From NCBI RefSeq assembly GCF_017695955.1, contig NZ_JAAORO010000001.1:496001-560000 (forward strand): 64,000 bases of DNA, read 5' to 3'. Below the pieces are notes generated by a model. The model had not been told where the DNA came from. It ran no database searches and saw nothing but the letters and a program-made list of their open reading frames with translations. Position numbers and translations under genes: made by a program. Shown piece after piece: positions 1-64,000 of the stretch. Positions within the stretch are counted from its first letter, which is position 1; each line of letters opens with the position of its first letter. The stretch comes from Prochlorococcus marinus XMU1419 (lineage in GTDB: Bacteria; Cyanobacteriota; Cyanobacteriia; PCC-6307; Cyanobiaceae).

Positions 1-244
1 TTGATAATAATTTTTCCCAATGAGAAGGAATATCCTTTTGGTGATAACCAATTGAAAGCCAATCTCCAGTCCAATAATAGAACCTCAATGTGAGAATTAT
101 ATCAGGATTGGAAATAGTCTGTTCTAGAGAATTTAGATCTAAAGCCATTTGATCAAATCCAGGTAAATTATTTGTTGAAAAAATTAAAGCTTGATTTCCT
201 CTTCCCAAAATTAATTTTGTAAGTCTATTTATGATAATTTTCAA
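1..244 (-). CDS. Lipoate/biotin protein ligase-like protein, N-terminal part (runs off window)
   Basis: The minus-strand frame is open from the window edge back to a TTG at 244, with an in-frame stop a few codons further upstream, so this is the beginning of a gene whose end lies outside. The encoded segment includes RFYYWTGDWLSIGYHQ, which resembles the conserved substrate-pocket entry of the LplA/LipM-type lipoate and octanoyl transferase family. Members attach lipoyl or octanoyl groups to carrier proteins such as the E2 subunits of 2-oxoacid dehydrogenases. The family call rests on this motif alone. The start is uncertain because no ATG is available. Confidence 0.6.
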   Translation of the reverse strand, partial: MKIIINRLTKLILGRGNQALIFSTNNLPGFDQMALDLNSLEQTISNPDIILTLRFYYWTGDWLSIGYHQKDIPSHWEKLLS

Positions 245-344
245 TAAATATTTTCTTTCAATTTATTAATTACGTAACATCATTTTGTAATAGTGTGTCA
301 AATTCGCTCTTTTGGGTGGAGAATATAGGAAATATTTTTTTACT

Positions 345-449
345 ATGGAGCCAACTCAAACAATAAATTTAATTGCACTTAGCCTAATAGTAGTTATACA
401 TGCAGGAGTTTTAGCTCTTAGGTTAGGAATTAGTTTAGGTAGAAACTAA
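345..449 (+). CDS. psaM: Photosystem I reaction centre subunit XII (PsaM)
   Basis: This is a 34-residue reading frame starting at ATG 345. It is a single hydrophobic helix (about residues 8-26) flanked by polar ends, starting [12 protein letters not shown] and ending [10 protein letters not shown]. Length, one-helix topology and the ALRLGISLG-like end fit PsaM, a peripheral transmembrane subunit of photosystem I involved in trimer packing in cyanobacteria. An adjacent location to por is, as I recall, usual in Prochlorococcus. It is easily missed because of its size. Confidence 0.85.
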
Positions 450-532
450 AATCTATTAGAAAATTCATATTTTTAAGGTAATAATATAGTGAGGCTGAAT
501 TATTTATTCAGTAAATGTCCCTATAATTTAAT

Positions 533-880
533 TTGTTAAAATCTTCTAATAAAAATAGTAATTTTTACAAAAAATATCTAGCTTCTGCTCTTAAAAGAAA
601 GCAACGGAAACAGGATAATTTAGTATCTTTTGTTTTTTTGATTATAAAAATTTGCTTTTCCCTTCTAGCAACAATAAGTTTAATTAAACTTGGACATAGC
701 TCCAAAGTCAGATTAACAAGACTTAAGGAAATTCAAGACTCATATTCATTTGAAAAATATCGATACAATAATCTGACGAGTAGGTTTGATGATTTATTTT
801 CTTCTGAAGGTGAGCAAAGATTTATGAAGGATCAGGATCAAATAATTTCTAGGGACATTATCAGAGTAATATGGCGTTGA
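533..880 (+). CDS. Conserved hypothetical small membrane protein
   Basis: This 115-residue protein starts at TTG 533; no ATG is better placed. It has a basic, Lys/Asn-rich N-terminus (residues 1-28) and one strong hydrophobic segment (about residues 30-52). A charged, probably helical C-terminal part with many Glu, Asp and Arg follows. This is the plan of a bitopic membrane-anchored protein with a cytoplasmic or lumenal coil. It lies between psaM and por on the same strand, which suggests a thylakoid link, but I recognise no domain and propose no function. Confidence 0.65.
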   Translation: MLKSSNKNSNFYKKYLASALKRKQRKQDNLVSFVFLIIKICFSLLATISLIKLGHSSKVRLTRLKEIQDSYSFEKYRYNNLTSRFDDLFSSEGEQRFMKDQDQIISRDIIRVIWR

Positions 881-928
881 TAAGAATGATCCGAGATCAT
901 TTTACTTATCATTTTTCTATTAACTTTT

Positions 929-1939
929 TTGCTAGTGAGTAAGAACATTAAGGGTTTAGTCCTAATAACAGGAACAACGTCAGGAGTAGGATTAAATACT
1001 CTAAAACCACTTCTGCGCTTTGGATGGGAAGTTATAGCTGTTAATCGATCAAATAAAAGAGCTATGAAAATAGCTGAGGAATTCTTGACAAAAGAGGAGA
1101 TTAAAAATGTTCATTTTATAGAAATAGATCTCTCTAACTTGGATGATGTTCGAAAAGGTTGCGATCAAATATTGGGAACATTTAAGAAACCAATAAATTC
1201 TCTTATTTGTAATGCAGCAGTTTATAAGCCAAGACTAAAGAGGCCTGAAAGATCTCCACAGGGTTTTGAAAATTCGATGGCAGTGAATCATTTTGGGCAT
1301 TTTCTTTTGATAAACCTTCTGATAGAAAATATTTTATCTTCAGAAAGAGAAATTGTTTTAAATGGAAAATCTACCGTATTCAAACCAAGAATTACAGTAT
1401 TAGGAACTGTCACAGCAAATTATTCAGAACTTGGAGGGAGGATCCCTATTCCTGCCCCAGCTGATTTAGGGGATTTATCTGGATTTAAAAATGGTTTTTT
1501 ATCTCCAATAAGTATGGCGAATGGAGGGAAATTCAAACCTGGTAAGGCTTATAAGGATAGTAAACTTTGCAATATGGTGACCGTTCAGGAATTATCAAAA
1601 AGATATCCTGCAGAGAAGATTATTGTAAATTCTCTATATCCTGGATGTGTTGCTGATACAAAACTTTTTAGAGACACACCTTGGTTATTTAGATTCCTTT
1701 TCCCGATATTTCAAAAATTCATAACAAAAGGATATGTTTCACAAAGACTGGCAGGAGAGAGGGTCGCTCGAGTGGCAACTAATAAAGAATTTGCCAAACC
1801 ATCAGTCCATTGGAGCTGGGGAAATCGTCAGAAAACTGGTAGAAAAGCTTTTTCTCAAAAGTTGTCCAAAAGAATAATTGATACAAAGACCTCTCAACAA
1901 ACTTATGATTTAACAAGCCATTTGGTTGGATTAGATTAA
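929..1939 (+). CDS. por: Light-dependent protochlorophyllide oxidoreductase (LPOR)
   Basis: This is an NADPH-dependent short-chain dehydrogenase (336 residues) that reduces ring D of protochlorophyllide to chlorophyllide in the light. The sequence shows the Rossmann glycine motif TGTTSGVG (residues 14-21), the NAA motif in CNAAVYKP, and the catalytic YKDSK pair (Tyr208/Lys212). Length matches cyanobacterial LPOR. The start is TTG 929; a GTG six bases downstream is an alternative. The gene converges on chlL with only six bases between stop codons. The light-dependent and dark-operative enzymes for the same step therefore sit tail to tail. Confidence 0.95.
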   Translation: MLVSKNIKGLVLITGTTSGVGLNTLKPLLRFGWEVIAVNRSNKRAMKIAEEFLTKEEIKNVHFIEIDLSNLDDVRKGCDQILGTFKKPINSLICNAAVYKPRLKRPERSPQGFENSMAVNHFGHFLLINLLIENILSSEREIVLNGKSTVFKPRITVLGTVTANYSELGGRIPIPAPADLGDLSGFKNGFLSPISMANGGKFKPGKAYKDSKLCNMVTVQELSKRYPAEKIIVNSLYPGCVADTKLFRDTPWLFRFLFPIFQKFITKGYVSQRLAGERVARVATNKEFAKPSVHWSWGNRQKTGRKAFSQKLSKRIIDTKTSQQTYDLTSHLVGLD

Positions 1940-1945
1940 TTTAGG

Positions 1946-2833
<888 letters not shown>

Positions 2834-3021
2834 TTAAAGCTTAAACACATTATTATCTATATTCTTGCAGCGTAAATACACATCAAATATGTTTCTAAAC
2901 AAATATTTATTTAATTGTATTAAAAGTAAGAAATATGTTCTTATAACTGAATTTTTCTTATTAATTCTGTATAATTATGAGTGAAAATACTCATGACTTA
3001 ATTATAATTAATTAGTAATAA

Positions 3022-4593
3022 TCAGCTGAAATATGCTTTAGCGTCGTACAGGGTTTCATCACTTATTTCTGGGATTCCCCTCAAGATTGCGTATTTTTCT
3101 GTATTTGTTTTGACTTTACCTCTCACAAAAAATGGAACTTTTGTTAATTCGGCTCTACCAGATTCAGTCCAGATAATTCCTTCCTTGTTATTTTTAACTT
3201 CTTTATCCTCAGAATTTACAAAATCTTCTGTTTTTGTGGATGTATGTCCTAGATGGCTTTGATGACCATCAACAAACTCAAAGTCATGTTTAAACATATC
3301 AATAAGATGCTCTTCTAATCCCATCATTAGGGGATGCACCCAGTCATCAAAAATTACATTTGCACCTTCCCATCCCATTTGTGGGCTATATCTTGCAGGA
3401 ACATCTTGAACATGCATTGGTGTACTTATTACTGAACAAGGAATGCCAAGTCTCTTAGCACTATGCCTTTCCATTTGAGTACCTAAAACCAATTCAGGGG
3501 CGGCTTTCTTTATGGCATCTTCTACTTCTAAATAATTATTAGTAATTAGAGCTTCTAAATTTAGTTCTTTTGCAGTTGCTCTTACTTGTCTTGCCATCTC
3601 CCTACTGTATGTCCCAAGACCAACTACTTCAAAACCCAATTCCTCTTTGGCAATTTTTGCAGCCGCGATTACATGTGTTCCATCACCAAAAATAAAAACC
3701 CTTTTGCCAGTTAAGTAATTTGAGTCAACAGATTTTGAATACCAAGGAAGTTTTGACTTGTGTTCTAGTTCTTCTTTATTAGTCATAGGGAGATCCAACT
3801 TATTATGAACTTCATTTATAAATTCAATTGTATTTTTAATTCCAATTGGAATAGTGTTCGTAAATTCCATTCCAAAGTTCCGTTTAAGCCATTCACATGA
3901 TGCTTCAGCAATTTCTTGATAAAGACAGATATTTATTTCAGCATCAATTAATCTTTCAATGTCATCTGGACTAGCACCTAATGGAGCAACTACGTTTGTA
4001 TCTATTCCTTGTTCTGAAAGTATACGTTGGATTTCAATGACATCATCCCTACATCTAAATCCTAGTAATGAAGGACCAAGTATATTTACTTTTGGTCTGC
4101 GACCTAATTCCTTCCACCTTAGAGGACTTATTTTTTCTGATGAACTTACTTTCTCTTTTAAAAGAGTTCTTGTTAATTGATAAAAAGTTTCTGATGCTCC
4201 CCAATTTTCTTTCTTACTATAAGCAGGTAATTCAAGATTAACAATTGGCATATCAAACCCCATTCCTTTTGCAAGAGCTCCAGGTTGGTCTTGGATAAGT
4301 TCTGCTGTACAACTTTCTCCAACTAAAAGAGTTTTTGGTTTAAATCTTTCTACAGCTTCCTTAATGTTTTTCTTAACTAATTCAGCTGTATCGCCTCCGA
4401 GGTCTCTAGCCTGGAAAGTTGTATAAGTCACTGGAGGCCTTTGCCCCCTCCTCTCAATCATTGTAAAAAGAAGATCTGCATATGTATCCCCTTGAGGGGC
4501 ATGAAGAACATAATGTATATCTTTCATTGAAGAGGCAATTCTCATCGCACCAACGTGTGGTGGCCCTTCATATGTCCATAGAGTTAATTCCAT
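3022..4593 (-). CDS. chlB: Light-independent protochlorophyllide reductase subunit B
   Basis: Catalytic subunit of DPOR, paired with ChlN as a heterotetramer resembling nitrogenase MoFe protein. Full-length at 523 residues. Asp36 in [11 protein letters not shown] is the unusual aspartate ligand that, in characterised ChlB, completes the 4Fe-4S cluster otherwise held by three ChlN cysteines. The GESCTAEL segment and the C-terminal protochlorophyllide-binding tail (about residues 455-523) are present. The gene follows chlN after a six-base gap, consistent with co-transcription and equimolar subunits. Confidence 0.97.
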
Positions 4594-4599
4594 ATTCTT

Positions 4600-5865
<1,266 letters not shown>

Positions 5866-6013
5866 TCAAGAGCTTATATTTCAAGCTTGCATAAACTTTT
5901 TAATTTAAGAAAGTAATTAATAAGTTCTCTTACAAAATAAACACATTTAAAAAACTTATATGAATGTTTAAATACTTAAATCGGAATTATGAAAAAAACT
6001 TTTGGGGCGTATT

Positions 6014-6382
6014 TTAATTCCTGTAGAAGGAATTTCCTTGACTTGTTTTTGAAAGCTTCCACACATTTCTAGCTATTTTCGTTGCTAATAATCCTGCTCT
6101 TTCCAACTTAGATTTCCCGGGCTTTGCCCCAATTAAAGCTGTCACTTCTGAAGTGGTTAAAGGTGCTCCAGTATTTATAGCTAATTGCGTTAACTCCAGT
6201 CTATCTCTGAGGTTCTTAAGATTTACTTTTTCAATTTTATCTTCTTCTAACCAACTAAAAGATGGGTCTTTCTGAGATAGTTTTTGCATCAAGCTTAGGC
6301 TAACTAATCCAAGAGTTTGATCAGGTGTTAATTCTTTTTCAGTACCAGAAACATTTGGTTCTTTTTTTTGAGAAGTTCCCAT
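6014..6382 (-). CDS. Conserved hypothetical protein between chlN and csoS1D
   Basis: This 122-residue protein is soluble, with a polar N-terminus (residues 1-20), a mostly helical middle and a basic C-terminus ending in NSFYRN. There are no transmembrane segments, metal motifs or recognised domain. A segment around residues 78-105 (TSEVTALIGAKPGKSKLERAG) has the look of a small helical DNA- or RNA-contacting element, but that is only an impression. It is transcribed away from csoS1D. Function unknown. Confidence 0.65.
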   Translation of the reverse strand: MGTSQKKEPNVSGTEKELTPDQTLGLVSLSLMQKLSQKDPSFSWLEEDKIEKVNLKNLRDRLELTQLAINTGAPLTTSEVTALIGAKPGKSKLERAGLLATKIARNVWKLSKTSQGNSFYRN

Positions 6383-6479
6383 AAAAATTCATATCTTTTA
6401 CTTGAAGTTATCGTTTTGTGGTAAGCATGCAAGTAAATTTAATAGAAAAAATGAACCATTATCCGTTATAGTCGCCTCA

Positions 6480-7250
6480 ATGGAACCAACTTCTAGCTTA
6501 AACAGAGGGGAACGAAAAAAAGGGAGTTCTCTAGTAACGGGATCTGAGGTACAATCTCAGGCCAGTGGTGCTAGCTGTTTTATTACTACTGATTCAGAAA
6601 AGTCCTTGGTATCCAGACAAGCTAGTCAAGTTGAGCAAATTGAGTTAAGAACATATGTTTTTTTAGATTCTCTGCAACCTCAATTAGCCGCATATATGGG
6701 AACTGTTAGTAGAGGTTTTTTACCTATTCCTGGTGATTCATGTCTTTGGATGGAAGTCTCACCAGGGATGGCTGTTCATAGAGTTACTGACATTGCCCTA
6801 AAAGCAAGTAATGTAAGACTTGGTCAGATGATTGTTGAAAGAGCATTTGGATCTCTTGCTCTTTACCATAAAGATCAAAGCACGGTTTTACATTCTGGAG
6901 ATGTTGTTCTAGATGCTATTGGGAGTGAAGTTAGAAAAAGAACAAAACCTGCTACGAGTTGGACTGAAGTTATTCGAGCAATTACTCCAGATCATGCAGT
7001 TTTAATAAATAGACAAAACAGAAGTGGATCAATGATTCAATCTGGAATGAGCATGTTTATATTAGAAACTGAACCAGCTGGTTATGTTTTGAAAGCAGCT
7101 AATGAAGCTGAAAAGGCATCTAATATAACTGTTGTTGATGTTAAAGCAGTTGGAGCTTTTGGTAGATTAACTCTCGCCGGGAAAGAAGGAGATGTAGAAG
7201 AGGCAGCAGCTGCTTCTATAAGAGCAATTGAAGAAATTTCAAATTATTGA
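6480..7250 (+). CDS. csoS1D: Carboxysome shell pseudohexamer protein CsoS1D (tandem BMC domains)
   Basis: A minor alpha-carboxysome shell protein with two bacterial-microcompartment domains in one chain (roughly residues 50-150 and 155-255). It forms trimers that can stack and open or close a large pore for metabolites such as RuBP. The frame is open further upstream to an ATG at 6402, but the ATG at 6480 gives the 256-residue protein expected for Prochlorococcus CsoS1D and removes a non-conserved N-terminus. It lies outside the main operon, separated from it by the opposing rdgB gene, so it is probably expressed separately. Confidence 0.92.
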   Translation: MEPTSSLNRGERKKGSSLVTGSEVQSQASGASCFITTDSEKSLVSRQASQVEQIELRTYVFLDSLQPQLAAYMGTVSRGFLPIPGDSCLWMEVSPGMAVHRVTDIALKASNVRLGQMIVERAFGSLALYHKDQSTVLHSGDVVLDAIGSEVRKRTKPATSWTEVIRAITPDHAVLINRQNRSGSMIQSGMSMFILETEPAGYVLKAANEAEKASNITVVDVKAVGAFGRLTLAGKEGDVEEAAAASIRAIEEISNY

Positions 7251-7272
7251 GAAATTTTTATTTAAACCTTTT

Positions 7273-7857
7273 TTAACTTAAACCTATCTCTTTTTTTAAA
7301 AAAGGTGACATAATTTTTGCAGCTTTACCTCTACTACCTAATTTATTTAGTTGTGATTGTGAGAGCTCACCGTAAACACAATTAGCTTCTTTAACCCAAA
7401 AAATAGATTCGAACTCCCCATTAGGATATTTGGGGTTCTTAAGAATTTCTCCCCAACATATTCCTGTTGTATCTTTAACTAAGTTTCCTGAGGGATCGCA
7501 CAAAACCATACAACTTATAAATCTTGCACTTCTATAAGGACTATCAGAAAGTTCATTAATTAATTTTTTAATTTTCTCATCATTATTTTTGGCATAACGA
7601 GCAGAATAAATTCCTGGTCGACCATCTAAAACATCTACTTCAAGACCCGAGTCATCAGCTAACGCCCAAGTTTTTGTCTCTAGAGAAGCTGCCTTGGCTT
7701 TAAGTAGTGCATTCTCAAAATATGTTTTCCCAGTTTCTTCGACATTTAAATATTCTGGTTGCTTCTCAACCTTTAAAGACAAAACATCCAGCATCTCTGA
7801 GATTTCAGATACTTTTCTTTGATTGCCGCTCGCAATAGTTAGAACTGGAAGGTTCAA
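7273..7857 (-). CDS. rdgB: dITP/XTP pyrophosphatase (Ham1/RdgB family)
   Basis: Housecleaning enzyme hydrolysing non-canonical purine nucleoside triphosphates (dITP, XTP) to monophosphates. At 194 residues it is a complete Ham1-family protein. The N-terminal SGNQRK motif (residues 10-15), the DDSGLEVD motif (68-75) with its metal-binding acidic residues, and GRPGIYSARY (from 79) are all present. It is transcribed toward csoS1D and away from csoS1. Its position between carboxysome genes looks incidental; I know of no functional link. Confidence 0.93.
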   Translation of the reverse strand: MNLPVLTIASGNQRKVSEISEMLDVLSLKVEKQPEYLNVEETGKTYFENALLKAKAASLETKTWALADDSGLEVDVLDGRPGIYSARYAKNNDEKIKKLINELSDSPYRSARFISCMVLCDPSGNLVKDTTGICWGEILKNPKYPNGEFESIFWVKEANCVYGELSQSQLNKLGSRGKAAKIMSPFLKKEIGLS

Positions 7858-7905
7858 AATAATATAAGAAATTTATTGTGAATATTATCTTACTTCAAAG
7901 CTTGA

Positions 7906-7962
7906 TACGGAGACAGGAAAGGTTGAACATTCCACACCTGTGTAGACAGGGCCTGTCTCGTA
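7906..7962. repeat. Nested inverted repeats upstream of csoS1
   Basis: The outer arms are TACGGAGACAGG (7906-7917) and CCTGTCTCGTA (7952-7962), complementary except for one extra G. Inside lies AGACAGG-G-CCTGTCT (7944-7958), a perfect 7-base dyad with a single-base centre, and CCTGT-GTAG-ACAGG (7937-7950). The GACAGG core therefore occurs four times in alternating orientation. Such a cluster suits a dimeric regulator, for example a LysR-type CbbR-like protein, or an RNA switch. No regulator gene is adjacent. Confidence 0.5.
7923..7948 (+). repeat. Bipartite repeat, upstream copy
   Basis: TTGAACATTCCACA (7923-7936) followed after 5 bases by GTAGACA (7942-7948). The same two blocks recur at 8154-8185 in front of csoS1. 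This copy lies between the arms of the dyad. Confidence 0.55.
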
Positions 7963-8153
7963 CGAAAATAACTTAATGTAAATTTTTTCTTAACACAACA
8001 GTATGTTTTGATGCACTAACTAATTTGCATAAGTATTGACATATCAATAGTACCAAGGGTGATAAGTTTAACTTATGAATGATAGAAAAAACATTAATGG
8101 AGATTTTGTCGAAAACGCTTGACTTATAAGTACTTAATGAAGCATTCTTCGAA

Positions 8154-8185
8154 TTGAACATTCCACATTTAGTATTTAGTAGACA
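8154..8185 (+). repeat. Bipartite repeat, csoS1 leader copy
   Basis: TTGAACATTCCACA (8154-8167) followed after 11 bases by GTAGACA (8179-8185), which directly abuts the csoS1 ATG. It occupies the place where a ribosome binding site would be expected. The spacer difference from the upstream copy involves a tandem TTTAGTA. Confidence 0.55.
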
Positions 8186-8497
8186 ATGGCTACAGAAACA
8201 ATGGGTATCGCTCTCGGCATGATCGAGACACGCGGACTTGTACCTGCAATCGAAGCAGCAGACGCAATGACAAAGGCAGCAGAAGTTCGCCTTATTGGTC
8301 GTGAATTCGTTGGTGGCGGTTATGTCACAGTATTAGTTAGAGGCGAAACAGGCGCAGTTAACGCAGCTGTAAGAGCTGGTGCTGATGCTTGTGAAAGAGT
8401 TGGTGACGGTTTAGTTGCAGCTCACATTATTGCTCGTCCTCATAGAGAAGTTGAACCTGCTCTAGGTAATGGTGAATTTCTTGGTCAAAAGGACTAA
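8186..8497 (+). CDS. csoS1: Major carboxysome shell hexamer protein CsoS1
   Basis: Single-BMC-domain protein of 103 residues. Its hexamers tile the facets of the alpha-carboxysome and pass bicarbonate, RuBP and 3-PGA through a central pore. It starts MATETMGIALGMIETRG and carries the conserved GGGYVTVLVRGE and AAHIIARPH elements of the CsoS1A/C type. Only one copy is seen here; many proteobacterial operons have two or three. First gene of the operon; rbcL follows after 69 bases containing a weak hairpin. Confidence 0.95.
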   Translation: MATETMGIALGMIETRGLVPAIEAADAMTKAAEVRLIGREFVGGGYVTVLVRGETGAVNAAVRAGADACERVGDGLVAAHIIARPHREVEPALGNGEFLGQKD

Positions 8498-8506
8498 TTA
8501 AATAAA

Positions 8507-8526
8507 GCAAGATTTATAAATTTTGC
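8507..8526 (+). other. Hairpin between csoS1 and rbcL
   Basis: GCAAGATTT (8507-8515) can pair with AAATTTTGC (8518-8526) across a two-base gap (a larger loop in practice), with one G-U pair. It is weak, A+T rich and not followed by a long T-run, so more likely an mRNA processing or stability element than a terminator. Confidence 0.35.
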
Positions 8527-8566
8527 AAAATAATTATTTTCCCTACACAGACCTAAATTTATCCTT

Positions 8567-9982
8567 ATGAGTAAGAAGTATGACGCAGGGGTAAAGGAGT
8601 ACAGAGATACCTACTGGACTCCAGAATATGTACCCCTAGACACCGATTTACTAGCCTGTTTCAAATGTACAGGTCAGGAAGGTGTTCCAAGAGAAGAAGT
8701 TGCAGCAGCTGTTGCAGCTGAATCTTCAACAGGTACTTGGTCAACAGTTTGGTCCGAGTTACTTACAGACTTAGAATTTTATAAAGGACGTTGTTATCGA
8801 ATCGAAGACGTTCCTGGAGATCCTGAAGCTTTCTATGCTTTTATTGCATATCCTTTAGATCTTTTTGAAGAAGGCTCAATTACAAACGTATTAACATCTC
8901 TTGTAGGAAACGTTTTTGGATTTAAAGCTCTTAGACATCTACGTCTAGAAGATATTAGATTCCCAATTGCTTTCATTAAAACTTGCGGTGGTCCACCAAA
9001 CGGAATCGTAGTTGAAAGAGATCGACTTAACAAATACGGAAGACCTCTTCTTGGTTGTACCATCAAACCTAAATTAGGATTATCTGGTAAAAACTATGGT
9101 CGAGTTGTATATGAATGTCTTAGAGGCGGTCTTGATTTAACGAAGGATGATGAGAATATTAATTCTCAACCATTCCAACGTTGGAGAGAAAGATTTGAGT
9201 TTGTTGCAGAAGCAGTTAAGCTTGCTCAGCGAGAAACTGGAGAAGTTAAAGGTCACTATCTAAATTGTACTGCTAACACTCCTGAAGAACTCTATGAGAG
9301 AGCTGAATTTGCAAAAGAGCTAGATATGCCAATCATCATGCATGATTATATAACTGGTGGTTTTACTGCAAATACCGGATTAGCTAATTGGTGTCGTAAA
9401 AATGGCATGCTTCTGCATATTCACAGAGCTATGCATGCTGTTATTGATAGACATCCAAAGCATGGTATTCACTTCAGAGTTCTTGCAAAATGTTTGAGGC
9501 TATCTGGAGGAGACCAACTACATACTGGAACCGTGGTTGGAAAACTAGAAGGTGATCGTCAAACAACTCTTGGTTACATTGACAACTTAAGAGAGTCATT
9601 TGTTCCTGAAGATAGATCAAGAGGAAACTTCTTTGATCAAGATTGGGGTTCAATGCCTGGAGTATTTGCAGTCGCATCAGGTGGTATCCATGTTTGGCAT
9701 ATGCCTGCACTTCTTGCGATCTTTGGGGATGATTCCTGTCTTCAGTTCGGTGGAGGAACACATGGTCATCCATGGGGTTCAGCTGCTGGAGCTGCAGCTA
9801 ACAGAGTTGCTTTAGAAGCTTGTGTAAAAGCCCGTAATGCTGGTCGCGAAATCGAAAAAGAGAGTAGAGACATTCTTATGGAAGCTGCTAAGCATAGTCC
9901 TGAATTAGCTATTGCTCTAGAAACTTGGAAGGAAATTAAGTTCGAGTTTGACACTGTCGACAAGCTTGACGTTCAGGGTTAA
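8567..9982 (+). CDS. rbcL: RuBisCO large subunit, form IA
   Basis: Carbon-fixing enzyme, 471 residues, packed inside the carboxysome as L8S8. Visible catalytic elements are the carbamylated lysine region LTKDDEN (Lys193), [11 protein letters not shown], and loop 6 GKLEGDR (Lys326). The sequence start and the carboxysome setting are those of form IA. Alpha-cyanobacteria are thought to have obtained this form together with the cso operon by lateral transfer from a proteobacterium. It is followed by two hairpins and rbcS. There is no Shine-Dalgarno match before the ATG. Confidence 0.98.
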
Positions 9983-9996
9983 CTCAAGTTTCGAAA

Positions 9997-10019
9997 TTGA
10001 GGAGATTAATTCTCCTCAA
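9997..10019 (+). other. Strong hairpin in rbcL-rbcS spacer
   Basis: TTGAGGAGA (9997-10005) pairs perfectly with TCTCCTCAA (10011-10019) around a TTAAT loop, 15 bases after the rbcL stop. There is no T-run after it, so it is better explained as a 3'-end stabiliser for rbcL mRNA than as a terminator. Confidence 0.55.
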
Positions 10020-10030
10020 ACTTATAAAAT

Positions 10031-10044
10031 CTCGTTTTTACGAG
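10031..10044 (+). other. Second small hairpin in rbcL-rbcS spacer
   Basis: CTCGT (10031-10035), a TTTT loop, then ACGAG (10040-10044), 26 bases before the rbcS ATG. It is short, but adjacent to the stronger hairpin and possibly part of one folded spacer. Confidence 0.35.
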
Positions 10045-10070
10045 TAATTACATTCACATTTTGATTAATT

Positions 10071-10412
10071 ATGCCTTTCCAGAGCACAGTAAGCGACTAT
10101 CAAACAGTTGCAACCCTGGAAACATTCGGTTTCTTACCACCGATGACCCAGGAAGAAATATATGACCAAATTGCGTACATAATTGCTCAAGGTTGGAGTC
10201 CAGTTATTGAGCATGTTCATCCAAGTGGATGTATGCAAACTTATTGGTCTTATTGGAAACTCCCATTCTTTGGGGAAAAAGATCTTAACTTGATCGTGAG
10301 TGAATTAGAGGCATGTCATAGAGCATACCCTGATCATCATGTAAGAATCATCGGATACGATGCTTACACTCAAAGTCAAGGAACAGCTTTTGTAGTTTTC
10401 CAAGGACGTTAA
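10071..10412 (+). CDS. rbcS: RuBisCO small subunit, form I
   Basis: Small subunit of 113 residues that caps the L8 core. It has the typical MTQEEIYDQIAYII and SYWKLPFFGE-like elements and a GYDAYTQSQG stretch near the C-terminus. It is the length of carboxysomal small subunits, lacking the C-terminal extensions seen in some forms. In alpha-carboxysomes the L8S8 surface formed by both subunits binds the N-terminal repeats of CsoS2, encoded next. Confidence 0.97.
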   Translation: MPFQSTVSDYQTVATLETFGFLPPMTQEEIYDQIAYIIAQGWSPVIEHVHPSGCMQTYWSYWKLPFFGEKDLNLIVSELEACHRAYPDHHVRIIGYDAYTQSQGTAFVVFQGR

Positions 10413-10434
10413 AGCTACTTATCGTAGTTAATAT

Positions 10435-10462
10435 CTTTCTCCAAAAAATTTTTTGGAGAAAG
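10435..10462 (+). terminator. Perfect 28-base palindrome between rbcS and csoS2 (attenuator/terminator-like)
   Basis: CTTTCTCC followed by six A, then six T, then GGAGAAAG: a perfect 14-base-arm palindrome starting 22 bases after rbcS, followed by GTTTTTC. A stable stem plus a T-rich tail suggests partial termination or an RNase-protected end. Either would lower csoS2 and distal gene expression relative to rbcLS. csoS2 starts 42 bases downstream. Confidence 0.6.
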
Positions 10463-10504
10463 TTTTTCAAAAAAAGTTTTTAAAGAATTTCAAACTTGAA
10501 GATT

Positions 10505-12799
10505 ATGTCACAAAAAACTAGCAGAGAGATTGCACTTGAAAGAAGAAAGGCCATGAGTGATAGCGGTAAAAAAGCTGCTGCTTATTCTTCAGCTACCAAA
10601 GATAGAGTTCGATCTTCTAAAGATGTACATATTTCTGGGACTCAGTCTTCTTCTAATAATCATAATATTTCAAAACCAGCTACAAAACATATCCCAAAAA
10701 CTCAAGTAAATAGAAATTCTTCAACAACTTTATCTAGTAAAGAGTTAGTAATAGAGAGAAGAAAAGCAATGTCTACCCATGGAAAATCAGCAATAACTTC
10801 ATCCGATAGAACACGTACTGATGTTAAAAAAGAAAGTCCTGTAAACATAGTTAAATCAACTATAAATAAAAATCAAGAAAGTCAGGATTCAACTAGTACA
10901 GAATCTAAGTCCCTCAAACCCATCGTTAAGAGAAGAATTAATCAGAAGAGAAAGCCTATTACTAATACAAGTAGAGATATTGTTTTAGCGAGAAGAGAAG
11001 CTCAATCTAAGCATGGTAAATCAGCAACTAAACAAAATACCAGTGCCGCTTCTTTAGCTAGAAGGGGAGATCCAGATTTAAGTAGTAGAGAAATTTCTCA
11101 GAGAGTGAGAGAGTTAAGAAGTAAAACTGGTGCTACAGGCAAAAAAGGTAATGGTAAATGTAGACCATGTGGTCCAAATAAAAATGGCGCCAAACAAAAT
11201 ATTGCAGATGCTAGTTGGAAAGTTGGTAAAAGTGAAACTGATTCAGGTCAAGTAGTGACTGGAACACAAGCTAATAGATCTGTAAAAACTACAGGTAATG
11301 AAGCAAGTACATGCAGAACAGTTACTGGCACCCAATACATGGGAGCAGAAGTTGTTGATCAATTTTGTCAAGATAGACCAAGTTATAAACAACCACTTAG
11401 GTCTACTGTTACTGCAACAACATCAGGAAATAAAGTGACTGGGAATGAAGTTGGTAGATCTGATAGGGTCACAGGCGATGAGCCAGGGACTTGTAAAAAC
11501 CTTACAGGTACTGAATATGTATCTTCTAATCAATCACAGAAGTATTGTGGTGATGTTCCAAAAAATCCTTCAAAGGTTAAACACAGTACTACAACCGATG
11601 GATTAAAAGTATCTGGATCACTTCCTGGTAGATCAACCCTAGTTACTGGAGATGAATCAGGTTCTGGACATCAGTTAACTGGAGATCAATATCTTGGCTC
11701 TGAGCCAAATCCAAAAGGCAAAGCATTTGAAAAAGTAGGTAGTTACAACACTCTTAATGGGAATAATGTAACTGGTACAGGGGTTGGAAGATCAGACTAT
11801 ATGACAGGCAATGAACATGGTAGTTGTAAGAATGTAACTGGCGATGAGTATATAGGATCTCAACAATACGAGAAGTATTGCGGTTCAAAACCAAAACCAG
11901 AAGCTAGAAAAGTAGGTTTAAGCCTTTCTTCAAAGTCAAATTTAATAAGCGGCACTATGACAGGAAGATCAAAAATAGTAACTGGAGATGAACCAGGTTC
12001 ATGCAAAGTGTTAACTGGAACACCATACGCAGGCTTAGATCAGATTAATGAGAATTGTAATACTGAAACTTCTGAAGATATGAAATCACGAGCAACAGTT
12101 AATTCTGGAAATAATTCAAATGCCAGACTTACAGGACAACAACCAGGAATTGGCGGGGTAATGACAGGTGCTAAGAAAGGTGCTTGTAAAAACCTAACAG
12201 GGACTCCTTATGTTGGTGGAGATCAGTTCTCACAAGCTTGTGATAATCCTCCAAATGATACTGCTTATGCGAATTCGGAAAAGTCAGCAGGTAACTCTTG
12301 GAATGAATTCTCTGTTAAATCACCATCAAGAGATAAATATTCTGAAAAAAATACTCAAGGTGTTACGGGTAATGAATATGAAAATGGTTCAAAGGTAACA
12401 GGACCTTTTGATATGGCAGTTGATAAAGTCACTGGTACAGAAAAATTTAGATTTGAACCGAATAAAAATATTACCTATAAACAAAAAATGGAAATTGAAG
12501 AGGCAGACCGTGCTGCAAAAACACCAGAAAAAAGAGTTGCATCAAGGATTACTGGTGAAGGACAATCAGTGGGAAACGTAACTGGAGATGATTGGGATCG
12601 CGGTGATAAGGTAACAGGCACAGAGGGAGCTTCTTCTAGAAAGCGAAATCCATCAAGAGCAGGATTCATGAGTGCAATGCCTCCTATGGAAGTTAAAAGA
12701 AATGAGGAAACAGAAAAACCAGATTTCTTGATAACTGGATCTAGTGGTAATACTCGTGAAGGACAACTTGTTACCTTTTCAGGTGGTGCAAGAGGTTAA
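10505..12799 (+). CDS. csoS2: Carboxysome assembly scaffold CsoS2
   Basis: Intrinsically disordered linker of 764 residues that binds RuBisCO with its N-terminus and the shell with its middle and C-terminus. The N-terminal part has four basic repeats of the SREIALERRKAMSxxGK type. The middle has six M-repeats (about 11245-12242) with paired VTG/TGT motifs, usually with one Cys at each end; the third copy lacks the cysteines. The C-terminal part has three degenerate VTG blocks and ends LVTFSGGARG, the shell-anchoring tail. A TTG three codons upstream also opens the frame, but ATG 10505 is preferred. Confidence 0.96.
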   Translation: MSQKTSREIALERRKAMSDSGKKAAAYSSATKDRVRSSKDVHISGTQSSSNNHNISKPATKHIPKTQVNRNSSTTLSSKELVIERRKAMSTHGKSAITSSDRTRTDVKKESPVNIVKSTINKNQESQDSTSTESKSLKPIVKRRINQKRKPITNTSRDIVLARREAQSKHGKSATKQNTSAASLARRGDPDLSSREISQRVRELRSKTGATGKKGNGKCRPCGPNKNGAKQNIADASWKVGKSETDSGQVVTGTQANRSVKTTGNEASTCRTVTGTQYMGAEVVDQFCQDRPSYKQPLRSTVTATTSGNKVTGNEVGRSDRVTGDEPGTCKNLTGTEYVSSNQSQKYCGDVPKNPSKVKHSTTTDGLKVSGSLPGRSTLVTGDESGSGHQLTGDQYLGSEPNPKGKAFEKVGSYNTLNGNNVTGTGVGRSDYMTGNEHGSCKNVTGDEYIGSQQYEKYCGSKPKPEARKVGLSLSSKSNLISGTMTGRSKIVTGDEPGSCKVLTGTPYAGLDQINENCNTETSEDMKSRATVNSGNNSNARLTGQQPGIGGVMTGAKKGACKNLTGTPYVGGDQFSQACDNPPNDTAYANSEKSAGNSWNEFSVKSPSRDKYSEKNTQGVTGNEYENGSKVTGPFDMAVDKVTGTEKFRFEPNKNITYKQKMEIEEADRAAKTPEKRVASRITGEGQSVGNVTGDDWDRGDKVTGTEGASSRKRNPSRAGFMSAMPPMEVKRNEETEKPDFLITGSSGNTREGQLVTFSGGARG

Positions 12800-12806
12800 G
12801 TAAATA

Positions 12807-14336
12807 ATGCCTTTAAGAGGACTGGCTAAAGCCAAGAACTACACATTGGGGCCAACCGCTCCAATGAAAACTTTTACTGAAAATATCCATATACAAACTA
12901 AAGAATCAAATAATTTACGAAATTCTGGAAAGTCTCATAAATTAACCAATAATATTCAAAATGAAAATCTATTTAGGTATGAAAGCAAAATAAAAAGTGA
13001 TTTTGACGAAATTGTTCCAACTCTCAAGGAAATTGCTCGAATTCAACATCACGAAGATTTTATAAATAAGGCTCAGAAAATATCAAGACAAAATTTGGGA
13101 ATAGATTTACCTCTCCATGTATTAGATAAATCTTGGGTTAAACCTCTTGATATGAGAGCTTTATATGCATGGTGTGCTTTCAAACAGCATGATAAACTTA
13201 GCGACAATTTTTTTAATAATGATCCTCTTGAAGGTGCTGCTGGAAGTAGGGATGCTGAAGACTTTGAAAAATTTCTCTTAGATTGTGGAATACATTTACT
13301 TGATATAACTCCTTGTTCAGATGGAAGATTAGCTCATTCAGTTGCCTATGTAATGAGAATACCTTTTAGTTCAGTAAGAAGAAGATCTCATGCTGGAGCA
13401 CTGTTTGATATTGAAAATACCGTTAATCGATGGGTAAAAACTGAACATAAAAGATATAGAGAGAATGTTCCTAATGAAGCTCATAAAGATACTAGGTACT
13501 TAAAAGTTGTAACTTATCATTTCAGTTCAGTAGATCCTTTGCATCAGGGATGCGCAGCTCATGGGAGTAATGACGAGTTAGCTGCAGCAGAAGGTAGAAA
13601 TAAATTATATGCTTTCAAAGAGGCTGTAGAGAATAGCTTTTGCTGCGGAGCTTCTGTGGATTTAATGTTAATTGGACTTGATACAGACACTGATTCATTA
13701 AAAATACATTTATCAACAAGCGATGGCGGTATAGATTTAGAAAAAACCATTTCTACATTAGAAATTTATAATTCAACAATAAATTTTTCAAAAGAGGATG
13801 CGGAGAGAGAAATTTGCCAGACAATCTCTAAGCAATCTTCAAAAGATAAACTCAGTGGACTAGAAAAATTTACGTATAAATTAATTGTCAATAATATTTC
13901 TCAAATTGATTATGTTAAGAGTTTTCATAATGGTTCTTATGAAGATATTGGACATGCAGAGAGGTTTATTGGAGTAGGTATAGGTTTCAAAGAAGTACAT
14001 CTCAGGAATTTAACTTATTTTGCTCATTTAGATACAGTCGAAGAAGGTGCTCCAGATTTAGATGTAGGAGTGAAGATTTTTACTGGATTAAATGTTTCTC
14101 AAGATCTACCTATTCCGGTAGTAATAAGATTTGATTACTCTGGAAAAGTTCCCGGAGCAAAAGAGAGGGCAATAAATGATTGTGAAAGAGTTAATAATGC
14201 GATATCAATTAGATATAAAAATTTAGTTGATCAAGGTTTGTTACATACTTGCTCTACTATTAGAGATAGGGACAACATTCATTCCGCCCAAATTATTGGA
14301 ATGTCTTTAGATAAAAAAACAGAGGAGGCTCACTAA
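12807..14336 (+). CDS. csoSCA: Carboxysomal beta-type carbonic anhydrase CsoSCA
   Basis: Converts bicarbonate to CO2 inside the carboxysome, at 509 residues. The zinc ligands are visible as Cys170 (TPCSDGR), His238 (TYHFSS) and Cys249 (QGCAAHG), matching the pattern of the Halothiobacillus enzyme (CsoS3). An N-terminal disordered stretch (about residues 1-55) precedes an all-helical domain. The second, degenerate half lacks its own zinc site. It starts seven bases after csoS2 and runs nearly into csoS4A, so it is certainly co-transcribed. Confidence 0.96.
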   Translation: MPLRGLAKAKNYTLGPTAPMKTFTENIHIQTKESNNLRNSGKSHKLTNNIQNENLFRYESKIKSDFDEIVPTLKEIARIQHHEDFINKAQKISRQNLGIDLPLHVLDKSWVKPLDMRALYAWCAFKQHDKLSDNFFNNDPLEGAAGSRDAEDFEKFLLDCGIHLLDITPCSDGRLAHSVAYVMRIPFSSVRRRSHAGALFDIENTVNRWVKTEHKRYRENVPNEAHKDTRYLKVVTYHFSSVDPLHQGCAAHGSNDELAAAEGRNKLYAFKEAVENSFCCGASVDLMLIGLDTDTDSLKIHLSTSDGGIDLEKTISTLEIYNSTINFSKEDAEREICQTISKQSSKDKLSGLEKFTYKLIVNNISQIDYVKSFHNGSYEDIGHAERFIGVGIGFKEVHLRNLTYFAHLDTVEEGAPDLDVGVKIFTGLNVSQDLPIPVVIRFDYSGKVPGAKERAINDCERVNNAISIRYKNLVDQGLLHTCSTIRDRDNIHSAQIIGMSLDKKTEEAH

Positions 14337-14338
14337 TT

Positions 14339-14590
14339 ATGTTAATTTGCAAGGTTGTAAAACCACTTGTTTCTACCAATAGGATTCCTGGTTTTGAACA
14401 TAAACATCTGCAGGTTGTATTAGATGGTTCTTCTAATAAAGTTGCAGTTGATGCTGTTGGCTGTAAGCCAGGAGATTGGGTTATTTGTGTTGGAAGTTCT
14501 GCTGCTAGGGAAGCAGCGGGAAGTAAATCTTATCCAAGCGATTTAACGATTGTTGGAATAATTGATCATTGGGATCCTGACAAGTCTTAA
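14339..14590 (+). CDS. csoS4A: Carboxysome vertex pentamer protein CsoS4A
   Basis: BMC-P (EutN/CcmL) family protein of 83 residues. Pentamers cap the icosahedral vertices and seal the shell. It shows the typical start MLICKVVKPLVST, the DAVGCKPGDWV turn and the final IVGIIDHW strand. It begins two bases after the csoSCA stop, with GGAGG inside the end of csoSCA serving as ribosome binding site. It is paralogous to csoS4B. Confidence 0.95.
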   Translation: MLICKVVKPLVSTNRIPGFEHKHLQVVLDGSSNKVAVDAVGCKPGDWVICVGSSAAREAAGSKSYPSDLTIVGIIDHWDPDKS

Positions 14591-14607
14591 AAAGGAGGAT
14601 GTAAATT

Positions 14608-14856
14608 GTGGAAATTATGAAGGTATTAGGAAGGATGGTATGCACTCAAAGAGTCGCTGGCTTAGGTTATATGAATTTACGAATTTTAGAAAATAATAAA
14701 GGAAAGAAATTAGTTGCTGTTGATCCTGTTGGAGCTAGAGAAGGTAACTGGGTTTTTACTTCTAGTGGCTCTGCCGCTAGATTTGCATGCCCTAATCCAG
14801 AAGTTCAAACCGATTTAACAATTGGCGGTATTATTGATTATTGGGAGAGTGACTAA
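14608..14856 (+). CDS. csoS4B: Carboxysome vertex pentamer protein CsoS4B
   Basis: Second BMC-P vertex protein, 82 residues, with VDPVGAREGNWVF and IGGIIDYW matching the CsoS4A fold. The start is a GTG at 14608. The strong ribosome binding site AAAGGAGGAT (14591-14600) lies at ideal spacing for it, whereas the in-frame ATG at 14617 would be too far away. This is one of the few clear Shine-Dalgarno sites in the operon, which may help make this low-copy protein independently of the upstream cistrons. Confidence 0.94.
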   Translation: MEIMKVLGRMVCTQRVAGLGYMNLRILENNKGKKLVAVDPVGAREGNWVFTSSGSAARFACPNPEVQTDLTIGGIIDYWESD

Positions 14857-14930
14857 AAATTTTATCTTCAAAAATTTATTGAGAAACTTTGTTGAAGGTA
14901 TAGTGTAATTAGTCTTAAATAAAGAATGTA

Positions 14931-15170
14931 ATGTGGAAAGAAAGAGAATCACCTTTGAGGATAGAAAAAAGATTTGAATTTGATCAATACTCAAAAATTA
15001 GTAAATTCATGGGGGAAATTGAGAAATTATGTAAAGAAAGGGATATCTATCCAAATATCAGCTTTGGTAAGAATTTTGTAAGTCTTTCAATATTTTTAGA
15101 TAATCAAGAAATATCAAACAAGGAAAAAGACTTTTCAAAGGATATTGATAAATTTTATTTAGAGTATTAG
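14931..15170 (+). CDS. Pterin-4a-carbinolamine dehydratase-like protein, candidate RuBisCO assembly factor (acRAF)
   Basis: A small (79-residue) protein of the PCD/DCoH fold type: RIEKRFEF strand, a helix KISKFMGEIEKLCKERDIYP, then an NISFGKNFVSLSIF strand. A PCD-like protein at the end of alpha-carboxysome operons has been described as a RuBisCO assembly chaperone (acRAF), lacking dehydratase activity. The canonical PCD catalytic His cluster is not evident here; only YPN stands where HHP would be expected, which supports the chaperone role. It sits 74 bases after csoS4B on the same strand. Confidence 0.75.
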   Translation: MWKERESPLRIEKRFEFDQYSKISKFMGEIEKLCKERDIYPNISFGKNFVSLSIFLDNQEISNKEKDFSKDIDKFYLEY

Positions 15171-15176
15171 TGCTTT

Positions 15177-15404
15177 TTAATAATTATTTGGCTTTGCAAT
15201 ATCTCTTTTGATTAAAGCCATTAAATATGTGGGGGCTTTATATCTTCCTGGTAGACATCTATTTAAAGTTTCAAGATGACCCCAACACACTGTCTTTTCT
15301 ATATCTTTAACTGAGTTACCTTTTAAGATTAAGAGTCTAAGAGCTTTGCAAAATAAAGGATAACCTGCTTCTAGTTCATCTATATTAAGCTTTGCTGCTG
15401 ACAT
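15177..15404 (-). CDS. Conserved cyanobacterial protein, probably DUF3136 family
   Basis: This 75-residue protein has a helical pattern and a conserved-looking core CWGHLETLNRCLPGRYKAP with two cysteines. It matches my memory of the small cyanobacterial family DUF3136. I see no catalytic motif and no membrane segment. It converges on the acRAF-like gene with six bases between stops. Function unknown. Confidence 0.7.
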   Translation of the reverse strand: MSAAKLNIDELEAGYPLFCKALRLLILKGNSVKDIEKTVCWGHLETLNRCLPGRYKAPTYLMALIKRDIAKPNNY

Positions 15405-15489
15405 AGATCAAAGATGAATTATCAAATAATAATCTAAACAAGTATGGTGCAAAATTGGTTCATATTTCAAATTTCTAAATAATTAGAAA

Positions 15490-15882
15490 TTAATGCAGAA
15501 ATGCGACGCAATCTATCTCAACTAAAACTCCTTTTGGTAGAGATGAAACTTCCACACAGGCTCTTGCTGGAGGATTCTCTATATTAAAAAAATTACTATA
15601 TATTTTATTGACAATTTGAAAATTACTTAGGTCGGTTAAGTAAATAGTTGTTTTTATTACATCCTCTATTTTTGATCCGCCAGCTTCAAGAACTGCTACG
15701 AGATTTTTTAAAACTTGAGTAGTTTCCTTCTCTATATCACCTAAACATGTTATTTCATTACAAACTGGGTCTATAGCAATTTGACCAGAACAATAGATAA
15801 AATCCCCAGCTTTTATTGCTTGATTATAAGGTCCGACTGGATCTGGAGCATTTGTTGTTTTAATTACTTGTTTGGGGGACAT
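15490..15882 (-). CDS. ridA: RidA family reactive imine/enamine deaminase
   Basis: YjgF/YER057c/UK114 family, 130 residues. It hydrolyses reactive 2-aminoacrylate-type enamines released by PLP enzymes. The signature near the C-terminus, PPARACVEVSSLPKG with the key Arg107, is intact, as is the N-terminal APDPVGPYNQAI. RidA trimers act in the cytosol. It follows gloB on the same strand after 24 bases; the two may form a small detoxification operon. Confidence 0.93.
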   Translation of the reverse strand: MSPKQVIKTTNAPDPVGPYNQAIKAGDFIYCSGQIAIDPVCNEITCLGDIEKETTQVLKNLVAVLEAGGSKIEDVIKTTIYLTDLSNFQIVNKIYSNFFNIENPPARACVEVSSLPKGVLVEIDCVAFLH

Positions 15883-15906
15883 TTGTTTAATAAGATACCT
15901 ATCTAT

Positions 15907-16647
15907 TTAAACCCATAAATCTTTATTTGCTCTTAAAAAAGAAAATTCTTCTAAATTTTTTGCTCTTAAGAAAAGATTTATTTTCAATTCTTCATCAAGT
16001 AAGAATGGAATTGTTAATTTATTAAGAGAAAGTTTTTTTTCAACTTCCGAAAGTTTATTTTTTATATCTTGATCTTTAGGCTTGAGATTCAATGCCCACA
16101 ATATGTTTGCCTTTGTATATTCATGTGCACAATATATGAGAGTATTTTTTGGTAAAGATTTGATTCTTCCTAGTGAAGAATACATTTGTTGATAAGTTCC
16201 TTCAAAAATTCTTCCACAGCCTCCAGAAAATAATGTATCTCCAATAAAAAGAACAGGATTTATTCCATTCAAAAAGAAGGCAATATGTGAGCTTGTATGC
16301 CCTAATACTTCAATTATTTTTACTTCTTCACCTAAAATACTCAAAGTTTCTCCATCCTCTACAGATACATTTTGAAAAGGTATTCGCTTTTTTTCTTTTG
16401 ATGAAGCAATCACTTTTACATTTGGCCATTTTTCAATAAGAGATTTAGTCCCTCCAATATGGTCTGAATGATGATGAGTTTGCAAAATAGCTTTTAAGTG
16501 AAAATTGTTTTCATCTATATATTTAATTACTGGTTCGTGAATAGATGGATCTATAACCACAACGGATTTATCTTTTACCCATAACCAAATGATGTTATCA
16601 CTTAAAACTCTGAGGCCTATTATATTTCGAACTTTATTTAATTCCAT
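15907..16647 (-). CDS. gloB: Hydroxyacylglutathione hydrolase (glyoxalase II)
   Basis: Metallo-beta-lactamase-fold hydrolase releasing glutathione and D-lactate from S-lactoylglutathione. With ATG at 16647 the protein is 246 residues and starts MELNKVRN. The frame stays open upstream to 16818 but would run into the divergent hisG gene, so the shorter start is preferred. The metal motif THHHSDH is at residues 57-63. GHTSSHIAF and CAHEYT supply the remaining metal-binding histidines. It shares a 40-base divergent promoter region with hisG. Confidence 0.93.
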
Positions 16648-16687
16648 TGTTAACTTAGAATGAAGAATCCTTGGAAGAAATTGATCT

Positions 16688-17326
16688 ATGTTTACTATAG
16701 CTTTACCAAAAGGAGCTCTGCTAAAAGATTCAATTTCAACTTTTAAAAGAGCTGGGTTAGATTTCTCTGATGCGTTGGATGAAAATAATAGATCATTAAC
16801 CTTTGAATCAAATTGCAAAAGAGCTAAAGCTTTATTAGTGAGAAACGGAGATGTTCCTGTTTATGTAAGTTATGGTCAGGCTGATTTGGGTATTGTTGGG
16901 TATGACGTTTTACGAGAATCTGAATTAAAAGTAGCAAACTTATTAGATTTAGGATTTGGGGGTTGTCATATGTCTTTGGCGGTTAAGAACAATAGTAATT
17001 ATTTAAAACCAACTGATCTTCAAGCGAATTGTAAAGTAGCAAGTAAATTTACTAAAACAGCAAGATCTTATTTTGAAGAATTAAATATTCCTGTAGAAAT
17101 AGTTCATTTGACAGGATCAGTCGAGCTTGGTCCTATTACTGGGATGGCAGAGGCAATAGTTGATTTGGTGGCAACCGGAAAGACTCTTAAAGAGAATGGT
17201 TTAATTAAAATACATGATCTTTTCTACTCGACTGCAAGACTAATTGGAAATCCTTTATCTATGAGGTTAGATGATAATCATCTCAGAGATACTATTTTAT
17301 CAATAGAATCAACTAATGCCGTATAG
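16688..17326 (+). CDS. hisG: ATP phosphoribosyltransferase, short form
   Basis: First step of histidine synthesis: ATP plus PRPP to phosphoribosyl-ATP. At 212 residues this is the short HisG form lacking the C-terminal regulatory domain. Such enzymes normally work with HisZ, which is not in the window. The N-terminal IALPKGAL motif, [12 protein letters not shown], and the PRPP loop [15 protein letters not shown] are present. The ABC exporter gene follows after 12 bases, suggesting one transcript. Confidence 0.95.
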
Positions 17327-17338
17327 ATGATTAACTAG

Positions 17339-19135
17339 ATGTTTTTTAAAGATTTTAAAAGGATTAAAAAGTTAGGTAAATATTTAACTAAAGATAAAAA
17401 AACAATCTATCTAATTTTGATAGTTTTGTTACCTGTTTCTTTTTCTGGAGCTATTCAGCCATTATTAGTTGGTCAAGCAATTACCATCCTCAAGAACGAA
17501 ACTACAGATGTTTGGCTAAGTAAAACTTTCTTTGGGCAATCAATAAATGCCATAATTTTAACTTTATTTATAACAGTTCTATTTAGGTTAGTTTTACAGG
17601 GATATCAAACTTATAATATTCAAGCAGTGGGCCAACGTTTGACAGCAAGAATAAGAAGAGAACTTTTTGATCATTCAATATCTTTATCTCTTAGGTATCA
17701 CGATAAAATGCCGGTAGGGAAATTGCTAACGAGATTAACAAATGATGTTGATGCTTTGGCCGAAGTCTTTGGCAGTGGTGCAGTTGGAGTCATTGCTGAC
17801 TTTGTAAGTCTTATAGTAATTTCTTTGACAATGCTGTCAATTGATCAAGGACTTGCAGTCCTATTGCTCTTGACTCAAATCCCTGTTTCGTATTTCATTA
17901 TTTGGCTTCAAAAGCGTTATAGAAAAGCCAACTATCAAGTAAGAGAAGAGTTATCTCAACTAAACTCTGATTTTCAAGAGAATCTTCAAGGTCTTGAAGT
18001 CGTTCAGATGTTCAGAAGAGAGGCTCTTAATAGTAAGAAATTCTCAAATACTGGAATTGCTTATAAAAAAGCAGTAAATGGAACAATATTTTATGACAGT
18101 AGCATTTCAGCATTTATAGAGTGGGTTTCGCTTGCAGCAGTTTCCCTGGTTTTAGCAGTTGGAGGTTATCTAGTTACTTCTGGGAATATTGGTTTGGGGA
18201 CATTGACAACTTTTATTTTATATTCCCAAAGACTCTTTGAACCTTTAAGACAGCTTGCAGAAAGATTTACTCAGATCCAAGGAGGTCTTACAGCGGTTGA
18301 GAGAATAAATGAATTATTGGACGAGGAAATTCAAATTAAAGACTCTTCTTCGGCAAAGCATTTTTCAGAAAATGTTCTAAATTCAAATAAGGAATTTAGG
18401 GGCAAAATTGAGTTTAGGAATGTTAGTTTTTTCTACAATGAGGGAGAATATATTCTAAAGGATTTATCTTTCTTGATAGATCCAGGAGAGCATGTAGCTT
18501 TCGTAGGCCCTACTGGCTCAGGTAAAACAACCATAATCAGATTATTGTGCAGGTTATATGAACCTCAAGAAGGCCAAATCTTAATCGATGATGTTGATAT
18601 AAAAGATATTCCTATCGCAACCTTAAGAGATATGTTGGGGGTAGTACTCCAAGATACCTTTATCTTTAGTGGAAATGTTGCAGATAATTTGAAACTTAAT
18701 GCGAAGATAGACAATCTTGAATTGGAAAAACTATGCAAGGAATTAGGACTAAACAGTTTGTTAAAAAAATTACCAGAAGGTTTGAACACTTTTCTTAGAG
18801 AAAGAGGGGGCAACCTCTCTTCTGGGGAAAGACAACTTCTTTCAGTAGCTCGTGTAGCAATTAGAAAGCCTGTCATTTTAATAATGGACGAAGCTACAGC
18901 GTTTATGGATCCCTCTACAGAAGCTACTTTACAGAAAGATCTTGAGAGAATTCTTACAAAAAGAACTGCACTAGTGATAGCTCACAGATTAGCAACTATT
19001 GAAAGTTCAGATAAGATTTTAGTTTTAAAAGGGGGAACATTAGTTGAAGAAGGAACGCACGATGAATTAAGAATGAACGGAGGTTTATATTTCCAGCTCT
19101 CTGAGCTTCAACAAAAAGGATTTGCCAATTTTTAA
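17339..19135 (+). CDS. ABC transporter, fused membrane and ATPase domains (MsbA/MDR type)
   Basis: Half-transporter exporter of 598 residues. The N-terminal half (about 25-330) has six hydrophobic helices. The ATPase follows with Walker A GPTGSGKT (390-397), a variant signature LSSGERQ (from 493), Walker B VILIMDEAT and the H-loop AHRLAT. It works as a homodimer or heterodimer. The substrate cannot be read from sequence; MsbA-like lipid or drug export is the broad family expectation. Its stop codon overlaps the next gene's ATG by one base, so translation is coupled. Confidence 0.92.
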   Translation: MFFKDFKRIKKLGKYLTKDKKTIYLILIVLLPVSFSGAIQPLLVGQAITILKNETTDVWLSKTFFGQSINAIILTLFITVLFRLVLQGYQTYNIQAVGQRLTARIRRELFDHSISLSLRYHDKMPVGKLLTRLTNDVDALAEVFGSGAVGVIADFVSLIVISLTMLSIDQGLAVLLLLTQIPVSYFIIWLQKRYRKANYQVREELSQLNSDFQENLQGLEVVQMFRREALNSKKFSNTGIAYKKAVNGTIFYDSSISAFIEWVSLAAVSLVLAVGGYLVTSGNIGLGTLTTFILYSQRLFEPLRQLAERFTQIQGGLTAVERINELLDEEIQIKDSSSAKHFSENVLNSNKEFRGKIEFRNVSFFYNEGEYILKDLSFLIDPGEHVAFVGPTGSGKTTIIRLLCRLYEPQEGQILIDDVDIKDIPIATLRDMLGVVLQDTFIFSGNVADNLKLNAKIDNLELEKLCKELGLNSLLKKLPEGLNTFLRERGGNLSSGERQLLSVARVAIRKPVILIMDEATAFMDPSTEATLQKDLERILTKRTALVIAHRLATIESSDKILVLKGGTLVEEGTHDELRMNGGLYFQLSELQQKGFANF

Positions 19136-19665
19136 TGATTTTTAGAAACCAAGGTTCATCAATAAAAAAATCAAACAGTTTATCTAGGGATCAACTTTTA
19201 GATATCTATGGTTTGAATTCTTATGAATTTACTCAAAAAAGTAAGGAAGAAATATTTGTTTGTAGTAAAAGCAAAGAGTTAGATCTAATAGAGCTGGATC
19301 AACTTTTGCAAACCGTTGGATGGAGCAGACGACCAATAAGAAGAGTTAAAAGAGCTTTGGATTTTAGTATTTTGGTGGTTAGTTTATGGCGTCATGACGA
19401 TAAATTCCCAAGGCTGGTAGGATTCGCAAGATGCACTGGCGATGGAATTTTGGAGGCAACAGTATGGGATGTGGCTGTTAATCCTGTTTATCAAGGACTA
19501 GGATTGGGGAAAGAATTAATGAAATATATACTAAAAGAATTAAAAAGTATTGGCATTTCAAAAGTCACCCTTTTTGCTGATGCTGAGGTGGTTTCATTTT
19601 ACAAAAGACAAGGTTGGACATTAGAACCAAGAGGCTCTAAATGCGCTTTCTGGTATGCAAATTAA
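19135..19665 (+). CDS. GNAT family N-acetyltransferase
   Basis: This 176-residue protein has the acetyl-CoA binding motif A YQGLGLGKEL (120-129), preceded by VWDVAVNP and followed by the typical FYKRQGW end. A segment of about 60 residues precedes the domain. Related picocyanobacterial and plastid GNAT proteins resemble Ycf52/NSI-type acetyltransferases, which share the GWSRRPIRR-like N-terminal region; this relationship is from memory. It is translationally coupled to the ABC transporter and converges on the next gene with a four-base overlap. Confidence 0.88.
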   Translation: MIFRNQGSSIKKSNSLSRDQLLDIYGLNSYEFTQKSKEEIFVCSKSKELDLIELDQLLQTVGWSRRPIRRVKRALDFSILVVSLWRHDDKFPRLVGFARCTGDGILEATVWDVAVNPVYQGLGLGKELMKYILKELKSIGISKVTLFADAEVVSFYKRQGWTLEPRGSKCAFWYAN

Positions 19666-20348
19666 CTTTTTTTGTAGTAGTCAGAATATATAGATTTTAT
19701 CGATTCGCCTTTTAACCATCTTCTCCTAAAGTTCCAATTCTTGAGTGCTTGGAGAAAAATATTAGTTCTTTCCCACTTCCTTGAACTTGTCAAAATAGGA
19801 AAATTTATTTGTTTTAAATCTTTTTTATTATTTAATCTCCTAAAAAAATCCAAATCCTCCATTATAGGTATCTTTCTAAAGCCATTATTCTTAAGATATA
19901 TTGATCTATGAATTATTAAACCTTGGTCTCCATAAGGTTGTTTGAAAAATTTGCTTCTGAAATTAACAAGAATCTCTAGAAATCTGTAAATTATCTTTTT
20001 GTCATTAACTTTAAATTTAAAATAGTAAATAAAATTCTTGTCTCCCTCTATAACAGATTGTATTTTTGTAGGCCAATTTTGAGTTAGTCTAGTATCAGCA
20101 TGTAAAAATATAAGCCATTCTCCTTTTGCATTTTTAGCTCCAATATCTAACTGTAACCCTCTATTCCTTTCAAAGGAATGATGTACTTTAGCTCCATAAA
20201 TACTAGCTATATCAATAGTTTTGTCTTTACTACCGCAGTCAATAATCAGAATTTCTCTTTCTTTTTGAATATTCGATAAGTCTGAAAGTAATAATGGCAA
20301 ATTATTAGCTTCATCGATAGTTGGAATGATAATCGAGATTCTTGACAT
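19662..20348 (-). CDS. Family 2 glycosyltransferase-like protein (TIGR04283 type)
   Basis: A GT-A fold transferase of 228 residues. IIPTIDEANNL at the N-terminus, DCGSKDKT, and the DXD-type HADTRL (83-88) are present. It matches the group called transferase 2, rSAM/selenodomain-associated, also linked to arsenosugar synthesis in some cyanobacterial annotations. It directly follows, with five bases between, its usual partner, the DUF2064/CofC-like transferase. The acceptor is unknown. No radical SAM gene is nearby. Confidence 0.82.
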   Translation of the reverse strand: MSRISIIIPTIDEANNLPLLLSDLSNIQKEREILIIDCGSKDKTIDIASIYGAKVHHSFERNRGLQLDIGAKNAKGEWLIFLHADTRLTQNWPTKIQSVIEGDKNFIYYFKFKVNDKKIIYRFLEILVNFRSKFFKQPYGDQGLIIHRSIYLKNNGFRKIPIMEDLDFFRRLNNKKDLKQINFPILTSSRKWERTNIFLQALKNWNFRRRWLKGESIKSIYSDYYKKS

Positions 20349-20353
20349 ATTGA

Positions 20354-20989
20354 TTACATTCTTTTTTCGATATCAAGTAAGGTATCAATATCTATTTTGG
20401 TATTTAAAAACTTATATCTCAATTTTGTAGATGCCAAATTGTCAATTGTATTTTGAAGAACGTTTTCCTTACTCCATCTAATTTTGATAAAAGGTAAATG
20501 CAAATGTTTTGATATTATTTTTGCTGATAAGCCAATAACCCAATAACCTCCATCATTTGATGGCCCTAATATAAGATCATTTTGTCTTAGCTCTTTCAAA
20601 GTATTTAATAAATCTAAATGGCATAAATCTGGTAGGTCAGTACCAATAAAAATAATATTTTTTATCTTTTTTTGAATACAAAATTTTTTGTTTATTATTA
20701 TTTGCCTCTTCATTTTTTCTCCCAAGCAGCCTCTACCTTGTAAATTAAACTTTTCAATGCCTAATTCTTTAGACCATCTTTTACAATTTTTTTCCCCTAA
20801 ACCAGAAATAGCTAAAGAAATATCAATGAGATTGGTCTCTTGGAGAGATTTAGCGACTGATATGGTGTGGTTGGTCATCACACTTTGTATTTTTGCTGAA
20901 TTTCTTTTCCCGATCTCTTTAGCTAATCTAGTTTTGCATCTTCCAAAACCGTGCCATTTTGCCATGATGATAAGCAATGCTTTATCCAA
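20354..20989 (-). CDS. DUF2064 / CofC-like transferase (TIGR04282 type)
   Basis: This 211-residue protein has a nucleotidyltransferase-like start MAKWHGFGRCKTRLAKEIG, the IGTDLPDL motif and the GPSNDGGYWVIGL stretch typical of the family named transferase 1, rSAM/selenodomain-associated. Proteins of this type usually occur beside the TIGR04283 transferase, as here. Likely upstream gene of a two-gene operon. The substrate is not known with certainty; a sugar- or nucleotide-related transfer is implied. Confidence 0.8.
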   Translation of the reverse strand: MDKALLIIMAKWHGFGRCKTRLAKEIGKRNSAKIQSVMTNHTISVAKSLQETNLIDISLAISGLGEKNCKRWSKELGIEKFNLQGRGCLGEKMKRQIIINKKFCIQKKIKNIIFIGTDLPDLCHLDLLNTLKELRQNDLILGPSNDGGYWVIGLSAKIISKHLHLPFIKIRWSKENVLQNTIDNLASTKLRYKFLNTKIDIDTLLDIEKRM

Positions 20990-21157
20990 TTCTTCAACAA
21001 TGTTTATGATAATTATATGTCTACAAAAAATATAAAATTTCTTCTTGTAAATTTAGATGATACTTTGTTAAGTAATTTTAAATTTATCATGATCTTGTGA
21101 TGTGATAATGGCCAATTATTAAATTCCAACTAGATTAATAATCTATGAAATAAAATT

Positions 21158-22552
21158 TTGCAAGCTACTAATTCTATTTGGGCGGAAGTTCAACAGTCAC
21201 TCCAAAAAACTTTAAGTAAGCCTTCATTCGAGACGTGGATAAGGCCTGCTAAATTTGATTGCTTTCAGAATGGCTTATTGACCTTAATAACACCAAATAC
21301 ATTTTCCAGTGATTGGTTAAGAAAGAATTATTGTGAAACTATCGAAAGAGCTGCAAAAGAAATTTGCGGTCATAATGTAAAAGTTGTTTTTAAATCGGAA
21401 ACAAATATCAGTAGTAACTTAACAAATAAAGAAAGCATACAAGAACAGAACGTTAATCATAAAACAAAATCTTTTCCTAGTAATAACCATGATATTTCTT
21501 CAAAAAATCGATCTAAAAATCCTAACGGTCTAAATTTACGCTACGTATTTAAAAGATTTGTTGTAGGTCCTAACAGCAGGTTGGCTCATGCTGCAGCTTT
21601 AGCAGTAGCAGAATCTCCTGGGAGAGAATTTAATCCATTATTTATTTGTGGTGGGGTAGGCCTTGGCAAGACTCATCTAATGCAAGCAATAGGTCATTAT
21701 CGAGTTGAAATAGATCCAGAAGCAAAAGTGAAATATGTATCTACAGAGACTTTTACAAACGACGTTATTAGTGGTATTAGAAGAGATGGAATGACTGCTA
21801 TTCGAGATAAATATAGAAATGTCGATTTGATTCTAATAGACGATATACAGTTCTTAGAAGGTAAAGAGTATACACAGGAAGAATTTTTTCATACTTTCAA
21901 CGCTCTTCACGAATCAGGGAGTCAAATAGTCATAGCCAGTGATAGACCTCCAAATCAATTGTCTGGGATTCAAGAGAGATTGATTTCTAGGTTCTCAATG
22001 GGTATGACTGCAGATATTCAACCCCCCGATCTTGAGACGAGGACAGCTATTCTTCAAAAGAAGGCAGAACAAGAGAGTATGAGTCTTCCAAGAGATCTAA
22101 TTCAATTTATCGCTGGAAGATTTACTTCAAATATACGAGAATTAGAGGGAGCATTCACAAGAGCAGTTGCATTTGCTTCAATAACAGGCTTGCCAATGAC
22201 AGTCCAATCAATTGCTCCAATGCTGGATCCAAATAGTGTTGGAGTAGTTGTAACTCCCTTACAAGTTATTAAAAAAGTTTCTGATTTCTTTAAAGTTTCT
22301 ACTGATGAATTGATTAGTTCAAGTAGAAGAAAACCAGTAAGTCAAGCTAGACAAATAGGTATGTACCTTATGAGACAAGGAACCGATTTAAGTCTTCCAA
22401 GAATTGGAGATGAATTTGGGGGAAAAGACCATACAACTGTTATGTATGCTATTGAACAAGTTGAAAAAAAATTATCTATAGATCCTAATATTGCAAGTCA
22501 AGTTCAAAAAATAAGAGATTTACTTCAAATAGATTCAAGAAAAAATTTATAG
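21158..22552 (+). CDS. dnaA: Chromosomal replication initiator DnaA
   Basis: AAA+ initiator of 464 residues, starting at TTG 21158. Domain I (about 1-80) binds helicase partners, and a polar linker (about 85-125) is domain II. The AAA+ core has Walker A GGVGLGKT (165-172) and Walker [10 protein letters not shown]. The C-terminal DnaA-box-binding helix-turn-helix has the signature [12 protein letters not shown]. The upstream 168 bases are A+T rich but contain no obvious cluster of DnaA boxes. The end overlaps the convergent GST gene by six bases. Confidence 0.97.
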
Positions 22553-23782
22553 TAAATTAGAAATAAAATTTCTAGGATCTTGATCATATCTATGACTGAT
22601 AGGTATCTTATCTTTTTCATTGTTATTACTTAATATTTCAATTTTGTTTAATGATTGTCTTAATAACCTTGCAGAAATAATTGGCATATCTCTTGGAACT
22701 GAGATTCTATTTTTTAAATATCTTAGGGATTTCCCTGAGAGTTTTTCAGGCATTATTACTTCACCTGTGATCATATGTGTTAAAGCTGATCTCAATGATT
22801 CTTCAAAGCATTCTTTATCGCATGGATTAACTTTTATCAAATTATCTTTGTGCTTTAGGACTCTTTTGAGAGCAAATCTAATGTAATAATTTGAATCACA
22901 TTTTTTATTTAATTCAAAATTGCCAAGACCTTCTCCAGAGTCTATTGACTGAGAGTAGGAAATCTGTTTTGTATTGCTTTCTTTATAACATCCGCCCATT
23001 TGTGGGGGTAAATCATGAGAGTGAGTATGAAAATCTCCTTGAGTGCCTCTATAAGCACTTGTTCCTTCAAAAAGTGTAAGCCAGTTATCTACATTCCGGT
23101 AATTAGATCTTAAATTAAACCCTTTATAATAAATCAATGAAGCATTCATCCTCTCCATATAGGGAATAAAAATTATATCTCCAACTCCTGGCTCTATATC
23201 ACTGGTATTAGATACTGATGGATCAATAAATCCTGATTTTGATCTACTTAAAATTTCATCGAATTTAGAAATTGATTCTCTAAATCTTTTTTTTCTTAAA
23301 GAGTTATCTATAAAATTAAAGCTTTCTCGGCAGAGCCAATTACACCATGATCTGAAGATTTCTCTCTCTAATTCTCGAATTTTAATAAGGTGACTAGATG
23401 TTATAAAAGATCCAAGTGCTCCAAATTCATTTTCTAAAAAAGCTATAATATCGTCGCTCTCAGTTATAACTTGCCCTTTAAATTCAATTGCAGGCAATTT
23501 TCCCGATCTGACTTTGTCAAGAAACCAACTTTCTTTTTGACCGTAGCAAAACATATTTATTTTTTTGACTCTGTAAGGAATTCTCTTATATTCAAGCCAT
23601 AACCATATTTTCTGACAGTAAGGACACCATGAATGCCTATCCCTATAAAGAGTAACAATCACATCATTTTCAGTATGCCCAAATAATCTTAAATTTGAGT
23701 AGGAATTATTAATACCATTGACTCTATCAAGATCTTCAACTTCGAACTTATTTAAATCAGTCCATGTCAAAATCCCATTCAT
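22547..23782 (-). CDS. Glutathione S-transferase-like protein with glutaredoxin-type N-terminus
   Basis: A long GST-family protein of 411 residues. The thioredoxin-fold N-terminal domain holds a CPYC dithiol (Cys53/Cys56) and the cis-Pro segment GKLPAIEF followed by [11 protein letters not shown] helical C-terminal domain spans about residues 135-250. The last 160 residues are longer than usual for GST and unassigned. It is divergent from glutathione reductase (52 bases between starts), consistent with a glutathione-linked role. The exact substrate is unknown. Confidence 0.82.
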
Positions 23783-23834
23783 TATTTGAATTAAATCTAT
23801 AAACTAAAGTTATAATAATTGATTAAAAAAAGTC

Positions 23835-25199
23835 TTGGAATTTGAATTCGATTTAATTGTTGTTGGAGCTGGATCTGGGGGACTTGCGGCGGCCAAACGT
23901 GCAGCAAGTTATGGAGCAAAAGTTGCAATTATAGAAGTAAATAAAATAGGAGGAACTTGTGTGATAAGGGGATGTGTTCCTAAAAAATTAATGGTTTATG
24001 CTGCTAAATGTAAAAAAAATATGGATTCTTCTAAAGGATATGGATTAAAAAATGAAGGCATTAATTTTGAATCAAATATTTTATTGAAGAATGTTAGAGA
24101 GGAGGTTTCTAGACTAAGTAATTTACATAGAAATTCTTTAAACAAATTGAATGTAACTATTTTTGAGGGCTTAGGAAGATTTACGAATCAAAATGAATTA
24201 GAAATAATTTGTCCAAAAACAAAGAAAGTTAAAAATAAAATAAGTTCAAAGAAAATTCTTATTTCAGTTGGTGGTAAACCAAAGAAATTGGATATTCCTG
24301 GGATAGATTTGGCATGGACTAGTGATGATATTTTTGGATTAGAAAATTTTCCCAAATCAATATTAATAGTTGGAGGAGGATATATTGCTTGCGAGTTTGC
24401 TTCTATTTTCAGGAATTTAGGTACTGAAGTAACTCAATTAATTAGAGGTCAACATTTACTTAATGGTTTTGATGAGGATCTTTCTTTTTGCTTGGAGGAA
24501 TCGCCAACGTTTTCTGATATAAACATAATTTCCAATACTCAATTAAAGGCTATTAAGAGGGTGAATGGAAATCTGGAATCTACTTTAGATTCGGGTGATA
24601 AACTCCTAACTAATAATATCCTTATTGCTACAGGTAGAGAACCAAATCTTTTCCCTTTAAATTTAGATTTTTTAAATCTAAAGATGGATGGCCAATATTT
24701 AGATGTTGATGAACTTAATCAAACAAGCAACGCCAATATTTTTGCAGTTGGCGATATTATAAATAAACCAAATTTAACTCCGGTAGCAATTGAACAAGGG
24801 AGAGTTTTTTCGGATAATTTTTTTAATGACCAAAAAAGAAAAGTAAATTATGAAAATATCCCTAAGGCTGTTTTCACTATTCCAGAAATTTCAACAGTTG
24901 GGTTAAGTGAGAAAAAAGCTATAGAGATTCACTCTGAAAAAAATATAAAAATTTTCAAATGCAAATTTACCCCTATGTCTAATACTTTTAAGGAGAATAA
25001 ATCAAAATGTATGCTGAAGATTGTAGTTCATAAGCTTACTGATAAAGTCCTGGGATGCCATATGTTTGGGGAAACATCATCTGAGATTATTCAAATGGCA
25101 TCAATCTCATTAAATGCAGGGATAACAAAGAAGGACTTTGATATTACAATGGCTTTGCACCCAACTATCTCTGAAGAGTTTGTGACTATGTATGGCTAA
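23835..25199 (+). CDS. gor: Glutathione reductase
   Basis: FAD-dependent disulfide reductase (454 residues) regenerating GSH with NADPH. FAD motif GAGSGG is at 11-16, and the redox-active pair is Cys42/Cys47 in GGTCVIRGCVPKK. The nucleotide-binding motif GGGYIACEFA and the C-terminal LHPTISEE with the active-site His are also present. The start is TTG 23835. Candidate promoter elements lie in the 52-base space shared with the divergent GST-like gene. Confidence 0.94.
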   Translation: MEFEFDLIVVGAGSGGLAAAKRAASYGAKVAIIEVNKIGGTCVIRGCVPKKLMVYAAKCKKNMDSSKGYGLKNEGINFESNILLKNVREEVSRLSNLHRNSLNKLNVTIFEGLGRFTNQNELEIICPKTKKVKNKISSKKILISVGGKPKKLDIPGIDLAWTSDDIFGLENFPKSILIVGGGYIACEFASIFRNLGTEVTQLIRGQHLLNGFDEDLSFCLEESPTFSDINIISNTQLKAIKRVNGNLESTLDSGDKLLTNNILIATGREPNLFPLNLDFLNLKMDGQYLDVDELNQTSNANIFAVGDIINKPNLTPVAIEQGRVFSDNFFNDQKRKVNYENIPKAVFTIPEISTVGLSEKKAIEIHSEKNIKIFKCKFTPMSNTFKENKSKCMLKIVVHKLTDKVLGCHMFGETSSEIIQMASISLNAGITKKDFDITMALHPTISEEFVTMYG

Positions 25200-25201
25200 A
25201 A

Positions 25202-26281
25202 TTATGAATTAGAAAATTTTAATTTTTCTTGAGCAAACAAAATTACTATAAGTAGTGAAAAGTAAATAAATAAACCTATCCTTAATTCAGAGAGATAATT
25301 AAATCCATTCAAAAAAAGTATCTTATCGAGAATGTAAAAAATATAAAAATTAATTAAAATAAATCCTTCAATTCTGGTAATTTTCCCTTTGCTCCAGAAA
25401 ATTGGTAAGCATGCAAAGGTAGTTAAAACCATAAAAGGTAAGTCAACTTTTATTAGGCTTTGTTCAATTACTAAACCTTTAAATCCTGAAAAAATACTAC
25501 AACTTCCAAGGATGAGAAGTTGATTGAGCAAATTACTTCCTATTACATTACCAATCGCAAGATCTGTTTTGCCTTTAAATGCAGCAATTATTGAAGTCAC
25601 TAATTCCGGTAAAGATGTTCCGGTAGCGACGATAGTTAAACCAATAACAATTTCATTAACCCCCAAAAGAGAAGCAAGCGTTTGAGAACCATTTACTAAA
25701 ATATTTGAACCAAAGCTCAAAAGAAAAATTCCTAATATTAACTTTAGAAAAATATTAAGCTTCCCTTTATAGTTATCTTTAAATTCTTCTATCTCTGGTT
25801 CAGCATCTTTGGTCTCTTCTCCTTTCTCATTGATGGTATTAATTTCCCATATTGTATTTAAGATTAAACAAAATATTAGAAAAACACCTGCTTGCAATGT
25901 TAATAAGCCTGTGGACGACATAGCCCAAACCGCACAAGATATAGCCATTAATAGAGGCACATCTCTTCTAACTATTCTGCTTTTCACCTTCAAAGGTGTT
26001 ATCAATGAGCTTATTCCCAAAACAACGAGAACATTGAAAATATTGCTTCCAATCACATTGCTTGCCGCAAGAGAGTCACTACCTTTTGAAATTGAACTTA
26101 AACTTACCAACAACTCAGGAGAGCTTGTCCCAAGAGAAACAACTGTTAATCCAATTACTATTTGCGGTATTCCTAAAATTAAAGATAAAAATATGGCTCC
26201 TTGAATAAAGAACTCTCCTCCAACAAAAAGTAAAACTACTCCTAAAACTATTTCTAATATTGGAAATAAAAAATCACTCAT
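25202..26281 (-). CDS. Cation/Ca2+ exchanger (CaCA family)
   Basis: Inner-membrane antiporter of 359 residues with about ten hydrophobic helices. The two inverted alpha-repeats are clear: GLTVVSLGTSSPELLVSL in the N-half and GLTIVATGTSLPELVTSI in the C-half, each with the ion-coordinating Pro-Glu. A charged cytoplasmic loop (near residues 150-170) separates the halves. The family exchanges Na+ or H+ for Ca2+ (YrbG-like). Convergent with gor, with two bases between stops. Confidence 0.9.
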   Translation of the reverse strand: MSDFLFPILEIVLGVVLLFVGGEFFIQGAIFLSLILGIPQIVIGLTVVSLGTSSPELLVSLSSISKGSDSLAASNVIGSNIFNVLVVLGISSLITPLKVKSRIVRRDVPLLMAISCAVWAMSSTGLLTLQAGVFLIFCLILNTIWEINTINEKGEETKDAEPEIEEFKDNYKGKLNIFLKLILGIFLLSFGSNILVNGSQTLASLLGVNEIVIGLTIVATGTSLPELVTSIIAAFKGKTDLAIGNVIGSNLLNQLLILGSCSIFSGFKGLVIEQSLIKVDLPFMVLTTFACLPIFWSKGKITRIEGFILINFYIFYILDKILFLNGFNYLSELRIGLFIYFSLLIVILFAQEKLKFSNS

Positions 26282-26399
26282 ATTTAGAATTTCATTTAGA
26301 TGATAAAAATTTTCGTAATTGGTTAATAACTATCCTCGAATATCTATAAATTATTGTCAATTTTAATTTGCTGTTAAAATTAATGAAATAGTAAAAATT

Positions 26400-27449
26400 T
26401 TGAAGACTTTAACCATAATAAAACCTGATGATTGGCATTTACATTTAAGAGAAGGTCTTGTATTAAAAAATATCATTCACTTTAGTTCCGAATTTTTTGG
26501 AAGAGCTATTATTATGCCAAATACTAAAATTCCCATTACATCTGTTGAAAGTGCGACCTCTTACAAAAAATCTATTGTTGAAGCGTTGCCAGAAAGTTCT
26601 AAGTTTGAACCATTAATGACGATATATCTTACAGATGAGACTGATAAAGCAGAATTAATAAATGGTTTCAAAAATAATATCTTTTTCGCAGCAAAATTGT
26701 ATCCTGCTAATGCTACAACAAATTCCAGTCATGGAGTTAAGAAAATAGAAAATCTATATAAGATTTTCGAATCAATGCAAGATAATGGAATGCCTCTTTT
26801 AATTCACGGGGAAGTGACTGATTCTGAAGTAGACATATTTGATAGAGAGGAAGTTTTTATAGATAAAGAACTCTCTCAAATAACTAAAAGATTTCCAAAA
26901 TTAAAAATCGTTTTAGAACATATAACCACATCTTATGCAGTTGATTTTGTTCAAGAAAATAAAATTGGAGCTACTATCACTCCGCATCATTTGCATATAA
27001 ATAGAAATGCAATGTTTTTTGGAGGCTTAAATAGTGATTTTTACTGCTTACCAGTTGCTAAAAGGGAAAGTAATAGACTCGCTTTAAGGAGAGCTGCAAC
27101 AAGTGGGGAAAAATGTTTTTTCTTGGGAACTGACTCTGCTCCACACCTCAGAAAGTGGAAGGCTTTTTGTGGATGTGCTGGCATTTTTAATTCTCCAGTA
27201 GCAATAGAAAGCTATTTAACAGTATTTGAAGAGGAAGATGCTCTAGATAATTTTGAAAAGTTTGCAAGTTTAAATGGCCCTAATTTTTATAATGTCCCTC
27301 ATAACAAAGAAAAATTAAAATTAGTGTCTAGACCAAACAAAATTTCAGATTTTATTGATGTTGAAGAGGAAAACAACATTGTAGGACAGATAAAACCTTT
27401 ACATGCAGGTGAAACTTTACGATGGCAAGTTGATGGGATAGTAAATTAA
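26400..27449 (+). CDS. pyrC: Dihydroorotase
   Basis: Third step of pyrimidine synthesis: carbamoyl-aspartate to dihydroorotate. At 349 residues it is the class II (E. coli PyrC) type. The metal-binding DWHLHLREG (His13, His15), the LHGE-type IHGEVT, the LEHITT segment and the LGTDSAPH motif are all present. The start is TTG 26400. It is the last ordinary core gene before the tRNA-Leu accessory stretch. Confidence 0.95.
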   Translation: MKTLTIIKPDDWHLHLREGLVLKNIIHFSSEFFGRAIIMPNTKIPITSVESATSYKKSIVEALPESSKFEPLMTIYLTDETDKAELINGFKNNIFFAAKLYPANATTNSSHGVKKIENLYKIFESMQDNGMPLLIHGEVTDSEVDIFDREEVFIDKELSQITKRFPKLKIVLEHITTSYAVDFVQENKIGATITPHHLHINRNAMFFGGLNSDFYCLPVAKRESNRLALRRAATSGEKCFFLGTDSAPHLRKWKAFCGCAGIFNSPVAIESYLTVFEEEDALDNFEKFASLNGPNFYNVPHNKEKLKLVSRPNKISDFIDVEEENNIVGQIKPLHAGETLRWQVDGIVN

Positions 27450-27780
27450 AAAGTTATATTTAATCTAACCATTCAAAAAAAGTGAAAATTCCCAATATCT
27501 ATTAGTTAAATCGGAAACTTAAATATGGGATGAATTAGTGGCGATTTCTTCAGGGAGTCAGGGGGAATTTGTAAACTCGCCAGACTTAAAAATATTTATC
27601 TTCTTGCTAAGGTAATTTCTTAGAGTGTAGGCAAAAGTAAGTAGATTTTTAAATTAAATCTATCTTTATACTTGCATATACCCAACTTATAACTAACATA
27701 TTTCACTAATCAAATGAAAGTTTCTAGTTGGTTGTTGAGACTGTAAAATACTTTCATAATAATTACCCTCATTATAAATC
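27450..27780. other. Intergenic stretch holding a decayed tRNA-Leu half
   Basis: These 331 bases separate pyrC from the membrane protein gene at 27781. The only recognisable content is the 5'-half tRNA-Leu remnant at 27553-27591. The cassette found upstream of the other two copies is absent here, or too decayed for me to see. No other gene or hairpin stands out. Confidence 0.6.
27553..27591 (+). pseudogene. tRNA-Leu(UAA) 5'-half remnant 1 (oldest)
   Basis: These 39 bases align with the first 39 of the intact tRNA-Leu at 31003, from GGGAGT through the D-arm to ACTTAAAA in the anticodon loop, with about seven mismatches. Similarity stops at the anticodon loop, the same point as in remnant 2. 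It cannot form the acceptor or T arms. The higher divergence suggests it is the oldest of the copies. Confidence 0.7.
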
Positions 27781-28452
27781 TTGAAGTTAATTAAAACACC
27801 ATGGGGATCTATTTCTCCAGAAGTAAGTTTGTTCCCCATCTATTACCTAATATTTATTTATGGATTTATTTATATTCTCCCTTACGGGGAAAATATAGTT
27901 GGTTTAACTTGGTTTAACTTATTGAAACTAGAAGATGGTCCTCTGGAATGGATTCAGTTTTTTGAATACTTTTTTTCATCAATATTTGGGTTAGTAATTT
28001 TTTGCAAAAGTAAAAGTAAAAAATCCTTAAACTCATTTATTTGGTTATTTCTTAGTGCATTAACCTTCTTTATTGCTGCTGAAGAAATAAGTTGGGGTGA
28101 GCGAATTACAGGTTTTACAATAGATTCTCTTACAGAAATTAGTATTCAAGGTGAGACTAATCTGCATAATCTCCCATTTTTTCATAATCTATTTCTCGAT
28201 CCTTTATTGATAATCATTTGTATTTTTTTTGGATGGATTGGATGGAGAAAGTGGCCACACTTAAGCTCAATACCAAGTAAAAAATTAAGTTTATATTTCT
28301 TGATAACTGCTTTATATATTTTTTATTATGAAATTTCATGGGCTTCAACTATTGAGCATATAAGAAATGATTTAGAAATTTACGAATTCTTACTCTCTAC
28401 TGGATTCTTTATGCATTTTTTGGATAATCTGAAATTATCTAAATTTAAATAA
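27781..28452 (+). CDS. Unknown polytopic membrane protein (EEISWGERI motif)
   Basis: This 223-residue protein has about six hydrophobic helices and starts at TTG 27781. It carries AAEEISWGERITGF (about residue 99 onward) in a helix, then QGETNLHNL in a loop, then a later YEISWAS repeat of the EISW pattern. The clustered Glu, Trp and His at membrane borders look catalytic or metal-binding. I remember similar motifs in uncharacterised bacterial membrane proteins but cannot name a family. It lies between two tRNA-Leu remnants, so it is probable accessory cargo. Confidence 0.65.
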   Translation: MKLIKTPWGSISPEVSLFPIYYLIFIYGFIYILPYGENIVGLTWFNLLKLEDGPLEWIQFFEYFFSSIFGLVIFCKSKSKKSLNSFIWLFLSALTFFIAAEEISWGERITGFTIDSLTEISIQGETNLHNLPFFHNLFLDPLLIIICIFFGWIGWRKWPHLSSIPSKKLSLYFLITALYIFYYEISWASTIEHIRNDLEIYEFLLSTGFFMHFLDNLKLSKFK

Positions 28453-28694
28453 AATTATTAAATACTATTTATCTCGCGTATCTAATAATTCAAGAAAAGT
28501 GTAAATATTCTTATTTTTCAAGTGTAAGAAAGTGCACAGAAATATCTATTGAATATGCTAATGGTTTTTTAAAATGGTAAAAGAAATCTGGCTTCTTGAT
28601 CAAAATTCACAAAGGTCAAACTTATTTGTCATCCCACTTCAGAAAATTAGTGCATGGGAAACCTGATTTTTATATTTCTTTTAAGAGGTAACGC

Positions 28695-29450
28695 TTAGAA
28701 ACGAAATCTAAGTCCTGTTGTAACTACAAAAGAATTATTTGAGTCAAAGTCTGTGTCAGCACCACCGCCAGCAGCAGCAGCAGCAGCAGCTTCACCACCA
28801 CCACCAAGACCAGCACCTTCACCACCAACAGCATTTGCATTAGCATTACCATTAGCAGCAGCAGTTGAGAATTCTGCGTAATTCAAATAGGAAACCTCTG
28901 CATATAGAGAGGTAGTGTCTGAGACTTCATACTCTACCCCGCCTTTTAATCCAAATGTGAAAAGTTCTTCATCAATTGCTGGAGTAGGTACATTTGCTCC
29001 TCCTACAATGGGGTTTGCTTCAGCCATTTCAACAGTGGAAAATCCCAGGCCGGCTCCAAGATAAGTAGAGAATTTTTTATCAGTTGGGAAATCTTTATAA
29101 CCAAATATCATATAACTTTTAATATCTTCCTCAATTTCTGGGTTAATGTTTGAAGTGACAGGATTTTGTCCCGGAGCTGTTACTGTGATTGAATCACGTG
29201 AAACGGTTGTAGCTGAATAATTAAATTCTAATCTCCAATCATCGAATTCTTTACCAATTGCCAAAGAATATTGAAAAGGACTATCAGTACCGAAGGAAAC
29301 AACACCTGTCCCATCAAGATCACTTTCAAGTTCATTAATGGAGTTTATCCCTCCGCTAATAGAAAGATAAAAACTTTTAGATTCTTCTGCACATATTGGA
29401 GAGGTTAAAGAACCCAATAATAGTGATGATATAACGAAGTATTTTCTCAT
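28695..29450 (-). CDS. Small outer-membrane beta-barrel protein, copy 1, with Ala/Gly-rich insert
   Basis: Exported protein of 251 residues: a signal peptide (about 1-21, ending PICA), then alternating amphipathic strands and a C-terminal Phe (GLRFRF) as expected for an eight-strand OmpA/OMP_b-brl barrel. The segment FTFGLKGGVEYEVSDTTSLY and the Y-rich strands fit. Before the last strand is a low-complexity insert rich in Ala, Gly and Asn (28757-28866), coded partly by a CAG/GCT trinucleotide run. Copy 2 lacks it. Outer-membrane location is inferred; function unknown. Confidence 0.78.
   Translation of the reverse strand: MRKYFVISSLLLGSLTSPICAEESKSFYLSISGGINSINELESDLDGTGVVSFGTDSPFQYSLAIGKEFDDWRLEFNYSATTVSRDSITVTAPGQNPVTSNINPEIEEDIKSYMIFGYKDFPTDKKFSTYLGAGLGFSTVEMAEANPIVGGANVPTPAIDEELFTFGLKGGVEYEVSDTTSLYAEVSYLNYAEFSTAAANGNANANAVGGEGAGLGGGGEAAAAAAAGGGADTDFDSNNSFVVTTGLRFRF
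28757..28866 (-). repeat. Low-complexity Ala/Gly/Asn-coding tract with (CAG)7
   Basis: About 36 codons of Ala, Gly, Asn and Glu in copy 1 of the barrel gene. They include a pure trinucleotide run (CAG)7 at 28769-28790 that encodes poly-alanine on the minus strand. The tract is much richer in G+C than its surroundings. Length changes of whole units would stay in frame. Confidence 0.8.
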
Positions 29451-29552
29451 AATTTTGATACTAAATTTCTAGGAAATTATCATTTTAAAACATTGTAGTC
29501 TAGAAATATTTTGGAAAAAATATATTAAAAAACAAACTGAATATTATCAATA

Positions 29553-29663
29553 TCAAGGACGTAGCTGACTAAATGGGACGCTCGTCAACACTCGTAACTT
29601 AACGCCATTTAAAAGCAGCAGATAAGGACCTGCTGAATGTGTAAACTCTATAGGCTTCGCCAT
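29553..29663 (-). CDS. Possible 36-residue microprotein, cassette copy A (or structured RNA)
   Basis: ATG at 29663, stop at 29555-29553. The product would start MAKPIEFTHSAGPY and end SVPFSQLRP. The same frame and length recur in copy B with one amino-acid change (Pro4 to Ser) and one silent change. No ribosome binding site is visible, and the ATG lies in the loop of a hairpin. The frame may be a by-product of a conserved structured RNA. No homologue recognised. Confidence 0.35.
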   Translation of the reverse strand: MAKPIEFTHSAGPYLLLLNGVKLRVLTSVPFSQLRP

Positions 29664-29737
29664 AGTGTAATCTAACGAGTCTATAGATCTCAAAATCATC
29701 ACTTTTTACATCAATTTCTTTGCAAGTTTGCAATAAA

Positions 29738-29753
29738 AAGGCTGAGAAGCCTT
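29738..29753 (+). other. GAGA-tetraloop hairpin at tRNA remnant 5' boundary
   Basis: AAGGCT-GAGA-AGCCTT, a perfect six-base stem with a GNRA-type loop, ends exactly one base before the tRNA-like sequence. An identical hairpin occupies the same place at 30987-31002 before the intact tRNA. Confidence 0.55.
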
Positions 29754-29796
29754 GGGAGTGCGGCGGAATTGGTAGACCCGCCTGACTTAAAATCCC
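29754..29796 (+). pseudogene. tRNA-Leu(UAA) 5'-half remnant 2
   Basis: These 43 bases match the intact tRNA-Leu at 31003 from GGGAGTG to TTAAAATCC with three mismatches, then diverge just after the anticodon loop. The variable arm, T arm and 3' acceptor strand are missing. The 5' flank is the conserved cassette, so the promoter context may be intact and the remnant transcribed. Confidence 0.8.
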
Positions 29797-29821
29797 ACAG
29801 ACTTTGGTGTAGATAGTGAAC

Positions 29822-29848
29822 GCGATTAGCCAAAAAGCTAATCGCTTT
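29822..29848 (+). terminator. Intrinsic terminator after tRNA-Leu remnant 2
   Basis: GCGATTAGC (29822-29830), loop CAAAAA, perfect complement GCTAATCGC (29837-29845), then TTTATTATT. It is one of the clearest terminator-like hairpins in the window. It ends 50 bases after the tRNA half-copy and would stop a transcript entering from the cassette. Confidence 0.6.
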
Positions 29849-30033
29849 ATTATTGTTCAAGTGCACGAAAGCGCAGAAAATAGAAACTTAACATGCTCGA
29901 AGTTCTTTTAATGTCAAAAGAAATGACGCTTTATTGATTAAAAATCACAAAAGTCAAAATTATTATTCGTTCCACTGCAAAAATCAGTACATGATAATCC
30001 TGATTTATTATTTTCCTTTCAACAAGGGAATTC

Positions 30034-30684
30034 TTAGAAACTAAATCTAAGGCCTGCTGTAACTACAAACGAATTAATAGAATCAAATTCTTCACCTTCT
30101 TCAGCATCGAATGATGCCAAATTTAAGTATCCAAGCTCAGTATATAAAGAAGTATTTTCTGCTATTTCATAATCTACTCCTCCTTTTAATCCAAATGTGA
30201 ATACTTGTGTATCAAAATCACTAGTTACAAAATTAACCCCTGCAAGAGCTATATTTTGTGAAGGGACATCAATAGAAGAAAAACCTAAACCTGCTCCAAT
30301 ATATGGTGTGAATTTTGTATCACTAGGGAAATCTTTATAAGCATAGATCATGTAACTCGTAACATCTGCTTCATAATCTGGAGTAAGAGCTGCAGTAGCA
30401 CCAACACCTCCAGCTGTTACCGTCAATTCATCACTTGAAATAGTAGTACCTGAATAATTAAATTCTAATTTCCAATCTTCAAATTCTTTACCGATTGCAA
30501 ATGAATATTGGAAGGGATTGTTAGTGCCATATTCACCATTTATAACTCCAACACTACTCTCAATATCACCCACAAAATTTATCCCTCCTCCAATAGAAAA
30601 ATAAAAACTTTTAGATTCCTCTGCAAATATTGGAGAGGTAAAAGAACTCAATAATAGTGAAGATGCAACCAAGTATTTTTTCAT
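30034..30684 (-). CDS. Small outer-membrane beta-barrel protein, copy 2
   Basis: 216 residues from ATG 30684; the frame is open eleven codons further, but MKKYLVASSL gives a proper signal peptide (about 1-21) matching copy 1. The mature part alternates strand-like segments (FYFSIGGGINF, WKLEFNYSG, FTFGLKGGVDYEI) and ends in GLRFSF with a terminal Phe, as expected for Bam-assembled barrels. Clearly paralogous to the gene at 28695 but substantially diverged, and without the Ala/Gly insert. Likely expressed from a promoter within the cassette flank. Function unknown. Confidence 0.78.
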   Translation of the reverse strand: MKKYLVASSLLLSSFTSPIFAEESKSFYFSIGGGINFVGDIESSVGVINGEYGTNNPFQYSFAIGKEFEDWKLEFNYSGTTISSDELTVTAGGVGATAALTPDYEADVTSYMIYAYKDFPSDTKFTPYIGAGLGFSSIDVPSQNIALAGVNFVTSDFDTQVFTFGLKGGVDYEIAENTSLYTELGYLNLASFDAEEGEEFDSINSFVVTAGLRFSF

Positions 30685-30789
30685 AGTTTTTAAAATAGGT
30701 TTATAAGAAATTATCATTTTAAAAATTTGTAGTCTACAAATATTTTGGAAATAATATATTCAAAAAAAACAAACTGAAAATTATCAATA

Positions 30790-30900
30790 TCAAGGACGTA
30801 GCTGACTAAATGGGACACTCGTCAACACTCGTAACTTAACGCCATTTAAAAGCAGCAGATAAGGACCTGCTGAATGTGTAAACTCTATAGACTTCGCCAT
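30790..30900 (-). CDS. Possible 36-residue microprotein, cassette copy B (or structured RNA)
   Basis: ATG at 30900, stop at 30792-30790; it begins MAKSIEFTHSAGPY and ends SVPFSQLRP. Frame and length are identical to copy A. A hydrophobic LLLLNGV patch lies in the middle. No Shine-Dalgarno sequence is present. Coding and RNA explanations cannot be separated from two near-identical copies. Confidence 0.35.
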   Translation of the reverse strand: MAKSIEFTHSAGPYLLLLNGVKLRVLTSVPFSQLRP

Positions 30901-30986
30901 AGCGTAATCTAAGGAGTCTATAGATCTCAAAATCATCACTTTTTACATCAATTTCTTTGCAAGTTTACAATAAAAGTTACAATAAA

Positions 30987-31002
30987 AAGGCTGAGAAGCC
31001 TT
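30987..31002 (+). other. GAGA-tetraloop hairpin in tRNA-Leu 5' leader
   Basis: AAGGCT-GAGA-AGCCTT directly abuts base 1 of the mature tRNA. It may position RNase P or act as a leader structure, and it is identical to the hairpin before remnant 2. Confidence 0.5.
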
Positions 31003-31088
31003 GGGAGTGTGGCGGAATTGGTAGACGCGCCGGACTTAAAATCCGTCGAGCGCTTTAGCTCGTGGGGGTTCAAGTCCCCCCACTCCCA
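31003..31088 (+). tRNA. tRNA-Leu (anticodon UAA)
   Basis: 86 bases with acceptor stem GGGAGTG/CACTCCC and discriminator A at 31088. The long class II variable arm (GAGCGCTTTAGCTC) and the T-arm GGGGGTTCAAGTCCCCC are present. The anticodon loop is CTTAAAA, giving UAA (31037-31039). No group I intron interrupts the anticodon loop, unlike tRNA-Leu(UAA) of many other cyanobacteria. CCA is not encoded. It is the 3' end of the accessory stretch; ndhL follows. Confidence 0.95.
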
Positions 31089-31168
31089 CTATATAAATTA
31101 TTTATTTTTAGTTCTTACGATAACTGCCAATAATTGTTATGTTTTAACTAAGGAACCATAAAATTAAA

Positions 31169-31402
31169 ATGGAAAATATTTTCACTAATCCATTTGCCAC
31201 TCTAATTGCTTATGTTGCTGTTATCACTGCATATTTATTAGTTATTCCATTATTTCTATTTTACTGGATGAATAATAGATGGAATGTTATGGGCAAATTT
31301 GAGAGATTAGGAATTTATGGACTTGTTTTCCTTTTTTTCCCAGGTTTAATTTTATTTTCTCCATTTCTAAATCTTAGATTAAAAGGAAGTAGTAAAGGTT
31401 AA
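31169..31402 (+). CDS. ndhL: NAD(P)H-quinone oxidoreductase subunit L
   Basis: Small membrane subunit specific to the cyanobacterial NDH-1 complex, 77 residues. It has two hydrophobic helices (about 12-32 and 47-65) separated by [15 protein letters not shown], the typical NdhL loop, and a basic C-terminus. It takes part in cyclic electron flow and respiration in thylakoids. A DUF3007 gene follows after four bases and then trpA, the usual picocyanobacterial order. Confidence 0.9.
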
Positions 31403-31406
31403 ATAA

Positions 31407-31727
31407 TTGACTAAAGGTAAAGTTGTTCAAATAGGTATTCTTCTTTCTCTATTAGGATTAATAAGTTTTAAATTATTTTCGCTAATTGGCGTGGATAATT
31501 TCACAACGAATACTTTTTCAAGCTGCATTCTATTTTTAATTGTCATTACTTGGGTATCTTCGTATGTTTTTAGGGTTATAAATGGAAAAATGACTTTTAT
31601 GGAACAAAGGAAGCGTTATAGAAAAGATTATGAAAAAGTTGTTAATGATAAACTAGAAGCTAAGTTCAATGCATTGTCAAAGGAAGAACAAGAAAAACTA
31701 ATGGAAGATTTAGAAAAAAATCCTTAA
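31407..31727 (+). CDS. DUF3007 family membrane protein
   Basis: 106 residues from TTG 31407. Two hydrophobic helices (about 8-26 and 38-57) are followed by a charged C-terminal helix with the pattern MEQRKRYRKDYEKVVNDKL and KLEAKFNALSKEEQEKL. This architecture matches DUF3007, a family conserved in cyanobacteria and plants and encoded next to ndhL. The link to NDH-1 is suggested by neighbourhood only. Confidence 0.85.
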   Translation: MTKGKVVQIGILLSLLGLISFKLFSLIGVDNFTTNTFSSCILFLIVITWVSSYVFRVINGKMTFMEQRKRYRKDYEKVVNDKLEAKFNALSKEEQEKLMEDLEKNP

Positions 31728-31754
31728 GTCCTTATAAGTAAAATTAAAAAATTC

Positions 31755-32597
31755 ATGAAAGAGCACGAAATGAAATTGATCAAAAATAATTATCTATCAA
31801 AAGTAGATGAAAAGTTTTATAACTTAAAAAGTAATAACAAATTAGCTTTGATGCCTTTTATTATGGCAGGAGATCCCAATGTTGAGATTACGTCTGAGAT
31901 ATTATTAAAGTTGCAGGATAATGGAGCTGATCTTATTGAATTAGGAATCCCATATAGTGATCCTCTCGCAGATGGACCTACTATTCAACTGTCTGCCTCT
32001 CGCGCCTTAAAAGCAGGCACAACTCCAAGAAAAGTAATTACCCTTTTAGATTCTTTAAAAGGCAAATTAAATATTCCCATCGTGCTTTTTTCTTACTTAA
32101 ATCCTCTTCTATGTTTTGGATTTGAAGAATTTTGTGAAATGGCATCCAATGCTGGAGTTTCTGGACTAATAATTCCTGATCTCCCTCTTGAGGAAGCCTA
32201 TAAATTTTCGAATGTAGTTAGAACATATTCTATGGACTTAATTTTATTGGTAGCTCCAACTACTCCTTTTGAAAGGATGGAAAAAATATCTAACTATTCG
32301 AAAGGTTTTACTTATTTAGTAAGCGTTACGGGTGTTACAGGAGAGAGAAATAAAATGGAAAATAGAGTAGAAAATCTTATTAATAAGTTAAAACAAATAA
32401 ATAATAATCCAATTGCCGTTGGTTTTGGAATTTCTACTCCTGAACATATTAATAAAGTTCGTGAATGGGGAGCTGATGGAGTAATTATTGGAAGTGCATT
32501 TGTAAAACGAATTTCTAGTTCAAGTGAAAAAGATGTTGTTGATCAGGTTGGTAAATTTTGTAAAGATATGAGATTAGCTGCCGATCAAAAAAATTAA
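31755..32597 (+). CDS. trpA: Tryptophan synthase alpha chain
   Basis: Cleaves indole-3-glycerol phosphate to indole for TrpB. At 280 residues it is a TIM barrel with LMPFIMAGDPN, the catalytic Glu in ELGIPYSDPLADGPTIQ, and the phosphate-binding VGFGIST and GVIIGSAFVK. ATG 31755 is used; an in-frame ATG at 31770 is equally plausible. No other trp gene is nearby, as is common in picocyanobacteria where trp genes are scattered. Confidence 0.95.
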   Translation: MKEHEMKLIKNNYLSKVDEKFYNLKSNNKLALMPFIMAGDPNVEITSEILLKLQDNGADLIELGIPYSDPLADGPTIQLSASRALKAGTTPRKVITLLDSLKGKLNIPIVLFSYLNPLLCFGFEEFCEMASNAGVSGLIIPDLPLEEAYKFSNVVRTYSMDLILLVAPTTPFERMEKISNYSKGFTYLVSVTGVTGERNKMENRVENLINKLKQINNNPIAVGFGISTPEHINKVREWGADGVIIGSAFVKRISSSSEKDVVDQVGKFCKDMRLAADQKN

Positions 32598-32673
32598 ACT
32601 TAGTAAAAATATTCTTTTTAAATTAATTATTTAAGTATTTATAAATTAATTATCAAATTTATCTTTGTTATTT

Positions 32674-33030
32674 TTAAGATTCTTCAGTAGGTAATAATCT
32701 AATTTGTTTTCTTCCAAGCTTGATTTCGAATTCATCACCTGCTTTTAAATCCAGAAGTGCTGTATATGCTTTCCCAATCAAGAGGTTTCCATTTCCTTGT
32801 ACCGTAGCTATGTAACTTAGTTTTCTCCCCCCTTTCCCAATTCCTGCAACTCCAGAATCACCAAGATTTATTCCTTTTGCTTCTAAAAGAGCTTCATAAA
32901 AGGCTGTGAAATTTAAGCGTTCACCTCCATTTTTTTTAGTGGAAACATACCCACAAGCTCGAACAAGTTCAGACTTGCTAACGTCACCAAGTTCTTTAAC
33001 TTTTGCAAGAAGTTCACTACCAGTGAGCAT
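32674..33030 (-). CDS. AbrB-like transcriptional regulator (cyAbrB family)
   Basis: 118 residues. The N-terminal part is specific to cyanobacterial AbrB proteins (LTGSELLAKVKELGDVSKSELVRACGY). The C-terminal half carries the AbrB-type region GKAYTALLDLKAGDEFEIKLGRKQIRL. cyAbrB proteins bind DNA broadly and influence carbon/nitrogen metabolism genes in model cyanobacteria. It is transcribed divergently from the YciI-like gene. Confidence 0.88.
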   Translation of the reverse strand: MLTGSELLAKVKELGDVSKSELVRACGYVSTKKNGGERLNFTAFYEALLEAKGINLGDSGVAGIGKGGRKLSYIATVQGNGNLLIGKAYTALLDLKAGDEFEIKLGRKQIRLLPTEES

Positions 33031-33131
33031 AATTAATTATTAGAAAGTTCTTCCTAAATAAGATAGCAATTTGTATGTAATATACGCAATTATTTATTGT
33101 ATATTTAATCTATTACTTATCTTAAAAAAAA

Positions 33132-33401
33132 ATGGAAAAGTTTGTTGTTTTTGGAAAGTACTGTGAAGATGTATTGATTAAAAGGGAACCATTTCGTAAA
33201 CAACATCTTAATAGACTTAGAAATTTAAAAGATCAAAATATTTTAGTTACTTTAGGACCAACAAAATGCACTAAATATTTGTTTGGTATTTTCAATGCTA
33301 CTGATGAAAAACAATTAAGTACTTTTATTGAGGAAGATATATATTGGAAAAAAGGCATATGGACTAATTATGATATATACCCCTGGGTACAAGCTTTTTA
33401 A
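33132..33401 (+). CDS. YciI-like (YCII domain) protein
   Basis: 89 residues with a ferredoxin-like pattern: FVVFGKYCEDVLIKREPFRKQHLNRL with the characteristic Arg-x-x-His arrangement, then LGPTKCTKYLFGIF and the closing WKKGIWTNYDIYPW. YciI proteins are small putative enzymes or ligand binders, mostly uncharacterised. Here the family's His-Asp pair is partly replaced, so activity is not implied. Confidence 0.8.
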   Translation: MEKFVVFGKYCEDVLIKREPFRKQHLNRLRNLKDQNILVTLGPTKCTKYLFGIFNATDEKQLSTFIEEDIYWKKGIWTNYDIYPWVQAF

Positions 33402-33606
33402 ATCTAATTTTAAATTAAATTTAGGTGTTTAAATTATTAATTAGAAAAAATCTTGATTTATAAAAATACATAAAAATATTTATTTTCTAAATTATAAAAT
33501 ATTTATTTTTATGTTATTTTTAATGTTTTTTTATTTTTAAATAAATATATTCAATTATTTAAAGAAAACATTATTTTAAATTAAATATATTTTTCTAAAA
33601 TATTAT
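33402..33606. other. Very A+T-rich spacer with direct repeats
   Basis: About 205 bases of almost pure A and T between convergent genes. The motif AAAATATTTATTTT occurs twice in close succession (about 33472-33515). No reading frame, tRNA or terminator with a G+C stem is visible. Base composition stands out even for this genome. Confidence 0.6.
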
Positions 33607-33927
33607 TTAGCTACTAGTATCTTGGTTTATTTGGTTTACTAATGAGTCTATATCTAATTGATTATATGGTGGCGTTTGGTTAATCTCTTGATAGTCATTT
33701 TTGAAATTGTTTAACCAGTTTTGTTCAATCTTTATGAGATTCTTTGCGACGTTGAACATACCACCTTTCTTATAAAATTCTTTGATTTTGAGAATAATTT
33801 CAGATGTTCTACTTGATTTAATTTTTAATTCATAGGCCAAATCCTTTTGATTAAGTCCATGGGTTTTTAACCAATCCTTAATAAAGGAGATTAGTTCTTT
33901 TTCTTCCTGTTGAGATAATTTTCTCAT
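33607..33927 (-). CDS. Hypothetical protein with HTH-like segment
   Basis: 106 residues. THGLNQKDLAYELKIKSSRTSEIILKI (residues 22-48) has the spacing of an Xre-type helix-turn-helix. The rest is helical, with an acidic, Gln/Asn-rich C-terminus. Probably a small DNA-binding protein, but this is inferred from one motif. Its ATG directly follows the TGA of the upstream DUF1232 gene, so the two are co-translated and may act together. Confidence 0.6.
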   Translation of the reverse strand: MRKLSQQEEKELISFIKDWLKTHGLNQKDLAYELKIKSSRTSEIILKIKEFYKKGGMFNVAKNLIKIEQNWLNNFKNDYQEINQTPPYNQLDIDSLVNQINQDTSS

Positions 33928-34296
33928 TCAAAAAAAAGGGAATAACTTATTAAGCTTATTTTCTGCTCTTTCTCTTATTGATGGAGTCATATATTTACCC
34001 CAAATACTAAGTACTGCTGTGAGTGCTACAAAGTCATCACTAAAACCAACTAAGGGCATAAAGTCTGGGAAAAGGTCAAATGGCATAATTAAATAAGCTA
34101 ATGCAGCCATTAAGGAAATTCTTACTTGTGCTGGAGTATAAGGATCTATAGCCATTTCCAAAACTTCTAGGGCTGGCTTGGCAATTGTTCTTCCTGCTTT
34201 AATAAGAATCTTGATAATGATATTCTCATCAAATGTTGAACTCTCTAAAACTTCAGCATCATAGATTTTTTCTTGGGTTTTGTAATTCTCTTTCAT
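33928..34296 (-). CDS. DUF1232 (YkvA-like) membrane protein
   Basis: 122 residues with the DUF1232 core: YTPAQVRISLMAALAYLIMPFDLFPDFMPLVGFSDDFVAL, where the IMPFDLFPD and GFSDD motifs are diagnostic. Two hydrophobic segments surround the motif. The family is widespread and uncharacterised; a membrane or stress role is often assumed. Coupled to the HTH-like gene downstream and preceded, on the same strand, by the sigma factor gene with a 37-base gap. Confidence 0.85.
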   Translation of the reverse strand: MKENYKTQEKIYDAEVLESSTFDENIIIKILIKAGRTIAKPALEVLEMAIDPYTPAQVRISLMAALAYLIMPFDLFPDFMPLVGFSDDFVALTAVLSIWGKYMTPSIRERAENKLNKLFPFF

Positions 34297-34333
34297 CCTA
34301 AAAAATGAAATTTAAATATTTTTAATGGAATTT

Positions 34334-35257
34334 TTAGCTAATGCTATCAACTAATCCATTCTGTATGCCTGCTTTTCTAAGTTTTCTTAAAGCACGTTGA
34401 ACAACTTGTCGGCAATATTCCCTGCTGCAACTCATATGTCTCGCAACTTCAGCTAAAGTTCTCCATTCATTTGAGCCGTCTAAACCAAATCTTAGGCTTA
34501 CTATCTTTCTTTCTTTTTCGGTTAGGTTAGCCTTATCTAATAACTTCCAGGCAGATGCTGTTCTTTCGGCTAATTCAGCTAATTCCATAGGAGGGGTTTG
34601 ATCACTTGGAAGAATATCAACTAGTTCAGAGGGATCTGATTTTGATTTGACAGTGCCTTGAAGACTAACAGTGATACTTCTCACTTCACAAGAGAGGAGT
34701 TCATCAATCTCCTCTTTAGTGATTTTCATCTCTTCAGCAAGTTCCTGGCTGTTAGGTGGAATCCCCTTAAGTTGCATAAGCTTTGATTTTGCTGCTCTTA
34801 ATTTTGTAAGTTTTTCATTAATATTTACTGGGATCCTAATGGTTCTACTTTGAGTCGATAATGCTCTATTCAATCCTTGCCTGATCCACCAATAAGCATA
34901 GGTAGAAAATCTATGCCCCCTAGAGGGATCATATTTTTCTACGGCTCTTGTAAGGCCTAAAGTTCCCTCCTGAATTAAGTCCAATAATTCTAATCCTTTA
35001 CCTTGATATCTTTTAGCAAGATTGACAACCAGTCTGAGGTTGGCTGTTATCATCTCGTTTTTGGCCTTTTCACCAATTTTAATTTTTTTTCTTTCAGCTT
35101 CGGAATATTCACAAGCAGGACCTTTGCCACCTGCCTCTTGACATCTATTAAGAAGCACAACCATTTCTTGGACTTTTCTGCCCATAGTGAGTTCTCTTTC
35201 GGGAGTCAAAAGTTGATGACGACCTATTTCACCAAGAAAATCGCTTAATGAACTCAC
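34334..35257 (-). CDS. Group 2 (RpoD-like) sigma factor
   Basis: Non-essential sigma-70 homologue of 307 residues. Region 1.2 is at the N-terminus and region 2 includes LRLVVNLAKRYQGKGLELLDLIQEG and YAYWWIRQGL. Region 3 follows (NINEKLTKLR onward), and region 4 ends in AEVARHMSCSREYCRQVVQRALRKLR with the -35-recognising helix. There is no long region 1.1, as expected for group 2 types. They usually respond to light, circadian or nutrient cues. Which cyanobacterial sig letter it corresponds to cannot be decided here. Confidence 0.92.
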   Translation of the reverse strand: MSSLSDFLGEIGRHQLLTPERELTMGRKVQEMVVLLNRCQEAGGKGPACEYSEAERKKIKIGEKAKNEMITANLRLVVNLAKRYQGKGLELLDLIQEGTLGLTRAVEKYDPSRGHRFSTYAYWWIRQGLNRALSTQSRTIRIPVNINEKLTKLRAAKSKLMQLKGIPPNSQELAEEMKITKEEIDELLSCEVRSITVSLQGTVKSKSDPSELVDILPSDQTPPMELAELAERTASAWKLLDKANLTEKERKIVSLRFGLDGSNEWRTLAEVARHMSCSREYCRQVVQRALRKLRKAGIQNGLVDSIS

Positions 35258-35320
35258 GATTTACCTCTTTGTTAATATATTCAACTTATAGTCAATTCAG
35301 TAATAAGCCATACATGTAAT

Positions 35321-35364
35321 AATTAATTAATAATTAATTAATAATTATTAGTTAATTAATTAAC
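35321..35364. repeat. 11-base A+T tandem repeat and palindrome upstream of the sigma gene
   Basis: AATTAATTAAT occurs twice head to tail (35321-35331, 35332-35342) and begins a third time. It is followed by the perfect palindrome GTTAATTAATTAAC (35351-35364). The 11-base period is close to one helical turn, which favours bending. It lies between hisIE and the sigma factor start. Confidence 0.6.
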
Positions 35365-35410
35365 ATTTTTTTCCCAAATTTTCAGATTAAAAATTATAAA
35401 TTTTAATTAT

Positions 35411-36070
35411 TTAATTTTTTCTTCTTGATTCTAAAACAGCGAGTACATCTCTCCAATTAACTCCTTTATGCATAAGGGCTACTTGAAGATGATAAATTAA
35501 ATCAGCAGCTTCATTTGAGATTGAATTTTTATCATTATCTTTGCAAGCCATTATAAATTCTGCTGATTCCTCTCCTATTTTTTTTAAAATTGTATTACTG
35601 CCTTTTGTTAATAAATGATTTGTGTAACTTTTTTCTGATGGATTTATCGATCTTTCGTTAATTGTATAAAATAATTCAGAGCAAATATTTGAAAAGGGTG
35701 TTGTCTTTTTCTTTTTTTTATTATTTTGATTAATTTGGATTTCGTTGAAAAAACAACTTTTTTCCCCAGTGTGACATGCTCCTGAACCATTTTGTTCAAT
35801 CAAAAGAATTAGTGCATCATTATCGCAGTCGAATCTTATCTCTTTAAGTATTTGGGTACTTCCACTTGTAGCTCCTTTTCTCCAAATTTCTGATCTTGAT
35901 CTACTCCAGTAATGAACGTTTTTGGTTTCAAGTGTCATTGTCAAAGACTCTTTGTTCATCCAAGCAAGCATAAGAATCGATCCGTCAAGCCAATCTTGTG
36001 CTATTGCAGGGATTAATCCATAATTATCAAAGCGTAGATCTTCTATTGAAAAATTATTTGAATAAGTCAT
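35411..36070 (-). CDS. hisI: Bifunctional phosphoribosyl-AMP cyclohydrolase / phosphoribosyl-ATP pyrophosphatase
   Basis: HisIE fusion of 219 residues performing steps 2 and 3 of histidine synthesis. The N-terminal HisI domain shows WLDGSILMLAWMN, RSEIWRKGATSG and the metal-binding CDNDA and GACHTGEKSCF cysteines/histidine. The C-terminal HisE domain (about 130-219) has KIGEESAEFIMACK and NEAADLIYHLQVAL. A poly-lysine stretch links them. Divergent from the PTPS-like gene. Confidence 0.94.
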   Translation of the reverse strand: MTYSNNFSIEDLRFDNYGLIPAIAQDWLDGSILMLAWMNKESLTMTLETKNVHYWSRSRSEIWRKGATSGSTQILKEIRFDCDNDALILLIEQNGSGACHTGEKSCFFNEIQINQNNKKKKKTTPFSNICSELFYTINERSINPSEKSYTNHLLTKGSNTILKKIGEESAEFIMACKDNDKNSISNEAADLIYHLQVALMHKGVNWRDVLAVLESRRKN

Positions 36071-36133
36071 TATGTTTGCTATGTTAAATCCTGCTCAGTA
36101 TGTTTTATTAAAAATTATCCTAACAGTTAATTG

Positions 36134-36604
36134 ATGCATATTCATTCGTTGAAATTTTCATGCAGTAAAAGTTACGAGGATTTCCCCTGTTCACATAGGC
36201 AATGGCGCCATAAAGGCCACTGCAGATTTGTGCATGGATATTCAAGATCATTCACCTTTTGCTTTACTGCAAAAAAATTAGACCCAAACGGTTTTGTTGT
36301 AGATTTTTCAAGTCTAAAGCCCCTAGAAAATAGACTAAAGGAGCAATTTGACCATACTTTTTTAGTAAATAAAGATGACCCTTTGTTAAATTACTGGAAA
36401 AAATTAAATGACTTAGATGCCTTAGATCTGAGAATTATGGATAATGTGGGTATGGAGTTCACTTCTGAATTAATTTGGAGATGGGCTAATGAATACTTGC
36501 AAGAAAAGGATAAGGGCAGAACATGTTGTTGGAAAACAGAATCAAAAGAAAATAAATCCAATAAAGCAAGTTATGAGAAAATTCCTGATTGGTTTAAACC
36601 TTAG
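36134..36604 (+). CDS. 6-pyruvoyl-tetrahydropterin synthase-like protein (QueD/PTPS family)
   Basis: 156 residues with the tunnelling-fold pattern. FSCSKSY at the start, the metal region CRFVHGYSRSF (His34), the DFSSLKPLENRLKEQFDHTFL core and the later METS-like GMEFTSE with Glu are visible. PTPS/QueD enzymes make tetrahydropterins from dihydroneopterin triphosphate. Oddly, the usual HGH zinc pair reads HGY here (Tyr36), and an extra SHRQWRHKGHC insertion could supply a substitute histidine. The exact reaction is therefore uncertain. Confidence 0.75.
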   Translation: MHIHSLKFSCSKSYEDFPCSHRQWRHKGHCRFVHGYSRSFTFCFTAKKLDPNGFVVDFSSLKPLENRLKEQFDHTFLVNKDDPLLNYWKKLNDLDALDLRIMDNVGMEFTSELIWRWANEYLQEKDKGRTCCWKTESKENKSNKASYEKIPDWFKP

Positions 36605-36653
36605 ATTAAAGTTGTCTAATTTCAAGTCATATAGAATTCTTTAATTTAGATCT

Positions 36654-39236
36654 TTAATCAACGATTATCTCTCCATTAGCGAGATAAATATTAATCTCGT
36701 CTTTATTAAAGTAATGATTATTCAATATATTATTTGAAATTTTTGTCTCAACTTGTTTTTGAATAATTCTTTTTAGAGGCCTTGCACCATAGGCATGATC
36801 GAAACTATTTTCGACAAGTTGATTAATTGCCTCATCCGAAATTTTGAATTTTAAGTTGTTTTTGTTAAGTCTTTTTTCTAAATTTTGAAGCTGGATTTTT
36901 GCAATTTCTTTCATGTCATTTAATTCTAAATTATTAAAAATAACTATTTCATCGAGTCGATTTAAAAACTCTGGCTTGAAAAAATTTTTTAGTTCATTAT
37001 CAATAACTTTTTTAATTTCATTTGTATCTTCTTTTCTAATTGATAAATCATTTATTGATTGACTTCCTAAATTACTTGTAAGAACAATGATTGAATTTTT
37101 GAAATTGATTGTACGACCTTGACCATCAGTAATGATTCCATCATCAAGAACCTGCAAAAGAATATCTAAGATATCTTTATGAGCTTTCTCTATCTCATCA
37201 AGAAGTATCAATGAATAAGGATTTTTGCGCACAGCTTCAGTTAGTTGACCGCCCGATTCGAAACCTAAATATCCAGGAGGCGCACCTATAATTTTGCTTA
37301 CTGAATGCTTTTCCATATATTCAGACATATCCAGTCTTGTAATTGAAGAATTTGAATCGAATATAATTTTGGCTGTTACTTTACTCAGCTCTGTTTTCCC
37401 AACACCAGTTGGACCTAAGAAGAGGAAACTGGCTAATGGCTTGCTTGGATCATTTAGACCAGTCCTTGATCTCTTAATGGAATCTACAACAGCCTTAATT
37501 GCACTATCTTGACCAATAATTTTTTCTTTAAGGATTGACTCGAGGCTCAAAAGTTTATCTTTTTCTGACTGGTTTAAGTTCTGTACTGGAATAGAGGTCC
37601 ACTTTGAGACAACTTCTGCAATATCATCAAAAGTAACCTCTTGCCTTAAAAGACTTGTCTCTCCGCTTTTGTGGGAATTAACTAGAGACTCACTTTTTTC
37701 TTTCAATTTTTTTTGTAGTGAATTTAAAGTTCCAAATTCTAATTCTGCTGCTTTGTTGAGGTCAAAACTCCTTTTGGCTTGATCTATTTGCAATTGAACA
37801 GATTCAATTTCTTCTTTTATGGTGCTAATCTCATCAATTTCATCTTTTTCTTTTTTCCATTTAGCACCTAATTCTGCCTGTTTATCTTTAAGGGATATAA
37901 GTTCATTATTGATTTTTTTTAATCTTTCTAGAGAAAAATAATCTGTTTCTCTTTTTAAAGATAATTTTTCCATCTCAAACTGCAAAACTTTTCGATCAAT
38001 CTCATCAATTTCTTCAGGTTTGGAAGTTATGACCATATTTAATCTTGAGGCTGCTTCATCGATTAGATCTATTGCTTTGTCAGGAAGAAATCTATCGTTG
38101 ATATATCTTTCGCTAAGGGTCGCAGCAGCAACCAAAGCATTATCAGAAATTCTCACACTATGATGAACTTCGTATCTTTCTCTTAATCCTCTTAATATTG
38201 ATACAGTATCGTCAATCGAAGGAGCATCAATTTTTATTTTTTGGAATCTTCGTTCTAGAGCAGGATCTTTTTCTATATTTTGTTTATGTTCATTAATAGT
38301 TGTAGCACCAATACATCTAAGTTCTCCTCTTGCAAGCATTGGTTTCAAAAGGTTGCTCGCATCTAAAGAGCCTCCACTTGCCCCTGCACCAACTACTGTA
38401 TGAATTTCATCAATAAAAAGAATGATCTTACCGTCTGATTCCTTAACTTTCTTTAATACATTTTTTATTCTTTCTTCAAATTCTCCGCGATATTTTGCTC
38501 CAGCTAAAAGTGCACCCATATCTAATGAAATTAGCTGTCTATTTTGTAGTGCAGAGGGTACATCGCCATTAATAATTCTTTGAGCCAAACCTTCAACAAT
38601 GGCTGTTTTACCAACTCCAGGTTCTCCAATTAGAACAGGATTATTTTTTGTTCTTCTACTTAATATTTGAATTGTCCTTCTAATTTCCTCATCCCTACCA
38701 ATAACTGGGTCTAGAATTCCCTCTCGTGCAGATTGAGTTAGATCAATACCATATTTTTCCAAAGACTCATTAGAAGTATCAAATTCATTTTGTAATGTTG
38801 GATCTGACTTCATTTTCTTTATAATTTCGAGAAATTCTGTAATACCTTTTTGATTTAAAATGTGAAATCTATATTTATCATCATAAGTTAAACCGTAAAC
38901 CAAGTGTTCTGTTGATATCACTACATCATTTAAAGTATTTTTAATATCATTCGCTTTCAAAAATACTTTGTGAAGAGTATCACCAATATATAAATTATCT
39001 TGTTTATTTTTCATTTTCGCTTTCAAATTTAATGAATACATTATTTCTTTCTCAATCTCTTTGATATTTACATTATTTTTTTTCAAGATTGTTTTCGTAA
39101 GATTGTCTTGTTTTATGAGAGCTAAAAATAAATTGTCAGAGTCTACGTTTTGTTGATTATTTTTATAAGCAATTTCTTTAGCCAAAATAAAACAGCTCCA
39201 AGCTGAATTTGAAAATTCGCTTGGAACTATTTTCAT
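36654..39236 (-). CDS. clpB: ClpB disaggregase chaperone
   Basis: Hexameric Hsp104/ClpB protein of 860 residues that rescues aggregated proteins with DnaK. It has an N-terminal Clp_N domain (1-145) and AAA-1 with Walker A GEPGVGKT (204-211) and [10 protein letters not shown]. The long coiled-coil middle domain (about 405-525) separates ClpB from ClpC. AAA-2 has Walker A GPTGVGKT (608-615) and ends with a D2-small domain. No ClpP-binding loop was looked for in detail. The N-domain is less conserved-looking than in canonical ClpB, so it may be the second cyanobacterial paralogue. Confidence 0.92.
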
Positions 39237-39299
39237 TAATCAAAATATAATTATGACTGTAATAAGTATTAAGTAAAAAAGACTTAAGTATTAAAAGAA

Positions 39300-39650
39300 T
39301 TATTCAACAACAACTTTACCTACCATCCCAGCTCCTCTGTGAGGCTCGCAATAGTAATCATAAGTGCCTGCAGTATCGAATGTTTCTTCCCATGACTCTC
39401 CTGGAGCAAAAGCTAAGTCTGCATGACTTAATTCCTCATGTCCATCAAAAACAGCATTGTGAGGGGCAAGTTTATTATTGACGAATTTAACTGTATCACC
39501 TGCACTAATGGTTACTGTGCTTGGTTCAAATGCAAGCATTCCTGCATCTGTCCCAAGTTTTACTTCAACTGTCTTAGCTGAAACTGATGAAATACCTAGA
39601 CCTAGAGTTAAAACTATTGCGAATAACCCTGCAAAGATTGAACGTAACAT
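39300..39650 (-). CDS. petE: Plastocyanin precursor
   Basis: Lumenal blue copper protein carrying electrons from cytochrome b6f to photosystem I. At 116 residues it has a signal peptide (1-25, ending SVSA) and a cupredoxin domain. All four copper ligands are visible: His64 (APHNAV), Cys101 and His104 ([11 protein letters not shown]) and Met109. It is a monocistronic-looking gene with A+T-rich flanks. Length is typical for the mature ~91-residue protein. Confidence 0.96.
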
Positions 39651-39709
39651 AATTAAAATTTAGTTATTTATATATATTACAAGGCTTTGCGATCCTAACT
39701 GCGAGAATT

Positions 39710-40693
39710 TTAATTGTTATTACAGCTTGGTAACTTTGATAACCTTAAAATATCATTTAGTGACTTGGCATGACTTTTAAGTTTGAAAGTCTCGGGATTA
39801 GTGATGGGGACATGATTAAAGTCGTACTTTTTGATACTGAAGCTATCCCACGGGGTAGTTTGGATGGGAAGAATTCTTAATAATATTTTTAGAATTCTTT
39901 TTGTAAGGGGTATCGCAAAATATCTCCTCATATTGTTTCTTTTTAAAAGTGTAATTATGGCCTCATCAATTGAAATAAATTTCTGACCTAGAACAAATTT
40001 TCTAAAGCCTCTGTACTGCTCTTCTTTGTGATTTTTAATTAGAAACCCACAAATTTGAGCAATATCATTTGCGTGTATAAAGTGAAATTTCGAATCGAGT
40101 TTTAAAAATCTTGCTATCCAAAGCCATTTCCCAATTTCTTTCAATCCACTAGTTAGATAACTTACAGGATATTTACTTTTCTTGCCAAGATTTCCTCCGA
40201 AAACCAAGGTAGGGAAAACAGCGAAGGTTTTTTCTGCATATGAGCTTTCTCTAAGTCTCTGGAAGCATTTATATTTTGTTTGTATATACTCTGTTCCATA
40301 AATTAATGATTCCCTCATTAATTCTGTTTTTGTGTCAAGAATGCTAGCTGTTGAAAAATAAATAATTTTTTCTAACTTTTTAATATCAAGCATTTCAAGT
40401 AATTCTTCAAAAGCTTTAATATTTACTTCATAGGCTCTTTTGGGATCTCCCCAAGCTGTGGCAGTATGTATTAAGTAATTAATTTGACTAATTTCCTTTT
40501 TATATTTATTTGATTCCCTGATATCGCAAACCAATAACTTGATTTTTTTATTTTCATGAATAGAAATTGGCAGCTTACTTTTATCCCTTACCATGAGAAA
40601 AAGCCTGAATTTTGTGTTTTTCAAAAACCAATCAACTAAATATTGGCCAACACATCCATTAGCGCCTGTTATTAATAAGTTTTTATATCCCAA
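39710..40693 (-). CDS. NAD-dependent epimerase/dehydratase family protein
   Basis: Extended short-chain dehydrogenase of 327 residues. The N-terminal Rossmann motif is GANGCVGQYL, followed by LVCDIRE and HTATAWGD. The catalytic Tyr-x-x-x-Lys is expressed as YIQTKYK with Ser/Thr upstream in FSTAS. The substrate is not identifiable; sugar nucleotides and sterol-like substrates occur in the family. It follows hemE by eight bases on the same strand. Confidence 0.82.
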   Translation of the reverse strand: MGYKNLLITGANGCVGQYLVDWFLKNTKFRLFLMVRDKSKLPISIHENKKIKLLVCDIRESNKYKKEISQINYLIHTATAWGDPKRAYEVNIKAFEELLEMLDIKKLEKIIYFSTASILDTKTELMRESLIYGTEYIQTKYKCFQRLRESSYAEKTFAVFPTLVFGGNLGKKSKYPVSYLTSGLKEIGKWLWIARFLKLDSKFHFIHANDIAQICGFLIKNHKEEQYRGFRKFVLGQKFISIDEAIITLLKRNNMRRYFAIPLTKRILKILLRILPIQTTPWDSFSIKKYDFNHVPITNPETFKLKSHAKSLNDILRLSKLPSCNNN

Positions 40694-40701
40694 GACTTTG
40701 A

Positions 40702-41742
40702 CTAGTAAGTAAGTTTTTTCCCATGTTCAAAAAATGTTTGAGCATTTTCTTCTGGAGTCCCAGGTAAAATCCCATGACCCAAGTTAAGAATATATTTCCT
40801 GTCTTTAATTTTATTGAAAGTATTATCTATCCTTTCTTTTATTGATTCTTCATTTCCGAATAAAATGCCAGGGTCAACATTACCTTGAATTCCAATCCCC
40901 CTGGGGATTCTTTTACAAGCCTCTTCAATATCTACAGTCCAGTCTAATGAGATTATATCTACTCCAGTTTTTGCCATTCTTTCTAAAACTCCAGCACTTC
41001 CTGAAATGTAAAGAATTATCGGTGTTTCAGGGTATTCCGCTTTTACAATTTCAACAACTTTTTTTTGATATGGCCCAGCAAAGATATCGTAATCTTGTGG
41101 GCTTAGTTGGCCTGCCCATGAATCAAAAATTTGTACTACTTGCGCTCCAGATTTTATTTGATATTTAAGATATTCACCAATAGATTTTGCAAAATGATCA
41201 AGAAGTTTATGAAGTAAATCTGGTTCATTAAAAGCCATTGATTTTATTAAAGAATAATTTTTACTGCTTTTACCTTCAACTACATATGCAGCAAGAGTCC
41301 AAGGTGCGCCAACAAACCCTAAAACTGTTGCCTCATTATTCACATCTTTTTTTAGTGAGGTAAGAACTTGTCCAACAAAACTTAAATTCTCACTTGGATT
41401 TAATTCTTTTAAATTTTCTACCTGGTTAAGAGTTCTTATTGGGTCCTCAATAATTGGACCTTTACTTTCTATTATTTCAAAATTTATGCCCATCCCTGGA
41501 AGAGGCGTGAGAATATCTGAAAAAAGTATCACACCATCTGGTTTGAAAGCATGAAAAGGCTGCATTGAAATCTCATATGATAGTTCTGGATTTTCAGACC
41601 TCTCTCTAAAACTTGGGTAACGCTCCCTTAAATCTCTATAGATTTTCATATATCTTCCTGCTTGCCTCATCATCCATACTGGAGGCCTGTTTACTTTTTT
41701 ACCTAAAGCGGCAGAAAGTAGTAGTGGTAAATCTTGACCCAT
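40702..41742 (-). CDS. hemE: Uroporphyrinogen decarboxylase
   Basis: Decarboxylates uroporphyrinogen III to coproporphyrinogen III on the haem/chlorophyll path. With ATG 41742 ([14 protein letters not shown]) the protein is 346 residues. The frame is open eleven codons further upstream, but those codons look non-conserved. [14 protein letters not shown] with the catalytic Arg residues, [10 protein letters not shown] and the C-terminal [14 protein letters not shown] are intact. Confidence 0.95.
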
Positions 41743-41854
41743 TTTTAAATTCGATATTCTTAAAAAAAAATCCAACTTAAAAATCTTACAATGTAAAGCA
41801 GAGCAAAAACGTTATATGAACATTTATATGAAGTATCAAGTTAAATGAGCCTTC

Positions 41855-44119
41855 TTATTTTTTTGATTGATGTTTGAAGATGCTCACGCTTAATGGGGGC
41901 AAAGCAAGTTCTAGAGCATTTTGATAATCATGAATATTGTAATTTATGGTTTCTTTGCCCCCCATATTTCCTTTGTTACTGCCCCCGTATCTAGAGCCAT
42001 CTGAATTAAATATTTCTTCATAGAATCCTTCCACAGGGACACCTACTTTGTATGACCCATGAGTATTAGGTGTAAAGTTAGCTACAACAACTAGCCACTC
42101 GTTGGTATATTTTTCTCTTCTCATGAAACTTATAACCGAATTAGATTTGTCATTACAATCAATCCATTGGAATCCATAAGGGTCAAAGTCATTTCTCCAT
42201 AATGCAGGTTCATTCTTATAAAGAACGTTTAGGTCATCAATCAAGTTTCTGATACCTTTATGAGGCTCAAATTCTAGTAACTCCCATTGCAGATCATCCC
42301 AAACATTCCATTCTTGTCTTTGCCCAAATTCCATTCCCATAAATATCGTTTTTTTACCAGGGTGTGTCCACATATAAGTTAGTAATGCTCGAGTATTTGC
42401 ATATTTCTTCCAGTCATCGCCAGGCATTTTATGTAAAAGATGACTTTTCCCATGGACAACCTCATCATGACTAAGTGCCAGCATAAAGTTCTCTGTATAG
42501 TTATATGTAATTGAGAAAGTTACACTATTTTGATGGAATTGCCTAAACCAAGGATCTATTTCAAAATAATCAAGCATATCGTGCATCCATCCCATATTCC
42601 ATTTCAAATTAAAGCCTAATCCTCCCATGTCAGTTGGTTTGGTTACCATTGGCCAAGTTGTTGATTCTTCAGCTATAGAGAGTGCGCCTGGGAAATGTTG
42701 GAAGAGTACATGATTAGCCTGTTGAAGAAATTTAACGGCTTCAATATTTTCATTCCCACCATTTTCATTGGGTATCCATTCTCCATCTGGACGTAGATAA
42801 TCTCTATAAAGCATTGAAGCTACAGCATCAACTCTTATTCCATCAATATGAAACTCTTCAAACCAATAAACGAGGTTGGCAACTAAGAAATTTCTAACTT
42901 CATTTCTGCTGTAATTAAATATTAGGGTCCCCCATTCTTTGTGTTCACCTATGCGTGAATCTCCATGTTCATAAAGATGACAACCATCAAAAAATGCTAA
43001 ACCATGTTTATCTTTTGGAAAATGACCAGGTACCCAATCAAGAATTACTCCTATGCCCTCTTCATGACATTTATTGACAAACTCTCTAAATTCATTTGGG
43101 GTGCCAAATCTACTTGTTGGTGCATACCAGCCTGTAACCTGGTATCCCCATGAACCATCGAAAGGATGTTCAGATATTGGCATAAGTTCGATATGTGTAA
43201 ATCCTCTCTCTTTTACGTAAGGGATTAGTTTTTCGGTTAATTCTGGATAAGTTAATAATCTTGTCCCAGGTTTTAAATCGGCGGCAGGCACTGGGTCTCT
43301 TTGTTCACCATTGTCTTCTAGATATTTATTATCTGTTGATTCATGGAGCCAACTTCCTAAATGCATTTCATAAACTGAGATTGGCTTGTTAATTTGACTG
43401 GAAGAATCTCTATTTGAAATCCAAGAGCTATCATTCCAATCAAAGTTTTTCAATTTTGAAACTATTGAACCATTTTGAGGCCTTATTTCATGGAGGAAAC
43501 CATATGGATCAGCTTTCTCATAAATATGACCTTGTTGTGTTCTTATTTCATATTTGTATGTGTCTCCCTCTTGCATTATTGGCATGAATAGTTCCCAAAT
43601 TCCCCCTAATCTTTTTTGCATTGGATGATGTCTCCCATCCCAAGAATTTATATCTCCAACTATCGAGATTGATTTTGCATTTGGAGCCCAAATGCAAAAC
43701 ATAACTCCTTTTTGATTATTTTCTTCAATGAGATGTGCTCCCATTTTTTCCCAAATATGATGATGATTACCTTCTGCAAAAAGATGTCTATCAACTTCTC
43801 CCATCCACTCTTCTCTGTATGACCAAGGGTCATTTTGTGTATGTTTGATCCCACCTCGTGAAACATTTATTTCGTAATCAGAATTTGGATTTTCCGGAAG
43901 GATTGCTTCAAAAAGCCATTTATGATTTATGGTTTCTGCTTTGTAGGTTTTATCTTTAAAATTTATTGTAACTTCATCAGCTTCAGGCATCCATACCCTT
44001 ATTACCCATTGTTCTTCATAAAAATGAGGACCTAATATTTTTAATGGATTATCATTGCAACAATTTTCTAGGTTGATAGCTTCTGATTTAATCCAGTCTG
44101 CTTGAATTGTCTCGATCAT
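41855..44119 (-). CDS. glgB: 1,4-alpha-glucan branching enzyme
   Basis: Makes alpha-1,6 branches in glycogen, at 754 residues. It has two N-terminal carbohydrate-binding (CBM48-like) segments and a GH13 barrel with [11 protein letters not shown] (nucleophile Asp), [10 protein letters not shown] (acid/base Glu) and [13 protein letters not shown]-terminal beta domain closes it. The length includes the extra N-domain of the full bacterial type. Upstream (44120-44171) is short and A+T rich. Confidence 0.95.
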
Positions 44120-44171
44120 GACTGGTAGATATTAAGGATTAATAATATCAAATGATTTACCAAAAAAATAA

Positions 44172-45752
44172 TTATTTACTAAAAAAAGGGGTCATTTTCA
44201 TAAATGTTTTATTAAGGCCGAAACTTAGAGTAATAATTCTATGATTTGCTGAAGGCGCTCCAACATTTCCTTCCCCAAATCCAGGATTAACGCCAATAGC
44301 GGGATAAGCTGCTGCAGATATGGATAAGCGAAGCTTGCTTCCCTTAATCAAACAAATATTTGTTGGCTGCATTGTTATTTGATATTTGCATTCTTCACTT
44401 GTTTTGGAGTTTTTAACCCTTAAGAATCCTGTTGAAAATTGATTCACCTTCTCATTACCTTCTTCAACTAGAGATAAAGCAAGGCAGATATCGAAATTGG
44501 GCTGATCACTTCTTACTAGGATTTCTAATGTGGGAATTCCTCTTAAATATTGATCTTCTTCAAAAGAATTGGTTTGAAAAACACCTACATCCAAGCGTTT
44601 ATCAATGATACTTCTATTAAACGTTCCTGGATTTGGACCTAGATGACCACCGTCAGATGGAGTAGGTCGCCATGGGTCACTCACAATTGTGAACCATCCT
44701 GATCCTTCTGAATTTAAGGTAAGATTTCCATCTTCAACCTCTACATTTGCTGTGCCATCGCTCTTGAGCCCAAAAATAAATTCAGGGTTAACTTTATTAT
44801 TTAATTCTTCCCATTTATTTAATGAAATATTCCATATTTTTTTCTCGCTTTTTGAATTCTTAGAATTAAATCTTTCATCTGATTTTAAATGTTTATCAAA
44901 AAATTTTAATAAAGATTCTTGTGATCCCTCCCACCAATTTAGATGTGTCGCATTCCCAATAATAATCTCTGGGCTCCCACCAGCTTCTTTAGATTTTTTA
45001 TAAAGATCAAAGGCACCTCTTAAATGTGGATCCCAAAGTCCTCCAATAATTAACATAGGTTGTTTAATCCATGTTGAAATTGGTTTAAATTCTTCAAATG
45101 GGCAATCACTATTAAAATTTTTAAGCCATTCCAAAACAAAGCTATTAGGATCATATTTTTTTAAAGTATCAATTCCTTCCCTTAAATAACTTTTATTTTC
45201 TAAAGCTGATCTTATCTTTCCCCACTCAAATATTTTTTTTTCTCTTTTCATTTTTAGTGCTGCTATTTGGAGTCCCCATGCAATATTGTTATTCCACCAA
45301 AATGCCCCTCCATCAGAACACCAATGATCTTTAATGTTGAACCCAGTCATTGCTGGAGATAAACAATCAGGAGGCGTTGAATATAATTCACCAGTTAGTT
45401 GAGTAAATCCTTGATATGAGAAACCATATAAGCCAAGTTTTCCATTACATTCTTCAAGAGACCTCACCCATTCGTGTGTTTCTGAAGTATCGCTAGCTTC
45501 TTGTTTGAAACCATTAAAAACTCCCTCAGAAGCACCCATGCCTCTTACATCCTGAATGATTACCATATATCCTTTGGAAGCCCACCATGAAGGATGAGAA
45601 TAGGTTATTGTTGAAGCTATTTCCCTTCCATAAGGTTGTCTCATTAATAATGCGGGCCATGGCCCATCACCATTAGGCAACCAAATCCTTGATGTAAGTT
45701 TGATATTATCTCTAAGTACTAGAGACTTATCAAACCATCTTGAACCATACAT
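44172..45752 (-). CDS. CocE/NonD family hydrolase (X-Pro dipeptidyl-peptidase S15 type)
   Basis: 526 residues. The alpha/beta-hydrolase half carries the nucleophile in YGFSYQG (Ser112), with VRGMGASEG oxyanion-loop sequence before it and GLWDPHL plus NATHLNWW holding the likely acid and histidine. The C-terminal half is the jelly-roll domain of the family. It may cleave acyl esters or peptides; the substrate is unknown. Cytoplasmic, because no signal peptide is seen. Confidence 0.85.
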   Translation of the reverse strand: MYGSRWFDKSLVLRDNIKLTSRIWLPNGDGPWPALLMRQPYGREIASTITYSHPSWWASKGYMVIIQDVRGMGASEGVFNGFKQEASDTSETHEWVRSLEECNGKLGLYGFSYQGFTQLTGELYSTPPDCLSPAMTGFNIKDHWCSDGGAFWWNNNIAWGLQIAALKMKREKKIFEWGKIRSALENKSYLREGIDTLKKYDPNSFVLEWLKNFNSDCPFEEFKPISTWIKQPMLIIGGLWDPHLRGAFDLYKKSKEAGGSPEIIIGNATHLNWWEGSQESLLKFFDKHLKSDERFNSKNSKSEKKIWNISLNKWEELNNKVNPEFIFGLKSDGTANVEVEDGNLTLNSEGSGWFTIVSDPWRPTPSDGGHLGPNPGTFNRSIIDKRLDVGVFQTNSFEEDQYLRGIPTLEILVRSDQPNFDICLALSLVEEGNEKVNQFSTGFLRVKNSKTSEECKYQITMQPTNICLIKGSKLRLSISAAAYPAIGVNPGFGEGNVGAPSANHRIITLSFGLNKTFMKMTPFFSK

Positions 45753-45758
45753 TAATCT

Positions 45759-46025
45759 TTAGATTACATCTGGACAGTGCAGTCCGATAACGTAAATAGA
45801 GAAGATCTCAGCATTAACAGGAGTTAATTTGTTTTTTTTTGATACATAATCTATTGCTTTATCTGAACTAGCGGAAATACCTTTTGAATTAAAATCTCTA
45901 AACTTATTGCAAATATTAATAGCTTCACTCGGATTCTTTTTAACACTTTCTAATAAGTTTGACTGACTATAAACAGGGTATGAGGATTGAAAAAACAAAA
46001 AAAATAAAAATAAAAAAGATTTCAT
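45759..46025 (-). CDS. Hypothetical small secreted protein
   Basis: 88 residues with a strongly hydrophobic, Phe-rich signal peptide (about 1-20, ending PVYSQ). The mature part of about 65 residues has two cysteines (INICNKF and GLHCPDV) that could pair in the periplasm. It is six bases downstream of where the hydrolase gene begins, in the same direction. No family recognised; probably periplasmic. Confidence 0.6.
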   Translation of the reverse strand: MKSFLFLFFLFFQSSYPVYSQSNLLESVKKNPSEAINICNKFRDFNSKGISASSDKAIDYVSKKNKLTPVNAEIFSIYVIGLHCPDVI

Positions 46026-46077
46026 TATTAATAACTTTTTCTAAATTCTACATTAAAAAAAATTTTTAACAAAGATT

Positions 46078-46485
46078 TCAAATAGATTTTTGGACTTGAT
46101 TAGCTCTCTTAATCCATTCTTTTAAAAGATTCAAAGTTATGTCAGTTTCACTTTTAGTTCTAAGATTTCTTTCTAATCTCCCAATTTTGCGTTCTAATTC
46201 GCAAGGAGTAGATAGTGATAATGATTTAATAGTACCAATACCGCAATGTAAAAGTAGATACGCCTCAGGTGGAGAAATTTCAATTTCTTTTTTAAAAATA
46301 GCTATAGCTCTAATTTTCTTTAAATTATTTAATCCACAAAGTGGAGATTTTCTTTGAATATTATTTATGTCTAAGTCTGATAGGTTACTTAGTTTTTCAA
46401 AGTCAGTTAGATTTTTTTGAGTAAAGAAAGATTTCTCATGTCTAAAATTATTTGGTAAAAAATCTAAAAAATTCTTGCTTTTCAT
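46078..46485 (-). CDS. DUF4332-like helix-hairpin-helix protein
   Basis: 135 residues; helical throughout. The LHCGIGTIKSLSLSTPCELERKIGRLERNL segment has the helix-hairpin-helix-like G-I-G spacing seen in DUF4332 proteins, which also contain paired HhH units. The earlier half (SDLDINNIQRKSPLCGLNNLKKIRAIA) looks like a weaker second unit. Such proteins might bind nucleic acid. Family assignment is from memory. Confidence 0.65.
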   Translation of the reverse strand: MKSKNFLDFLPNNFRHEKSFFTQKNLTDFEKLSNLSDLDINNIQRKSPLCGLNNLKKIRAIAIFKKEIEISPPEAYLLLHCGIGTIKSLSLSTPCELERKIGRLERNLRTKSETDITLNLLKEWIKRANQVQKSI

Positions 46486-46496
46486 TATTCTGTAGA

Positions 46497-46940
46497 CTAA
46501 TTCATTTTTACATTTTTCTGAATTTCTCCTATTACGACTGGTTGACTCACACCATCTGAAATTTTTTCAAGTTTCCTAATCTTTATTTTTACATTAGCAC
46601 CTGACCTGCTTCCTCTCCTGAGGTTCTCCGATAATTGTTCTAAAGTTGGCTTAATAGATTCTTCAGGGAAGTCCTCATCTGCTTTTGCAATAATCAAATC
46701 GAACCCATTGTCATAAACAATTGGGACATATTTTGCATTCTCAATTACTACATTTTCAGTATAACTTTGTATAAATGCCCAACTACTTAAAGAGAGTAAT
46801 AAAGAGAATATGGTGGCTCCTATAATTCGAAATTTAAACCCAAAATTAAATATAAAAGCTGCTAAAGTGCATATAAAAAGGAATAATCCTAAGAATCCAA
46901 AAATTTTGGGTGTGTTATCTAATAGTTCAAAAAAAGACAT
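46497..46940 (-). CDS. ycf51: Ycf51-like membrane protein (DUF2518)
   Basis: 147 residues with two hydrophobic helices near the N-terminus (about 12-32 and 36-54) and a soluble C-terminal domain with KIKIRKLEKISDGVSQPVVIGEI. The pattern fits Ycf51/DUF2518, conserved in cyanobacteria and some algal plastids, function unknown. It lies 52 bases upstream of the divergent TamB-like gene; both act at membranes, although a functional link is not shown. Confidence 0.75.
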   Translation of the reverse strand: MSFFELLDNTPKIFGFLGLFLFICTLAAFIFNFGFKFRIIGATIFSLLLSLSSWAFIQSYTENVVIENAKYVPIVYDNGFDLIIAKADEDFPEESIKPTLEQLSENLRRGSRSGANVKIKIRKLEKISDGVSQPVVIGEIQKNVKMN

Positions 46941-46992
46941 TTAGTGGCTTTGACCTAATTAATTTCTTATATTTTGTAAGCCTACTCTATTT

Positions 46993-49900
46993 TTGGGCTC
47001 TAACTTGAAAAAAATTAGATCTCTAAATTTAAATACAAAAATTCTTTCTGTAGGAATACTTTTCGCCTTAGGAATTCTAGGCACATTTTTATTAAATAAT
47101 TTTTTAAGAGATAATTACAATTCCAGGAAATCAGAACTTGAAGATGTTTTTGGGAATTTTTTAAATAAAAAGATTGATTTAGGTAATTATGCCGGAATTA
47201 GGTTTCTAGGAATTTCTCTTAAAGATTCAAAACTTACTGATAAAAAAAATATAAATTCTGAAATTAAAGCTCAAAATGTTTATGTAGGTATTATGCCTTT
47301 TAGATCTTTATTAAAACAAAAATGGATATTAAAAATAAGGCCCGAGCAAACTGAAATTAATATTGATAGAGATTTTTTTAAAGAGCATGAAGCCAATCGT
47401 AATTCTCGAATCAAAAATAAGTCACAATCAAAGTATGAATTAAACTTTAGCATTAACAAATATTCAGACCTAAAGCTTCAAAATTCAGGCTTAGAAACAA
47501 AAGTTAAAGGCAATATTATCTATAAGTCCAATAATAAAGAAATTATTGCAAATTTAAAATCTAATTTTTATGGAAAAGGTTTTTTAAAACTAAAATTTAA
47601 TACAAAATTAAATCAAGAATTTTTAAAACTGGAGTTATTTTCTAGTGGATTAGATCTTAAGAACTCAGAATATATATTTAGGGGCAGAAAAATTAATTTC
47701 CAAAAAGGAAATTTTAAATCTAATTTTAGATTTAACAAATCAACAAAGCAAACATTTTGTAAAGGAAGATTTTCATTTACTAATTTAAAAATAAAGCCTG
47801 AAGCTTTCTCAGAGAATATAAATTCTGATTCAACAATTTTTTATTGTAGGGATAACAATTTAATTGGAAATTCAGAAAAATTTGATTATGGAACTTTGAC
47901 TTCAAATTTCAATCTAAATGTCCCATTAAATGAAAGTTATAACAATATAAATTTGAAAGGAAGTATTGGATACATTAATAGTCTGAATCCGGACATTAAA
48001 TTTTCAGGTAATATTCCTTATTGGGTTGATAAAAGAGGAATTAATCTCGGGGATATAGATTCAAGTTTTAAAATAAATAGAACTCAATTATCTAATTTAA
48101 ATATTTTCCGAAAAAATGATATAAGAGGATTTATTACTGCTGAAGGAGAATTAAAAGGAAAAATTAGTAATCCTGATCTTTTTGTAAATTTTAATGTTGA
48201 TTATCCCCACTACAAAGGGATTCGCATAAAAGAAATATGGGAGGGTGAAATTAAAAATGATGATGATCAATTTCTGCTAAATATGAAAAATAGATACTCT
48301 CCAATCCCTTCATTCCTCTCAGTGAAATTAAATTCTTCGCTTAAATTAGATAGTGCAACTTTTAGTAGAGTTTTTAACTCCTTTAAAGGCAGTATAGATT
48401 TAGTTAAAGAGAATGATAGTTTTATTTGGAATGCTGATAATTTTCCTATTGATGAACTTGAGTTAGCTGTTAACAACAATCAATTCGATAGTATTAATGG
48501 AATTATTAATGGTTCGGGATCGATATCATTAGACCAGTCTTCTCTTGATGGAAGACTGTCATGGAGTTTAGGTAAATATAGAAATATAAAGTTAGCAAAT
48601 TCATTATTTGACTTTAGATTTAAAGATGATGAATTTTATGTAAACTCATCCTTGTATCCAATTGATGGGGGTATAATTGAAGCCGAATACAATACAAAAA
48701 AAACTAATTTAATTAATTTAGACTTTAACAATATAAGTACCAGTTGGACTATCCTTACAGCTGTTGATATTTTTAATTTTGATAATAAAAAAGTTGTTCC
48801 AACTAGAAAATCTAATATCTTGGATGACTTAGAAATAAATAAAGAAAATATTTCATTTAATGAGAGGATAGATTTTATAAAAGAAATTATTGAAAATAAG
48901 AATACTTTAGAAGACAAATTTAACTTACAAAAATATTTAAATAAATTCAAAAGTAGATATAACGCAAAAGTAACTATCGTTGGAGATAGACCACTTAATT
49001 ACAAACTTAATTCAAAATTGAATGGCTATTTTTACACCACCAATAATGATAATAAGAAAAACAAAGAGGAATTTTCGATTAATTTGGAAGGAGGTTTACT
49101 ACAAGGTAATGGTTCTTTAAAAATTAAAAAATTACCATTAAGTGCTGCAAATATCTTTTTAAAGAGACCAAGAGATTTTCTTGGCGGTTTGGATATTAAT
49201 TTACTTTATAATCTTGATACAAAATCTTTCTCGAGTGAAATTTCTTCAAATAATTCATCAATTAAAAATAATAAAATATTATTTGATGAAGGTCTTGTTG
49301 AATTTAATAACTCTATTTTTGATGTTAAATTTTCCTTGCTTATTAATGACTCAGAAATTCCAATTAATATTGAAGGAATAATACCTATAAATAAAAAACA
49401 AAACTTAGATCTAAGATTGACTGGCAATGGTAAATTTATTGAGCTAATTGATATTTTTGCTGAAGAATACTTTACCTTTAAAAAAGGTGACGTGAATATT
49501 AGAACAATAGTAAAAGGTACTATTAATAAACCCATATTAAATGGATTTGTAGCAATAAAAGATTCTGAAATTGATTTTTATGATAATACAATAAAAGATT
49601 TAAATAGTTTGATAATTTTTGATTTTGATTATTTAGAGATCAAAAGTTTCAAAGCAAAAGCCGAAAATTCAGGAAATATTTTCATAAAAGGTTCTTTGCC
49701 TTTTTATAGTAAAAACAACTATGGGTTAGAAGAGATAAATTTTAAAACAAATAAATTTTCTATAAAGACGGATAATTTTAATTTTTTATTAGATTCCGAT
49801 ATAGATTTAATTGGATCATTTGAAAACCCAGTTTTAAGCGGTAATTTATCTCTTAATAATGGATTTATTAATTTTAATAGAACCAATAAAAAAAATAAAA

Positions 49901-50952
49901 TAGATAATACACTTAATCAAAATGGAAATAAAAAAAATTGGCCAGAACTTGATTGGAATATTAATAAGAATATTGAAATAATTTCAAATGAAACAATTTT
50001 GAATTCAGTTCTTTTAGGAGAAACCTTGCCTAGTTATTTGGATAATTTAAGTTTTAATAATCTTATTCTAAAACTTGGACCAGAGTTTAAACTTCAATAT
50101 TCTGATATAATTCAAGCTAATTTAGATACGAAATTAGACATTAATATAAATGGATCGGTAGGAAAAGATTTAAAAGCTAGAGGTCTTATTTTTCTTGAGA
50201 AAGGTAGAGCAAATCTATATACAACTCCCTTCAAACTAGATAGAAATAAAGTTAATTACATTTTGTTTGCAGAGAGAAGTGGTTTGGTGCCATATATAAA
50301 TTTTTCTCTTGTAAGCAAAGTTCCAGATTCTATAATACCAATAAAAGAAAATAATCAGGATCCTAATATTTCTGGAGATCTTGACGCAGATGCAAATTTA
50401 AATAGTTTTGGAACATTTGGAATAGGCAATACAAGGCTTATCAGAATTGAAGCTTCTTATGAGGGATTTTTAGATCAATTGTCTTTTGAAGATGAAAATA
50501 AAAGAATAAAATTAAGAAGTACTCCGAGTTATAACAGATCTCAAATCATTGGTTTGATTGGAGGGAACTCTGCTAATTTAATTAATAGAGCATTTATTTC
50601 TCAACTAAATAATGCTGATGCTTTTAGCGAGAGATTTCAGCTATCTCTATATCCAGCCTTAATAGAAAATAATGATTCCTTAAATAATATTTTTTCTAAT
50701 GAAAATTTAGACATAGAAAACGATAGACAATCATATTCTAATGCTGAAAATGCTTCCCAAGCTTGGGTCGCTGAACTAGGGATTGATATTACCGATGCAA
50801 TCAATTTTGCTTTTCAGACTGTTCCAGGCAGAGATGAGATCCCACCTATAGGAATTTTGACTTTTCAGGCCAATCCAAACTTAGAATTATTAGGTTCTTT
50901 TGATTCAAATGGGGATTGGAAAAGTCAAGTTCAATTATTTTTTAGATATTAA
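46993..50952 (+). CDS. TamB/DUF490 family giant inter-membrane protein
   Basis: 1319 residues; one N-terminal transmembrane segment (about 17-37) followed by very long repetitive beta-structure (short strands ending in alternating hydrophobic residues and Asn/Lys). The conserved C-terminal DUF490 domain (about 1020-1319) contains SFGTFGIGNTRL and closes with QVQLFFRY. TamB homologues bridge inner and outer membranes; the plastid counterpart is TIC236. Bulk lipid transfer or barrel assembly is the family role. TTG 46993 is used; TTG 47005 is an alternative. Confidence 0.85.
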   Translation: MGSNLKKIRSLNLNTKILSVGILFALGILGTFLLNNFLRDNYNSRKSELEDVFGNFLNKKIDLGNYAGIRFLGISLKDSKLTDKKNINSEIKAQNVYVGIMPFRSLLKQKWILKIRPEQTEINIDRDFFKEHEANRNSRIKNKSQSKYELNFSINKYSDLKLQNSGLETKVKGNIIYKSNNKEIIANLKSNFYGKGFLKLKFNTKLNQEFLKLELFSSGLDLKNSEYIFRGRKINFQKGNFKSNFRFNKSTKQTFCKGRFSFTNLKIKPEAFSENINSDSTIFYCRDNNLIGNSEKFDYGTLTSNFNLNVPLNESYNNINLKGSIGYINSLNPDIKFSGNIPYWVDKRGINLGDIDSSFKINRTQLSNLNIFRKNDIRGFITAEGELKGKISNPDLFVNFNVDYPHYKGIRIKEIWEGEIKNDDDQFLLNMKNRYSPIPSFLSVKLNSSLKLDSATFSRVFNSFKGSIDLVKENDSFIWNADNFPIDELELAVNNNQFDSINGIINGSGSISLDQSSLDGRLSWSLGKYRNIKLANSLFDFRFKDDEFYVNSSLYPIDGGIIEAEYNTKKTNLINLDFNNISTSWTILTAVDIFNFDNKKVVPTRKSNILDDLEINKENISFNERIDFIKEIIENKNTLEDKFNLQKYLNKFKSRYNAKVTIVGDRPLNYKLNSKLNGYFYTTNNDNKKNKEEFSINLEGGLLQGNGSLKIKKLPLSAANIFLKRPRDFLGGLDINLLYNLDTKSFSSEISSNNSSIKNNKILFDEGLVEFNNSIFDVKFSLLINDSEIPINIEGIIPINKKQNLDLRLTGNGKFIELIDIFAEEYFTFKKGDVNIRTIVKGTINKPILNGFVAIKDSEIDFYDNTIKDLNSLIIFDFDYLEIKSFKAKAENSGNIFIKGSLPFYSKNNYGLEEINFKTNKFSIKTDNFNFLLDSDIDLIGSFENPVLSGNLSLNNGFINFNRTNKKNKIDNTLNQNGNKKNWPELDWNINKNIEIISNETILNSVLLGETLPSYLDNLSFNNLILKLGPEFKLQYSDIIQANLDTKLDININGSVGKDLKARGLIFLEKGRANLYTTPFKLDRNKVNYILFAERSGLVPYINFSLVSKVPDSIIPIKENNQDPNISGDLDADANLNSFGTFGIGNTRLIRIEASYEGFLDQLSFEDENKRIKLRSTPSYNRSQIIGLIGGNSANLINRAFISQLNNADAFSERFQLSLYPALIENNDSLNNIFSNENLDIENDRQSYSNAENASQAWVAELGIDITDAINFAFQTVPGRDEIPPIGILTFQANPNLELLGSFDSNGDWKSQVQLFFRY

Positions 50953-51019
50953 GTCACAAAGAAAGTTAGTTTAAAGAATACTTAATTTGAATTATTATTA
51001 AATTAATTAAAAAATAAAT

Positions 51020-52330
51020 ATGGCCAATATATTTGAAGTCCCTCAACCCAGTAATGATCTTTTAGAAAAAGCTTATCAAGTTCGTTTGGCATCAATAAAA
51101 ATTAGTCAGACTGAAAATCAAAATAGAATTAAAGCCTTAAATTTTATGGCTGATTATCTAGAAAAAAATACTGAAGAAATTTTAGAGGCTAACAATCAGG
51201 ACTATAAAAAAGCAGAAAAGGAAGGAATTTCAAATGCTTTACTCTCGAGATTAAAGTTATCAAAAGAAAAATTAAATTCAGGAATTGAAGGAGTAAGGAA
51301 GGTTGGAGAATTGGCTGATCCTGTAAATCAAGTTCAAATAAAAAGAGAGCTCTCCAAGGGACTTATCCTTGAAAGAAAAACCGTGCCTATAGGAGTTCTA
51401 GGGGTTATTTTTGAATCCAGACCAGATGCTGTAATGCAGATTAGTTCCTTAGCAATAAGATCAGGTAATGGAGTAATGCTTAAGGGCGGTAGTGAAGCTA
51501 ATTTTACAAACACATCAATAGTAAAAGCATTGCAAGAAGGTTTAAGCAAATCAGGTTTTGATAATAATGCAATTTGTTTACTAACAAGCAGAAAAGATAG
51601 CATGTCGATGTTAAATCTTGAGAAATATATTAATTTAATAATTCCCAGAGGAAGTAATGAATTAGTTAAATTTATTCAAGAGAATACAAAAATTCCTGTT
51701 CTAGGCCATGCTGATGGAATTTGTCATTTGTTTATAGATATTGAGGCAAATCTTGAGATGGCTTTATCAGTCGCTTTGGACAGTAAAATTCAATATCCTG
51801 CAGCATGCAATGCAATTGAAACTTTATTAGTCCATAAAGATATCGCACCAGCTTTTCTAGAAAAGGCCATACCTTTGTTTAATTCTAATAATGTTAAATT
51901 AATTGGAGATAAAAGATCAGTTGAATTAGGGTTAAAGTATGAGGCTAGTACAGAAGATTGGCAAACTGAATATTTAGATTTAATTTTATCGATAAAAATT
52001 GTTGATGATTTGGCGGAGGCAATCACACATATTCAAAAATATAGTTCAAAACATACTGATGGAATAATTACTGAAAATTTGAGTACTGCTAATAAATTTA
52101 TGAATCTAGTTGATAGTGCAGGTGTTTTTCATAATTGCTCTACTAGGTTTGCAGATGGGTTTAGATATGGATTCGGAGCTGAAGTAGGGATATCTACTCA
52201 AACGCTTCCCCCAAGAGGACCTGTAGGCCTAGAGGGTCTGGTTACATATAAATATTTCCTAAAAGGAAATGGGAATATAGTTGATGATTTTTCATCTGGA
52301 CAGGCTATCTATTCCCATAAGGATCTTTAA
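51020..52330 (+). CDS. proA: Gamma-glutamyl phosphate reductase
   Basis: Second step of proline synthesis, 436 residues, aldehyde-dehydrogenase fold. VPIGVLGVIFESRPDAVMQI, the nucleotide region IIPRGSNEL, the catalytic-cysteine segment YPAACNAIETLLV, and the C-terminal TQTLPPRGPVGLEGL are present. Length is typical. folB follows after 11 bases on the same strand. Confidence 0.96.
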   Translation: MANIFEVPQPSNDLLEKAYQVRLASIKISQTENQNRIKALNFMADYLEKNTEEILEANNQDYKKAEKEGISNALLSRLKLSKEKLNSGIEGVRKVGELADPVNQVQIKRELSKGLILERKTVPIGVLGVIFESRPDAVMQISSLAIRSGNGVMLKGGSEANFTNTSIVKALQEGLSKSGFDNNAICLLTSRKDSMSMLNLEKYINLIIPRGSNELVKFIQENTKIPVLGHADGICHLFIDIEANLEMALSVALDSKIQYPAACNAIETLLVHKDIAPAFLEKAIPLFNSNNVKLIGDKRSVELGLKYEASTEDWQTEYLDLILSIKIVDDLAEAITHIQKYSSKHTDGIITENLSTANKFMNLVDSAGVFHNCSTRFADGFRYGFGAEVGISTQTLPPRGPVGLEGLVTYKYFLKGNGNIVDDFSSGQAIYSHKDL

Positions 52331-52341
52331 ATTTTTTTAAA

Positions 52342-52704
52342 ATGGAAACATTTTTAAAAATTGAGAATATTAAACTTTGGGCTAGAGTGGGTGTTCTTAG
52401 AGAAGAAAGGGAATTAGGACAACTCTTTAGTGTGGATATATTTTTGTGGACTGATTTTGATAAGTGTACTGCAAATGATGATATAAAAAAAACAGTTGAC
52501 TATTCAAAATTAGTGCATCTTTTAAAAGATCAATCAAAGAAAATATATTGTTATACAATCGAAAAATATTCCAACGCAATTTTAGAAATCATTGATCAGA
52601 AATTTAATGTTTCTAAAATTAAAATTATTTTGACAAAATGCAATCCTCCAATAACAGGTTTCGATGGAAAGGTGTCAATAATAAGAATTCTTGAAAATAA
52701 TTAA
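52342..52704 (+). CDS. folB: Dihydroneopterin aldolase
   Basis: Folate-pathway aldolase, 120 residues, splitting dihydroneopterin to 6-hydroxymethyldihydropterin. KIENIKLWARVGVLREERELGQ is the usual N-terminal motif, DYSKLVHLL and the C-terminal KCNPPITGFDGKVS complete the fold. The stop overlaps the start of the hydrolase gene by fourteen bases, implying one transcript. Confidence 0.93.
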   Translation: METFLKIENIKLWARVGVLREERELGQLFSVDIFLWTDFDKCTANDDIKKTVDYSKLVHLLKDQSKKIYCYTIEKYSNAILEIIDQKFNVSKIKIILTKCNPPITGFDGKVSIIRILENN

Positions 52705-53302
52705 AGTATTGGAAAGAAGAAATCCTATCATTTTGATTCATGGGCTTTGGAATACTTCAAGTATTTTTTCTTCTATTACCCCACAACTTGATAATCTTGG
52801 CATTGAATATTTTGCCCCAACCCTTGAACATTCATATGGAATGACTTCAATTCTTGATTTGGCTAATAAATTAAACGATTTAATTTTACAGAAATACGGT
52901 TTAGAAAAAGAAATAGATATTTTGGGATTTTCCATGGGAGGAATAATTGGTAGGCACTGGCTTCAAAAATTTAATGGATATAAAAGAACAAGAAGATTAA
53001 TATCTATAGGTTCCCCTCACAAAGGAACTTTGATGGCACAATTAATACCTAAATACCCTTTTAAAGGAATATCCGAAATGAAAATAAATAGTAAGTTTTT
53101 GAGAGGACTCGCGAATAATGATTTTTTTCTTGATGATATTGAGTGTATAAATTTCTTTACTTATTGGGATTTGATGGTTTTCCCCGGCTGGTGGACGAAT
53201 TTAAATTTTGGGAAAAGAATATCAGTAAAAGTATTCAAACATAGAAATCTTGTAAGAAATAAATCTGTGGTTGATAAAATAATAGATGAAATTATTATGT
53301 AG
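52691..53302 (+). CDS. Lipase-like alpha/beta hydrolase
   Basis: 203 residues starting at TTG 52691. IILIHGLWNTSS (oxyanion HG) and the nucleophile elbow GFSMGG (Ser81) are clear, followed by SIGSPHKGT. This arrangement fits triacylglycerol-lipase or esterase-like proteins. The catalytic His would be near HRNLV. Substrate unknown. It converges on the M3 peptidase gene with eight shared bases. Confidence 0.85.
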   Translation: MKIIKVLERRNPIILIHGLWNTSSIFSSITPQLDNLGIEYFAPTLEHSYGMTSILDLANKLNDLILQKYGLEKEIDILGFSMGGIIGRHWLQKFNGYKRTRRLISIGSPHKGTLMAQLIPKYPFKGISEMKINSKFLRGLANNDFFLDDIECINFFTYWDLMVFPGWWTNLNFGKRISVKVFKHRNLVRNKSVVDKIIDEIIM

Positions 53303-55382
53303 CTCCAGATAACCCTAAGTGTCTTATTAAGGAATCTGTTTGTGGTTCTCTTCCTCTGAATAGTTTGAATATGTCTAAGGGAGGTAAGCTCCCACCCAAG
53401 CTAAGTATTGTATTTTTGAATTTTTTTCCTATTAACTTTAAATCTTCAGAGTTTTCTAGATCAGCTTCTTCAAACATTGAAAATGCATCAGCACTTAGAA
53501 CTTCAGCCCATTTATATGAGTAATACCCTGCAGAATATCCGCCTGCAAATATATGACTAAAACAACAAAGAAAATGATCTTCTTGAATTGGTTCAATAAC
53601 AGTAGTTTGTTTTGCAATTTCTCTTCTAATCTCATCTGCTGTTTTACCTTCGTTTTTATCAATATTACTGTGCAATCTGAGGTCTGTAATTGCAAAATGT
53701 AGTTGTCTGAGAGTAGCCATACCACAATTAAAAGTTCTATTCTTTAGTAGCTTCTCAAAATTCTCATCGGATAATTTTTCTCCTGTTTTATAGTGCTTAG
53801 CAATATTCATAAGTGTATTTTTATGAAAACACCAGTTTTCCATAAATTGACTTGGAAGTTCGACTGCATCCCACTCAACGTTATTGATGCCAGCTGCTTG
53901 AGGAAGATTTACAGTAGTAAGCATGTGTTGAAGACCATGACCAAATTCATGGAAAAGTGTCTGAACTTCTTCAAAACTCATCAAACTAGGTTTATTTTTT
54001 GATGGTGGAGTTTGATTACAAACGAGATAAGCTACTGGGAGGGTTTTTTTGCCAATATTATTTTTATTCAAACATTCATCCATCCAAGCCCCACCTCTCT
54101 TTGATTCAGGCCTCGAATATGGATCTAGGTAAAAGGATGCTATTTTCTCATCTTCTTTGTTGAGGATATTAAAAAATAAGACGTCATCATTCCACAAAGG
54201 AGCCTCACCAGTTACCTCGACTACTTTAATTTCAAAAAGTTTCTCACTTAATTTAAATAAACCTTTCAAAACATCATTTAGTGGGAACCAAGGTCTCAAA
54301 GACTCTTGATCCAAATTGAGCTTTTCCTTTCTAAGAAGTTCAGACCAATAACTGATATCCCATGGCTCAATATTCTGCGATTTTGGAAACCCATTAGCTT
54401 TAGAAAACTTATCTAGCTTTTCTAATTCAATTTTTGCGGTTTTGAATGCTGGTTCTCTCAATTCTTCTAAAAGGTTTTCTACATTTTTGATTTCTTTAGC
54501 CATTTTCGTTGACAAACTTAGTTCTGCCCAACTTTTATAACCGAGAAGATTAGCTTGTTTAGTTCTAAGAGATAATATTTCTTCAATGATTTGAGAATTA
54601 TTTTTTTCTCCTTGAGAAGCCCTACTAACGAATGCCTTGTATAGTTTTTCTCTAAGATTACGCTCAGTGGCATATGTCATGAACGAAGTATAAGTTGGGA
54701 TATCTAGACTTAATTTCCAAGGACCATTTTTAATGTTAACTTCTTCATCTTTTTTTAAGTGATTGTGTGCAGAAATTGCCATCAATTCAAGTACTCGTTC
54801 AGGAAGACCATCGACTTCAGACTTTTTATTTAGTATTAAAAACCATTCGTTTGTGGCATCAAGAACATTGTTACTGAATTCAGTTGACAGCTTTCCAAGT
54901 TTTTCTGAAATTTTGTTAAATTCTTCTTGATCATTTTTTTGTAGTGAAATACCTCTATGTTGCATCTCAAGAATTTCTTTATCTAAAATTCTTTTTTTAA
55001 TTTGATCAAAGTTATTAGTTTCCTTAAGTTTGACTAGTGAATTATAGATTATTTTACTTTGCCCAAATTTGTTACTTATGCTAATTATTTCGGGAAGAAA
55101 TTTTGAATAAATATCTCTTAAACTTTCAGAATTTTTTACAGCATTTAGATGACTTATTACTCCCCAACTCCATCTAAGAATTTCATTGACTTCATTTAAA
55201 GGATTTATTACTTTATCCCAATTTAAATCATTCTGAATCAAATAGTTAGATAAATCTTTCTCTATATTTTTAAAATCTTCGGTGATCTTTTTTAGTACTA
55301 CTGGAAATTGGTTCCTGATATTTTCGGGAGTAAAAAATTTAAATTCTGGTAATTCTCCATATTTAAAAATTGAGGTATCCAT
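53295..55382 (-). CDS. prlC: M3 family oligopeptidase (oligopeptidase A type)
   Basis: Zinc metallopeptidase of 695 residues degrading short peptides, including cleaved signal peptides. The HEFGH zinc motif is at residues 478-482 (LFHEFGHGLQHML), followed by the helical GVEWDAVELPSQFMENW-like segment with the third ligand Glu. Cytoplasmic; no signal peptide. Whole length fits PrlC/OpdA. The next gene upstream, ndhD, is read in the same direction. Confidence 0.93.
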   Translation of the reverse strand: MDTSIFKYGELPEFKFFTPENIRNQFPVVLKKITEDFKNIEKDLSNYLIQNDLNWDKVINPLNEVNEILRWSWGVISHLNAVKNSESLRDIYSKFLPEIISISNKFGQSKIIYNSLVKLKETNNFDQIKKRILDKEILEMQHRGISLQKNDQEEFNKISEKLGKLSTEFSNNVLDATNEWFLILNKKSEVDGLPERVLELMAISAHNHLKKDEEVNIKNGPWKLSLDIPTYTSFMTYATERNLREKLYKAFVSRASQGEKNNSQIIEEILSLRTKQANLLGYKSWAELSLSTKMAKEIKNVENLLEELREPAFKTAKIELEKLDKFSKANGFPKSQNIEPWDISYWSELLRKEKLNLDQESLRPWFPLNDVLKGLFKLSEKLFEIKVVEVTGEAPLWNDDVLFFNILNKEDEKIASFYLDPYSRPESKRGGAWMDECLNKNNIGKKTLPVAYLVCNQTPPSKNKPSLMSFEEVQTLFHEFGHGLQHMLTTVNLPQAAGINNVEWDAVELPSQFMENWCFHKNTLMNIAKHYKTGEKLSDENFEKLLKNRTFNCGMATLRQLHFAITDLRLHSNIDKNEGKTADEIRREIAKQTTVIEPIQEDHFLCCFSHIFAGGYSAGYYSYKWAEVLSADAFSMFEEADLENSEDLKLIGKKFKNTILSLGGSLPPLDIFKLFRGREPQTDSLIRHLGLSGAT

Positions 55383-55395
55383 TTATTAAAAAAAT

Positions 55396-56937
55396 TTAAT
55401 TAACTAATTTTGAAATTACTCCTACTAACTTAGCTAAAGTTAACTGCTGACTGAGAGCATTGGTTGAAGATTCGTATAAATTTATCGCGATCTTAGGCCA
55501 AAAACCTATCACTAAAGTAGGCAACAATAAACTGAACCCAATTGTCAATTCTCTACCATTCATTTCTTTAACTGTAGCCAGTGCAGGAATTCTAGGACCA
55601 AAGAATACTCTTCTACACATTGATAATAAATAAATAGGAGTTAGGACTAGACCGATAGCTGCTATAAGAATCGTAATTGATCTAAAAATAGAGCTGAAGC
55701 CTTCTTGACTTGTGATACCTAAAAATACAGTTATTTCACTTATAAAACCACTCATGCCAGGTAGTGCTAGAGAAGCTAGAGAGCTTGCCAAGAAAAAAGC
55801 AAAAGTTATTGGCAATACCTTTGCTAATCCACCCATATTTGGAATTGAAAGAGTATTTGTTCTCTCATAGAATGATCCAGTAACGAAAAACATAGCTGCT
55901 GCTATAAGTCCGTGACTAATCATTTGGAGCATTGCTCCACTGATCCCTAACGCATCTACCGCTCCAATCCCCAAGAGAACAAAACCCATATGACTTACTG
56001 AGCTACATGCAATTCTTCTTTTGACATTATCTTGTGCGAATGCATTCAATGCTCCATAAATTATATTGATGATTCCAAGAATGATTAATGCAGGCGCAAT
56101 TTGGAGATGTACTTCAGGTAATATTTGAACGTTGAATCTTAAAAGAGCATAGCCGCCCATTTTTAAAAGTATTCCAGCAAGTAACATTGATACTGGTGCA
56201 TTAGCCTCTCCATGAGCATCAGGAAGCCAGGTATGCAGTGGAAAGATTGGAAGTTTTACTCCGAAACCAATTAAAAATCCTATATAAGATAACAACGCTA
56301 GGCTACCTGATACATGTTTATTGGTTAAGTCGCTAATATTTAAAGTAAAGGTATCGCCATTCAAAGCTAGAGCTAAACCACTTATAAGTATTAATAAGGA
56401 TGCTAAGGCAGTATAAAGAATAAATTTAGTTGCTGCATATAACTTTTTTTTCCCTCCCCAAATTGCAATAAGGAGATATACCGGAACTAACTCAAGTTCC
56501 CAAGCTAAGAAAAATAATAGGAAATCTTGAGATAGGAAAACTAATGCTTGAGCTGATGCTTGGACTAATAAAAGAGCAAAATATAAATTAGATTTTTTCT
56601 TAATTTTCCAACTTGCCGCAGCTGATAAAAATGTAATTAATCCACTCAAAGCTACTAAAGGAGCAGATAAACCATCTACACCAAGAGACCACTCTAAGCC
56701 TATTGAGGGCAACCAGGAAGTTCTTTCTACCAGCTGCAAAGAGCTGTCTGTGGTATTAAATTTTTGGAAAAGAACGCCAATTATTAGTAAAAAGTCTATA
56801 AATAAAAAACTTAATGAGATATTTCTAGGGAGTGTATTATCTTCTCCTTCCTTTGAGTTCAAGAAAGGCATTATTAATGCCCCAATTAAAGGTAGTAAAA
56901 CAATGGATGATAGCCAAGGAAAAGATTCTAAATTCAT
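55396..56937 (-). CDS. ndhD: NAD(P)H-quinone oxidoreductase subunit 4 (NdhD)
   Basis: Large proton-pumping membrane subunit of NDH-1, 513 residues, with about 14 hydrophobic helices. The conserved membrane carboxylate is in [13 protein letters not shown]; the lysine-bearing helix is [10 protein letters not shown], and the histidine-rich [22 protein letters not shown] lies in the antiporter core. Cyanobacteria carry several NdhD paralogues specialised for respiration or CO2 uptake. This looks like the NdhD1/NdhD2 respiratory type, though I cannot be certain. Confidence 0.92.
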
Positions 56938-57016
56938 TTATGGAATGAATAATTTTTTTATTCTAGTTGAAGTTGTTCTAGCTTGAGACTATAACATTAA
57001 AAATGCCTAAGTAAAA

Positions 57017-57964
57017 CTACTCACCAGAGATAGTGCTAAATTGACTGCCTGTCGTTTGAAGGTTTAAGAATGGAGCCCTGCTAGCTACACCTGACTTCTC
57101 CCATGCTTTTACCATGGCTTGACTAACGTTTCTGCCATTTTCTTTTTTACATAAAGCTAAGATACTTGGTCCAGCACCACTTATTGCGCATCCTAGAGCA
57201 CCTGCATTTAGTGCGGCATCTTTTACTTCTAGTCCACCTTTAATAAGTTTCCATCTGTAGGGTTCATGTAGCTTATCGAACATTCCCTCTTTTATTAGTT
57301 CCTCATTTCCTGCTTTTAAGCCATTAAGTAACAAAGTAAGTGCCCCCATATTTGTCACCGCATCACATATTGGAACATTCTTGGGCATAACCTTTCTTGC
57401 TTCACTTGTGCTTAGACGAATAGCAGGTATTGCTACAACTGCTTTAATTGAATCGTGCCAATCGCATCTAATGATTCTCCATCTTTGAGAAGAAGACCTA
57501 GCTGTCAAACAAAGCCCACCTAAGAGAGAGGGGACTACATTATCAGGATGACCCTCTATATCAATAGCAAGTTCAAGGAGTTTTTCTTTAGGCAATGGAG
57601 AGTTCATTATTGCATTAGCTCCGATCAGTCCAGCAACTATGGCTGTAGCACTACTTCCAAGTCCGCGTGCAGGGGGCACTGCCAACTTAACTCTTGCTTC
57701 AAGTGCATAAGGATCCATATTTGCACTTTCCCAGACTTTCTGAGCTGCTCTAAAGACTAAGTTTTCAGGTCCTCCTCTCAAGTGATTACCATCTGTGCTT
57801 TCCATTATTAGATCAAATCTATCTCCACCGCCTTCAATCCTCGTAAAAATAAACTCATTATATAGATCTAATGCTGCACCAAGACAATCGAATCCAGGCC
57901 CTAAATTAGCAGTTGTGGAAGGTACTGTTACTCTTATTTTTTTACCTACTTTAGGGATAGACAT
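57017..57964 (-). CDS. thrB: Homoserine kinase
   Basis: GHMP-family kinase phosphorylating homoserine in threonine synthesis. With ATG 57964 (MSIPKVGKKIRV) it is 315 residues; the frame reaches 58003 but would overlap glk. The ATP loop PPARGLGSSATA is at 97-108; TANLGPGFDCLG and GAGPSILAL complete the fold. It is eight bases downstream of glk and part of a glk-thrB tandem. Confidence 0.94.
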   Translation of the reverse strand: MSIPKVGKKIRVTVPSTTANLGPGFDCLGAALDLYNEFIFTRIEGGGDRFDLIMESTDGNHLRGGPENLVFRAAQKVWESANMDPYALEARVKLAVPPARGLGSSATAIVAGLIGANAIMNSPLPKEKLLELAIDIEGHPDNVVPSLLGGLCLTARSSSQRWRIIRCDWHDSIKAVVAIPAIRLSTSEARKVMPKNVPICDAVTNMGALTLLLNGLKAGNEELIKEGMFDKLHEPYRWKLIKGGLEVKDAALNAGALGCAISGAGPSILALCKKENGRNVSQAMVKAWEKSGVASRAPFLNLQTTGSQFSTISGE

Positions 57965-57972
57965 TTTTTTTA

Positions 57973-59007
57973 CTAATTTTTTAAAAGCATTTTTGCTCTG
58001 CATGCTGCACTAAAAAGTCCAAACTCTTCATCTAGAATTACTTTTATAGGAATTCTTTTAAGAATATCTTTTAATCTCCCTTTGTCGAAAAATTGTTTCA
58101 TAAATAAATCTGATTTAAAGTTTTTGAAATGTTTTGATGCGGTTCCCCCCGAAATCCATAACCCGCCAAAGCACAGTTCTTGAAGAGCAACATCTCCCAA
58201 TAAAGAGGCATAAGCGCCTAACCAAATCCTTTCAACTTCAATCATTAGCTGATCCCCTTTTTTAGAAAAATTGCAAATTTTCTCAGGTAGTTCTTTTCTC
58301 AGATCATCAGAAATTTTCATTCCTTCAAAATATTTTTGTAGCGGATGGTTCTCAGCATCAGATTTGCTTAGTCTCCATTCGGCAATTCTTGATAAACCAT
58401 TGCCGCTAACAATTCTTTCACAAGATATCCTTTCAATATTAAGGGACTTTTTGAGCCAAATCTTTAATTCCCATTCTAATTTTGACTTTGGCGAATATTC
58501 AACATGCCCCCCTTCGCTAGCTAAAACTTTTACTTTATTTTCTGATATTATTCCTCTTGCAATGCCCAAACCTGTCCCAGCTCCAACAATGGCATGCAAA
58601 TCATTATTAGTACCTTCATAGAGGTTCCCATTTTGAATTGTTGAATATTGATTTTCTTTTAAGAATGGTATTCCATAAATTTGTACTGCAAAATCATTTA
58701 TTAGCTCGCAGCTTTTGAAATTAAATTGGTTTTTTAATACATTTCCAGAAATATTCCATGACAAGTTAATGATTTTTGCATTGTTGTTAGATAAAGGACC
58801 AGCTACGGCGAAACATGCAGAAGAAGGATGAGGTATATTTTTGCATTCTTTTTTGAGGAAATCTTCTAGGATAAGTTCAAAAGAATCCCATTCAGAAGAT
58901 AAATATTTCTTTTTGTATAACAATTTAGGCGAATCATCATTTATTACTTTTTCGAATATTCCCAATAGGACCTTAGTACCTCCTAAATCACAAGCCAGAA
59001 AATTCAT
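57973..59007 (-). CDS. glk: Glucokinase
   Basis: Phosphorylates glucose; 344 residues. The N-terminal phosphate motif is DLGGTK (residues 7-12), followed by VAGPLSNN, ELINDFAVQIYG and the glucose-binding VGAGTGLGIAR and SEGGHVEY. It is the Glk (GK/HK-type) family. It lies downstream of thrS and upstream of thrB on the same strand, with ten bases between it and thrS. Confidence 0.92.
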   Translation of the reverse strand: MNFLACDLGGTKVLLGIFEKVINDDSPKLLYKKKYLSSEWDSFELILEDFLKKECKNIPHPSSACFAVAGPLSNNNAKIINLSWNISGNVLKNQFNFKSCELINDFAVQIYGIPFLKENQYSTIQNGNLYEGTNNDLHAIVGAGTGLGIARGIISENKVKVLASEGGHVEYSPKSKLEWELKIWLKKSLNIERISCERIVSGNGLSRIAEWRLSKSDAENHPLQKYFEGMKISDDLRKELPEKICNFSKKGDQLMIEVERIWLGAYASLLGDVALQELCFGGLWISGGTASKHFKNFKSDLFMKQFFDKGRLKDILKRIPIKVILDEEFGLFSAACRAKMLLKN

Positions 59008-59017
59008 CTATTTGAAA

Positions 59018-60934
59018 TTATTTTGTTCTCCCTTTTTTTTCTATTAATTCATCCATTAATTTGTATAGATTAGGGAGGTCGAGAATTCCTAAATTTGTTC
59101 CATCCAAAGCTCTTAAAGCGACTGAATCAATTTCCTCTTCTTTATCTCCAATTACTGCAATTAATGGGATTCTACCGATTGTAGCTTCTCTTATCTTATA
59201 TCCTATCTTTTCATTTCTAATGTCAACTTTTGATCGGTAGCCTTTGATATTCAAAAATTGATTGAATTCTTGACATTTTTCTATATTTCTATCAGTAATA
59301 CTTAATATTATTATTTGATAAGGAGCAAGCCAAATTGGGAATTTTGCCTCATATTGTTCAATTAAGATACCGATAAATCTTTCAAATGATCCTAAAATTG
59401 CTCTGTGAAGCATAACTGGATTTCTTTTTTCATTATCAATATCTACATAAGTTGCATCCAATCTAATTGGCATTGAGAAATCAACTTGAATAGTTCCGCA
59501 TTGCCAGACTCTATTAAGACAATCTTTTAACGAGAATTCTATTTTGGGACCATAAAAAGCCCCTTCTCCAGGTTGTAGTTCCCATTTTAAATTTTTATCG
59601 TTTAATGCTTTGGTAAGAGCCTCTTCGGATTTATCCCAAATGTCATCGCTGCCTACCCTTTTTTCAGGACGAGTAGATAATTTGATAATAATTTCATCAA
59701 AACCAAAAGTTTTATAAACCTCAAAAACAAGCTCAATAAAGGTAGATACCTCTTCTTGAATTTGCTCTTCGGTGCAGAAGATGTGAGCATCATCTTGAGT
59801 GAAATTTCTAACTCGCATTAGGCCGTGTAATGCCCCTGAGGGTTCATTTCTGTGACAAGAACCAAATTCAGCAAGACGAATAGGCAAATCTTTGTAACTT
59901 TTTAAACCTTGATTAAACACTTGAACATGGCAAGGACAGTTCATGGGCTTTATTGCATAAGTTCTATTTTCTGAGGAGGTTGTGAACATATCATCTCTAA
60001 ACTTTTCCCAATGGCCTGATTTTTCCCAAAGAGATCTGTCGACTGCTTGAGGAGTTCTTATCTCTTGATAGTTATTTTTCCTAAGTATTTCTCTTATGTA
60101 TTTCATAAGTACTTGATAGATTGTCCACCCATTAGGCTGCCAAAAAATCATTCCAGGAGATTCTTCTGATATATAAAAAAGGGAATGTTTTTTTCCAAGT
60201 TTTCTATGATCCCTTTTTTCCGCCTCTTCAATTCTTGTTAGATAGTCATTGAGTTCTTTTTCTTTAGCCCATGCAGTTCCATATATTCTCTGTAATGATT
60301 CATTTTCACTATTACCTCTCCAGTATGAACCTGATAATTTAAGTAACTTAAAGTGCCTTAAATGTCTGGTGTTGGGTACGTGAGGCCCTCTACACATATC
60401 TATATATTCTTCGTGCTTATATAAATTAATTAGACCCTCTTCATGAATTTCTTCAATTATTCGTAATTTAAAAGTCTCATCTCTTTCTTTAAAAGTTTTA
60501 ATTGCTTCTTCCTTGGGAACTTGTAAAATTTCAACGTCATAATTTGTTTTTATTAATTTATTAATTCGTTCTTCAATTTTGTTTAAGTCGTCAGGAGTAA
60601 ATCTATATTCTGAAAATATATCGTAGTAAAATCCATCTTCAATTACAGGACCTATGGCCATTTTTATATTTGGGTAAATTTGTTTAACTGCGTGACCAAT
60701 AAGATGCGCAAAAGAATGTCTTATTATCTCAACCCCCTCTTTGTCTTTAGAAGTTATTATTACAACTTTGGCATCATTTTTTATTGGTAGAGTTGCATCA
60801 AGTAAAACATCGTTTACTTTCCCAGCAATAGTTGCCTTAGCTAATCCTTCACCTATACTCTTAGCAATTTCTAGAGTAGTTACAGAATTTTCGAAAACCT
60901 TTTTTGAACCATCAGGTAATGTAATTACTGGCAT
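59018..60934 (-). CDS. thrS: Threonyl-tRNA synthetase
   Basis: Class II synthetase of 638 residues. A TGS domain (about 1-60), an editing domain with [13 protein letters not shown], the catalytic core with zinc-binding [10 protein letters not shown] and [24 protein letters not shown] (motif 2), and the C-terminal anticodon-binding domain. Full length. trpS lies just upstream, three bases away. Confidence 0.96.
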
Positions 60935-60937
60935 AAT

Positions 60938-61954
60938 TTATTTCTCCATTTCAAGGAATCCAAGTTTAGATTTAACTCTTTTTAGAGTTTTATTTGCTAA
61001 ATCTTCAGCCTTCTCTTTTCCTTCTTTGAGAATATTATTTAATTGATATGGATCATTAATTAAGAGTTTATATTTTTTCTGAATAGGTTCTAAAGATTCT
61101 ATAAGTTGTTCGGTAATTAATTTTTTAAATGTTCCCCATCCTGTCTCGGAGAATTCATTTTCACATTGAGAAATTTCTTTACCAGATAATATTGAATAAA
61201 TCATCAGAAGATTTTTAGATTCTGCTCTCTCAGGGTTATTAAATTCTATTCCAATATAACTATCACTTTTTGCCCTTTTTATTTTCTTCGTGATTATTTC
61301 AGGAGTATCTAACAAATTGATCCTACTGCCTTCATTAGGATCGCTTTTACTCATCTTTTTTGAACCATCAATCAAACTCATTATTTTAGAACCATTCTTC
61401 ATGATTATTGGTTGAGGGATTTTTAAAATATTTTTATTTTTACTAAATCTCGCATTAATTCTTTGTTGTGCAATATCTCTGGCAAGTTCAAGATGTTGTT
61501 TTTGATCTTCACCTACTGGTACAAAGTCAGCGTCATATAGAAGAATGTCTGCAGCCATTAAGATCGGATAGTCAAATAATCCAATGGATACATTATTTCC
61601 TTGTTGTATGGATTTTTCCTTGAATTGAATCATTCTTTCCATCCAATTTATAGGAGTCATGCAATTTAATATCCAACAAAGTTCTGAATGTGCAGAAATC
61701 TGACTTTGGACAAAAATTGAGCATATATTGGGATCTATCCCACAAGCGACGTACAAAGCCGCAGTAGAGATAGTGTTCTGAGATAATTCTTTGGGATTAT
61801 ATGAAGCTGTGATTGCGTGTAAATCAACTACACAAAGGAATGTTTCATATTGCTCTTGAAGCGTAACCCAATTATTTATGGCCCCAAGCCAATTCCCAAT
61901 ATGTAAATCACCAGTTGGTTGAACTCCCGAAAGAATTCTTTTTTTATTTGTCAT
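60938..61954 (-). CDS. trpS: Tryptophanyl-tRNA synthetase
   Basis: Class I synthetase of 338 residues. The HIGH-type motif reads GDLHIGN (from about 15) and the KMSKS motif KKMSKSDPN lies near residue 200; DYPILMAADILLY and GEDQKQHLELARDIA fit TrpRS. Its start overlaps the end of the upstream conserved gene by eleven bases. Probably part of one transcript with thrS, glk and thrB. Confidence 0.96.
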   Translation of the reverse strand: MTNKKRILSGVQPTGDLHIGNWLGAINNWVTLQEQYETFLCVVDLHAITASYNPKELSQNTISTAALYVACGIDPNICSIFVQSQISAHSELCWILNCMTPINWMERMIQFKEKSIQQGNNVSIGLFDYPILMAADILLYDADFVPVGEDQKQHLELARDIAQQRINARFSKNKNILKIPQPIIMKNGSKIMSLIDGSKKMSKSDPNEGSRINLLDTPEIITKKIKRAKSDSYIGIEFNNPERAESKNLLMIYSILSGKEISQCENEFSETGWGTFKKLITEQLIESLEPIQKKYKLLINDPYQLNNILKEGKEKAEDLANKTLKRVKSKLGFLEMEK

Positions 61955-62366
61955 CCTCTTCTACTTCGCTAGATTGGATCTCTTCAGTTGAAGTACTTTT
62001 TACAGGCCTTGCAAAAGGGTCAGGTGCTGTTTTTGTCTTTTCTTCATGTGGATTTTGTGATTGTCTGCTCGGAGAAGAATTTTTATTATTTTTTGCATAT
62101 TCTGTGATTGATTCAATTAATTTTTCGTCTTTGATCATTTCGCTGAGCGTTCTAACAGAGAAACCTAAAACTGCAACGGTAGATCTCAATTGAAAGGTCT
62201 CTTGTATTGATTTAACAGCTTTCATTTCGTTATCACTCAATCTAATGCGGAATCCTCCTCCATCTCTTCTTCCGCCCGATCTATCTCTGAAGTTAGATCT
62301 TTCATTGTTAGAACGACCTCTGTAGTTTTCTTGCCCAGGATTATTGCTGAAATTTGAATTAGACAT
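61944..62366 (-). CDS. Conserved protein with Arg/Gly-rich N-terminus
   Basis: 140 residues in three parts: a low-complexity N-terminus rich in Asn, Arg, Gly and Ser (1-38), a folded-looking middle (about 40-92: FRIRLSDNEMKAVKSIQETFQLRSTVAVLGFSVRTLSEM has a helical pattern) and an acidic tail with several Glu and Ser. RGG-like runs are common in RNA-binding proteins. It is co-translated with trpS by overlap. No known domain named; RNA binding is a guess. Confidence 0.65.
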   Translation of the reverse strand: MSNSNFSNNPGQENYRGRSNNERSNFRDRSGGRRDGGGFRIRLSDNEMKAVKSIQETFQLRSTVAVLGFSVRTLSEMIKDEKLIESITEYAKNNKNSSPSRQSQNPHEEKTKTAPDPFARPVKSTSTEEIQSSEVEEDDK

Positions 62367-62421
62367 CTTGATGTTTCTTAATTTATTTAAATAGTCTATT
62401 AACTTAGCATCTTGTTATGCA

Positions 62422-62471
62422 ATAAGTCTTTTTAAAAGCCTTATATTTTTATCTTTTGATTAAAGACTTAT
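62422..62471. repeat. Ten-base inverted repeat between divergent genes
   Basis: ATAAGTCTTT (62422-62431) and AAAGACTTAT (62462-62471) are perfect complements 30 bases apart, in the 165-base gap between the divergent genes at 62366 and 62532. The spacing is too wide for a compact terminator; an operator or a folded leader is possible. Confidence 0.5.
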
Positions 62472-62531
62472 GAAATTTTGCTTTTCTCATTCACAACTTG
62501 CATTAAAATAAAATTAGAAAAATAAAGCATT

Positions 62532-63866
62532 GTGTTTGATATTAGTAAAGACAACCTTTTAATGGATTTCATAAAGTTTCCAAAAAAAAATCTTATTATT
62601 ATTTTATTATTATTAGGTTTTGGGGAATGGTTTGTCAGTGACTTAATTCATTTTGCAGGAGGATCAATAGGATTTTTCGCGTTGTGTTTGGGTGGATATT
62701 TTTACTTGAAGAATGATAAGCCTAAATTCAATGAGCCAAATAATTTAGATGGTTGGATAAATCTATGTAATGAAGATTTAAAATTTTTTGAAGAACTTGA
62801 AGCAACAAATGAATTAGAAAAACAGAATTCAAAAAGACAAAAAATACTTGAATCAATTCTTAATAGATGTGAAAAAGAAAAAATAAGTTGTATTGGACAA
62901 AAAGATTATCAAAGTTGTCAGTCTGTTTTGAAAAGTCATTTTAAATCAGATAAGTTTGACTTTGATTTATATGAAAAATTACCAAAATATAGTTCTTCTC
63001 AAGTTATTCCAGAAGAAGCTTTAAAGAGTGATGCAATATTGTATTTTATAAATTTGCCTTTGTCTGCGAATGATTTTTTGTGGCTGGAAAAGTTTCCTAA
63101 AAATATGTCAATCTGGTTGGTGGCTTTAACTTCCAACGAAATAGAAGCCGTAAATCAGATAGAAGACCTTAAGTCTCAAATTTCAAGTGACTTTATAAAT
63201 AAAATTATTACTTTTGATATGAATAAGAATGAGATAATAAACATACCTTTTTCGTTAAGAAAGTTTTTCATAAGTTCATCTAAAAATATTGAAAATACAA
63301 AAAAAAGGCTCTTGAAAGAACTTCATGTTGCATGGCAATCTGAAATTGAAGGAATAAGAAGAATGCAGTTAAAAGGTATACAAAGAAAAAATCAAATTCT
63401 CGTCGCAACAACTGTTTTCTTATCTCCAATCCCATCGATTGATGTTATGGCAATGACAGTACTAAATTCATTAATGATTAAAGAAATTAAGTCTATATGG
63501 GGATGTAATTGGTCTCCTGAAATCTTAGATAAAGTATCTAAAGAGATTTTAAAAACTGCAATTGCTCAGGGAGTTATTGAATGGAGTGGACAAACTTTAA
63601 TTGGTATAACAAAATTACATGGACCAAATTGGTTTGTCTCTGGAACATTTCAGGCTGTCAGTGCCGCTTATTTGACAAGAGTAGTATCCAGTTCTTTGGC
63701 TGATTTTATGGCAATAACAAAAGGAGTAGAAGAACCTGATTTGGATTTTATAAAGAAAAATTCTGAGAAAATTGTTGAAAAAGCTTTTGAAAAAGAAAAA
63801 ATAAATTGGAAAGGATTTATTTATGATCTTAGAAAACCACTTATGAAACTATCTTTTAGTTCATAA
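62532..63866 (+). CDS. Membrane protein with C-terminal DUF697 domain
   Basis: 444 residues from GTG 62532. Two closely spaced hydrophobic helices occur near the N-terminus (about 18-37 and 41-58), followed by a long helical, charged middle region (about 70-280). The C-terminal domain (about 290-420) has TTVFLSPIPSIDVMAMTVLN and GPNWFVSGTFQAVSAAYLTR, typical of DUF697 (YcjF-like). DUF697 proteins often accompany GTPases, but no G-motif is visible here. Function unknown. Confidence 0.75.
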   Translation: MFDISKDNLLMDFIKFPKKNLIIILLLLGFGEWFVSDLIHFAGGSIGFFALCLGGYFYLKNDKPKFNEPNNLDGWINLCNEDLKFFEELEATNELEKQNSKRQKILESILNRCEKEKISCIGQKDYQSCQSVLKSHFKSDKFDFDLYEKLPKYSSSQVIPEEALKSDAILYFINLPLSANDFLWLEKFPKNMSIWLVALTSNEIEAVNQIEDLKSQISSDFINKIITFDMNKNEIINIPFSLRKFFISSSKNIENTKKRLLKELHVAWQSEIEGIRRMQLKGIQRKNQILVATTVFLSPIPSIDVMAMTVLNSLMIKEIKSIWGCNWSPEILDKVSKEILKTAIAQGVIEWSGQTLIGITKLHGPNWFVSGTFQAVSAAYLTRVVSSSLADFMAITKGVEEPDLDFIKKNSEKIVEKAFEKEKINWKGFIYDLRKPLMKLSFSS

Positions 63867-63886
63867 TCTAAGGATGAATGTCAAAT

Positions 63887-64000
63887 ATGAGAAAAAATAT
63901 ACTTTTTTTAAGTTTGTTACTTGTTCTTTCTCTTGCTTCAGGCTCATGTAAGAAAATATCAAATAAAAATGAAAGTAAGGAGGTAATACTAGCAAGTTTC
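63887..64000 (+). CDS. Lipoprotein, start of a probable metal-binding ABC transporter component (runs off window)
   Basis: 38 codons from ATG 63887 to the window edge. An in-frame ATG at 63878 is an alternative, and AGGA at 63871-63874 could serve either. It is a classic lipoprotein signal: MRKNILFLSLLLVL, then the lipobox ASGSC, then a Lys/Asn-rich linker. The start of the mature strand, KEVILASF, resembles the beginning of ZnuA/MntC-type metal-binding proteins. That last point is tentative. Confidence 0.6.
   Translation, partial: MRKNILFLSLLLVLSLASGSCKKISNKNESKEVILASF

Follow-up and report, generated by a model that had tools for sequence, protein, structure and literature searches.

The cassette of about 215 bp that stands twice beside tRNA-Leu(UAA) in Prochlorococcus marinus XMU1419 is very probably (we put this at roughly 0.92, from sequence comparison) the right end of insertions at this tRNA gene whose ends come from a T7-like cyanophage, the two copies being stacked remnants that recombination or gene conversion has probably homogenised. 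The window analysed is a stretch of 64,000 nucleotides (contig NZ_JAAORO010000001.1, positions 496,001 to 560,000). Contigs of marine cyanophages contain these ~215 bp as the terminal ~120 bp of a tyrosine integrase gene with an open frame plus a ~95-bp spacer. The first half of tRNA-Leu(UAA) comes next, and this arrangement is, as judged from its sequence, the attP of a T7-like phage. Copies A (29544–29753) and B (30781–31002) are near-identical, and, as the preliminary description had stated, a tRNA-Leu remnant adjoins A and the intact gene adjoins B; a third, older remnant lies further upstream (Table 1).

The phage attP runs from the integrase gene end through a spacer with a putative host-type promoter to the first 39–42 bases of tRNA-Leu and the leader of the RNA polymerase gene. 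From the layout, recombination inside the tRNA half would have left the host's former half-gene, with its promoter, stranded upstream, and the new intact tRNA would be composed of the phage half and the host 3' half and be read from the phage's putative promoter. In E1 and E2 the phage interior is, by their sequence, absent, and one small gene lies between the two phage ends. Insertion was repeated, giving the stack of E0, E1 (barrel 1) and E2 (barrel 2), with A as the E1/E2 junction and B as the live right end. The integrase end probably died before A and B split, and the discordant relatives described below suggest that recent recombination or gene conversion then homogenised the two copies and left the older divergence of the barrel genes untouched.

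Table 1 Features of the tRNA-Leu(UAA) locus, in window coordinates.
Feature	Position	Strand	Basis or remark
pyrC-type amidohydrolase gene, left neighbour of the site	26400–27449	+	Pfam Amidohydro_1
Ancestral tRNA-Leu spacer and promoter, decayed	27450–27552	+	similarity to empty-site spacer of relative L373
Oldest tRNA-Leu 5'-half remnant	27553–27591	+	82% to phage/intact half
Element E0	27592–28511	+	open membrane-type ORF, then start of host-like tRNA promoter; runs into next element
E0 ORF, 223 aa, membrane-type, open	27781–28452	+	
E0 host-like tRNA promoter, start	28496–28519	+	
Left phage end of E1, leader of phage RNA polymerase gene	28508–28561	+	88.9% over 54 bp to phage contig L029
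Outer-membrane beta-barrel gene 1, E1 cargo	28695–29450	-	Pfam OMP_b-brl 2.2e-9
Copy A part 1, phage tyrosine integrase gene, dead 3' end	29546–29670	+	tblastn, alignment with phages
Copy A part 2, attP spacer	29671–29753	+	12-base loss; promoter decayed (TGCAAT)
tRNA-Leu 5'-half remnant, displaced att site	29754–29795	+	E1/E2 junction
Left phage end of E2	29796–29900	+	includes phage RNA polymerase gene start
Terminator-like hairpin in E2 left phage end	29822–29845		
Outer-membrane beta-barrel gene 2, E2 cargo	30034–30717	-	Pfam OMP_b-brl 4.3e-16
Copy B part 1, phage tyrosine integrase gene, dead 3' end	30783–30907	+	tblastn to four phage integrases
Hairpin 3 of copy B	30884–30924	+	two TCTATAGA palindrome copies flanking integrase stop
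Copy B part 2, attP spacer, now 5' of tRNA-Leu	30908–31002	+	
tRNA-Leu(UAA), intact	31003–31089	+	att site is its first 39–42 bases
ndhL, right neighbour of the site	31169–31402	+	Pfam NdhL 3.1e-27

The phage relatives of the cassette come from IMG/VR, where 18 contigs contain an 18-mer of it; 8 of these carry integrase end, spacer and tRNA-Leu half consecutively, and in 12 distinct phage stretches the tRNA half-gene follows the integrase end. Phage L025 matches 30786–31046 at 92.4% over 262 bp, while contig L029 matches 29549–29882 at 85% over 348 bp in one piece that spans the att site, with the integrase end on one side and the RNA polymerase leader on the other. The copy B spacer shares 88–91 of its 95 bases with 7 phages of the nearest group, and seven records of P-SSP7, P-SSP2 and P-SSP3 agree fully (39/39) with the intact tRNA over its first 39 bases. 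Searching GenBank phages for the cassette 5' of the tRNA gave three weak matches (E 0.03) in Listeria and Spiroplasma phages, which we took as chance, and six further weak matches (L013–L015, L017–L019) looked by eye like chance similarity in other sequence and were dropped.

Shitrit et al. 2021 (PMC8776855) report the tRNA-Leu half-gene as the attachment site of T7-like cyanophages; they show integration by PCR, describe it as transient, with stable lysogens and intact prophages absent, and leave the gain to the phage uncertain. P-SSP7, P-SSP2, P-SSP3 and S-TIP37 have the att core found here, with the first half of tRNA-Leu 3' of the integrase gene. P-SSP7 and P-SSP2 also carry the half 5' of the RNA polymerase gene, like the phage ends described here. 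Unlike in these phages, the integrase in the window is a dead chromosomal fragment, and the phage interior is absent with another gene in its place. The P-SSP7 integrase has no tblastn match in the window, so the nearest source is the IMG/VR phage group.

The integrase end contains two in-frame stops, one frameshift and a change of the catalytic-type tyrosine. By tblastn, copy A matches residues 251–279 of the L029 integrase (int_L029; 72%, E 9.5e-7) through two in-frame stops, and copy B matches four phage integrases (72–76%, E 1.7e-8 to 1.3e-7) with a frameshift to NSIDFAIA after its two stops. In the phages this end varies in a coding-type pattern, with variable codon positions at 26/40 third, 9/40 first and 5/40 second positions, and three full-length phage integrases carry Pfam PF00589 (E 1e-22 to 3e-21). 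The L029 integrase gene adjoins phage transcription regulator and RNA polymerase genes (PHROGs). Among 266 genus genomes searched, no intact integrase of the cassette type was found, so that complete integration is deduced only from the ends; C-terminal integrase fragments with stops occur in 4 of the 266, and the inserts are therefore remnants, not prophages. By eye, further ORFs in the integrase-bearing phage resemble T7-type replication genes.

On the left side of the site, the amidohydrolase gene, which we take to be pyrC, lies 5' of tRNA-Leu in 142 of 144 stretches, the remaining two being shorter stretches from genomes already represented. The sequence that follows it in the window aligns with the empty-site spacer of relative L373 at 68 identities and a score of 61 (shuffled mean -11.8, sd 9.1). 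The oldest remnant is as far from the left neighbour gene as the tRNA of an empty site, and the gap between that gene and the tRNA is 100–111 bp in 94 of 105 empty loci. The E0 ORF is 88% identical to an ORF at the same site in L057 (dN/dS 0.11), and a second tRNA half, looked for within E0, was not found.

Between copies A and B the preliminary description had counted five substitutions and one 12-base tandem insertion. The counts hold, but the length difference is best read as a deletion in A rather than an insertion in B, since of 12 phages the seven whose spacers are nearest have both repeats; the remaining five are different at this point. The copies are identical at 119 of 122 positions in the integrase-end remnant (97.5%), 81 of 83 in the spacer, apart from the length difference, and 39 of 42 in the tRNA 5' half, whereas the left flank is at 75%, the non-coding sequence upstream of the barrels at 84% and the barrel coding sequences at 76% of aligned bases (protein identity 51%), which bears out the claim that the cassette is kept far better than its neighbours. 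We attribute the likeness to recent recombination because cassette A and barrel 1 have discordant relatives. The barrel 1 protein is 87% identical to a barrel in L301, where a barrel-1-type insert occurs alone with the same phage ends around it, and its dS is 0.14 to that barrel and 0.64 to barrel 2; cassette A, by contrast, matches B at 197 of 202 positions and the L301 cassette at 163 of 202. Of the causes first suggested for the conservation, selection or gene conversion on the cassette, recombination or conversion is thus upheld, selection on the spacer adjoining the tRNA, as its promoter, is plausible, and selection for a structured RNA lacks support.

A plain tandem duplication of one chromosomal insert, with the cassette diverging slowly, would account for the alignment of E1 with E2 from left phage end to tRNA half and for the presence in A of each of the 11 private changes that B has in its 120-base coding end, both stop codons and the frameshift included. 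We nonetheless consider it unlikely, since it requires a second process to leave a dead gene end at 97.5% beside non-coding flanks at 75–84%, barrel 1 is nearer to the L301 barrel than to barrel 2, and insertion would still be needed to explain both the phage ends and the occurrence of this layout, with different cargo, in other genomes. Duplication followed by conversion is possible.

The site was surveyed across the genus. In a non-random sample of 142 tRNA-Leu loci, 105 are empty and 37 hold inserts of 0.35–3.6 kb; repeat genomes (L041, L045), loci without an intact tRNA (L060, L315) and G044, a genome matching the cassette, were left out, G218 is counted as two empty loci (L345 and L346), and the tree of the presumed pyrC omits the short sequences L046 and L348. 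The empty loci have the ancestral promoter, and in none of them was an att remnant or phage end found. Among the occupied loci, the displaced half-gene is present in 28 of 37, a left phage end in 31, a phage-type right end in 16 and at least one of these two ends in 34; a phage end was looked for in the other three (L057, L358, L372) and none was found. An open gene occurs in 33 of the 37, a whole prophage in none of them. The RNA polymerase fragments extend to residues 21–70 (10 loci), and the integrase fragments begin at residues 225–260 (5 loci), a spread compatible with a common break point but not establishing one.

The cargo of these footprints consists of small genes with open frames; several belong to surface-protein families, and those pairs that were compared show signs of purifying selection. 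Relatives of the barrels also occur elsewhere, tRNA-Leu adjoining 1 of 12 loci checked, and a TPR gene is found in 7 places, 5 at tRNA-Leu and one beside an integrase remnant. Viral relatives were found neither for the barrels nor for the TPR gene (IMG/VR and GenBank phages), nor for PspC (IMG/VR), where the IMG/VR single-protein search reaches close relatives only.

A further candidate is that the inserts are tycheposons, the tRNA-linked integrative elements of Prochlorococcus (Hackl et al. 2023), or decayed forms of them. The descriptions of tycheposons in PMC10872708 and PMC10187409, as far as they go, agree with the inserts in genus, tRNA linkage, tyrosine recombinase and cargo genes, yet set them apart in size range, 4–200 kb (PMC10872708) against occupied gaps of 0.35–3.6 kb here, and in integrase source. 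The integrase here sits in a phage, adjoining a T7-type RNA polymerase gene, and we regard a tycheposon origin as improbable.

Integron gene cassettes resemble the inserts in being single-gene units that stack at one site and have conserved ends, but here the ends consist of phage attP arms and one half of a tRNA gene. In tRNA-gene islands, 3' halves are the usual case. A displaced tRNA fragment and a regenerated gene mark the two ends of such genomic islands in the outline given by Islander, as they do here; in contrast to these islands, the insert here supplies the 5' half and apparently the promoter. Together with the census, the cyanophage origin of the ends indicates that integrations thought transient leave heritable footprints, in 37 of 142 loci of a non-random sample, which is new, and that a tRNA gene can, to go by the sequences, receive a new promoter from an insertion. 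What abortive integration contributes to evolution thereby becomes testable by sequence and infection experiments. More tentatively, the inserts could be minimal mobile cassettes that lack an integrase, each a selected gene between T7-like cyanophage ends. The integrase of an infecting phage would move them in trans, and they would stack at tRNA-Leu, each with a new tRNA promoter. If so, transiently integrating lytic cyanophages would be the carriers of a Prochlorococcus gene-cassette system.

The copy B spacer contains TTTACA-18-TACAAT at 30942–30971, and a second TACAAT ends 19 nt before the tRNA (consensus matches). In all 15 of 15 phage attP sites examined, a -10-like hexamer with 5 or 6 matches to TATAAT ends 19 or 20 nt before the tRNA; at this offset it is kept in B and lost in A (TGCAAT). 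Promoter-type consensus sites number 21 in the region, compared with 16.3 (sd 3.9) in shuffles, and in the groups with empty sites or host-like promoters the hexamer scores best at another offset. The tRNA-adjacent promoter is host-like in 21 occupied loci, so phage re-promotion is not the sole outcome.

The three hairpins first proposed for copy B (30808–30847, 30853–30872 and 30884–30924) can form on folding, one substitution in stem 3 does become a G-U pair, and, just as no known RNA had been recognised, an Rfam scan of the window returned no family other than tRNA at gathering score. On either strand, the copy B stretch has a better fold than most of its shuffles (plus, z -2.65, 1/200 as good; minus, z -2.26, 3/200). 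Across A, B and 12 phages, 81.0% of cells are paired (0/500 shuffles reach this; slid versions 29–40%), and the covariation score is also reached by 0/500 shuffles; the alignment leaves out L205 and L253, the same stretch as L204 and L212, and L202, a DNA without attP. Three pairs are doubly changed, all in hairpin 3 (reached by 3/500 shuffles), but slid versions also give 0–3, and the RNAalifold covariation term is about zero (0.09). This whole-structure excess over shuffles can be explained by hairpin 3 and the relatedness of the rows. Pairing across the homologous cassettes shows hairpins 1 and 2 poorly kept: it reaches 75% in helix 1 and 62% in helix 2, with one pair absent in 12 of the 14 rows. 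In hairpin 3, helix 5 is paired in 97.6% of cells and helix 6 in 72.6%, with three pairs changed on both sides and two absent in 8 and 11 rows. An apparent stem covariation in L016 was actually an extra stretch of integrase codons from another phage group. With the first ~120 bp being an integrase gene end that varies by codon in phages, we consider a structured non-coding RNA (or a riboregulator), selected for its three hairpins, a very unlikely reading of the cassette; hairpins 1 and 2 are, by their alignment with the phage genes, integrase codons. The base of the hairpin 3 stem is kept in the phages, and this hairpin may have a function of its own.

An exact scan with an 18-base piece of the cassette matched 18 viral contigs in IMG/VR, in 8 of which the piece lies directly upstream of the tRNA-Leu half. 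The first part of the cassette is the end of a tyrosine integrase gene that is open in IMG/VR phage contigs; three of these proteins match Pfam PF00589 at E 1e-22 to 3e-21. The integrase of phage contig L029 is also an integrase in PHROGs, and a T7-type RNA polymerase gene lies beyond the tRNA half of that contig. Searching further for the integrase yielded 12 loci out of 13 candidate stretches, a second pattern (87 contigs) added three, and the attachment site (attP) was readable in 14 phage loci, 12 of them distinct. Phage sequence matches the copy B region at up to 92.4% along 262 bp, and in the copy A region a single match of 85% along 348 bp runs across the att site. Seven records of P-SSP7, P-SSP2 and P-SSP3 contain bases 1-39 of the intact tRNA unchanged. 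Phage integration at tRNA-Leu is already known: one study describes the tRNA-Leu half-gene as the general attachment site used by T7-like cyanophages, and reports that integration occurs but that there are no stable lysogens and that intact prophages are absent (PMC8776855); another describes two contigs of cyanophages that combine an integrase with a piece of tRNA-Leu (PMC3861242).

Features of the tRNA-Leu region (window positions)
Feature	Position	Remark
Oldest tRNA half	27553	left of E0
Insert E0	27592-28511	
Open reading frame	27781-28452	223 aa, membrane-type, no Pfam match; L057 counterpart dN/dS 0.11
Ala/Gly-rich stretch	28758-28864	long, near C-terminus of barrel gene 1; absent in barrel gene 2, similar one in L301 relative
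Copy A	29544-29753	E1/E2 junction
Copy B	30781-31002	right end
Hairpin 3	30884-30924	in copy B
TTTACA-18-TACAAT	30942-30971	additional, in copy B

Variable codon positions in the integrase end of 12 phages fall mostly at third positions (26/40, against 9/40 first and 5/40 second). Copy B carries 11 changes present in no phage, all common to copy A, and their effects include two in-frame stops, a one-base loss that shifts the frame, and replacement by His of the Tyr in the RYLHA motif, which we take to be the catalytic residue. Beyond the shared 11, copy A has three private changes in the integrase end and copy B none. Judged by its sequence, the first part of the cassette reads as a dead integrase and not as an RNA.

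Pairing over the whole structure goes against this reading and would favour the improbable alternative of a structured RNA, with the three hairpins proposed in the preliminary description. On an alignment of A, B and the 12 phages (14 rows), none of 500 shuffles reached either the paired cells or the covariation score of the whole structure, and 3 of 500 reached its three doubly changed pairs; however, the tool warns that kinship among rows can produce such an excess without structure, the tested structure was drawn from copy B itself, and slid versions of it hold 0-3 doubly changed pairs. Pairing reaches 75, 62 and 90% in the helices of hairpin 1, where one pair is missing from 12 of the 14 rows, and 83% in hairpin 2. 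In hairpin 3 the lower half is 98% paired and the upper half 73%; the upper half holds the three doubly changed pairs, and two of its pairs fail to form in 8 and 11 rows. The covariance check places the whole structure above the shuffles, with hairpins 1 and 2 poorly kept and the base of hairpin 3 kept, and because all three doubly changed pairs fall within hairpin 3, that hairpin alone is worth attention. It consists of two copies of the palindrome TCTATAGA flanking the integrase stop codon, and may mark where the integrase message ends or serve as an arm site at which a recombinase binds. The palindrome pair is kept in the main phage group, and other phages show changed pairs (alignment A2). 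For the cassette's first part we retain the dead integrase.

The stack in the window runs from the left neighbour gene through a decayed ancestral promoter, the oldest tRNA half, and the inserts E0, E1 (barrel 1) and E2 (barrel 2) to the intact tRNA and ndhL. One relative (L057) carries the 223-aa gene of E0, 88% identical, at this tRNA-Leu site too, and another relative (L303) has a further stack of two. Copies A and B are as alike as first described, being identical at 119/122 positions of the integrase-end remnant, 81/83 of the spacer and 39/42 of the tRNA half. Their flanks agree at 76% of aligned bases in the barrel coding sequence, 75% in the left flank and 84% in the barrel upstream stretch, and the strong divergence noted for the barrel genes is borne out (dS 0.64, dN 0.26). 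The 12-base length difference is real, but rather than an insertion in B it is best read as a loss from the spacer of A, because 7 of the 12 phages carry both TACAAT repeats.

At a relative's locus with a single insert (L301), the barrel is 87% identical to barrel 1 (dS 0.14), and the barrel upstream stretch differs by 6 mismatches from E1 and 12 from E2. The cassettes of A and B are identical at 197/202 positions, those of A and L301 at 163/202; thus barrel 1 is nearer to L301 than to barrel 2, cassette A is nearer to B than to L301, and the two histories differ. The L301 cassette has only one of the 12 changes common to A and B against all phages, so the integrase end decayed before the A/B split, and most newer changes sit in copy A. 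Of the selection or gene conversion first invoked, recombination or conversion would explain the likeness of the first part, with either copy as donor and either the window or L301 changed; constraint on the integrase end would not.

Of 266 genus genomes, 205 contain the tRNA half (up to 2 mismatches; a reversed-pattern control gave zero among the rows listed), and 27 genomes have two or more copies as counted from the listing. Among 142 fetched loci (141 genomes, window included) showing both the intact tRNA and the left neighbour gene, 105 are empty and 37 occupied, in a non-random sample that includes 15 loci chosen for a cassette match and two for two listed half-genes; among those from the tRNA listing alone, already-fetched ones excluded, 20 of 125 are occupied. 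The ancestral promoter adjoins the tRNA in every empty locus, and none of the 105 showed an att remnant or phage end. Occupied gaps span 352-3556 bp, with a displaced half-gene in 28 of the 37, a left phage end in 31, and a left or phage-type right end in 34. The integrase protein is represented in 4/266 genomes by five C-terminal pieces, all interrupted by one or two stops. Contig 22 of one genome (G218) carries two oppositely oriented tRNA-Leu loci (L345, L346), perhaps through amplification or an assembly artefact.

Each of the 15 phage attP sites examined (12 phages plus P-SSP7, P-SSP3 and P-SSP2) carries a hexamer that shares five or all six bases with TATAAT and ends 19 or 20 nt upstream of the tRNA. 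This hexamer is TACAAT in copy B and TGCAAT in copy A, whose missing bases correspond to B's other TACAAT. The phage hexamer offset is not best-scoring in empty and host-like loci, so this simple score picks out the host promoter less clearly. The promoter at the tRNA is phage-type in 16 occupied loci and host-like in 21. The arrangement fits an insert that, because it brings the tRNA 5' half, must bring a predicted promoter as well, and a displaced promoter that decays. At L310, L311 and other loci with host-like right ends, inserts whose left end is P-SSP7-type are flanked on either side by a host-like tRNA promoter, which looks like capture of the host promoter by a phage or through later recombination.

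By mechanical count, 33 of the 37 occupied loci have an open frame of at least 60 residues, and L296, L299, L337 and L372 have none. Beta-barrel cargo occurs twice in the window, at L301 and L295, and as a distant form at L358; TPR cargo occurs at L297, L308, L309 and twice at L303; PspC, DUF3721, MORN, YadA anchor, DUF805, TM2, DUF4234 and 2OG-Fe(II) oxygenase are the other families seen (Pfam, one example each). Eight within-family pairs, seven of them between genomes, have dN/dS of 0.04-0.49 (dS saturated in one pair) and no internal stops. PspC is present in 17 of 265 genomes, with at least 13 of 17 places adjoining tRNA-Leu by coordinates and stops in 3 of 17 copies. Barrel relatives, present in 13 of 200 genomes, adjoin tRNA-Leu at 1 of 12 loci checked and are less tied to the site than PspC. 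None of these three cargo genes was found in viruses (barrel and TPR in IMG/VR and GenBank phages, PspC in IMG/VR). A phylogeny of the pyrC-type neighbour (140 rows, of which 35 are occupied; 17/136 inner branches well supported) calls for a minimum of 31 changes in occupancy and 13 in the presence of PspC (13 rows), which suggests repeated gain of inserts, with the pyrC-type gene possibly recombined with the site.

The plain case for these inserts is prophage deletion with later gene gain; the bold case is that a single gene between phage ends, lacking an integrase, is moved in trans by the integrase of an infecting phage. Heritable single-gene inserts or promoter replacement at tRNA-Leu go unmentioned in the portions of the literature searched, whose scope stops short of the original tycheposon paper and most subscription papers. 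One insert (L402) holds both a 2OG-Fe(II) oxygenase-like gene and a decayed PspC gene, and cargo may therefore be layered inside a single insert.
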